IMG/VR virus record: IMGVR_UViG_3300047551_000777
Coordinates: 1 to 34,150 of that record
Strand: one strand, 5' to 3'
DNA: 34,150 bases
Source: a virus
In this document: in pieces, positions 1 to 34,150 of the stretch
Layout of the letters: every line of letters starts with the position of its first letter
How positions within the stretch are numbered: position 1 is the stretch's first letter
The notes under the pieces: generated by a model
Seen by the model: the letters and a program-made list of their open reading frames with translations, nothing else
The model's database searches: none
What the model was told of the DNA's origin: nothing
Program-made: the position numbers and the translations under genes

Positions 1-1
1 A

Positions 2-3000
2 CAATTCGATACAGAAAGTGGATATTTCTTAAAGAGTTCGTCAATTAATGATAGTGTAGGTAGAAATATTGTTACTATATTTAATTTAAGTTCTGATATT
101 AAACCCATTTCTATCAATGATAATATTGCTATTTTAAAAACATCTACTGATCATAAAATTGGGCAGGGAGATAATATAACAGTTGATATTATACCAAACG
201 ACGCAACCACAGAAACTACTATTTTTGCGAGAAAACGAATTTATCAAACAGTATCTTTAAATACTCCTATTTTTAACAAATCTTTGTCTGATACTGGTAT
301 TGGAAATCTTTTTACCTTAAACAATGGTAGTTACAAAAATGGTAGTCAAATTGTTGGCGATTATGCATCATCAACATCAGGAAATGCTACTTTTACGAAT
401 GTAGAATTAATCTTTGCTGATATTTCAAAATGTAGAGATGAAGAAGGGAGAATTGTAGGGAATTCTAATTTAGCTACCATTGGAAAAGCAGGAAATGTAA
501 ATAATGCTAAAGCAACTATTAGTGTTACTAATGGCGTTGTAACGAATGTTGTGTTGACCTATAAGGGAGAACAATATAAAAGAGGCGATTTACTAACAGT
601 TGCTGCTGCATCACTTGATAAAGGTGGAACTTCTACTAGATCTTTATTGCTAGAAGTTCAACATGTTGGTATGGGAGTGACTAATACAGTTTTATATCTA
701 TCTGATGTAAATTCAATATCACAAAATGACTACTTATTAGTTGGTAATGAAGTAATGAAAGTTACTTCTGTTAATACCGCAAACTCTTTTGTTAATGTGT
801 TGAGAGGTCAATACAACACAGAAATTAAAGAACACTTTAATGGAGAATCTGTAACAAACTATTTAAATAATTATAATTTGCCAATAGGATATAATGTTGG
901 ATTATCTGATGCAGATCCAACTATTCTAAAATATGATTTGGAAACTCAAACAATCACTGTAGTTTACAATGTATCTAGAACTTTAGAGAATATAAACGAG
1001 TTGGTTCCTAACTATGCATTCTTTGATGATAGTACACCAGCAAAGCTAGTTACAGTAAAAGATAATATTGAGTCTGCTTCGTATAAATTTGAATTCTCTT
1101 ATGATGGTATTAATTGGGAAAGAAATCCCATATTAAAATTCCAAAATTATTACAAATACAAAATTGACACCTCTCACTTTAGTTTGAGAGATAGTTTCTT
1201 AGAATTTTCTCCAAGTGGCAATTTTAATATCATTACATTAGAATCAAAATCAAATAACATTCTTCCAGGTAATTCTGGATCATTTATTACATTTAAATCT
1301 GGTTTTGGGTCTGTAATTGAAAGCAACCAGTTTAATACAAAATCTTCGTCAGATTTTAATACATTTTTCTATTTTGATAAAAACGGTATTATAGATTCTG
1401 ATCAATCTTACATTAGAGTTATACCAGATCCATTGCAAGGAGAAAAAACTTCTATCTATGTAACTAACAATGAAATTGTTTATGAATTAGACTCTATACC
1501 ACAATACGATGGTTCTGGTAGTATTTCTTATACAACCACTTCCCGTTCTGCTGTTGGAGAAATTAATAAAGTTTCATTACTAAACCAAGGAGTTGGATTT
1601 ACTGAATTACCAACACTGTTGGGTGTTAGACCATCTGCCGATAATGAGTGTGTGGCACGAGTGGTTTGGAATTCTCAGTTTAAAAATATATCATCAATTA
1701 TTATTGAAAATCCTGGAAAAAATTATATCAATCCCAAAGTTTTACTATTAAATTCTACAGGGCAATTTGCTGATTTTGAAGTAGTTAAAAATAGTGATGG
1801 ATCCATTGCTGGAATCATAACAAAAAACAAAGGCATTAATTATACAGTTGCGCCTGAAGTTAGAATTATAGAAACATCTCCAAAAATATACTTTACTTCA
1901 TCAAATATTGGTCAACCAAAAAATGTAGAAATAATTTTTAATGGTAAAGATTTTATTAAAGATTCTACTATTGCCAGAAAATTCACATCTAATAAAATTC
2001 TACTATTAAAGAATATTCAAGGAGTAGGATTTAGAGATGGAGAATTTGTAGTTCAAAAAGAAAATAATAATATTGTTGCTTCTGGATATGTATCTAAAAA
2101 TGGATGGAAAGTAAAAACTAATATTTTGCGTTTGGAAAAAATAGAGGGAGAATTTAAAAACAATGTTTCTATAGCAGGAGCATCTGATAATACCACTGCA
2201 GTATTAGTTGATTTCTTTGAATCTGAGTTTAATGCTGAAATAAAATCGTATTATGATAATTTGGGTTATTATGCATCTGATAGATCCAAATTAAGTTCTA
2301 ACTATCAAAAAATTGCAGATTCTTATTTTTATCAAGATTATTCATATGTTATTAAATCAAAAACTCCAATTGATGTTTGGAGAGATTTAATTAAACAAAC
2401 GGTTCATCCAGCTGGTTTCCAGTTGTTTGGTGAAGTTTCTATTGAGTCGGAAGCGCAGAACAGAATTAATCCTATCCAACCAAAAATTAATCATATTAGT
2501 ATTGTTGAACTGTGGGATCCTCAAAAAAATAAAATTACAGTAGAAAACACATATAGAACAATTACACAATCTTCAATTAGAATAAGTGACACAAATGTTT
2601 TAAGAGGAAGAGGATCTGTAGTTGCATCAACTTATGATAGCGGAGAGACTTTATCTTATGAATTTAAGTTAACTCCCGATTTTAATGGTTATTTTGATGC
2701 CAATGGAAATAGAGCAGGAACTAAAACATTTACTATAACGTTATTGGGATCGAATACTCCATATTCCGTAAGTAGGAAAGAAAATATAGTATTATCTTTA
2801 GATGGTATTATTCAAGAACCTGGAGTTTCTTATACGGTTTCTGGCACTCAATTAACTTTTTCTCAGGCTCCTTTAGGATATAGAAGTGTTTTCGGAGATC
2901 CAATTCCTTTTTCTCAATATAAAGAAGGTGTAGATAGCCCACCACAAAAGATAATTGGTAGGATTGTAAGATTTAAAGATTCTACTTTAAATACTCAATA

Positions 3001-6000
3001 TTTTAGAAAAATAAAAGATATATCATCTCAATTTGACAATATCAAAAAAGAATTTGATTTATATTATGAAGATAATACTCCAGTTAATCTAGAATCTGGT
3101 GAAAATCTATTAGTTTCTATAGATGGAGTTGTTCAGCAAGCTGGTTCAACCCCACTGTTACCTTTAGATAGGGCATATTATATAAGAAGAACAGTATCTC
3201 CAAATAAGATAGTATTTGTAGAAGCTCCAAGAGTTTTTGAAGGAATTAAACAATCTTTCCATGCATATTCTGTTGGAAGTTATGAAAGATTGTCTCTGGA
3301 TAAAACTTATATTGATGGAATAAGAAAAGGGCCATTTCTATTAAAATCTGCTTCTTCTGGAAAAACTGTAACGGTAGATGAAGATCTAAACGTTCTTGTT
3401 TTTGTAGATGGAGTTCTACAAAAGAGAAATAAAACATATACAATCAGAGGGGCGAATATTACTTTTACTGAACCAATTAAACCAGATCAAAAAGTAAATA
3501 TAATTTATCTTTATGGTAGAGATTATGTAAAATCTCTAACTTCATTTAACTATGATAATATTCCATTTTTAAATCAATATGCAATTGTTGTAAGCGGAAA
3601 TTATACTACTGAACCAAGAAAAATCATTCTTGATTCTCCAATTAAATCTGATTACGCTTATGGATATATCAAGAATGTTACTTTTGATGGAACAAATAGC
3701 ACGATTGTTGTTCAAACAGATAATAGAAAATTTGCGTTAGGTGACACTTTAATTATCACAAATATCGCAGATTCATTCTATAATTTAACCATTCCAGCAT
3801 CCGATTTAATTTCTATTGCGGATTATACAAGGGATGACAATTCTCAAGATGTTTTAACAAAATCAAACATTGCTTGGTTGTATAAAACAGTTAAAGATCC
3901 TGTAAGAGGATTTTTAAGAAAAGATGATCTTATTAAGATAGATGGTGAATCAGATTATAGAAAGATATTAGATATTCCTAATGTTGCCACAAAAACTGAT
4001 TACAGAGATACAGATACTCTTGGGTATTATGGAAAGATATCCACAACAAATTATAATGGAACTCCTATTGGTGAAGGATTAGATATTGTTGCACAAGTTC
4101 AAAATGGCAAAGTAATTTCTTTAATTTGGAATCAAAAAGATTGGAATACTTATGAAACAAAGAAAATTTTGCCATCATCCCCTGGATATGGATATGAAAC
4201 CGCTCCCCAATTAGTATTTGTATCACAACCACTTAAAGATGAAGGAGGAACTATTATCGCTCCTGCTCAAGGTGGTGGCGCTAAGGCATATGCAGTTGTT
4301 CACGATGGAGAAATAGTTGATATTGTTTTATATGATCAAGGAAGCGAATATATTGCTCCTCCTAGGGTTTTTGTTGCACGCGGATATGATGTTTTAAGAA
4401 AAGGCAGAAGTGTAGAGACAAACAACATATTTGTGGGAATGTCTCCTCAGTTGGAGATAGGAAACACACTTTATGTTTCAACGGGCGACAGACTTGATGC
4501 AGATATTCCACCTCAAGTCTTTATTAGTTCCTTTTTACTTGTTACACCTTTTGATTCTGATAGAAAAATAACATCAATTATACAAAGGTCTGCAAGTGTA
4601 AAAACGCCTTCTTCTCAAGCACCAATACAGCATATTAGTCGTCTCGATATCGGTGTATTGGATGTAACATCTTTGTCGGCAAGCACTGTTTTAGTATATT
4701 CTTCTTTAGAAACACCATTAGAAGTTGTTTCTACTCAAAATAATGTAACTATTCAACAATCGGAAAGATATTTAGAATCTTCCGTTAGAACTTTTGCAAA
4801 AATTAATTATTTGTTGGTGTATAAATCTCTACACGAAACAGGTGCTTATTTAGATTCTCCAATGGATCTAGATGACACTATAGCTTTTATAGGAACTACC
4901 GCAAAATTTGCTAATTTTGGTAAGTTGTTAATTGGGGATGAAATTGTATCATACAACCAAAAATTATCTGATAGATTTTTATATATTACCAGAGGAGAGA
5001 ATGGAACTACTATAAAAAATCATCCAGCTGGAGAATTTTTGAGACAATTTGCAGATGATGTTTCTATTATTGATGCTGGTGTAAGTTCTGCAGAATCTAT
5101 TGCACAGATTCAAGTGGTTGGTGGCGGAGTGTCAACTACTTCTATTGGTATCGTAGAAATACTACAAATAGAATCAAATATCTCTGATTTATCTGTAGAA
5201 AATAGACTGACAGAAATTTTACAAATAGTCGATGATGTTGATAGTATTCAAAGTATAACATCTGAGAATATTAATATTATTAAATTAGATTTTACTGTTT
5301 CTTTTGTTTCGGATAACACAAGTCTCTTCCACCAAAATATTTTAGAAACAGGAATCAATAATATCTCTGTTAGCACTATTCAGCAAATCATTCCTTCGGT
5401 AGAGAAGTTTTACAAAACTGGATTTATTGATTATTATATTGAAACAATTTTATTTACAAATCCAATACTGCAAAGGAATGGAAATACTGTTGTTTTGGAG
5501 TATCCTGAAAATCAAGTATATCAAAGAAATAGTAATATAGTGTTAGTTAATAACTCTCTTGAAGATTACCCAGAACAATACTCTTCTTATACTCTAGGAA
5601 ATATAGGAAATAATTTGTATATGACTAATAACTGGTATACACTTGATGATGGAACTTCAAATGTTTCTGGATTAACATTCGATGAAATTATTATAAATTA
5701 CAATCAATTTACAATTGAAGATTTTACAGAAAAAAATCTTTCTTCAATATCAAAATCTAGATTTGTTTGGAACTTAACATACCCATCCATTCAAAATCCG
5801 ATTACATTACCAGTATCGACAGGATCAATAGCATCTACAATAGAAGTTTTGACAACTTCATATTTTGCAAATAGCGGATACTTATTTACTGGATCTGGTG
5901 GAGTCATACAATATACTGGAAAAACTTCAACATCATTTACTGGTTGTACTTCTTTGAGGGGATCAACTTCTTTAATTGGAAACTCTGTAAGTTTTGATGG

Positions 6001-6607
6001 AATCGGTGATGGTGTTTCTGTTGCCTCAAATACTCTATTTGGGTGGGGAACTGGAACGTTTACTGTAGAAGCTTGGATTTACATAACAACAAACGGAACA
6101 TATAGAGTATTATTTGATCAACGTGCGTCATCCGCATCTGAAGTTGCGGTATCTGTAGGAATTGATAATATTAATAGATTATATGCTTATGTAAATGGAT
6201 CAATAGTAATTCAATCCACATCCAACATTCCACAAAATACTTGGTGTCATGTTGCTATAAGTAAAACTGGAACTAGCACTAGATTATTCCAAAATGGATC
6301 TCAAGTTGGATCTACATATACTGATAATAATAATTATGCAAACAAACCAATGAGAATTGGTTTAGCATATGACGGAACTGCTGGTTTTGATGGAAATATT
6401 TCTAGTTTCCGCGCAGTTAAAGGAACTGGTCTTTATACGACAAACTTCGTAGTTCCTTCCGAAATAACTAATATTTCTGGAACATCGTTATTAACATGCC
6501 AAGGAAATACTATAAGAGACAGAAGTTCAAATAATTTAACTTTAACGACTATAGGCAATGTTTCTGTATCAAATACAGGCACAGAAATAATACCTTATTC
6601 CATATAA
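2..6607 (+). CDS. Giant baseplate protein in the gp7 position, C-terminal LamG domain (5' end cut)
   Basis: The frame is open to the left edge, so the gene starts upstream. The visible part is 2201 residues; the in-frame TTG at 284 is not a credible start. It sits directly before gp8, the place of T4 gene 7 (wedge initiator, about 1030 residues), but I recognise no direct gp7 similarity, so that role is positional inference. Visible content in order: a strand motif ending in LRGQYNT (about 715-855), several Gly-x-x-Tyr beta repeats (540-605, 1560-1870, 4310-4380), a block with HPAGFQLFGEV (about 2405-2437), three DGVxQ-type repeats (2797-3520), two more copies of the RG-type motif (4908-5046, 5864-5990), and a LamG/concanavalin-like domain from about 5985 to 6480. 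That domain has the usual SVSFDG start, FTVEAWIY strand and NTWCHVAI strand. LamG folds often bind sugars, so contact with the host surface is possible. Confidence is high for a structural protein and moderate for the gp7-equivalent role. Confidence 0.8.
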   Translation, partial: QFDTESGYFLKSSSINDSVGRNIVTIFNLSSDIKPISINDNIAILKTSTDHKIGQGDNITVDIIPNDATTETTIFARKRIYQTVSLNTPIFNKSLSDTGIGNLFTLNNGSYKNGSQIVGDYASSTSGNATFTNVELIFADISKCRDEEGRIVGNSNLATIGKAGNVNNAKATISVTNGVVTNVVLTYKGEQYKRGDLLTVAAASLDKGGTSTRSLLLEVQHVGMGVTNTVLYLSDVNSISQNDYLLVGNEVMKVTSVNTANSFVNVLRGQYNTEIKEHFNGESVTNYLNNYNLPIGYNVGLSDADPTILKYDLETQTITVVYNVSRTLENINELVPNYAFFDDSTPAKLVTVKDNIESASYKFEFSYDGINWERNPILKFQNYYKYKIDTSHFSLRDSFLEFSPSGNFNIITLESKSNNILPGNSGSFITFKSGFGSVIESNQFNTKSSSDFNTFFYFDKNGIIDSDQSYIRVIPDPLQGEKTSIYVTNNEIVYELDSIPQYDGSGSISYTTTSRSAVGEINKVSLLNQGVGFTELPTLLGVRPSADNECVARVVWNSQFKNISSIIIENPGKNYINPKVLLLNSTGQFADFEVVKNSDGSIAGIITKNKGINYTVAPEVRIIETSPKIYFTSSNIGQPKNVEIIFNGKDFIKDSTIARKFTSNKILLLKNIQGVGFRDGEFVVQKENNNIVASGYVSKNGWKVKTNILRLEKIEGEFKNNVSIAGASDNTTAVLVDFFESEFNAEIKSYYDNLGYYASDRSKLSSNYQKIADSYFYQDYSYVIKSKTPIDVWRDLIKQTVHPAGFQLFGEVSIESEAQNRINPIQPKINHISIVELWDPQKNKITVENTYRTITQSSIRISDTNVLRGRGSVVASTYDSGETLSYEFKLTPDFNGYFDANGNRAGTKTFTITLLGSNTPYSVSRKENIVLSLDGIIQEPGVSYTVSGTQLTFSQAPLGYRSVFGDPIPFSQYKEGVDSPPQKIIGRIVRFKDSTLNTQYFRKIKDISSQFDNIKKEFDLYYEDNTPVNLESGENLLVSIDGVVQQAGSTPLLPLDRAYYIRRTVSPNKIVFVEAPRVFEGIKQSFHAYSVGSYERLSLDKTYIDGIRKGPFLLKSASSGKTVTVDEDLNVLVFVDGVLQKRNKTYTIRGANITFTEPIKPDQKVNIIYLYGRDYVKSLTSFNYDNIPFLNQYAIVVSGNYTTEPRKIILDSPIKSDYAYGYIKNVTFDGTNSTIVVQTDNRKFALGDTLIITNIADSFYNLTIPASDLISIADYTRDDNSQDVLTKSNIAWLYKTVKDPVRGFLRKDDLIKIDGESDYRKILDIPNVATKTDYRDTDTLGYYGKISTTNYNGTPIGEGLDIVAQVQNGKVISLIWNQKDWNTYETKKILPSSPGYGYETAPQLVFVSQPLKDEGGTIIAPAQGGGAKAYAVVHDGEIVDIVLYDQGSEYIAPPRVFVARGYDVLRKGRSVETNNIFVGMSPQLEIGNTLYVSTGDRLDADIPPQVFISSFLLVTPFDSDRKITSIIQRSASVKTPSSQAPIQHISRLDIGVLDVTSLSASTVLVYSSLETPLEVVSTQNNVTIQQSERYLESSVRTFAKINYLLVYKSLHETGAYLDSPMDLDDTIAFIGTTAKFANFGKLLIGDEIVSYNQKLSDRFLYITRGENGTTIKNHPAGEFLRQFADDVSIIDAGVSSAESIAQIQVVGGGVSTTSIGIVEILQIESNISDLSVENRLTEILQIVDDVDSIQSITSENINIIKLDFTVSFVSDNTSLFHQNILETGINNISVSTIQQIIPSVEKFYKTGFIDYYIETILFTNPILQRNGNTVVLEYPENQVYQRNSNIVLVNNSLEDYPEQYSSYTLGNIGNNLYMTNNWYTLDDGTSNVSGLTFDEIIINYNQFTIEDFTEKNLSSISKSRFVWNLTYPSIQNPITLPVSTGSIASTIEVLTTSYFANSGYLFTGSGGVIQYTGKTSTSFTGCTSLRGSTSLIGNSVSFDGIGDGVSVASNTLFGWGTGTFTVEAWIYITTNGTYRVLFDQRASSASEVAVSVGIDNINRLYAYVNGSIVIQSTSNIPQNTWCHVAISKTGTSTRLFQNGSQVGSTYTDNNNYANKPMRIGLAYDGTAGFDGNISSFRAVKGTGLYTTNFVVPSEITNISGTSLLTCQGNTIRDRSSNNLTLTTIGNVSVSNTGTEIIPYSI

Positions 6608-6611
6608 GGTG

Positions 6612-6625
6612 TATAAATATAAATA
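6612..6625 (+). promoter_or_regulatory. Two overlapping T4-type late promoter boxes upstream of gp8
   Basis: TATAAATA is present at 6612-6619 and again at 6618-6625, sharing two bases. This is the exact T4 late consensus, recognised by the phage sigma factor gp55 with sliding-clamp help. The boxes lie in the 42-base gap between the previous stop and gp8, 24-30 bases before the gp8 ATG. That leaves room for a start site about 10 bases downstream and a short leader. No -35 element is expected for this class. In an AT-rich genome one box could be chance; two exact boxes in one of the few gaps is better support. Confidence 0.65.
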
Positions 6626-6635
6626 AAATACCGTT

Positions 6636-6640
6636 CGGAG
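6636..6640 (+). promoter_or_regulatory. Ribosome binding site for gp8
   Basis: CGGAG stands 9 bases before the ATG at 6650, a normal Shine-Dalgarno distance. It supports this start, as does the gp8-like sequence beginning right after it. Confidence 0.7.
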
Positions 6641-6649
6641 AACTATTAA

Positions 6650-8410
6650 ATGGCTGCTATCATTTCTGAAAAGTTCAGAATTTTCAACGCCAAGCAATTT
6701 CTGGAATCTCTTTCAGAAGGCAGTGGCGATACTGACACAAACCGCTCAAGGATGTATTTCTTTGTCGGTAGACCCCAAGCTTGGAGAGCATTTATTGAAA
6801 CTTATGCTAGAAGTTCAACTGCTTTTTCAGTTGGTGAAGAAGTTTATGTTGGTGCTAGTCTAGGTGCCGCTACATTTAAAGGAACTGTTTCAGAAGTAAA
6901 TCCTAATAGTTTACTTCTAACAGGTATCGGTCCTACAGTAGGTGCTACTCCTGCTGCTGGAGCAACTTTAACTGGCAATACTTCAGGTGCAACTGCTAAG
7001 GTTGGCGTCTACAGATATGCAACTGAAGAAATTCCAACTGCTCCTATCGACAACCAAGAAGAAAAATTTGATGTATATGATGACATGATTGCTCTTAAGA
7101 GAGTAACATCATCATACGCAAGACACGTAATCAGACGTTACAACTGGGATTTAACTGTTAATCCCAAGTTTGATATGTGGAGACCAGATTATTCGTCATT
7201 AAAATTAACAGCAACTGGCGAATCTTCAATGGCAGGTGCGAAATATGCTGTTATGAATAATCAATATGAAGTATTTGCTTGCCTCTATAATGGCACCAAT
7301 CCTTCAAACTTAAGTGGTCAGAATGCTACTTATCCTCCAACAACCACTCCTGTCAGTGGTGAGGGAACATATTCTAGTGGTATTTTCACAGAACCAGGCG
7401 GAACTGCTGGTTACGTTTGGAAGTATATGTATACCATTCCAACAGATGATGTAATCAAATTCCTCTCATCGGATTTCATGCCAATCGTTCTGAATGGCAC
7501 TGTTCAATCTGGTGCTGTTGATGGCGCTATTTCGGTAGCTCTTCTAAAAGATGCGGGCGGAAACTTGCCAACCAGCACAACTCTTTATGCCGCTATTCTA
7601 GGTGACGGGTCTGGCGGTAAAGTTGCAATCACAACCAATGGATCTGGAGCGATTACTGGAGTATCGGTAAATGCTGCTGGTAGTGGTTATACTTATGCTA
7701 ATGTTGTGTTAAAGAATGGTTATCTATATACAAACTCTTCATTAACAACAGCGGCAACTGTTGCTGCAAACGCATTTGGTGCTATTGAAGTAATTATTCC
7801 TCCACAAGGCGGTCATGGCGCTGATCCTGTCTTAGAACTCAATTCTAAGCGTGTTATGTTAAATATTCGTTTAACATATGCAGAAGGTTCTGGCGATTTC
7901 CCTGTAGATAACGATTTCAGAAGAATTGGTATTGTTCAAGATCCTCTTCAGTATGGTTCATCTAACTTCCTAACAGTAGATAACGCATCTGCTTTATATG
8001 CAGTCAAATTAACTGGTGTTACTGGAAACTTCGTTGCTGATGAAATTATCACACAAACAAATAGTGGTTTGGTTTCAAAAGGCACTGTAGTTTCTTGGAC
8101 TTTAGACACAGGCAGCACTACTGCAGGTGTTCTTAAGTATTATCAATCAGCAGAACAACATGCTGATAATGGTGTTGTGAGAGCATTTGTTTCAACTGGT
8201 GCAAATGCTATCACTGGTGCTACTAGTGGCAGAACTGGCACTGTAGATACTGCATATGCTGCAAATAATCTTGGCATGACATTTGCTGCTGGATTAGCAA
8301 CCCCAGAAGTAAAAGCAAACTCTGGCGAAACAATCTACGTTGAAAACAGAAGACTAATCACAAGAGCTCCTGACCAGATTGAAGATATCAAATTAGTTAT
8401 TGAATTCTGA
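6650..8410 (+). CDS. 8: Baseplate wedge protein gp8, enlarged
   Basis: This is a homologue of T4 gp8, a structural subunit of the baseplate wedge. Seen in the sequence: the N-terminus has IISEKFRIFNAKQFLES and later FFVGRPQAW, matching the T4 gp8 start (VTSKFRTEKMLNFYNS, then FGRSEPW). GYVWKYMYTIP at about residue 254 matches T4 GYVWEYLFEIP. FRRIGIVQDPL near 423 matches T4 FRQISIITNPL. The end SGETIYVENRRLITRAPDQ (from about 558) matches T4 SGEMIYMENRPPI...MDQ. At 586 residues it is far longer than T4 gp8 (334). The extra length falls in three insertions (about residues 52-115, 275-420 and 440-555), rich in Gly/Thr/Ala and carrying a GSGYT repeat near 344. Codon use looks less AT-biased than in the fibre genes, as expected for a well-expressed core gene. 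It is preceded by late promoter boxes and a good ribosome binding site. Confidence 0.93.
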   Translation: MAAIISEKFRIFNAKQFLESLSEGSGDTDTNRSRMYFFVGRPQAWRAFIETYARSSTAFSVGEEVYVGASLGAATFKGTVSEVNPNSLLLTGIGPTVGATPAAGATLTGNTSGATAKVGVYRYATEEIPTAPIDNQEEKFDVYDDMIALKRVTSSYARHVIRRYNWDLTVNPKFDMWRPDYSSLKLTATGESSMAGAKYAVMNNQYEVFACLYNGTNPSNLSGQNATYPPTTTPVSGEGTYSSGIFTEPGGTAGYVWKYMYTIPTDDVIKFLSSDFMPIVLNGTVQSGAVDGAISVALLKDAGGNLPTSTTLYAAILGDGSGGKVAITTNGSGAITGVSVNAAGSGYTYANVVLKNGYLYTNSSLTTAATVAANAFGAIEVIIPPQGGHGADPVLELNSKRVMLNIRLTYAEGSGDFPVDNDFRRIGIVQDPLQYGSSNFLTVDNASALYAVKLTGVTGNFVADEIITQTNSGLVSKGTVVSWTLDTGSTTAGVLKYYQSAEQHADNGVVRAFVSTGANAITGATSGRTGTVDTAYAANNLGMTFAAGLATPEVKANSGETIYVENRRLITRAPDQIEDIKLVIEF

Positions 8411-8462
8411 TTTATAATTTTATCAATTTTCACCACTCATAGTAAAGAGAGCCTGAGCTAAA

Positions 8463-11400
8463 ATGCCCCAGAAGATTAATCTTAACGCGCCTCCATATAA
8501 CGATGATTTCAGTATTGACAAAGGTTATTATAAAGTTCTTTTTAGACCAGGATATTCTATTCAGTCTAGAGAACTAACAACCTTACAGTCTGTTCTGCAA
8601 AATCAGATTGAAAATATTGGTCGTAGTAGATTCAAGCAGGGGCAACAGGTAATTCCTGGAGAAGTATCATTTAATAATAAATTAAATTATGTAAAATTAT
8701 CTTCTGTTTCGGAAGTAGCTGTTAATATCAATGGCAATGTCGTATTTCAAAAATATGACATTGCCAATTTGGTTGGATCAACTATTCAAGGTCTTTCTTC
8801 TGGGGTAACTGCTACTGTTCTTTCTTATGCGTATGGAAATGATATAGAATCAGATATTTTATACATCAAATATACAAATAGCGGAAATTCAAATTCAGAG
8901 TTTACTTTTAGACAAGGGGAAACACTAGAATCAATTAATATCACTGATACTCCTACTCTTGTAGTTGGAACCGATGGCAGTGTTCTTCCAACTACCATTG
9001 ATGTTAAAGATTATGACACTGGAAATGTAACAACTATTGATAGCCCAGCAATGGGATATGCATCAGCAGTTAGCGTTCAAGAGGGTGTATATTTTATTAA
9101 TGGATATTTTGTCAATAATTCAGAGCAATTAATTGTAGTAGACAAATATTACAATAAACCATCTGTTAAAGTTGGATTTAAGATTACAGAATCTTTAGTA
9201 ACTGCAGAGGAAGATTCATCTTTATATGATAATGCAAGAGGATTTTCAAATTTTGCTGCTCCTGGGGCACATCGTCTGAAAATAGATTTAACTTTAATTG
9301 TTAAAGAATTTGATGCTTTAACTGATGAAAATTATGTTCAATTAGTATCCATTAAAAATGGAGAAGTTCAACAGTTAGTTAAAACAACAGACTATAACGT
9401 AATTGAAGAAACATTAGCTAGAAGAACGTATGATGAATCTGGTGATTACGTTGTAGATAATTTTTCCTTAGATTTAAGAGAGTATTATCAACAAAATGGT
9501 AACAAAGGAATTTATACATTAAATGAAGAAACAGATTTAGTAAATGGAAAATCTGTTTCTGATGCAAATTCACTGATGGTCGCTGGTTTAGGATCAGGGA
9601 AAGCGTATATTAAAGGTTATGAAGTAGTTAATAAAGATGTTAAGTATATTGACGTAAGTAAGGCAAGAGATACTTTAGTTAAAGAAGATGTCAGAATAAA
9701 GTCTACATCACTTTCTTATTTTAATGTAACTAATGTATATGGTTCTATCCCAGTAAACTCTGAGGGTCAAGAGTTAACTGCATATCCAACTGTATATTTA
9801 AATTCTGTATTCAATGATGGATCTATTGGATCTAACAATACAGAATCAACTTCTAGTTCAAAACAAACTGTTTCTAGAAGAGGTGTTAAATTTGGATTAA
9901 ATGACGCTGTAATTACTTTATACATGCCCAATCCTGGTAATTATTCCAGCACAACTTTTCCAACACCAACTACTTTTGGAACATCCTTTACTACATTGTG
10001 GTATGTTGTAAATTTAGGAACTACACCAGCTTCAACTACAGTTAGATCTGTTTCCGTTCTCTCATATTCTATCGTTAAAAGACCTTTTGATATTGGCATT
10101 GACTCCACCAATACAGATTATCTTGAACTTACAGTGGTTGGAAATAAAGAAGACATTTATTTCTTCTTAAAAGAATATGACGATAATGATGCTGCAAAGA
10201 GAAGAAAACTATTTAAAACTGAAGCAGATGCAAAAGATTATTATTTTCAACAAGGAACCTCTACAATTTTTCCGTATTCAGAAATTTTAGATTATAATGA
10301 AGTTATCACTCCTGTTGTTGGTGTTTGTAAACCAAAAGATTTTAGTTTAATACAAAGAGGATCTGGATTTAATGAAGATATTGATATTGTTTTATCGAAA
10401 GGTAGATTAAGTGATGGAACTTCTTCATATAATTCTATCTTTAGACTTGCATACTTTAATCCAACATTTTTTACTAGAATCATTTTAGATCAAAATATTT
10501 CATCTAATACATTTTTACCTGGAAAATATATTGTAGGTTCTACTAGTGGAGCTTATGGTGTAGTAGAGGGTTCTACATCATCGAAATACACAACTGGAAA
10601 TATTTTATTCGTTAGAACTCTATCTGGAACTTTCGTTTCTGGAGAAACTATTACTGATGAAGCTGGCAATTCAAGAAGAATTGCTAGAGAAGGAACTATT
10701 TCTCACTTTGTAGTAATGAAGAGGGGAGATGGATATCCTGTCAACACCAATATCAAAGTTAATGGCGTAGAGTATACAAATTCTGCTTTAGAAATTAGTT
10801 ATCTTGCCTCGGCAATTTATAAAGTAGATATTAAAGATAGAAATTTATTAAATCAAGTTTACGCAACAACTCCCGAAGTATCTTTTAATACAGGAAATAC
10901 TAATCCAATTTCATCTGCAATTGTTGTTCCTGTTTTATTCAGGAATACTGTATATACATATGAACCACAAAATGTAAAATCAGTAAGTTCTACATTTGGC
11001 GCTGGTAATGCATATAATTTTACTGCGGATGTTGAGTCATTCCAATCAAATTATGTTAGCAATAAAATTCTAACTGATTTTACTTTTTCTGGAAGTAAAG
11101 GAAGAAAATATATTGAATGCAATGGATTCTCTGGCGATCCATCTAGCGATTTAATGCAAGGTGATATTATCCAGTTTAATGACTCTACAAATACAGCAGT
11201 AAGATCTGTTGTTCAAAGAGTAGAAAAAGCAGAAGGATTAATTAAATCAAAAATTTACTTAGATAATGCTCTAAGAAATGACGTTGCTAATGCAAGTGTA
11301 GTAAGAGTTAGACCAGTTATTCAAAATTCTGGATCATCATCATTACTTATCCCAGTAGGATCTAAATATCCATCTAGTATTGTAGAATCTCCCGACGATT

Positions 11401-14400
11401 CTAAAATTAAATATTACTTCCGTAGAGATTTTGTTACAACATCTTCAGTAAATGGTGGTAATATTACTTTTGCTGCTCAACTGCCATACGGAACTCAAAG
11501 GTTTGCAGCATTCAGGGAAAATAATTTTATCTTAACCGTATTAGATAAAAGATCTTCAACAACTTTACAAAGTGGCGATATTATCTTTTTAAAATCAGAT
11601 CAAATTTCTATAGAAAATACAACTTCTAGCACAAGCGGATTAACTGCGGGTAGTGTTTCCGTTAATTTACCCTCTACTTTCTTTGGAACATCAACTAACT
11701 TCCCCATATTAAAATTAACTGCAACTGTAGAGGTAAGTAAAGCAAGACCAAGATTAAAAACGGTATATCGTAATCAAAGAATTTTAATTCAATCTCCTGG
11801 AGACAGAATTGTTCCTATTAGGGGCGTCAATTTTGACAATAATAGCACAGATATTTTATCTTACTCAGATGTAATTAAAATTCGTTATGTTTACGAAGGA
11901 ACAACACAAACTGCTCCTGTCGTTTCTTCTTCTGGTGAATTAGTTACTGGAACAGACGTTACTGAAAGATTTTCGTTTGATGATGGTCAAAGAGACACTT
12001 TCTATGATGTCTCTCGTTTAGTATTAAAACCAGGATATATTCCTCCTTCTGGTCAACTAATTGTAGCATTTGATTATTTTGAACATTCTCAAGGAGATTT
12101 TTGCACAGTAGATTCTTATTTACATGAATCTGGTGTTTCTCTCGATGAGATTCCTTCGTTCAATTCTTCTGTTTATGGAAAGGTTTCTTTAAGAGAAGTA
12201 TTTGATTTTAGACCAAAAGTTGACTCAACAGCAATTATTAGTGGTTATCAAGATACATCTATCCTGTCAGTCACTGATTTTAATAGTTTTACTTTATCTG
12301 GTGGTATTACATCTAGCACTCCAGCAACAGAAGAAGTTTTAGAATATACAGTATCTTTTAATCAAAAGCAATATTTAGATAGAATTGACGGAATATTTCT
12401 TAATAAAAAAGGAGAATTTATAGTTAAAGAAGGTAATTCATCACTCAACCCAACAAAACCAGCAGACGTTGATGATGCCATAGCATTATATTATCTTTAC
12501 GTTCCTGCGTATACAACATCTACAAATGATGTTCGTATTATGCCTGTAGATAATCGTAGATATACGATGAGAGATATTGGAAAACTTGAGAAGAGAATTG
12601 AACGTTTAGAACAATATACAATGTTGAGTATTTTAGAGCAACAAGCTTTAAATATGCAGATTAAAGATGAAATTGGCATTGAAAGATTTAAGAGTGGATT
12701 TTTGGTAGATAATTTTGAAAGTCATGCAGTTGGCAATTTAACATCTATTGATTATAAATGTGCAATAGATACTCAACAATCTACTTTGAGACCAAGATCT
12801 ATAGAAAAATCTTATAAATTACAGGAAATTAACACTAGAAATGAGCAGAGATCTTTAGATAATTATACCAAATCTGGTGATATTATCACTCTACCATACA
12901 CAAATATTCCTGCAATCAAAAACCAATATGCAACCAAAAAATTAAACATTAATCCTTTTGTTGTTCTTCAATATGTTGGTGATGCAGAATTATCTCCTAA
13001 TGTTGATCAATGGTATGATGAAAAAGAAACTCCTATCATTTTAGATAATGATAGTAAAGTATTTTCTGTATTTTTCTCTGCAGATGATGCGAGAGAAGGA
13101 TATGCAAGTCTTTATAACAATTTTATCATTAACTGGATAGGAACAAACAGAGTATTTTATAATGTAACCCCTTTAAACAACTCTCCAACGACGGTTGCAG
13201 TATCTACTACGCAATCTGCTTCTGTTGCAAGTAGTTCTAACATTAGCCCACAAAACAATCAATTGCCACAAGGAGTTGCTTCTAAGTCAATAGGTGCTAA
13301 CGTAGTATCTTCTACAATCCAACAATTCTGTAGATCTGTTCCTGTATTCTTTAAGATTACCAGAATGAAACCAAGCACAAAGTTTTATGTGTTTATGGAT
13401 GGTAAGTCTATTGATAGATGGATTATTCAAGATAGCAAATTTACTGGAATAGCAGGAAACTCGTTAGGAACATTTAATAGCGGAATTACTACAGATGCAA
13501 ACGGAAATGCCAGTGGATTAATTCTTATTCCATCAGGCAATCCACCCCAAACAGGAACAACATGGACAGGATCAGTAGATGATGTTCAATATGACACAGA
13601 AACTGGCACACCATTATCATTCATTACTGGAATAAAGACTATTAAATTTACCTCAAGTTCAGATGGATCAATTACTAGTGATGTAGAATCATTTACAGAA
13701 GTTAAATATTATGCTACTGGCAACCTTCCACAACAACCATCAACCATTATTTCAACGTCACCCGCTATCTTCAAAGCAGATGAGGGTATTCAATTCATTG
13801 AAACAACCAAAGCACAAGTCAAACCAAATCCAATTTCACAATCGTTCAACGTAGAAAAATATCCAGGTGGAGTTTTCTTGACAGGATTAGATTTGTATTT
13901 TAATAAGAAGAGCACCACCATTCCTGTAAAAGTTTATTTGACAAATGTAGAAAGTGGAAAACCTGGAAAGTATATTGTTCCTGGTAGTGAATGTGTAATG
14001 TATCCAGATACTTATCTTAGAGTATATACAAACGGAACTTTAAATATCACCAAAGGAGAAACAGTCACTGGTGTCACATCAAAAGCTTCTGGTCCTATTA
14101 AAGAAGTTTACGACAGAAACAATAATTTAGTTCCTGTGTCTGTTTTGGGTCAATATACATTGACAAACGATCAAACATATATTCTTGTTCTATCCAACAA
14201 TAATGGTAAATCCTTTATACAAAATGAAGGATTGAATGTTCCTTCATTAACATCTTTCAATGCTGCACAAAATACTCAATTATCGGTAACCATTGCAAAA
14301 GATTCTGGAAGAATTACTGATTTAATTATCAACAACGCTGGTTCTGGATACGAAACTGCATCTTTAACTATCGAAAGCCCTCAATTACTAGGAGGCACAA

Positions 14401-16628
14401 ATGCAACTGCAGTGTGTAAAGTTTCTGGAGGAAAAATATACGATGCTTCATTGGTTGTAAATGGTAGTGGTTATACTGAAGCACCATCTGTTATTATAAA
14501 CTTTACTGGGTCTTCGGCATCAAATGCTTCTATTGAAGCTATTTTGACTATCGATACCCCAGCGGTAAGAATGGGTGTTGCTATTGATACAGGAGATGTT
14601 TCTATACCAGATTCAACTACTCCAACTACATTTAATTTTAAATATCCTGTATATTTACAGAATAACACTGAATATGCTTTTGCCGTTGAGTCGGATTCAA
14701 CCGATTATGTTATTTGGGCATCTAAGTTAGGTGAAGTTGAGCAAGCAACTAATTCTGTCGTAACATCACAACCATTATTAGGTTCTGTATTTAAATCACA
14801 GAATGTTGATTCTTGGACAGAAGATTTGTTTGAAGATATTAAATTTACATTATATAGAGCAGAGTTTGATAACAGTAGACCAGGAATTGTTCAATTGACC
14901 AATGAAAAATTAGGTTATGAAAAATTAGATGTTAATCCAATAGAAACAGATTCTTTATCAGATACTACCGCCACATCGACTCTGTTTAGAAATAATAATA
15001 AAATTGTTAGGATTAAACACAAAGATAATGGATTTGAAGGTTCGGGGAGATCATATGTTGCATTTAGAAAAGCTTCTGATGTTGGTGGCGTAACTTCAGA
15101 ATTTTTAAATAGTAATTTATTCCAAGTCTCTAACGGTGGATTAGATTCGTATAATATAACATCACTAACAAATGCATCTGCAACGTCTGTTGGTGGAGGT
15201 AATGATGTATATGCACTCCATAATAAAAAATATGAAAAACTTTTTGCTCATGTTGCGTATTTAAATTTCAGTGAAACTAAAGTAAATGCAGAAGTAAAAA
15301 CTACTAATATTATTCCGCATGATTTTTCTGCAGTAAATTATACATCATATTCACAATCTACTACGAATGAAGGATTTGAAAAGACATTTTTAAACGAAGA
15401 TCATTTCTTCAATAATCAAAAAGTAATAGTTTCAAGAATCAATGAATTAATAAATTCTGATAGAATTTCTGAAAGATCTTTATTATATAAATTAACATTA
15501 AATTCTAATGTTTCTTACTTATCTCCAGTGATTGATTTGCGAGCATCTTCAGTAAAAGCAATTTCAAATAAAGTCGAAAAAGCAAAAGGCAGTGAAGACA
15601 GATTTGGCAGAAGAGATCAAATTATTAAATTCTATCCAGTTTACAAGTTTTATGTCTTAGGAAATAATGTTTCAACTATTCAAGTGGGAGATGCTGCAAA
15701 TCCAAAGATTGTTTCTGGATTCACTTCTAGTGCTAGGGGAATAATTGTGAAATTTGATAGTGTGAATAGTCTGTTGTATGTCAAAATGCTGACTGATACG
15801 TTATTCGTTCCTAGCGAAACATTAGTGTTTGCTTCACAACCATCATTGTCTACAATTAGTGTAGGAACTACAGGGGTAACCGAAGAAACGTTTAACTTTG
15901 CTTATAATTCTGTTATGACAGCAATTGATAAAACAGATGTTACAAAGGAATATAGCAATGTTATTACAGGTAGAGTAGTTCAGTGGGATGCAGAAAGAAA
16001 AGAATTAACTATTTCAAATAATAAAAAACCAATTAATGATAACTATACTTCTGCTGCCACCACAGGTTCTGATTATGCTAGGGTTCCATTTAGTTCATCT
16101 TCTACGCAATTGGGAGATATTTTCAGAGTAGGTGATTTAATTAGCTATGAAAATCAACCATCAGATACAAAATCATTCTTAGAAGTTAAATCTGTTGATT
16201 ATACAGATGGTGTATTATTTGTTCCTGAAATCAGAAATAATAGTTCTTCGGTAGCAAAATATGTTACGAAAGAAATCACTATTGAAAATGCTGCTACAGG
16301 ATTGGATGTCAAACTGACTGCTAATATCTTTGAAGAAGATGATATACAAGTATTGTATAAAGTCAAGTCTATTAGTTCTCAATTTAATTTTGAAGATCTT
16401 GGGTGGGAATATTTTAATGGCGACGGGAAACCAGATATTCGTGTAATACCATCAACTGATAATAGTATTGCTGGATATATTGAAAAGCAAGATTCTTATA
16501 AAGAATACAAATTTAGTGTTGCAAACTTAGGAGAGTTTTCTTCGTTTGCTATTAAGATTGTGATGAGAAGTTCCAACCCAGTATTTGTTCCTAAGATTCA
16601 AGATTGTAGAGTAGTTGCATCATTCTAA
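8463..16628 (+). CDS. DUF4815 virion structural protein (tail/baseplate), 2721 residues
   Basis: The N-terminus (NAPPYNDDF, YKVLFRPGYSIQSRELTTLQ, LQNQIENIG) is the recognisable start of the DUF4815 family, a large structural protein found after gp8 in marine T4-like phages. Other family-typical blocks are RRYTMRDIGKLEKRIERLE (about residues 1362-1380, a short coiled coil), FCRSVPVFFKITRMKP (about 1620), GGVFLTGLDLYFNKKS (about 1803), and YPVYLQNNTEYAFAV followed by LFEDIKFTLYRAEFD (about 2060-2145). Gly-Ser-Gly-Tyr repeats occur at about 10340-10395, 10705-10765 and 14310-14505. The exact role is not established; position and size suggest a connector or fibre anchored to the baseplate. The 52-base gap before it (8411-8462) holds no clear late promoter or terminator, so it is probably read through from gp8. 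The ATG at 8463 has only a weak GAG-type ribosome site, but the conserved N-terminus supports it. Confidence 0.88.
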   Translation: MPQKINLNAPPYNDDFSIDKGYYKVLFRPGYSIQSRELTTLQSVLQNQIENIGRSRFKQGQQVIPGEVSFNNKLNYVKLSSVSEVAVNINGNVVFQKYDIANLVGSTIQGLSSGVTATVLSYAYGNDIESDILYIKYTNSGNSNSEFTFRQGETLESINITDTPTLVVGTDGSVLPTTIDVKDYDTGNVTTIDSPAMGYASAVSVQEGVYFINGYFVNNSEQLIVVDKYYNKPSVKVGFKITESLVTAEEDSSLYDNARGFSNFAAPGAHRLKIDLTLIVKEFDALTDENYVQLVSIKNGEVQQLVKTTDYNVIEETLARRTYDESGDYVVDNFSLDLREYYQQNGNKGIYTLNEETDLVNGKSVSDANSLMVAGLGSGKAYIKGYEVVNKDVKYIDVSKARDTLVKEDVRIKSTSLSYFNVTNVYGSIPVNSEGQELTAYPTVYLNSVFNDGSIGSNNTESTSSSKQTVSRRGVKFGLNDAVITLYMPNPGNYSSTTFPTPTTFGTSFTTLWYVVNLGTTPASTTVRSVSVLSYSIVKRPFDIGIDSTNTDYLELTVVGNKEDIYFFLKEYDDNDAAKRRKLFKTEADAKDYYFQQGTSTIFPYSEILDYNEVITPVVGVCKPKDFSLIQRGSGFNEDIDIVLSKGRLSDGTSSYNSIFRLAYFNPTFFTRIILDQNISSNTFLPGKYIVGSTSGAYGVVEGSTSSKYTTGNILFVRTLSGTFVSGETITDEAGNSRRIAREGTISHFVVMKRGDGYPVNTNIKVNGVEYTNSALEISYLASAIYKVDIKDRNLLNQVYATTPEVSFNTGNTNPISSAIVVPVLFRNTVYTYEPQNVKSVSSTFGAGNAYNFTADVESFQSNYVSNKILTDFTFSGSKGRKYIECNGFSGDPSSDLMQGDIIQFNDSTNTAVRSVVQRVEKAEGLIKSKIYLDNALRNDVANASVVRVRPVIQNSGSSSLLIPVGSKYPSSIVESPDDSKIKYYFRRDFVTTSSVNGGNITFAAQLPYGTQRFAAFRENNFILTVLDKRSSTTLQSGDIIFLKSDQISIENTTSSTSGLTAGSVSVNLPSTFFGTSTNFPILKLTATVEVSKARPRLKTVYRNQRILIQSPGDRIVPIRGVNFDNNSTDILSYSDVIKIRYVYEGTTQTAPVVSSSGELVTGTDVTERFSFDDGQRDTFYDVSRLVLKPGYIPPSGQLIVAFDYFEHSQGDFCTVDSYLHESGVSLDEIPSFNSSVYGKVSLREVFDFRPKVDSTAIISGYQDTSILSVTDFNSFTLSGGITSSTPATEEVLEYTVSFNQKQYLDRIDGIFLNKKGEFIVKEGNSSLNPTKPADVDDAIALYYLYVPAYTTSTNDVRIMPVDNRRYTMRDIGKLEKRIERLEQYTMLSILEQQALNMQIKDEIGIERFKSGFLVDNFESHAVGNLTSIDYKCAIDTQQSTLRPRSIEKSYKLQEINTRNEQRSLDNYTKSGDIITLPYTNIPAIKNQYATKKLNINPFVVLQYVGDAELSPNVDQWYDEKETPIILDNDSKVFSVFFSADDAREGYASLYNNFIINWIGTNRVFYNVTPLNNSPTTVAVSTTQSASVASSSNISPQNNQLPQGVASKSIGANVVSSTIQQFCRSVPVFFKITRMKPSTKFYVFMDGKSIDRWIIQDSKFTGIAGNSLGTFNSGITTDANGNASGLILIPSGNPPQTGTTWTGSVDDVQYDTETGTPLSFITGIKTIKFTSSSDGSITSDVESFTEVKYYATGNLPQQPSTIISTSPAIFKADEGIQFIETTKAQVKPNPISQSFNVEKYPGGVFLTGLDLYFNKKSTTIPVKVYLTNVESGKPGKYIVPGSECVMYPDTYLRVYTNGTLNITKGETVTGVTSKASGPIKEVYDRNNNLVPVSVLGQYTLTNDQTYILVLSNNNGKSFIQNEGLNVPSLTSFNAAQNTQLSVTIAKDSGRITDLIINNAGSGYETASLTIESPQLLGGTNATAVCKVSGGKIYDASLVVNGSGYTEAPSVIINFTGSSASNASIEAILTIDTPAVRMGVAIDTGDVSIPDSTTPTTFNFKYPVYLQNNTEYAFAVESDSTDYVIWASKLGEVEQATNSVVTSQPLLGSVFKSQNVDSWTEDLFEDIKFTLYRAEFDNSRPGIVQLTNEKLGYEKLDVNPIETDSLSDTTATSTLFRNNNKIVRIKHKDNGFEGSGRSYVAFRKASDVGGVTSEFLNSNLFQVSNGGLDSYNITSLTNASATSVGGGNDVYALHNKKYEKLFAHVAYLNFSETKVNAEVKTTNIIPHDFSAVNYTSYSQSTTNEGFEKTFLNEDHFFNNQKVIVSRINELINSDRISERSLLYKLTLNSNVSYLSPVIDLRASSVKAISNKVEKAKGSEDRFGRRDQIIKFYPVYKFYVLGNNVSTIQVGDAANPKIVSGFTSSARGIIVKFDSVNSLLYVKMLTDTLFVPSETLVFASQPSLSTISVGTTGVTEETFNFAYNSVMTAIDKTDVTKEYSNVITGRVVQWDAERKELTISNNKKPINDNYTSAATTGSDYARVPFSSSSTQLGDIFRVGDLISYENQPSDTKSFLEVKSVDYTDGVLFVPEIRNNSSSVAKYVTKEITIENAATGLDVKLTANIFEEDDIQVLYKVKSISSQFNFEDLGWEYFNGDGKPDIRVIPSTDNSIAGYIEKQDSYKEYKFSVANLGEFSSFAIKIVMRSSNPVFVPKIQDCRVVASF

Positions 16629-16849
16629 TGGAATATATTAAAGTTCTTGACCATGACTATTTGGTGAGAGACAATAATACTGGTGCCATTATAAATACTG
16701 ATAAAAGTGTATTTGAAGATGCTAGAAAACTGCGTAATGGCAGTGCATCTATTAAAAAACTTCAAACTGATGTTGAAGATCTAAAAAATGAGTTGTCAGA
16801 TATCAAAAATCTTCTAAGAGAATTTATCAGAAATGCCAGCAATACTTAG
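16628..16849 (+). CDS. Small coiled-coil protein, 73 residues
   Basis: Function not recognised by family name. The ATG shares one base with the upstream stop (TAATG), which suggests coupled translation. The N-terminal half has a short conserved-looking segment (DYLVRDNNTGAIINTDKS). From about residue 38 on, the pattern of hydrophobic residues (IKKLQTDVEDLKNELSDIKN) predicts a coiled coil. Small proteins with this build (a RDxxTGAxINTD-like start then a heptad helix) are, to my knowledge, common in marine T4-like phages. Its place between the DUF4815 protein and a fibre protein suggests a small structural part or assembly helper, which is inference. Its 3' end overlaps the next gene by 17 bases. 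Confidence 0.8.
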   Translation: MEYIKVLDHDYLVRDNNTGAIINTDKSVFEDARKLRNGSASIKKLQTDVEDLKNELSDIKNLLREFIRNASNT

Positions 16850-19800
16850 AAATGTAGCAAAAACCGATACTCTGGAAACACAGAGGCAGAAGATAAATTT
16901 ACTTGCTCAAGACGTATATGATTTGGGTGGGGGATCTGGCGGAGGTGGCCTTTCTGGAACTTTTTCTTTATCTAATGGAACTAGATTCGCTCCGTCTTTA
17001 AATTTTACAAATCAACAGAATACGGGGTTGTTTTTATATGGAAATTCTTTATCCGTATCATCAGTAGAATCTGAGACAGCAAGATTTAATGGCGATGATA
17101 TAAGATATTATAAAACCACAAAAATACAAAATGCTGAAATAGATGCATTAGTAATACAAACCGAGGGATTTGGATATCAACCAAAAGAGTATGAGAATAT
17201 TTCAGTTTCTGGAGGTTCTGGATCTGGAGCATTAGTTGATGTTACTGTTTCTCCTTTTGTTGGTTCTATCACAAATGCGGGATCTGGTTACATTCCAGGA
17301 ACATATACAAATGTTCCTCTTTCAGGAGGATCTGGTAGTAATGCAGAAGCAACCGTAACTGTAAGAGGTATAGTAGGAACTATAACTTCTGGAGGATCTG
17401 GATATACCAATGCAACATATGATGATGTTCCTTTATCTGGTGGAAATGGAACTGGAGCAAGAGCAACATTGGTAGTTACTGGCGGTGCAGTAACTACAGT
17501 AACTATAACAAATAATGGTAGTGGATATTTAATCAATAATGTATTATCTGTAAATAATTCTGATTTGGCAATTCCAATTTCTCAGGGGGGAGGAACTAGT
17601 GGAGGATCTGGATTTCAATTTACAATTTCACAATCTCCATATGTTGTTAGTAATGTTACACCAACCTCAAATGGAAAAGGTGGATATGTAGTAGGTAACG
17701 TTCTTTCTGCAGCAAATACTGTAATAGGAGCTAGTACTCCAGTAGGAACAATTACTAATGCTGGAACTGGATATACAAATGGAACGTATACAAATATTGA
17801 TGTATATAATGTTCCGACAACAACATATATTGTAACATCTGTTCCTAATCCAAATACACCACCACCCGTAAATGTATATTCTATTAATGGAAATATTCAA
17901 CAGTCGTTAACTTTTACTATTGGAAATACTTACAGATTTGATCTTTCAAATGTTTCTAATGATACCCATCCTTTTCTAATTTTAGCGCAAAATTATCAAC
18001 CAACTCCAGATGGTATCCAAGTTATCACAAAAGGAACTCCTGGATCAACAGGTGCTTTTGTAGACGTTATAATTGGAACTAGCGTACCCAATAATACTGT
18101 ATTAGTTTATAGTTGTGCTGCTCACCCTGGAATGGGGTCTACAATAACTTGTGTTACTGGTAGTGCTGGTAGATATGGATATTCTGCAAAAGCAAGTTTA
18201 GTGGTTTCATCTGGATCTGTTACTAGTTTTACTATAACTAAAGTTGGTTTTCAATATAAAGCAACAGATACTGTTTCAATTTTATCTTTAGATGTTGGTG
18301 GAACTGGATCTGGATTTGTATATACTATTAATACAGCATCTACTGGTTCTGGTTCAGGATTTCAATATACACTATCTGAAGTTGGTTCGATTACTTTAGC
18401 AGATGTTAGATCTAGCGGAGATGGATATCAACTAGAAGATGTATTAACTCCTTCAATTCCATTCACTTATAAAATAAAAAGTTATGGATATTTTAGCAGT
18501 TTTAAATTTTGGATAGATAAAAATGATGGGTTGGGATATGTTCAAACCCCAACATTAAATTTATATCGAGGTTATACATATATTTTTGATTACAGTGATC
18601 AATCTAATTTACCACATGCTTTTAATGTCAGTGTAACGCAAGATGGAATTCATAATGGAGGAACTATTTTTACAGATGGAGTTACAGTCGATCCATTAAA
18701 TAAAACTGTTACTTTGGTTGTATCTAATTCAACTCCATCAACTCTGTATTATTATTGTGCTGTTCAAGCATCTAGTCATTCTGGAGAAGGTGGAACAATT
18801 AATGTTTTGACTGGAACTCCAGCACAATTAACCACCGCAGAAATATTAATTGACGAAATAACTAATACTAATGCAGTAACATTAAATTTAGATGGTTCTA
18901 TTGTTTCTTCTACATTAACAGCAGATTCCGCTTTTCTTCAATCAGCAATTTTATCTTCAAATCTTTCTGTAGGAAATTTATCTCTTTCTGGAACCACTAT
19001 CAATACCGCAAGTGGAAATTTAAATCTTTCTTCTGCTGCTAATTTTTATATCAATGGAGGAACAGGAAAAAATTTATATTTCAAAAATGGTATAACAGAT
19101 CTTATAACTGTTGATTTGAGCACTGGAGATATAGAAACTGAAGGAAATATTTCTATATTAAATAATAGTTATTTGACTATTAATGAAAAATTAAAAATAG
19201 ATAATACTTTAATAGAAGAAATAGTTGATGTTCCTCTAACTGGCAATGGTGTAGGCATAACATTAAAACCAGATGCAAATAAATCTGTATTTGTAGATGC
19301 AACCTCTTCCTTTAAAATTCCAGTAGGATCTACAGCAGATAGACCACTTGATTCAACACAAGGTTCGGTCAGGTATAATACAACCACTAATCAATACGAA
19401 GGTTATAATGGAACTAGTTGGGCTAGTTTGGGTGGTGTTAGAGATATTGATGGTAACACTTATATTTTAGCAGAATCTTCTGCTGGTGCTAACGAAAATA
19501 TTCTATATTTCTATAACAATTCAAAAAATACTTTACAAATTTCAGAAACTGACGTATCATTTTACAACGCAAGAAATATTACTGCATATGATATTGATGG
19601 ATTACTTCCATGGCAATCCAACACAGCATATGCACTTAATGTCGAAATTTATACTGCAACTAATGTTTATAGAGTCATTTCTTCTGGAGGAACAACAGGA
19701 TTATCCGCACCTACACATACTTCTGGATCCGTAACTAATGGAACTGCTAACCTCTTATGGTTAAGAAGTGTTTATTCTGATATAACATTTTCTTCTTTCA

Positions 19801-20819
19801 ATACTAAATTAAATATTAATACTCCAACCTATTATAACAATGGTATTATTATATCCACTAATAGTATCTCAACTGTATCTGAAGATTTAACTATATCACC
19901 ATATGCTGGTAAAAAAGTAAATATAAGTGCAACTACTTCCCTGGTTTTACCATCTGGAAATTCATCACAAAGAGGTGCTCCTTCAATTGGATCTGTTAGA
20001 TATAACACAGATTTTCTTTCCTTTGAAGGTTATAACGGAACAAATTGGACTAGTTTGGGTGGCGTAAAAGATGTAGATGGAAATACATACATCATTCCAG
20101 AATCTGCTCCTGGCGCTAATGAAAATATTTTATATTTCTATAACAATGGCAACAATACCCTAAGAGTAACTGAAACAGAATTGTTATTCAAGACTATAGA
20201 TAATATTTCTTCGGATAGCAATAATTTAGATATTAATACTCAGACACTAGGATTGAACAATCTTGCATTTACTATTGACACTAGTTCTTCAACTACTGTA
20301 AAATTATTATCGACATATGCAAATGTTGATTTTGCAATATCTTCTGGTTTAACTTCAGATACTCTTTTAAGATTGAATTCTTCTGGTGATCTTTTAATTA
20401 ATAAATCATACTCAACAGGTTCAACTAATTTTATAAAAATTTTAGATAATGAATTAAAAACTTTTGAATTGGATGATATAAAAACAGAAACAACAGAATC
20501 AATACTTGTAAAAGGAACCACCGATTTTACTTTATTTACTCTTTTTGATCCCTCCATTCACAATGGAGCAAAAGTTATTTTAGTTGCTAATAATCAAACA
20601 ACAAACGATAAAGAAATTATAGAATTTAATATTACATCAAAAGGATCTGATATATATCACACAGAGTATGGAAATATTACTACTGGAAATGATCAAATGT
20701 CGGTATTATTTGATTTTGATCCTTCAAACAATGTTCGTTTAACCGCTACTTTGGATACATTATTATCTTCTGGGAATAATGTTCATATTACTTGCATCAA
20801 AACCATCTTCAAAAAATAA
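16833..20819 (+). CDS. Fibre protein with two cupredoxin-like domains, 1328 residues
   Basis: Virion fibre-type protein. Residues 1-30 hold TLETQRQKINLLAQDVYDL, a short helix followed by a Gly-rich linker, as at the start of baseplate-attached fibres. Three 38-41-residue Gly-Ser-Gly-Tyr repeats follow (about residues 114-230). A cupredoxin-like domain (about 345-443) has H379, C428, H431 and M434, a full type-1 copper set. A second one (about 546-664) has H595, C642 and H649 but no matching Met. Residues 819-916 and 1029-1126 are a duplicated module (GSVRYNT, EGYNGT, DGNTYI, ANENILYFYNN). A carbohydrate-binding-like module lies at about 925-983. The last 100 residues resemble the beta-sandwich that closes many marine phage fibres and, loosely, the C-terminal domain of T4 gp9. 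Metal binding is inferred from residues only. It overlaps the preceding gene by 17 bases; an equivalent of T4 gp9, gp10 or another baseplate-attached fibre is possible. Confidence 0.85.
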   Translation: MPAILRNVAKTDTLETQRQKINLLAQDVYDLGGGSGGGGLSGTFSLSNGTRFAPSLNFTNQQNTGLFLYGNSLSVSSVESETARFNGDDIRYYKTTKIQNAEIDALVIQTEGFGYQPKEYENISVSGGSGSGALVDVTVSPFVGSITNAGSGYIPGTYTNVPLSGGSGSNAEATVTVRGIVGTITSGGSGYTNATYDDVPLSGGNGTGARATLVVTGGAVTTVTITNNGSGYLINNVLSVNNSDLAIPISQGGGTSGGSGFQFTISQSPYVVSNVTPTSNGKGGYVVGNVLSAANTVIGASTPVGTITNAGTGYTNGTYTNIDVYNVPTTTYIVTSVPNPNTPPPVNVYSINGNIQQSLTFTIGNTYRFDLSNVSNDTHPFLILAQNYQPTPDGIQVITKGTPGSTGAFVDVIIGTSVPNNTVLVYSCAAHPGMGSTITCVTGSAGRYGYSAKASLVVSSGSVTSFTITKVGFQYKATDTVSILSLDVGGTGSGFVYTINTASTGSGSGFQYTLSEVGSITLADVRSSGDGYQLEDVLTPSIPFTYKIKSYGYFSSFKFWIDKNDGLGYVQTPTLNLYRGYTYIFDYSDQSNLPHAFNVSVTQDGIHNGGTIFTDGVTVDPLNKTVTLVVSNSTPSTLYYYCAVQASSHSGEGGTINVLTGTPAQLTTAEILIDEITNTNAVTLNLDGSIVSSTLTADSAFLQSAILSSNLSVGNLSLSGTTINTASGNLNLSSAANFYINGGTGKNLYFKNGITDLITVDLSTGDIETEGNISILNNSYLTINEKLKIDNTLIEEIVDVPLTGNGVGITLKPDANKSVFVDATSSFKIPVGSTADRPLDSTQGSVRYNTTTNQYEGYNGTSWASLGGVRDIDGNTYILAESSAGANENILYFYNNSKNTLQISETDVSFYNARNITAYDIDGLLPWQSNTAYALNVEIYTATNVYRVISSGGTTGLSAPTHTSGSVTNGTANLLWLRSVYSDITFSSFNTKLNINTPTYYNNGIIISTNSISTVSEDLTISPYAGKKVNISATTSLVLPSGNSSQRGAPSIGSVRYNTDFLSFEGYNGTNWTSLGGVKDVDGNTYIIPESAPGANENILYFYNNGNNTLRVTETELLFKTIDNISSDSNNLDINTQTLGLNNLAFTIDTSSSTTVKLLSTYANVDFAISSGLTSDTLLRLNSSGDLLINKSYSTGSTNFIKILDNELKTFELDDIKTETTESILVKGTTDFTLFTLFDPSIHNGAKVILVANNQTTNDKEIIEFNITSKGSDIYHTEYGNITTGNDQMSVLFDFDPSNNVRLTATLDTLLSSGNNVHITCIKTIFKK
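17172..17522 (+). repeat. Three tandem 38-41-codon Gly-Ser-Gly-Tyr repeats
   Basis: In-frame units start at 17172, 17286 and 17400, and a partial fourth starts at 17523. Spacings are 114, 114 and 123 bases. Each unit begins with GY, then a (T/E)Y-x-N/D-V/I segment, then (P/V)LSGG or VSGG, then GSG/GTG and a beta strand ending in GSG. The units are recognisably related but diverged at DNA level. They probably form stacked beta hairpins or a beta-helix-like shaft. Confidence 0.8.
19287..20211 (+). repeat. Duplicated 98-codon module inside the 1328-residue fibre
   Basis: Copies at 19287-19581 and 19917-20211 are collinear and share GSVRYNT, EGYNGT, SLGGV, DIDGNTYI/DVDGNTYI and ENILYFYNN. The bases have diverged, with only short identical runs, so the duplication is old. 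A carbohydrate-binding-like module (about 19605-19780) lies between the copies. Confidence 0.75.
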
Positions 20820-20824
20820 AAGTC

Positions 20825-21334
20825 ATGCCAATATCTAAGAAATCTTTTAGTTCTTCTGGTGGTTTTGCTGTAAATGAAACCACAATAATTGACGATACTA
20901 GAAATGTATCTGCCGTAAATACTTTAGAAATTAAAAATAATAATTTTAGTGATGCTACTAGAAAAGAATACATTTTAAAAGGAACTAATACTTCTATTCT
21001 ATCGTTAAATAATGCTACTTCGTATATAAATTTATCATCAAATACAATAAATTTTATAACAGCAAAAATTATAGGAGTCAATAATTCAGGTAATACACAT
21101 TATTCTTTAAAAATAGAATCTGTTGCTTCCTGTGATTCTTCAGGAGACGTTTTGGTGCTTTCTGAATTGCGAACAATTATTGAAGATAGCGTTCCTCTGG
21201 AACAAACGTGGGCAGTATCATTTTATGATTCTGCTACGATAAATTTATTCAGTTATTCTGTTTCTAGATCTGGAACAACTGATACTGTAAAATGGATAGC
21301 TCACGTTGATGTAGTGAGTGTTTTGTGGTCTTGA
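20825..21334 (+). CDS. Small fibre-tip-like protein, 169 residues
   Basis: I start it at the ATG at 20825, six bases after the previous stop. An in-frame TTG at 20792 would overlap the upstream gene and has no support. The N-terminus is MPISKKSFSSSGGFAVNET. From about residue 70 to the end the protein matches the pattern of a beta-sandwich common at fibre ends in marine phages: a core strand (NFITAKIIGV), a strand with YSLKIESVA, then a LRTIIED-type loop, and a final TDTVKWIAHVDV strand. The family reading rests on my recognition of that pattern. It lies between two fibre genes and is probably a small virion protein, for example a cap, adaptor or minor adhesin. No signal peptide, membrane segment or catalytic motif is visible. 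Confidence 0.72.
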   Translation: MPISKKSFSSSGGFAVNETTIIDDTRNVSAVNTLEIKNNNFSDATRKEYILKGTNTSILSLNNATSYINLSSNTINFITAKIIGVNNSGNTHYSLKIESVASCDSSGDVLVLSELRTIIEDSVPLEQTWAVSFYDSATINLFSYSVSRSGTTDTVKWIAHVDVVSVLWS

Positions 21335-21337
21335 TAA

Positions 21338-21344
21338 CTAAATA
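21338..21344 (+). promoter_or_regulatory. Late-promoter-like box before the giant fibre gene
   Basis: CTAAATA at 21338-21344 lies in the 52-base gap between the 169-residue gene and the giant fibre gene, 42 bases before its ATG. It differs from the T4 late consensus TATAAATA only at the first positions. Being in one of the few real gaps and next to the largest gene makes a dedicated late promoter plausible, but short AT-rich boxes arise easily by chance here. Confidence 0.4.
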
Positions 21345-21370
21345 ATACAAGGAAGTTAACTCAACAAATC

Positions 21371-21374
21371 GGAG
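21371..21374 (+). promoter_or_regulatory. Ribosome binding site for the giant fibre gene
   Basis: GGAG stands 12 bases before the ATG at 21387. The spacing is a little long, but no better start lies nearby and the N-terminus looks conserved in type. Confidence 0.5.
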
Positions 21375-21386
21375 CATTGCACTAAA

Positions 21387-24300
21387 ATGAGTTTAGAATT
21401 TAATGCCGATAAACAAATTATAAAAGGTTCCGAACCAAGATTAGTTGGTTCGAGTGAACTGAGTATTAGGGCGGGTAGTGGTTCCGACGAAAAAGAAGTA
21501 GTTAGAGTTCAGTTAGATCCTTCTACAAAGTTACCCAGAGTCGGTGTTAATAGGACTGGAAGAAGAGTAGAAAAAATTACAATAAATTCTGGGTTTAATG
21601 GATCTGGTTATACAATAGCTCCTTCTGTTACATTGAGTGCTCCTCAATTAACTGGTGGAATACAAGCTCTAGCATCTGCTATTATTTCTGCTGGTGCTGT
21701 TGTGGGGATTATTGTCGATAATCCTGGAGATGGATATACTAGTGCTCCAACCGTAACTATTTCTGGAGGAAATGGCAGTGGTGCTGCCGCAACTGCTTTC
21801 TTAGATACTGTAGATTACGAGTTGGATGTTAATGGTGCTATTAGAACTTCCACTTCAATTATTTCAGACACTGCTAGAATTCTAAACCTAGATATTGATA
21901 ATTTTGTCACTGCAGATGCAAAATTTCGCTCTCCTGCGTTAAAAACATACGCCAACAATACAGGAATTTTATGGTCTCCGAATACGTCTGTCAACAAAGG
22001 AGACCAGAGATATTTTGGTGATAATATTTACGAAGCGATAACAGATGGGATTACCGCTTCAATTCCACCAACACATTTAGATGGAGATGTGGTTAATGGA
22101 ACCACAACATTCAAACACATTGGTTTCCGAGTAAATAGCCCATTATTAAAATATTATAATGAATCAATAAAATATCCTCGTTCAGTAACTCCGCCTCTAG
22201 GTGATAGAACAGAAAAAATTGCAACTACAGAATATGTTCTAAATCTTGCTACTAATGACGTTGGTGGTCGTGTTTATGTATCTCAGCAAATTGGTGATGA
22301 CGCTAACGATGGTCGTTCGGCAGTAAATCCCGTAAGAACGATTAAAAGAGCATGTCAAATTGCTTCTCAAACAGTTGGAACAAAAGAAACAGTTGTTATT
22401 TCAGGTGGAGATTATGTAGAAGATAACCCAATTTCCATTCCTCCAGATTGTTCAATTGTTGGTGATAACTTACGTCTTGTAATCGTAAGACCTAACAATC
22501 CCCGTAAACATATGTTTAAATTTGGGGATAAAAATTATGTAACTGGCATTACATTTAGAGATAAAATCGACAGTAATGGTGATCCTATCGCAACATGGGA
22601 TTACGCAATGGTGTTTGATGACAAACAAAGAATATATTATGATGTAAATTCAGGTGGAGATTTTGGAAGAAACTTCCCTGTTGGTCATCAAATTTTTGGT
22701 GTTCCAAAAATCAGAGTAACTTTCCAAACTAATACTGGTCTTACTGCATTAGCAGTTAATGAATATGTAACTGGTGTCAATACTGGTTCTGTTGGTATTG
22801 TTAAATCAGTAACATTTAATTCTGGGAATGTTTCTGGAACAGCTGATGTAGAAATTATCAGTGGTTCTTTCCAAACAGGAGAAACATTTACTTATCCAGG
22901 AGATTCTGCAAAGCCATGGGCAGCAAATACTTCTTTACTCTTAAATTCTTTCGTTTATAATGGCAATAATGTTTATTCAGTAACTGTTGCTGGAACAACA
23001 AGTTCTAGTGGTCCTACTCACGCTACAGGTGCTCAATTAAATGGCACTGCTGAATTAACTTGGATAAGAAGTGTTTATAGTTTCGTTGCTACTGACGTAA
23101 AATCAATTAGAGCTGAAGGTGAAGTTGTATCTCAAAATAAAGATTTAGTTTCAACACTTCCCATAACTAGAATTGATGGATCTCTGCAATCAGATCCAAA
23201 TGTTGATGGTATTGTAATTTACACCAGCCCCCTAATCGGAAGAACAAATACTCATGATTTTAAAGAAAACGAAGAAATTGAAATTTCTGGTCTTCCAACT
23301 ACTTCTCCTGATTTATCTTGGTTGAATGGTAAGCAAAGAGTTTATAAAATAATTAATGATGCCGATGGTAGATCTAGACGAATTGTTATTCCAAAAAAAT
23401 CAGCGACATTTACCGATTCGAATTACATTCCAAATTTAGCAACGGTTAAGAGATATTCATATTCTATTACACTATCGTTACTGAACTCACCAAACAAGTT
23501 TGAGACCACGCCATATGTTTCGAGAAGATTCCAGGATGCTTGCAATCTAATTAGAAATAATATTGAGTTTATTAAAGATGAAACTTATCTACAAATTGCA
23601 GATGAATTTAATCCAAACTTTAGTATTTCATCAATTAAAGCAACTAGCGGAACGGGATCAAATGCTGGTTATGTAATTTTAGAAGTTACAACAAGCGGTA
23701 ATCATGGTTTCTTTGTTGATGATAATGTTACAATTTACAAAAATGGTTTAAATAATGCTATTAATTCTAGTTATCCTGTTTACAGTAGAGTAAGTGATAC
23801 CGTTTTCCAAGTTAGATATTTTGGAACTGTTTCTACTCTCGGATTAACTTCTGGAAATACTTATAATACTTCATCCACTCCAGCACTCTCTGCTTCTGCA
23901 TATGTTCAGAGATCTTTTGTTATTCCAAATGAAACTAAGTGTCGTAGAGATATTGGGCATTTTGTAAATGCTATTATCATGGATTTGGAGTATGGAGGAA
24001 ATTACAACGTTGTAGAAGCTGCTCAAAGATATATTGAAAATGGTCAAATTGGATTTGTTGGAAATGAAATTGCACAAACAGTAAGAGCATTTGAAATTGC
24101 TAGAAAGTTATGTATTCTTGCAATGCGTCGTTGGAGAACACGCAACGGTCAATTGTCTGATCCACTTTACACTCCAGTTTATTCATCTGTTGCGAGATAT
24201 TTTGATCCTACTGTATCTCAAGATACCTCTTCTCCTGCTTGTAATGATGTTTCTTCTGCTATAAACACTTTATCATATTTGTTTGTTGCAATTTTAACAA

Positions 24301-27300
24301 ATAACAGCAGCGGAGCAGCGGGATCGACAACTGGAACTCAATTAGATGCTGGTTATCTCATCCAACGCAACGCTGATTTTATTGCTTCTGAGGCACTAGG
24401 GTATGCTGCAGCAACTTATCCTTCTCTCATTAGTAGTTTAACCGAAGATCAAAAGAGAAAATGCAAGAGAGATATTCGTTTCATCCTTTCTGGATTAACA
24501 CGAGATCTTATATTGGGTGGCAACGCAGGAATCGTTACTGCAGCGGAATCATACTTTACTGGAGCTGCTTTAACTGGAATTCCTTCCAACGAGCTTACCG
24601 CAACTCGTTATGCGTTTGAAAAAGCAAGAGATTTAGCTATACAAGCAATCCGTAACTGGTCTGGTGGAACTGTTGCTACTAGAACTCCATCTGGAGCTAC
24701 TTATGATTCCACCACAGGTGTTCTTACAGTAACATTCCCAGATCCTTCTACTCCTGTAACAACATCACACAAACTTGCGTTTAAAGAAGGTGCGTTAACA
24801 TTCAATTGTTCTTCTAACGGAGGTGGTAATTTAGCTAGCCCACAACCAACAGACAGAAATTATGGAAAGAGTCTTGCCATCACAAATGTAACCTCTTCGG
24901 GTGGAAATACAACAGTTACTGTAAATGTTGGTAACGCTGGAACTGCAACTGGAGTTTCTCATACATTTGTAAGTGCATTAGCAAATGGAACGATAATTAT
25001 TTACGATCCAGTAACGCCTGTTTACGAAACAACAATTACTAGAGTTGAAGATTGGAATATTCTTCTGTATGGATCAAATCCACTTTGCTCTAACGTTGCC
25101 TCTGCTATAACAACAGAAATGCTGTTGTTAGACAATATTTTGAGTGGTTCAATTCTTCCAGGTGCTACAGCAAAAACATATGGCACTCTTTATTCACCTA
25201 CCATTACATATCCAGAAGGAACTCTGTATGATGCAAATAATAGACGTATAACCCCTAGAGGAACATGGGATGATCTACCATATATTGAAGCCTCACCATA
25301 CACTCAGAATGCATCGGTAATTTCATTCTTGGGTGGTAATGGTGCCGAGGTTGATGGTAATAAAGTTGCTCAACCAAACTGCCCATTCCCAGGATTAGAA
25401 CTTAACGGAAGTGCATCTTTCCCAAATCAGGGTAAATCGATGGTTGCCTCTGCATTTACCATCGTATCTTTTGGCGGAACTGGATATAAAATTATTAATG
25501 ATGGTTATGTTCAGTTGGTTTCGGTGTTTGTTATCTTCTGTGCAGATGGTGTTTATGCAGATACTGGTGGATATGCTTCGGTTACTAACTCTGCTACAAA
25601 CTTTGGTATTTACGCTCTAAGAGCAAGAGGATACAGAGAAGAACCATATGTTTTTGATATTGGAACTATTACTAATGTAACCGAATCTGTAACTGGAAAA
25701 ACAGTGTTCACAGTTAGTGGATTAGGAAGAAGACCTTTAGAACATTATGTTGTTAAATTTAATGACTATAGAAATACAAATACTGCCATTGAATATTTCG
25801 TAGATGCAGTAAGTGGTGTTACTGTAGGTCCTCCTTTTACAGCAACATTAACTCTCAATGATACAGCAAGTTTTACTAAATTATCTACCAATTCTGTAGT
25901 TGCAAATTCAAATGCAGAATTTGTTGGAAAGACAATTAAATTACATAGACCATCTATTGTCAACTCTTCATCACATACTTGGGAATTTGCTGGTTCTGGA
26001 ACAAACTATAATGCTTTACCTGAAAATGGTGGAACTAAAATTGAAGCATATGAGCAAGTTTCAGAATTTTATGGTCGTGTATATACTTCAGGAACTGATG
26101 AACTTGGTGACTTCAAAGTAGGTTACTTTGCTCGCATTGAAAACAGAACAGGTGCTATTACTTTCACAGGTACTGTTACAATCTCTGAAGTTGAATTCTT
26201 GAAACTCAAGGGTGGTGATGTTGTTGTTACAGGTTTTGATGCCTCTCCAACATTGGGCGGAGCGTTCACTACCGATTCCAAACTACCTACTCAAAAAGCA
26301 GTTAAAGATTATATTACTAATAATCTTGGTCCTTACATCAACAAACCATATTCCACAAATGCAGTTCCGAGGGCACTCGTAGAACTCACGGATAGTGGTA
26401 AAATTTCTATTGATCAAATTCCTGCTCTTAGACCATTTAATGTATTTACCGTAGCAAATCAAACTGAAAGACTTGCTCTAGAAGGAGCATTGGCTGGTGA
26501 TATTGCTATCCAAGCAGATACAACTACATCATATATTCTCAACAATGATTTAACAAGTTTATATGCTGGATTTACAGTAGATACTGCTCTCCAATTTACC
26601 ATTGGTAATATATTCACTGGTTCTGGAACGGGTGGTCAAATTCAGGCAACTGAGTATAGGCAAGGTGTTGTTTATAAGTTAAATATCACAAATTCTGGTT
26701 CTGGATACACTGTTGCTCCAACTGTAACGATATCTGGTGGTGATCCTCAAGGTGGTGCTGTATCAGCTACTGCTGTTGCCACAATTGCAAATGGTCAAGT
26801 TGTTACTTTAACTATCACAGAAAATAATGGATTTATAGGTGGTAAAGGATATACTACGTCACCAACTGTAACAATTGCTGGTCCTGGTGGAGCAGGAGTT
26901 ACCGCAACTGCGTCAGCACTAATTGAAAGTAGATTATATGGAACAATTGTTAATAATATTAAATTAGAAGATACTGATAACATAACTTCAAACAACACAC
27001 CAACTGGAACAGTTGTTAATGTCAATCGTGTAGTCAATACTTCATCTTCTCTCGCTTCCAATTGGGTTTCATTATCATCCAATCAAATTTCAGCAGATGC
27101 AATTACATCTGGTGTTATTGCTACAACACGTCTCGCAAATAATTCATCTGAAGCAAATTCATTTACTTTCCTGAGAGGAGATCAATCTTATGCTCCTGCA
27201 CTACAATCTATTAAAGGATCCGAAACAAGATATTTTGCTAAGTTAATTCAATCAGCAGCACAAAATTCCAGTACGTTTGTTTTTGCAACAAATGCAAATA

Positions 27301-30300
27301 TATTAAAAGGTCATGGAATTGTTTCAATTACTGGGGTTCCTTTAAACACATCAGTAACCAATGTCTTAACTTCTGGTGGATCCACTACTGTAACAATAAG
27401 TAATCCTTTAACAGCTACTGTTGCCGCTGGAACTGTAATTGAATTTACTAGACCCGCTTCTCCTCTAATTCTAGACAGCCCATATACTATAGGAAGTTTT
27501 ATTGACAGTGTAGTTGTTGCTTCGGGTGGAACTGGATTTACGAATGGAACATACACCGATGTTTCTTTATCTGGGGGAACTGGAACTGGTTTAAAAGCAA
27601 ATATTACTGTTTCTGGAAATAGTGTAACTTCTGTAGTTGTTACAAATGGTGGTATTAATTACACAGGTGATTTTAATATCACAAATGTTCCTGCTGGCAT
27701 AGGATCAGGATCTGGATTGGTGTTGTCTGCTAAATTAGCGACAACATCCAAAAATTATGCTAACACTTCTTTAGATATCAGAAGAGTTGATGATTTAACA
27801 ATTACTGCAGACCCATTTGGAAATGCTGGTATCGCTCGTTTCCAAAAATCACAATTTACAATTGGTGCTTCTGGTAATGGATCAGTAACTCTTAAAACTG
27901 GTGCTGATAGTGGATTGGATGCTGATTTACTTGATGGCGCACAAGGTTCTTACTATCTAAACGCAAGCAATTTAAATCAGGGAGTTGTTTCGGTAGATCG
28001 CTTAAGCGGCACTTATAATATTAGTGTTTCTGGTCAGTCTGGTAACACACTTCGTTTGATTACATCGACCAACAACCCAACTTCATCTCCTTCACCAAAC
28101 TCATTCTCTGAAGGTATTATTGCTGATACCAGAAATAATAGTGCTGACAGTCTAGATGATGGTGGATCTAGACATTTGGTAATGACTCTCAGAAACTTTG
28201 GTTCTGGTTTTGATTCCACTGGAGGCGGAGTAAGGCAACTTGCATTTACTGATAATGACAATATGTGGATTCGTGGATCTGGAACAGGTGTTACCACATT
28301 TGGATCTTGGGCAAAAATCTGGACATCAATCAATGATGGTCCTGGCACTGGATTAGATGCAGACAAACTCGATAACAAGCAAGGTGTCTTTTATCAAAAT
28401 GCTTATAATATTAATGCTGGATTGATATCTGACAATAGATTACCTTCATATCAAAGTGCAAAATCATTTAATAATTCATTAAAGATATTTACAACTACAA
28501 ATAATACTTACTACGACATTTATATTCCTGGATTTGTTTTAACTGCATCTCCTTTCCTTTCTGGTCAACAAGTATTTTTATACAATGTCAACGCACAAAA
28601 CGTTGGTGGTATTACTATTACCAATGTTGTTACTTATAATGATGCTGACGATGCTTTAGATTATACAATAATTTCTGGTGTTTTGACTACTGGTGTATTC
28701 ACTGGAGCAGAAACAATAGGAACTGCATCAAACAGAGTTCCTTTCCAAGATTTCACAATCAGAAATCAAGGAACATTTGAAACAGCATCCCTAGAAAGTG
28801 CAACTGGAACTGCTTTACTCAGATTGGGAAGAAAAGATGGAACTGCTTCATCTCCATCAATTTATTTCAATAGTAGTGCATCTGCAGCAACAAACTACAA
28901 TATAGCATTAATTGCATCTGGTGGTAGTAGCACAGATGGAAGTGGAAATTTAAATATAGTTGCTGGAAGTGTTGATGCAGTTACCATTAACAACCAAAAG
29001 ATTTGGAATGCTGGAAACTTAACTCCTGCTTCAAATAATGTTGCAAACACTGTGGTTCTTCGTGATGGATCTGGCAATTTTGCTGCTGGAACAATTACCG
29101 CTACATTAACAGGTTCTGCTTCCTTGAATGTGTTGAAGACTGGAGATACCATGACTGGTTCTCTAAACATCAGTGGTGCATCGAGCAACCTATCGGTTGG
29201 AGGAACTTCAACATTAACTGGCAATGTAACAATTGGTGCTGGATCTAGTTTAACCGTTGACACAAACACATTATATGTTGACCCAACAAACGATCGTGTT
29301 GGTATTGGATTAACTAATCCAGGAACTAAATTGGAAGTTTCTGGTGCCATTCGTGGTGGTAATTTTGCTCAAAGTCAGACAAATACTGGAGAAGCATGGT
29401 TTGGTAGGGCAGGAGATAGAACACTAGGAACATACACACTACAACTGGGTGGATCTTCTGCCACAGGCACACTGTTTGAAATTGTTGATAGAGCTTGGTC
29501 TAAGGTAATGTATTCCTTGAGCGGTGAAGCTGCTGCGAATACATTAGTTGCTACTTCTGATAGCAGAATTGGTATTGGTAGATCTCCAACTGCAGGTTAC
29601 AAGTTAGATGTCAATGGCACTGCTTTATTCTCTGATGCAGTAACTATTGCTACAACTACCGACCAAATGTTATATCTAAATGCCACAGATAATTCTTGGG
29701 CATACATGGGATTCGCATGGAGCGGAACAAGAAGATACTATTTTGGTTTGGATAGTGGTGGAAATGGTCAACTAACTAGTGATAGCACATCATATAGTTT
29801 AAACATAAATGGTTGGTCTGCCGTAAATATGAACCAGAATTTACAAATTTCTGGTGCAGATAGCGATGGTTTGAGATTATCTGGAACAGCACCGACAATT
29901 ACTTTCCAAGATTCAGATAACAGAAGTGCATTTATTCATGTAAATAGTAATCTTTTCTATATTTTAGGTGGAGCAAATAATGCTGTTGAACCAAACTGGG
30001 CGCAAGTTGCCAATAGTAGATGGCCACTTACGATAGATTTAACTAATAATAATGCAACATTCGGTGGTGCTGTAGATACATCAGCAGGAACATTAAATGC
30101 TCAAAATGGATTGCAATTAAAAACATGGAGCGGTAGTGCAAACTATACTTCAATAACGCATTCTGGGTGGACTGGTTCATCTGATTACGCAATCCTTCTT
30201 TCTAATACAGATCCAAACACATACATTTCAGCAAAATCTGGATCTAGCGTTTTTATTCGTGGTGGTGGTAATGGCACTACTGGTGTTAAAGTTGACCCCT

Positions 30301-31385
30301 CTGGTTATGTTGGTATTAGAACAGAATCTACAAGTTCTTCTTACGCTTTACAGGTTGGTGGTGCAATCAATATTCAAGGTGAAATTTATAAAAATGGCAC
30401 AATATTTAATACACTACCAGCTCAAAACGCAAGCACAATTGGCGCTACGTTGAAGAGCGATGGAACAAATGCTTACTGGGCAGCTGATCCTGCCACACAG
30501 TATCAAACAGCATTTACTATTTCTAGAGGATATTCTCTTGCAGGATATAAAGATGCTACTTCTTGGAAAAATGTAAACTCTCTCAACCATTCAACATTTA
30601 CTCAAAGTAATTTGGGAGACTTATTATCTTTCAGTGATGGTTATTGTGCAGGAGCTCAAAGTTTAAGCATGATTGCTTATGTATTCACAACTGCTGATAG
30701 TTGGGATGGAACATCGGCAACTGTCTCTAAAGTAAATATGAATACAAATGCTAATGCAGGAACAACATCTGTTAATAGCGCAAGAAACAGAGCAACATTA
30801 ATGAGAAGAGACTTTAGATTTGCTTATGTCTATGGTGCTGGTGGATCACAACCAAGTAAATTTAATCTAACAAATGATACTTCATCGGCTTCTCCAAATG
30901 GAAACCCAGAAGGAGACGTAAACAACCCAGCTGGCGGTTACGGTCCTGTGTATGGATGGACTAAAAAGAGCAATGGATATTCATTCCCATGGGCAACTGA
31001 AACTTATGTTGGATGGAGCAATCCTCCAGGAACAGATGGATCTAACAAAACAATTTCATCGAGAAATAATGCTGCTTATTGGAACACTGGTGGAGGTTAT
31101 CAAACTGGTAATAACTGGTCTAAGAGAACACTTGATACTGGAACAGAAGTAGCTTCTATTGCTAAAAATGGAGTTACAGGTGAAGAAACATTACATACAG
31201 GTAATAGTTATGGATTTATGTGTGGTATGTATAATGGTGCTCAGAATAACCAAGGCGGTGTTATGAATTATGCTGCAGATACTTGGAGTTTCAACAGCAG
31301 TGTAAATAGAGTGGGTCCACCTGGAGCTGCTTCTGGTGCAGGAACAGAATTTGGTAGTGTTATTTCAGGTTACACAGGAGTTTAA
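21387..31385 (+). CDS. Giant tail fibre/adhesin, 3332 residues
   Basis: Probable main fibre. In order: Gly-Ser-Gly-Tyr repeats (about residues 60-130); a carbohydrate-binding-like module (196-248); a PLGDRTEKIATTEYVLNLA block leading into a right-handed beta-helix start (RVYVSQQIGDDANDG, about 295); a second carbohydrate-binding-like module (509-566); a duplicated helical region (717-1260); more beta-helix (1318-1420); a TDSKLPTQKAVKDYI block (about 1630); more repeats (about 1765-1850 and 2040-2110); two LDADxLD motifs (about 2176, 2322) around a pyocin-knob-like segment (W near SGTGVTTFGSWAKIW); three VGIG...L.V.G motifs (about 2637, 2726, 2973); and a C-terminal region of repeated blade-like segments (about 3040-3332). 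Beta-helix, knob and VGIG motifs are classic for phage fibres. No S74 autochaperone is seen at the end. A late-promoter-like box precedes it, and the next gene starts four bases after its stop. Confidence 0.9.
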   Translation: MSLEFNADKQIIKGSEPRLVGSSELSIRAGSGSDEKEVVRVQLDPSTKLPRVGVNRTGRRVEKITINSGFNGSGYTIAPSVTLSAPQLTGGIQALASAIISAGAVVGIIVDNPGDGYTSAPTVTISGGNGSGAAATAFLDTVDYELDVNGAIRTSTSIISDTARILNLDIDNFVTADAKFRSPALKTYANNTGILWSPNTSVNKGDQRYFGDNIYEAITDGITASIPPTHLDGDVVNGTTTFKHIGFRVNSPLLKYYNESIKYPRSVTPPLGDRTEKIATTEYVLNLATNDVGGRVYVSQQIGDDANDGRSAVNPVRTIKRACQIASQTVGTKETVVISGGDYVEDNPISIPPDCSIVGDNLRLVIVRPNNPRKHMFKFGDKNYVTGITFRDKIDSNGDPIATWDYAMVFDDKQRIYYDVNSGGDFGRNFPVGHQIFGVPKIRVTFQTNTGLTALAVNEYVTGVNTGSVGIVKSVTFNSGNVSGTADVEIISGSFQTGETFTYPGDSAKPWAANTSLLLNSFVYNGNNVYSVTVAGTTSSSGPTHATGAQLNGTAELTWIRSVYSFVATDVKSIRAEGEVVSQNKDLVSTLPITRIDGSLQSDPNVDGIVIYTSPLIGRTNTHDFKENEEIEISGLPTTSPDLSWLNGKQRVYKIINDADGRSRRIVIPKKSATFTDSNYIPNLATVKRYSYSITLSLLNSPNKFETTPYVSRRFQDACNLIRNNIEFIKDETYLQIADEFNPNFSISSIKATSGTGSNAGYVILEVTTSGNHGFFVDDNVTIYKNGLNNAINSSYPVYSRVSDTVFQVRYFGTVSTLGLTSGNTYNTSSTPALSASAYVQRSFVIPNETKCRRDIGHFVNAIIMDLEYGGNYNVVEAAQRYIENGQIGFVGNEIAQTVRAFEIARKLCILAMRRWRTRNGQLSDPLYTPVYSSVARYFDPTVSQDTSSPACNDVSSAINTLSYLFVAILTNNSSGAAGSTTGTQLDAGYLIQRNADFIASEALGYAAATYPSLISSLTEDQKRKCKRDIRFILSGLTRDLILGGNAGIVTAAESYFTGAALTGIPSNELTATRYAFEKARDLAIQAIRNWSGGTVATRTPSGATYDSTTGVLTVTFPDPSTPVTTSHKLAFKEGALTFNCSSNGGGNLASPQPTDRNYGKSLAITNVTSSGGNTTVTVNVGNAGTATGVSHTFVSALANGTIIIYDPVTPVYETTITRVEDWNILLYGSNPLCSNVASAITTEMLLLDNILSGSILPGATAKTYGTLYSPTITYPEGTLYDANNRRITPRGTWDDLPYIEASPYTQNASVISFLGGNGAEVDGNKVAQPNCPFPGLELNGSASFPNQGKSMVASAFTIVSFGGTGYKIINDGYVQLVSVFVIFCADGVYADTGGYASVTNSATNFGIYALRARGYREEPYVFDIGTITNVTESVTGKTVFTVSGLGRRPLEHYVVKFNDYRNTNTAIEYFVDAVSGVTVGPPFTATLTLNDTASFTKLSTNSVVANSNAEFVGKTIKLHRPSIVNSSSHTWEFAGSGTNYNALPENGGTKIEAYEQVSEFYGRVYTSGTDELGDFKVGYFARIENRTGAITFTGTVTISEVEFLKLKGGDVVVTGFDASPTLGGAFTTDSKLPTQKAVKDYITNNLGPYINKPYSTNAVPRALVELTDSGKISIDQIPALRPFNVFTVANQTERLALEGALAGDIAIQADTTTSYILNNDLTSLYAGFTVDTALQFTIGNIFTGSGTGGQIQATEYRQGVVYKLNITNSGSGYTVAPTVTISGGDPQGGAVSATAVATIANGQVVTLTITENNGFIGGKGYTTSPTVTIAGPGGAGVTATASALIESRLYGTIVNNIKLEDTDNITSNNTPTGTVVNVNRVVNTSSSLASNWVSLSSNQISADAITSGVIATTRLANNSSEANSFTFLRGDQSYAPALQSIKGSETRYFAKLIQSAAQNSSTFVFATNANILKGHGIVSITGVPLNTSVTNVLTSGGSTTVTISNPLTATVAAGTVIEFTRPASPLILDSPYTIGSFIDSVVVASGGTGFTNGTYTDVSLSGGTGTGLKANITVSGNSVTSVVVTNGGINYTGDFNITNVPAGIGSGSGLVLSAKLATTSKNYANTSLDIRRVDDLTITADPFGNAGIARFQKSQFTIGASGNGSVTLKTGADSGLDADLLDGAQGSYYLNASNLNQGVVSVDRLSGTYNISVSGQSGNTLRLITSTNNPTSSPSPNSFSEGIIADTRNNSADSLDDGGSRHLVMTLRNFGSGFDSTGGGVRQLAFTDNDNMWIRGSGTGVTTFGSWAKIWTSINDGPGTGLDADKLDNKQGVFYQNAYNINAGLISDNRLPSYQSAKSFNNSLKIFTTTNNTYYDIYIPGFVLTASPFLSGQQVFLYNVNAQNVGGITITNVVTYNDADDALDYTIISGVLTTGVFTGAETIGTASNRVPFQDFTIRNQGTFETASLESATGTALLRLGRKDGTASSPSIYFNSSASAATNYNIALIASGGSSTDGSGNLNIVAGSVDAVTINNQKIWNAGNLTPASNNVANTVVLRDGSGNFAAGTITATLTGSASLNVLKTGDTMTGSLNISGASSNLSVGGTSTLTGNVTIGAGSSLTVDTNTLYVDPTNDRVGIGLTNPGTKLEVSGAIRGGNFAQSQTNTGEAWFGRAGDRTLGTYTLQLGGSSATGTLFEIVDRAWSKVMYSLSGEAAANTLVATSDSRIGIGRSPTAGYKLDVNGTALFSDAVTIATTTDQMLYLNATDNSWAYMGFAWSGTRRYYFGLDSGGNGQLTSDSTSYSLNINGWSAVNMNQNLQISGADSDGLRLSGTAPTITFQDSDNRSAFIHVNSNLFYILGGANNAVEPNWAQVANSRWPLTIDLTNNNATFGGAVDTSAGTLNAQNGLQLKTWSGSANYTSITHSGWTGSSDYAILLSNTDPNTYISAKSGSSVFIRGGGNGTTGVKVDPSGYVGIRTESTSSSYALQVGGAINIQGEIYKNGTIFNTLPAQNASTIGATLKSDGTNAYWAADPATQYQTAFTISRGYSLAGYKDATSWKNVNSLNHSTFTQSNLGDLLSFSDGYCAGAQSLSMIAYVFTTADSWDGTSATVSKVNMNTNANAGTTSVNSARNRATLMRRDFRFAYVYGAGGSQPSKFNLTNDTSSASPNGNPEGDVNNPAGGYGPVYGWTKKSNGYSFPWATETYVGWSNPPGTDGSNKTISSRNNAAYWNTGGGYQTGNNWSKRTLDTGTEVASIAKNGVTGEETLHTGNSYGFMCGMYNGAQNNQGGVMNYAADTWSFNSSVNRVGPPGAASGAGTEFGSVISGYTGV
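23535..25165 (+). repeat. Tandem duplication of a helical domain inside the giant fibre
   Basis: Unit A starts near 23535 (DACNLIRNNIEFI) and unit B near 24345 (DAGYLIQRNADFI). Each then has a C(R/K)RDI helix (C852 and C1026), a GG-N segment, a (V)xAAExY or EAAQRYI helix, a FE(I/K)AR helix ending in W, and a final helix after PACNDVSSAI or PLCSNVASAI. A beta domain of about 95 residues is inserted early in unit A, and a different-looking one late in unit B. The match is at protein level only. Confidence 0.75.
31377..31380 (+). promoter_or_regulatory. Ribosome binding site inside the end of the giant fibre gene
   Basis: GGAG lies 8 bases before the ATG at 31389 and inside the last codons of the fibre gene. 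Translation of the next gene is therefore probably coupled to that of the fibre. Confidence 0.65.
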
Positions 31386-31388
31386 TAA

Positions 31389-32144
31389 ATGAAAAAGTAT
31401 TATTTGTCAAATGATAGTCTAGGATTATCAAAATTATCTACTTACAATCCATACGGAAACGTTTTAAATTGGAATTCTTTTTCCATAGAAGAAATAGATT
31501 TTGAAAATTTAAAAAAATATGTCTCAAATTTTATTGAGATCGATCAAGAAATGGCGGTATTTGGATTTAGATCATTTGGTGATCCTAGAGTAGAAATAAA
31601 AATTTCAAAACAAGATATTGATTTGAACGTAGAATATGATGACAGTGTAGATTTGAGTTATTATGAATCGGTTTTTAATAACAAAGTAAAAATACCAATG
31701 AGTGAAAAAAGATATAATTGTGTTGTGAAAACTATGAAGTTGGTATCCAAATTAATTTTGGAAGAAGAATTTGAAAATCGATACAAAAAATATATTGCAT
31801 CTATTACTTCATTAGAAACAAATTCTTGGTATCATCAATTAAACGATGAAAGTTTTGTAGAACATCTATCTTCAATTAAAAAAATTTCAAAAGAAGATTT
31901 TAAAACTAGGATAAATACAAAAAAACAAGAGCATGATGAGTATTTGAAAAAATTATATTTGGAATTACAGGAATTGAAGCAAAAATTTTATGATGTAGAA
32001 ACAATAAAAGAATTGAATATTTTGTATGAAGATTACTTCAACATTCCTATGCATGGAGAACAAGCAAGAGAATGTGGTAGGTTGATAGAAAAACAAAACG
32101 GAACTATATTCAGAAAACCTGTGGGAACTGGATTTAATTTTTAA
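31389..32144 (+). CDS. Hypothetical helical protein, candidate tail-fibre assembly chaperone, 251 residues
   Basis: No family recognised with certainty. The N-terminal third looks like a small mixed fold; the rest is helical and charged, with a long amphipathic helix near residues 176-205. From residue 140 the pattern is SLETNSWYHQL (W147, Q150), then ISKEDFKTRINTKKQEHDEY, then a helix and a short hairpin region. This layout (SW-x2-Q, a short loop, then an xSxExFxxxI helix) recalls the C-terminal region of phage tail-fibre assembly proteins, which often sit right after the fibre gene. The gene begins four bases after the giant fibre stop, with its ribosome site inside that gene. No signal peptide or membrane segment. 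It is clearly more AT-rich than gp8. The chaperone role is inference from pattern and position. Confidence 0.6.
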   Translation: MKKYYLSNDSLGLSKLSTYNPYGNVLNWNSFSIEEIDFENLKKYVSNFIEIDQEMAVFGFRSFGDPRVEIKISKQDIDLNVEYDDSVDLSYYESVFNNKVKIPMSEKRYNCVVKTMKLVSKLILEEEFENRYKKYIASITSLETNSWYHQLNDESFVEHLSSIKKISKEDFKTRINTKKQEHDEYLKKLYLELQELKQKFYDVETIKELNILYEDYFNIPMHGEQARECGRLIEKQNGTIFRKPVGTGFNF

Positions 32145-32159
32145 TTACTGGTAATAATT

Positions 32160-32936
32160 ATGTCTTTATCAAAAAAAGAAGTTATAGAAGTTGCAGAAAA
32201 GTGGACTTCTGGTATGTCACCAGAGCAAATAAACTTTTTTGTTATGAAATCTCATGTCACTAAAGACAGGCAAATAAAGCAAGCTTTGTTAGAAGTCGAA
32301 CAAAGATATCATAATTTACAAAAAATTGCAATTCAAAATAAAAGAACATTATTAGAAATTAAAAAAATAAAAAATAAATTGGAAACGTGTGAAGACGAAT
32401 TTGAAAGAGAGGCACTTTTAATTGATTTAGAAGATCTGGAAATTGATGATCAAACATATCAAAGAAAGAAAAAAGCTCTAGATAAAGAATTTGATACTTT
32501 TGTAAAATATCTACAAGATTTAGATTTACCAAAAGAGGAATTAGAAGAGCATTTAGAATATAACGAAGAACAAGAAAGAAAATATTGGATTGCTAGATTA
32601 GGAAAACAAGCAGCTCTAGACTTATTAACTAGTGGTAGAATAGGTCTTGGTAACATGGATTCGATTGCTATGTTATCAGAAGAAGATCAACTTTCAACAA
32701 TTCAAGTTGCCGTTCAATATTCTGGTTTGTTGGGTGTTGGCATCGGAAAAATGCAACAAAAATTGATGCCATATTTACAACAATTAGAAAAATCAGATTC
32801 TATGTCTCTGCCAACATTTCATGGAATAGAAGAAAATTTGGAAGTTCCCCTACTAAACGAACTTAAAAAATACAAAGGTGAATTGAATGAAGCAACCTCA
32901 GAAAGTATTCAGTCTACCGATAAATCCAAAACTTGA
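32160..32936 (+). CDS. Conserved-type helical protein of unknown function, 258 residues
   Basis: I do not recognise a function. Residues about 40-150 are strongly charged and helical, with heptad-like spacing (KIKNKLETCEDEFEREALL, then EELEEHLEYNEEQERKYW), so a coiled coil or helical bundle is likely. The following segment (RKYWIARLGKQAALDLLTSG, then GRIGLGNMDSIAML) looks like the conserved core and resembles hypothetical proteins of marine T4-like phages as I remember them. Another helical part follows (QYSGLLGVGIGKMQQKLMPY), and the last 35 residues look disordered. The gene starts 15 bases after the previous stop with no strong ribosome site, and its last 50 bases overlap the next gene. 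It has no signal peptide, membrane segment or catalytic motif. A virion-assembly role is possible from context only. Confidence 0.6.
   Translation: MSLSKKEVIEVAEKWTSGMSPEQINFFVMKSHVTKDRQIKQALLEVEQRYHNLQKIAIQNKRTLLEIKKIKNKLETCEDEFEREALLIDLEDLEIDDQTYQRKKKALDKEFDTFVKYLQDLDLPKEELEEHLEYNEEQERKYWIARLGKQAALDLLTSGRIGLGNMDSIAMLSEEDQLSTIQVAVQYSGLLGVGIGKMQQKLMPYLQQLEKSDSMSLPTFHGIEENLEVPLLNELKKYKGELNEATSESIQSTDKSKT
32875..32880 (+). promoter_or_regulatory. Ribosome binding site that fixes the start at 32887
   Basis: AAGGTG lies 6 bases before the ATG at 32887, inside the end of the previous gene. It supports the overlapping start over later in-frame ATG codons such as the one at the MPPFEQDAMG segment. 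Confidence 0.6.
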
Positions 32937-34150
32937 TAAAAAATTTATCGACGAGATTTTTATACCATTTTTATTAAAAAATCAAGAATATATTTTTGAT
33001 TTATATTTTACATGCAGAATGCCCCCATTTGAACAAGATGCAATGGGGGATTTATTCGAAGATAATAAAATTACAACCTACAATTCTTTTTACATCTCGG
33101 AACAATCTGGTATTCCATTATCCGCTACTTTCAATAATATTTTTGTGAGACCAGATCAAGAAAATCTTGATTTGTTCATTAAAAATTTTCGATACGTTTA
33201 TGATAAAGGAGTCAGGATTGCAACCATTCCTCACACATCTTGGTTATTGACTGGTCAAATACAAAAAGAATTTCCAGAGTTGTATATCAAAAATACAATT
33301 CTGAGAGAAGTTACAAGACCAAACGAAATTGTTTCTTTAGCAAAAGCAGGATTTAATTATATTAATCTCGATAGAGATTTAATGCGTGATAGAGATCAAC
33401 TTCTTGCAATTAAAGAAGCAAAAGAATATTGTGCTTCTATTGGGAAACCAGTTAAGTTATCTCTCTTGGCAAACGAAAATTGTTGGGGTGGTTGCCCTAT
33501 AATGCCAGAACATTATCATTATAATAATACAAGGAAATTAAACAATCCAGAATATTTTGGAGATGCTATCAGCAGAGTTTCTTGTTCTACTTGGGATATT
33601 GAAGATTCTTCATCTTCGTTGAAAGCAGCAAATATTCCCCCATGGAAAAAAGATTGGGAAGAATTTTTAGAAGAGGGAATAGATGTTTTTAAAATGCATG
33701 GAAGAGAATCTGCGATTCGATTAAATGAATCTATGGATATTATATCAAAATGGGCAAATGATGAAGAATTACTATTCTCCAACTTTAATGAGTATATTCA
33801 CGACATACACATTGAAAATAAACCAATTGATATTTGGAGAGAAAAAATAAAAAATTGTAAGTTTAACTGTTGGAAATGCAACTACTGTGAATCTGTTATA
33901 GAATCTAGAGTAAAAAAATATAACAAAGAAAGAATTCCATTAGTTCATCATGTAATGCAATCCTTAGAAAAATCTGGCAGAGGAGAATCTAATTTTAATG
34001 AAAAAAATTATAATATCGAAGGATTATCGTCAAACCGTGTAAGACATTTTTTAAACAATCTCTGTTCTCACGATAACTCGATTTACCTAGAAATTGGTTG
34101 TTATGCTGGAAGTACTTTTTTTGCTGCAAATATGAATAATGATATTATAT
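32887..34150 (+). CDS. U32-type TIM-barrel/Fe-S-like protein fused to a class I methyltransferase (3' end cut)
   Basis: 421 codons are visible, and the gene runs off the right edge. Residues 1 to about 340 resemble the U32 peptidase-like TIM-barrel group (relatives UbiU/UbiV, RlhA, TrhP). Barrel-type segments include FDLYFTCRMPPF, SATFNNIFVRPDQ, VRIATIPHTSWLLTGQ, FNYINLDRDLMRDR and VKLSLLANENC. Cysteines that could hold an Fe-S cluster or zinc are C199 and C203 (NENCWGGCP), C233, and a dense group C324, C328, C331 and C334 (CKFNCWKCNYC). From about residue 395 the motif YLEIGCYAGST (E402 to T410) is a class I SAM-binding loop, so a methyltransferase domain begins here. Family relatives use Fe-S clusters in hydroxylation chemistry; no reaction can be named for this one. 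It overlaps the upstream gene by 50 bases. The U32 reading comes from motif recognition, not a search. Confidence 0.7.
   Translation, partial: MKQPQKVFSLPINPKLDKKFIDEIFIPFLLKNQEYIFDLYFTCRMPPFEQDAMGDLFEDNKITTYNSFYISEQSGIPLSATFNNIFVRPDQENLDLFIKNFRYVYDKGVRIATIPHTSWLLTGQIQKEFPELYIKNTILREVTRPNEIVSLAKAGFNYINLDRDLMRDRDQLLAIKEAKEYCASIGKPVKLSLLANENCWGGCPIMPEHYHYNNTRKLNNPEYFGDAISRVSCSTWDIEDSSSSLKAANIPPWKKDWEEFLEEGIDVFKMHGRESAIRLNESMDIISKWANDEELLFSNFNEYIHDIHIENKPIDIWREKIKNCKFNCWKCNYCESVIESRVKKYNKERIPLVHHVMQSLEKSGRGESNFNEKNYNIEGLSSNRVRHFLNNLCSHDNSIYLEIGCYAGSTFFAANMNNDII

Follow-up and report, generated by a model that had tools for sequence, protein, structure and literature searches.

A cupredoxin-like module with a putative type-1 copper site, and its diverged second copy, in a virion structural protein of a marine phage

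The window, the whole stretch of DNA analysed here, is a linear IMG/VR virus record of 34,150 bases in which the baseplate and fibre genes of a T4-like marine phage are clustered. Within this cluster, and flanked on both sides by very large structural genes, lies a gene for a protein of 1328 residues that matches PHROG 6005 (virion structural protein) with an E value of 6.9e-274 and phrog_32294 (baseplate wedge subunit) with an E value of 1.3e-92 in profile searches. The profile match and a conserved gene order, running from a gp7/VrlC-like gene through the 1328-residue gene and a small structural protein to a very large fibre gene, place it in PHROG 6005. The same neighbours surround its counterpart in cyanophages such as S-MbCM7, S-CAM4 and S-WAM2, and the closest isolates share only ~35-40% identity with the protein itself. 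The open reading frame of a 180-residue structural protein (phrog_5449; window 20792-21334) overlaps the end of the gene, and the TTG start given for it in the ORF list is probably not the true one. The features discussed below are as follows.

6650-8410: gp8-like baseplate wedge gene (phrog_438, E 5e-166; Pfam Phage-Gp8)
16833..20819, + strand: virion structural protein of 1328 residues, fibre/baseplate-associated, with both cupredoxin-like domains inside it (ORF listing, PHROG profiles)
17829..18173, + strand: domain 1, residues 333-447, predicted cupredoxin-like beta sandwich with His-Cys-His-Met (AlphaFold2, VIA)
17967..17969, + strand: H379, candidate for the first His ligand, in a loop that leads into model strand 49-53
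18114..18116, + strand: C428, candidate Cys ligand, closing model strand 91-96
18123..18125, + strand: H431, candidate for the second His ligand, in the loop that joins the last two strands
18132..18134, + strand: M434, candidate axial Met, in the same loop as H431
18474..18827, + strand: domain 2, residues 548-665, predicted cupredoxin-like with His-Cys-x6-His-x2-Glu (family profile, AlphaFold2, VIA)
18615..18617, + strand: H595, first His of domain 2
18756..18758, + strand: C642, Cys of domain 2
18777..18779, + strand: H649, second His of domain 2
18786..18788, + strand: E652, axial position of domain 2

The stretch at 17862-18164, residues 344-444 of the protein, had been picked out in an original prediction as a cupredoxin-like domain, and the translation puts H379 (NDTHPF), C428, H431 and M434 (YSCAAHPGM) exactly where that prediction had them, with the strand GAFVDVIIGT, which it also named, beginning at G407. 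The Cys-x2-His-x2-Met spacing is identical to that of amicyanin, as claimed. Such a motif is improbable by chance because the 1328-residue protein is very poor in Cys, His and Met (4, 9 and 3 residues, the last including Met1): composition alone gives an expectation of ~6e-5 for C-x2-H-x2-M in the whole protein, and of ~1e-5 when a His ~35-65 residues upstream is added. Several repeats of the type GSGY-x-x-G-x-Y-x-N-V-P-x-SGG-x-G lie N-terminal of domain 1 (window 17100-17830, residues ~90-330), and stretches of this kind have matches among the large virion proteins of further marine phages (phrog_5342, phrog_701).

AlphaFold2 models domain 1 as an all-beta structure of nine strands (pLDDT 95.3, pTM 0.86); within the limits of prediction this excludes a fold other than a sandwich, the outcome that would have spoken against the original prediction. 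H379, C428, H431 and M434 become residues 47, 96, 99 and 102 of the model, where the first His stands before a strand, the Cys closes a strand and the second His and Met share the next loop, which is the classical arrangement. Domain 1 thus has the ligand order and, in the model, the structural elements of type-1 (blue) copper proteins. The fold search of domain 1 taken alone is ambiguous. VIA returns the N-terminal domain of copper nitrite reductase (CuNiR; Z 7.2) and rusticyanin (Z 7.1) tied with dystroglycan (Z 7.1), and aligns amicyanin at Z 5.4, with 2.3 A over 75 residues; in Foldseek against the PDB dystroglycan and immunoglobulin (Ig) folds lead, with none at E <0.001. In BFVD the same model matches short proteins, named “Beta-sandwich proteins”, from the giant viruses Pithovirus LCPAC and Marseillevirus LCMAC, at TM ~0.6-0.7 of the query. 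The mixture of cupredoxin with Ig and dystroglycan folds is consistent with a reading, in our judgement unlikely, in which packing and hydrogen bonds alone account for the retention of the cupredoxin fold and its four residues, and in which the domain holds no metal and acts as an Ig-like spacer. Ig domains and other Greek-key sandwiches are indeed common spacers in phage fibres.

The same protein contains a second, diverged copy of the module that the earlier note had overlooked. The family profile matches residues 572 to 657 with an E value of 9e-29, and AlphaFold2 again predicts an all-beta domain (pLDDT 87.0, pTM 0.81). Here the best eleven VIA rows are all cupredoxins, CuNiR N-domain and rusticyanin, at Z 8.8-6.7, with the first unrelated fold, dystroglycan, at Z 6.4; in Foldseek against the PDB CuNiR ranks first and AcoP and rusticyanin are among the leaders, again with none at E <0.001. 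Domains 1 and 2 share ~25-28% identity with each other and 55-60% with their own counterparts in other viral contigs, which suggests two subfamilies running in parallel and not a recent duplication. At the axial position of domain 2 the relative L108/L007 has Met and the others have Glu. Some domain-2 relatives are split by an insertion of the STQITVSSATGILAGM type (L008, L010, L011, L114, L126 and others); a His and Cys-x(n)-His-x2-Met/Glu, with n of 2, 5 or 6, are kept in 22 of these 36, and the other 14, two of them truncated by contig or ORF ends, have no detectable Cys-His-Met/Glu motif. The ligands are therefore dispensable for the fold.

Sequence comparison ties the family to copper proteins at long range. 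A profile of 14 members finds as its best PDB match a copper nitrite reductase in which all four ligands align (E 0.02); next come pseudoazurin, plastocyanins and multicopper oxidases, with Ig chains intermixed, and blue copper proteins and multicopper oxidases make up most of the PDB matches at E<1. In hhalign against five plastocyanin-type proteins, picked by PF00127 from marine genomes, the probability is 47% for domain 1 and 73% for domain 2, with the Cys and the His in register, compared with <=2% in 100 column-shuffled profiles, a control run on domain 1 only; azurin and CuNiR-like cupredoxins gave no profile match. None of the 14 members rises above the cut-off of a Pfam cupredoxin model, PF00127 (Copper-bind) included, and none matches a cupredoxin model of NCBIfam. 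One member matches PF00394 (E 0.031) and one PF07732 (E 0.042), and domain 1 itself scores 14.8 with PF00394, where the cut-off is 21. An annotated Ig-like spacer (Big_2 and similar) was rejected, as no Ig-like Pfam model matches the 1328-residue protein or the 14 members. As no Pfam or NCBIfam model recognises it, the family forms a remote, unnamed branch. On these profiles and models, membership of the cupredoxin superfamily appears solid for the family and modest for domain 1 alone.

Conservation of the ligands across diverged relatives bears on the choice between a metal site and mere packing. An iterated profile collected 316 copies from 209 fetched loci plus the window, a few of the loci overlapping, and after removal of copies >80% identical 93 non-redundant copies span the site. 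His-Cys-His-Met is present in 86 of them and His-Cys-His-Glu in four, one copy reads Tyr-Cys-Asp-Met and two have all four residues replaced. Loss is thus concentrated, two copies being without all four ligands and a single loss occurring in four only, each of them Met to Glu. When losses were permuted, with phylogeny ignored, 193 of 10,000 shuffles reached the three multi-loss copies observed, which is suggestive. The full set persists in 28 of the 32 viral loci below 60% identity and in 9 of 11 copies below 50%; column by column, the 32 viral representatives keep the first His, the Cys and the second His at 94% each and the Met at 88%, with the Cys at 97% in a looser set. This retention is not an artefact of the search, because the patterns used for the two viral scans (EYTTGV, APTLYYY, GNTYRFD and NPGTPPP types) hold no ligand residue; the genome-scan pattern did include the Cys, and genome loci were left out of the viral-only counts. 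Family membership, a predicted beta sandwich and a complete His-Cys-His-Met set, conserved although the remaining residues of the loop differ between copies, are computational observations.

A fold retained only for packing would find some support in the split copies, part of which have lost the Cys and His and kept the halves of the fold. However, most copies keep all ligands together, as conserved as the Tyr, Phe and Gly of the core, and the Cys-His loop shifts in length (x2, x5, x6) while the C, the H and the x2-M/E persist, as expected of ligands. Since ligand-free copies keep the fold and most copies nevertheless keep the ligands, a function of the site is favoured over simple packing.

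If the site does hold something, its contents have to be considered. Cys and His sets bind zinc in other proteins, and in some relatives, L194 for one, the N-terminus is rich in CxxC, so that a different metal (zinc or iron, for example) or a disulphide might take the place of copper. We regard this as very unlikely: its relatives by fold are copper proteins, and type-1 sites show this His-Cys-x2-His-x2-Met order together with the preceding strand. A conserved disulphide was rejected, given the single conserved Cys of each domain, and a C428-C440 bridge would not be common to the family because C440 is missing from the aligned relatives.

The domain is widespread. Searches of 50,697 phage records with either domain gave 60, 268 and 144 matching records, the domain-2 count including matches to gp9-type fibre connectors, and these are marine phages only, plus one record of unstated host; the carriers are phages of Synechococcus, Prochlorococcus, Pelagibacter and Methylophilales together with marine single-cell viruses. 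Scans of viral contigs, whose patterns were drawn from narrower alignments because the 14-member alignment is too diverse for degenerate patterns, gave at least 597 and at least 474 confirmed matching stretches. The domain is thus common in marine phages, contrary to the earlier view of it as unusual. That it is little described does hold: family libraries have no model, leaving the domain unnamed or calling it “tail fiber” or “virion structural protein”, and in the open-access papers searched we found no description of a cupredoxin or blue copper site in a phage tail fibre, baseplate or virion. A plasmid scan gave no match to the domain, and a genome scan gave 22 loci in marine metagenome-assembled genomes (MAGs) and single-cell genomes, where the carriers examined resemble phage proteins. 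Copies occur in SAR11 single-cell genomes or MAGs (L190, L191, L192, L193, L197, L199 and L200); of the carriers examined, those in L190 and L197 are tail fibres of the T7 type in which the domain lies close to the C-terminus, and the SAR11 loci are for this reason likely to be infected-cell or prophage sequence.

The domain is found in PHROG 6005 proteins, at the extreme C-terminus of a gp9-type connector, in baseplate proteins (phrog_32294), in T7-type fibres with a Pfam Phage_T7_tail N-terminus, in a protein with a Laminin_G_3 domain and in proteins of 235-323 residues, part of them related to phrog_28581. So many unlike fibre, connector and baseplate architectures suggest a mobile module. 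In the small proteins it is C-terminal or nearly so (L188 4536-5330, L194 4503-5285, L205 4596-5300, L209 260-1078 and L060 2060-3028), and part of them begin with a zinc-ribbon-like CxxC...CxxC stretch, whose Cys residues are lost in L060. Among 80 non-redundant ORFs with a visible end, 22 stop <=60 residues past the domain and 44 run >=150 residues further, and the domain is therefore not simply a tip domain.

These positions bear on a further alternative, in which the bound metal would serve infection directly, through contact with a receptor such as a host copper or metal-uptake protein, or through a redox-triggered change of the surface. The location near the C-terminus of T7-type fibres from SAR11-associated loci, with 54 residues left after it in L197, would suit such a role, and marine fibres with HxH iron sites have been proposed to work in this way, the iron Trojan Horse idea (PMC11705849). 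Against it, the domain is not consistently terminal, as the end distances indicate, and the hosts are as diverse as cyanobacteria, SAR11 and Methylophilales, with no obvious copper receptor in common. A redox or receptor role of the site may exist but seems to us quite unlikely.

We prefer to see in this locus a cupredoxin-fold module and its diverged copy, built into a baseplate or fibre protein, with a type-1-like site in which copper is the likely ion and with a structural or adhesive role; to this reading as a whole we assign a probability of about 0.68. The original claim of a cupredoxin-like domain with a complete type-1 set is supported by fold prediction, by profile-profile comparison and by ligand conservation across diverged relatives, and judged from sequence and model the domain probably binds copper. 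The four ligands would form a type-1-like site for a soft metal ion, most likely copper, perhaps loaded after lysis from seawater or lysate. The bound ion would pin the Cys-His-Met loop, with which the sandwich ends, thereby stabilising the exposed end of the domain. The domain may then act as a fibre spacer or adhesion module, which could make fibres in seawater more stable or give them a shaped contact surface. Domain 2 would provide a variant site with an axial Glu.

Hundreds of ocean phages share the domain, and their virions may therefore bind copper. A broader proposition, which we put forward tentatively and at less than even odds, is that marine phages share an unnamed family of copper-binding cupredoxins in fibres and baseplates, and that their virions carry copper needed for stability or attachment; if this is true, ocean phage particles would form a pool of copper ligands. 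Were copper bound, common ocean phages, cyanophages and SAR11 phages among them, would have metalloprotein fibres and baseplates, and this would matter for virion stability, host adsorption and trace-metal chemistry, as has been debated for iron. The finding also offers a testable function for a domain that family libraries leave unnamed. Metal in phage fibres is still an open topic, as the proposed iron HxH motifs illustrate (PMC11705849).

Type-1 copper sites are known from electron carriers and oxidases and, in the open-access papers searched, not from virus attachment proteins. Like plastocyanin, amicyanin and pseudoazurin (PF00127), it has a predicted sandwich with a His before a strand, a Cys at a strand end and a His and Met in the next loop; unlike these small blue copper proteins, which serve photosynthesis and respiration and with which its identity is ~10-25%, it is embedded in a virion protein of 1328 residues and has no known redox partner. 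A host plastocyanin carried as an auxiliary gene was rejected, since the domain lies inside this large protein. The closest structural relatives are rusticyanin and AcoP of Acidithiobacillus and the N-terminal cupredoxin domain of Hyphomicrobium CuNiR, which lead the matches of domain 2 (Z 8.8, 7.9) and rank high among those of domain 1 (Z 7.2, 7.1). If the register at the ends of the aligned ranges is extended with no gap after the site, M434 would coincide with rusticyanin Met148 and AcoP Met171; read likewise without a gap, C428, H431 and M434 would correspond to Cys92, His95 and Met98 of amicyanin, and C642 and E652 to Cys138 and Met148 of rusticyanin. Part of the ligand numbers of the three known proteins are those given in entry titles. 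The Cys-to-axial spacing of 10 in domain 2 equals that of rusticyanin Cys138-Met148, where the axial residue is Met148 in place of Glu. Rusticyanin, AcoP and CuNiR are electron carriers or enzyme domains, in contrast to a module of the phage virion.

Two cupredoxin-like domains in one chain also recall the two-domain laccase or multicopper oxidase 2zwn, to which domain 2 has a weak sequence match (E 0.096). A multicopper oxidase was rejected: HxH is absent throughout the 1328 residues, unlike in 2zwn, so that a trinuclear copper centre is not to be expected. Within phages, T4 gp37 offers a precedent, with iron-binding HxH motifs in a tail fibre. Motifs of this kind have been proposed for the tail fibre of the marine Alteromonas phage R22Y (PMC11705849). 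The phage domain shares with such fibres a putative metal site in a phage fibre and marine examples; in contrast to the HxH iron sites, which lie on the axis of the trimeric fibre, it would use other residues and another metal, in a separate globular domain.

What the first reader, a model, noticed from the sequence alone, without database searches (positions are those of the whole stretch)
32887..34150. U32-like Fe-S/TIM-barrel protein joined to a methyltransferase in a phage late operon
NENCWGGCP, a further Cys at 233 and the dense CKFNCWKCNYC group give seven candidate metal ligands in a U32-type barrel. The same frame then enters a SAM-binding loop (EIGCYAGST). Bacterial relatives do hydroxylation of RNA or quinone precursors. 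A two-domain enzyme beside the fibre genes suggests modification of a virion protein, RNA or small molecule, and I know of no described function for it.
Basis: partly seen in the sequence, partly recalled or inferred. Interest (0 to 1): 0.72.

Follow-up and report, generated by a model that had tools for sequence, protein, structure and literature searches.

The report
Phage hydroxylase-methyltransferase fusion beside fibre tip
Many viruses of ocean cyanobacteria carry a two-part protein whose first half resembles bacterial iron-sulfur enzymes that attach oxygen to molecules and whose second half attaches methyl groups; it sits beside the virus's tail-fibre tip gene and probably chemically decorates that tip or another partner, but nobody has tested it.

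Summary
ORF 32887-34149 is open, with the cysteines and SAM loop as described, and is cut by the contig end. It is T4-GC354/PHROG_1458, a "hypothetical protein" in 123 cyanomyovirus records. Relatives are about 560-615 aa and fused in 217 of 218 complete copies. Eight cysteines, FK-x-x-GR and the SAM and acidic residues of the methyltransferase are (nearly) invariant across 90 sequences. The barrel's best solved-structure match is the U32 protein Mk0906 (Z 16.2, next 13.0). Enterobacterial T4-like phage homologues that pass the Pfam U32 cut-off bridge it to U32 proteins. It fails Pfam U32 and the canonical motif, so it is a divergent U32 relative, not a canonical member. The C-terminal half is a COMT/TylF-type O-methyltransferase. 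New here: the upstream gene T4-GC353 occurs in the same number of records (123) with the same host breakdown; T4-GC351, two genes further up, is the tip of the giant fibre in this window; and downstream genes are very often 2OG-Fe(II) oxygenases (55/74 loci; background 7-16%), once a tryptophan halogenase. Most likely it hydroxylates and then O-methylates the fibre tip or a partner in this cassette. Fe-S binding, activity and substrate are untested.

The parts
32887..34149 (+). U32-like barrel fused to an O-methyltransferase (T4-GC354 / PHROG_1458), truncated by the contig end at residue 421 of about 570
32887..33936 (+). U32-like (beta/alpha)8 barrel region, residues 1-350
   Evidence: AF2 model pLDDT 84.5, pTM 0.85; 5d88 Z 16.2, 227 aligned, rmsd 3.3
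33013..33015 (+). C43, just after strand 2; Cys in 79/89, Ser/Thr in 10/89; same place in the fold as UbiV ligand C39 (inference)
   Evidence: UbiV ligands from PMC6747719
33472..33495 (+). NENCWGGC motif, residues 196-203, just after a central strand; C199 and C203 invariant
33583..33585 (+). C233, invariant
33688..33705 (+). FKMHGR, residues 268-273, matching the U32 K-[IVL]-x-G-R motif; K269, G272 and R273 invariant
33856..33888 (+). C-terminal CX3CX2CX2C cluster, residues 324-334; shared with the enterobacterial phage U32 proteins
33967..34149 (+). start of the COMT/TylF-type methyltransferase domain, with SAM loop EIGCYAGST at 34090-34116; the rest lies beyond the contig
32160..32936 (+). 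T4-GC353 (PHROG_1409), overlaps the start of the U32-MT gene; 123 records each, same host breakdown
31389..32144 (+). T4-GC352 (PHROG_1604), part of the fixed cassette
30285..31382 (+). C-terminal tip region of the 3332-aa fibre ORF (21387-31385), homologous to the separate T4-GC351 protein of other cyanophages; candidate substrate (inference)
21338..21344 (+). CTAAATA, T4-like cyanophage late-promoter motif (motif from memory), 42 nt before the fibre ORF in an intergenic gap

Best explanation
T4-GC354 is a bifunctional tailoring enzyme of marine T4-like cyanophages. Shown by homology and fold: an N-terminal U32-related (beta/alpha)8 barrel with invariant cysteines in the region where U32 hydroxylases hold their [4Fe-4S] cluster, a second four-cysteine cluster, and a C-terminal COMT/TylF-type SAM O-methyltransferase with an intact SAM loop and invariant acidic residues at the expected metal site. 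Shown by genomics: it forms a fixed cassette with the fibre-tip domain (T4-GC351), T4-GC352 and T4-GC353, and 2OG-Fe(II) oxygenases usually follow it. Inferred: the barrel hydroxylates a substrate and the fused methyltransferase caps the new hydroxyl, giving a methoxy group, as B. subtilis TrhP1/2 plus TrmR do on tRNA. Inferred, less sure: the substrate is the neighbouring fibre tip or its partner proteins, so the phage decorates its receptor-binding tip late in infection. Not known: whether the cluster is Fe-S, which residue is modified, and the oxygen donor (host prephenate is the natural guess).
For: Barrel: AF2 model, 5d88 first at Z 16.2 against 13.0; a model made without enterobacterial sequences also finds 5d88 (E 1.3e-5). 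Homology chain: cyanophage to enterophage profile E 4.9e-7 across residues 33-338; enterophage proteins pass PF01136 at about 1e-11 and match E. coli U32 (E 2.3e-6). Methyltransferase: Methyltransf_24 matches 10 of 12 members, best 1.2e-8; COMT/TomG/TrmR/MycF Z 15-17; G404, G408, T410, D426, D488, D516, D517, N519 invariant. Fusion in 217/218. Cassette: T4-GC351/352/353 upstream in 60-61 of 62; T4-GC353 and 354 both in 123 records with the same host breakdown, of about 458 cyanophage records found with a baseplate gene; T4-GC351 is the window fibre's C-terminus. 2OG oxygenase downstream in 55/74 and next gene in 36/74, against 1/62 upstream and 7-16% background; holds after clustering at 70% identity (14/15). 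S-SM1, with no T4-GC354 in the fibre region examined, has several 2OG oxygenases there. Chemistry precedent: TrhP/TrmR (PMC6599085), UbiUV (PMC6747719).
Against: No biochemical data. Direct profile comparison with E. coli U32 proteins is weak (E 0.006, probability 6%); the link rests on fold and an intermediate. The Glu essential in TrhP (E162) has no clear counterpart in the strand (S192 invariant instead), and the CX6CX15CX3C pattern is absent. Characterised U32 hydroxylases act on nucleobases or quinone precursors, never on a protein as far as I know. No chorismate mutase gene in the cyanophages tested. Fibre-tip modification rests on gene context only; cyanophages have many 2OG oxygenases elsewhere, and P-HM2 has none next to this gene.
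Confidence: 0.42

Rival explanations
1. Same two-step chemistry on RNA: the barrel makes 5-hydroxypyrimidine in tRNA or rRNA and the methyltransferase makes 5-methoxypyrimidine, a one-chain TrhP-TrmR that retunes decoding for the AT-rich phage.
For: Characterised nucleic-acid U32 enzymes act on RNA; B. subtilis trmR lies in one operon with trhP1/trhP2, and TrhO-TrmR fusions exist (PMC6599085); TrmR is among the top fold matches of the methyltransferase (Z 16.4).
Against: TrmR is tied with many other COMT-type enzymes. The gene sits in a late structural cassette and tracks T4-GC353. P-SSM4 and 97% of P-HM2 have the gene but no tRNA genes, though host tRNAs could be targets. No RNA-binding domain was seen.
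Confidence: 0.2
2. It hydroxylates and methylates a nucleotide or DNA base, parallel to the enterobacterial T4-like relatives, whose U32 and chorismate mutase genes lie in a base-hypermodification cluster (arabinosyl-5-hydroxycytosine DNA).
For: Its nearest phage relatives lie beside dCMP-hydroxymethylase-like and sugar-activation genes; RB69-like phage DNA carries 5-hydroxycytosine-based modifications (PMC13390438).
Against: The cyanophage gene is in the late fibre region with no nucleotide genes next to it in the cassette and its genomes have no chorismate mutase hit; the two families share only about 22% identity.
Confidence: 0.13
3. It acts on a small molecule, lipid or glycan (for example a quinone-like ring or a virion-attached sugar), as UbiUV plus UbiG or TylF/MycF-type sugar O-methyltransferases do.
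For: UbiUV hydroxylate quinone precursors that are then O-methylated (PMC6747719); MycF and TomG are among the top methyltransferase fold matches.
Against: No biosynthetic or glycosyltransferase genes next to it in the loci read; constant linkage is to fibre-region proteins.
Confidence: 0.13
4. The barrel is not an Fe-S hydroxylase: the cysteines bind zinc or are structural, and only the methyltransferase is catalytic.
For: The TrhP-essential Glu and the canonical cysteine spacing are missing; C43 is replaced by Ser/Thr in 10 of 89; the solved U32 structure 5d88 was deposited as a peptidase.
Against: C199, C203, C233, N196, E197 and FK-x-x-GR are invariant and shared with the enterobacterial phage family that does pass the U32 profile.
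Confidence: 0.12

Closest known systems
U32 oxidases UbiU/UbiV, TrhP, RlhA (PF01136)
   Same: barrel fold, cysteines in the same region of the barrel, K-x-x-G-R motif, profile link through enterobacterial phage U32 proteins
   Different: below the Pfam threshold, essential Glu of TrhP not conserved, different cysteine spacing, extra C-terminal CX3CX2CX2C, fused methyltransferase
PHROG_5757 'peptidase' of RB69-like and Kanagawavirus T4-like phages (U32 passing Pfam)
   Same: seven shared cysteine columns, NExC, FK-x-x-GR and the C-terminal cysteine cluster
   Different: stand-alone, about 390 aa, beside chorismate mutase and nucleotide genes rather than fibre genes
TrmR (YrrM), COMT, TomG, MycF/TylF-type O-methyltransferases (Methyltransf_24)
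   Same: fold (Z 15-17), SAM loop, acidic residues at the expected metal site
   Different: fused to the barrel; sequence identity 12-17%; substrate unknown
B. subtilis trmR-trhP1-trhP2 operon
   Same: U32 hydroxylase coupled to a COMT-type O-methyltransferase
   Different: three separate proteins acting on tRNA; the phage has one chain in a fibre cassette

Membership tests
Peptidase U32 / U32 oxidases | match to Pfam PF01136 | tested here: not met
   no hit for the window or four full-length relatives, none at E<=10 in six cyanophage records while the enterophage controls ring
Peptidase U32 / U32 oxidases | U32 barrel fold | tested here: met
   5d88 first, Z 16.2, rmsd 3.3, 227 of 247 residues, next 13.0;
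Peptidase U32 / U32 oxidases | sequence homology to accepted members | tested here: met
   through an intermediate: (E 4.9e-7); direct comparison weak
Peptidase U32 / U32 oxidases | E-x-F-x2-G-[SA]-x-C-x6-C active-site motif (TrhP E162, C170, C177 essential) | tested here: not met
   cyanophages have S192 and NExC-x3-C instead
Peptidase U32 / U32 oxidases | four conserved cysteines CX6CX15CX3/4C, or the UbiV pattern | tested here: inconclusive
   C199-x3-C203-x29-C233 invariant; candidate fourth C43 in 79/89; no coordinates available to measure distances
Peptidase U32 / U32 oxidases | K-[IVL]-x-G-R motif after the last strand | tested here: met
   FKMHGR; K269, G272, R273 invariant in 90
Peptidase U32 / U32 oxidases | [4Fe-4S] cluster and prephenate-dependent hydroxylation | not testable with these tools
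   needs protein
COMT/TylF-type SAM O-methyltransferase (Methyltransf_24) | family profile match | tested here: met
   10 of 12 members match at E<=1, best 1.2e-8; single members such as P-HM2 fall just below the cut-off (23.6 against 26.3 bits)
COMT/TylF-type SAM O-methyltransferase (Methyltransf_24) | class I methyltransferase fold | tested here: met
   Z 15-17 over about 175 residues
COMT/TylF-type SAM O-methyltransferase (Methyltransf_24) | SAM loop and three acidic/amide metal ligands | tested here: inconclusive
   G404, G408, T410, D426, D488, D516, D517, N519 invariant; metal equivalence inferred, not superposed
TrmR (ho5U34 tRNA O-methyltransferase) | closest relationship to TrmR rather than other COMT types | tested here: inconclusive
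   5zw3 Z 16.4 tied with TomG 16.7 and others
Radical SAM | CX3CX2C right after the first barrel strand | tested here: not met
   the CX3CX2CX2C lies after the last barrel strand, residues 324-334

The most novel reading that the evidence does not exclude
Abundant ocean cyanophages carry a fibre-tip tailoring cassette: an O2-independent U32-type Fe-S hydroxylase fused to an O-methyltransferase, with 2OG-Fe(II) oxygenases and sometimes a tryptophan halogenase, that puts methoxy and other groups on residues of the receptor-binding fibre tip. This would be the first U32 enzyme acting on a protein and a new kind of phage adhesin modification.
Probability: 0.28. Interest if true: 0.85.

Novelty: new variant of a known kind. 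Interest (0 to 1): 0.62.

Why it matters
U32 enzymes are a recently recognised class of oxygen-independent hydroxylases with few known substrates. A fused U32-like/O-methyltransferase carried by at least 123 sequenced marine phage records, in a fixed cassette with the fibre tip, gives a testable case of a new substrate class and of chemical decoration of phage receptor-binding tips. The homologues in RB69-like phages, next to chorismate mutase, also suggest a testable role for U32 chemistry in making the 5-hydroxycytosine of their DNA. The work also corrects a misleading 'denV' annotation common in cyanophage genomes.

Tried and rejected
Single-sequence and profile searches of Pfam, NCBIfam and PDB sequences gave nothing usable for the barrel. 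The genome-contig scan found only two MAG contigs at 63-69% identity, probably phage contamination, so no cellular origin was found. Radical SAM rejected from the position of the CX3CX2C. Frameshift or assembly artefact rejected: 217/218 fused. T4-GC100 as a marker of the fibre slot rejected: it sits in varied places. A tRNA-gene link was looked for and not seen. PADLOC: no defence-system match. Cys geometry could not be measured: models come without coordinates. Literature searches for U32 in cyanophages or in arabinosylating phages found nothing, but the library is partial; two key papers were not held. VIA-align on the full-length model listed only methyltransferases because that domain filled the list; the barrel was therefore folded alone. 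Sigma-70-type promoter scan near the gene: no more than chance.

Full report
What is in the sequence. The ORF at 32887-34149 (+) starts at an ATG that overlaps the end of the previous gene by 50 nt and runs off the contig after 421 codons. The window is a 34,150-base IMG/VR virus record. The protein is PHROG_1458 (E 5e-194), function unknown. It occurs in 123 GenBank cyanophage records, at 59-64% identity among those listed, always over at least 80% of the query, and is annotated 'hypothetical protein, T4-GC 354' in Syn19, P-SSM4, P-HM2 and S-ShM2.

Is the fusion real? Among 243 environmental and reference copies, 218 have both ends, and 217 of these are single ORFs of 543-614 codons (stop to stop). 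The one exception (L221, 359 codons) is probably a frameshifted copy. Eight cysteines (182, 199, 203, 233, 324, 328, 331, 334) are Cys in every sequence that covers them in the set of 90 that remains after clustering at 95%; C43 is Cys in 79, Ser in 7 and Thr in 3.

What the barrel is. The window's residues 1-350 were modelled with 93 aligned sequences, 11 of them enterobacterial phage relatives (pLDDT 84.5, pTM 0.85). Among the 1000 PDB chains Foldseek ranked highest, the U32 protein Mk0906 (5d88) is first by VIA-align at Z 16.2 (rmsd 3.3, 227 aligned); the next is MetF at 13.0. By plain Foldseek E-value MetF chains rank slightly above 5d88, but 5d88 has the best TM-scores of the list (0.52/0.71). 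The full-length model of a close relative, made without enterobacterial sequences, also finds 5d88 (E 1.3e-5). By sequence, weak tblastn hits (E 0.02-0.9) led to enterobacterial T4-like phage proteins annotated 'peptidase'. These pass the Pfam U32 cut-off (E about 1e-11), align with the cyanophage profile over residues 33-338 (hhalign E 4.9e-7) and with E. coli UbiU/UbiV/TrhP/RlhA (E 2.3e-6). Direct cyanophage to E. coli comparison is weak. The cyanophage protein has no PF01136 hit even at E<=10 and lacks the canonical E-x-F-x2-G-x-x-C-x6-C motif, including a counterpart of TrhP E162, which is essential there (PMC6599085). It keeps K-x-x-G-R. I therefore call it a divergent U32 relative and do not file it as a canonical member.

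Cysteine sites. From the secondary structure, C43 follows strand 2, C199 and C203 follow a later strand (190-194), C233 lies in the long loop before the last strand, and C324-C334 come after the last strand. UbiV's cluster ligands are C39, C180, C193 and C197, the first far upstream of the others (PMC6747719); C43 plus C199/C203/C233 would be an analogous set, with a possible three-cysteine variant where C43 is Ser/Thr. No other cysteine is gained in the Ser/Thr group. The C-terminal CX3CX2CX2C has a counterpart in the enterobacterial proteins (CX4CX3CX2C). Metal identity is untested.

The methyltransferase. The window holds only about its first 60 residues; conclusions come from relatives. 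The domain matches COMT, TomG, TrmR and MycF structures at Z 15-17, ten of twelve members match Methyltransf_24 (best 1.2e-8), and the SAM-loop residues G404, G408 and T410 and D426, D488, D516, D517 and N519 are invariant. An active O-methyltransferase is the best reading; the metal site is inferred from sequence.

Context upstream. In 62 loci with at least 2.4 kb upstream, T4-GC351, 352 and 353 precede the gene in 60-61. T4-GC353 occurs in 123 phage records, the same number and the same organism and host breakdown as T4-GC354; the lists were not compared record by record. A baseplate gene of this window finds about 458 cyanophage records, so the pair is present in roughly a quarter of cyanomyovirus records. 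T4-GC351 is a separate protein in Syn19 and P-HM2 but is the C-terminal end of the 3332-aa fibre ORF in this window (35-45% identity). The CTAAATA late-promoter motif stands 42 nt before that fibre ORF, so 21387-34150 is probably one late unit (inference).

Context downstream. In 74 loci with at least 1.5 kb downstream, 55 have a 2OG-Fe(II) oxygenase and in 36 it is the next gene. Upstream it is 1 in 62. In two whole genomes the chance of such a gene within 3-4.5 kb of a random point is 7-16%. The pattern holds after clustering at 70% identity (14 of 15 clusters), although related genomes are not independent. Pfam confirms representative genes as 2OG oxygenases, one as a tryptophan halogenase (E 6e-71) and one as a [2Fe-2S] ferredoxin. 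S-SM1, in which no T4-GC354 was seen in the region examined, has several 2OG oxygenases in the fibre region; Syn30 also has them beside fibre genes.

Mechanism. Known U32 enzymes insert hydroxyl groups without O2, with prephenate as the likely oxygen donor (PMC11574389; PMC6599085), and in B. subtilis a COMT-type enzyme, TrmR, methylates the hydroxyl made by TrhP1/2 (PMC6599085). A U32-like barrel fused to a COMT-type methyltransferase therefore suggests hydroxylation followed by methyl capping. The fixed cassette with the fibre tip and T4-GC353, plus neighbouring 2OG oxygenases of the prolyl-hydroxylase type, points to a virion protein as substrate; T4-GC351 has several nearly invariant Tyr/Trp positions, which is suggestive only. 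RNA, DNA and small-molecule substrates remain open and are listed as rivals with tests.

Side finding. The enterobacterial relatives (218 records) lie beside a chorismate mutase gene in many genomes (59 records with a hit; Pfam CM_2 confirmed in five), which would supply prephenate. RB69-like phages carry arabinosylated 5-hydroxycytosine (PMC13390438), and RlhA, a U32 enzyme, is needed for 5-hydroxycytidine in rRNA (PMC6599085). PMC13390438 credits a thymidylate-synthase-like enzyme with making 5-hydroxy-dCMP, so any U32 role there is a hypothesis. PMC8056088 had already listed RB69p050 as a peptidase homologue presumed to take part.

Noticed in passing
L088:5923-7322, L089:5782-7295, L090:5782-7190, L091:5920-7319, L092:2911-4584: Enterobacterial T4-like phages carry a Pfam-passing U32 gene next to a chorismate mutase gene, in a base-hypermodification cluster; this could supply prephenate for a hydroxylation step towards 5-hydroxycytosine DNA.
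   Followed up: partly
L270:4995-5474, L273:6001-6531 and other T4-GC100 genes: T4-GC100, widely annotated 'DNA endonuclease V (denV)', is a 2OG-Fe(II) oxygenase by Pfam in S-SSM7 and Syn30 (E 6e-7, above cut-off).
   Followed up: yes
L019:3871-5280: Tryptophan halogenase (PF04820, E 6e-71) directly downstream of the U32-methyltransferase gene; S-H38 also has one beside T4-GC100.
   Followed up: partly
L125:4753-5037: Plant-type [2Fe-2S] ferredoxin 31 nt downstream of the U32-methyltransferase gene, a possible electron donor.
   Followed up: partly
window 30285-31385: T4-GC351 'sericin 1 precursor-like protein' of other cyanophages is the C-terminal tip of the giant 3332-aa fibre ORF here.
   Followed up: partly
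L006:7333-8115: 261-aa protein with a 4Fe-4S ferredoxin-like stretch between two 2OG oxygenase genes downstream of the U32-methyltransferase.
   Followed up: no
L086, L087: Two MAG contigs labelled archaeal and Dehalococcoidia carry the gene at 63-69% identity; probably cyanophage contamination of the MAGs.
   Followed up: no
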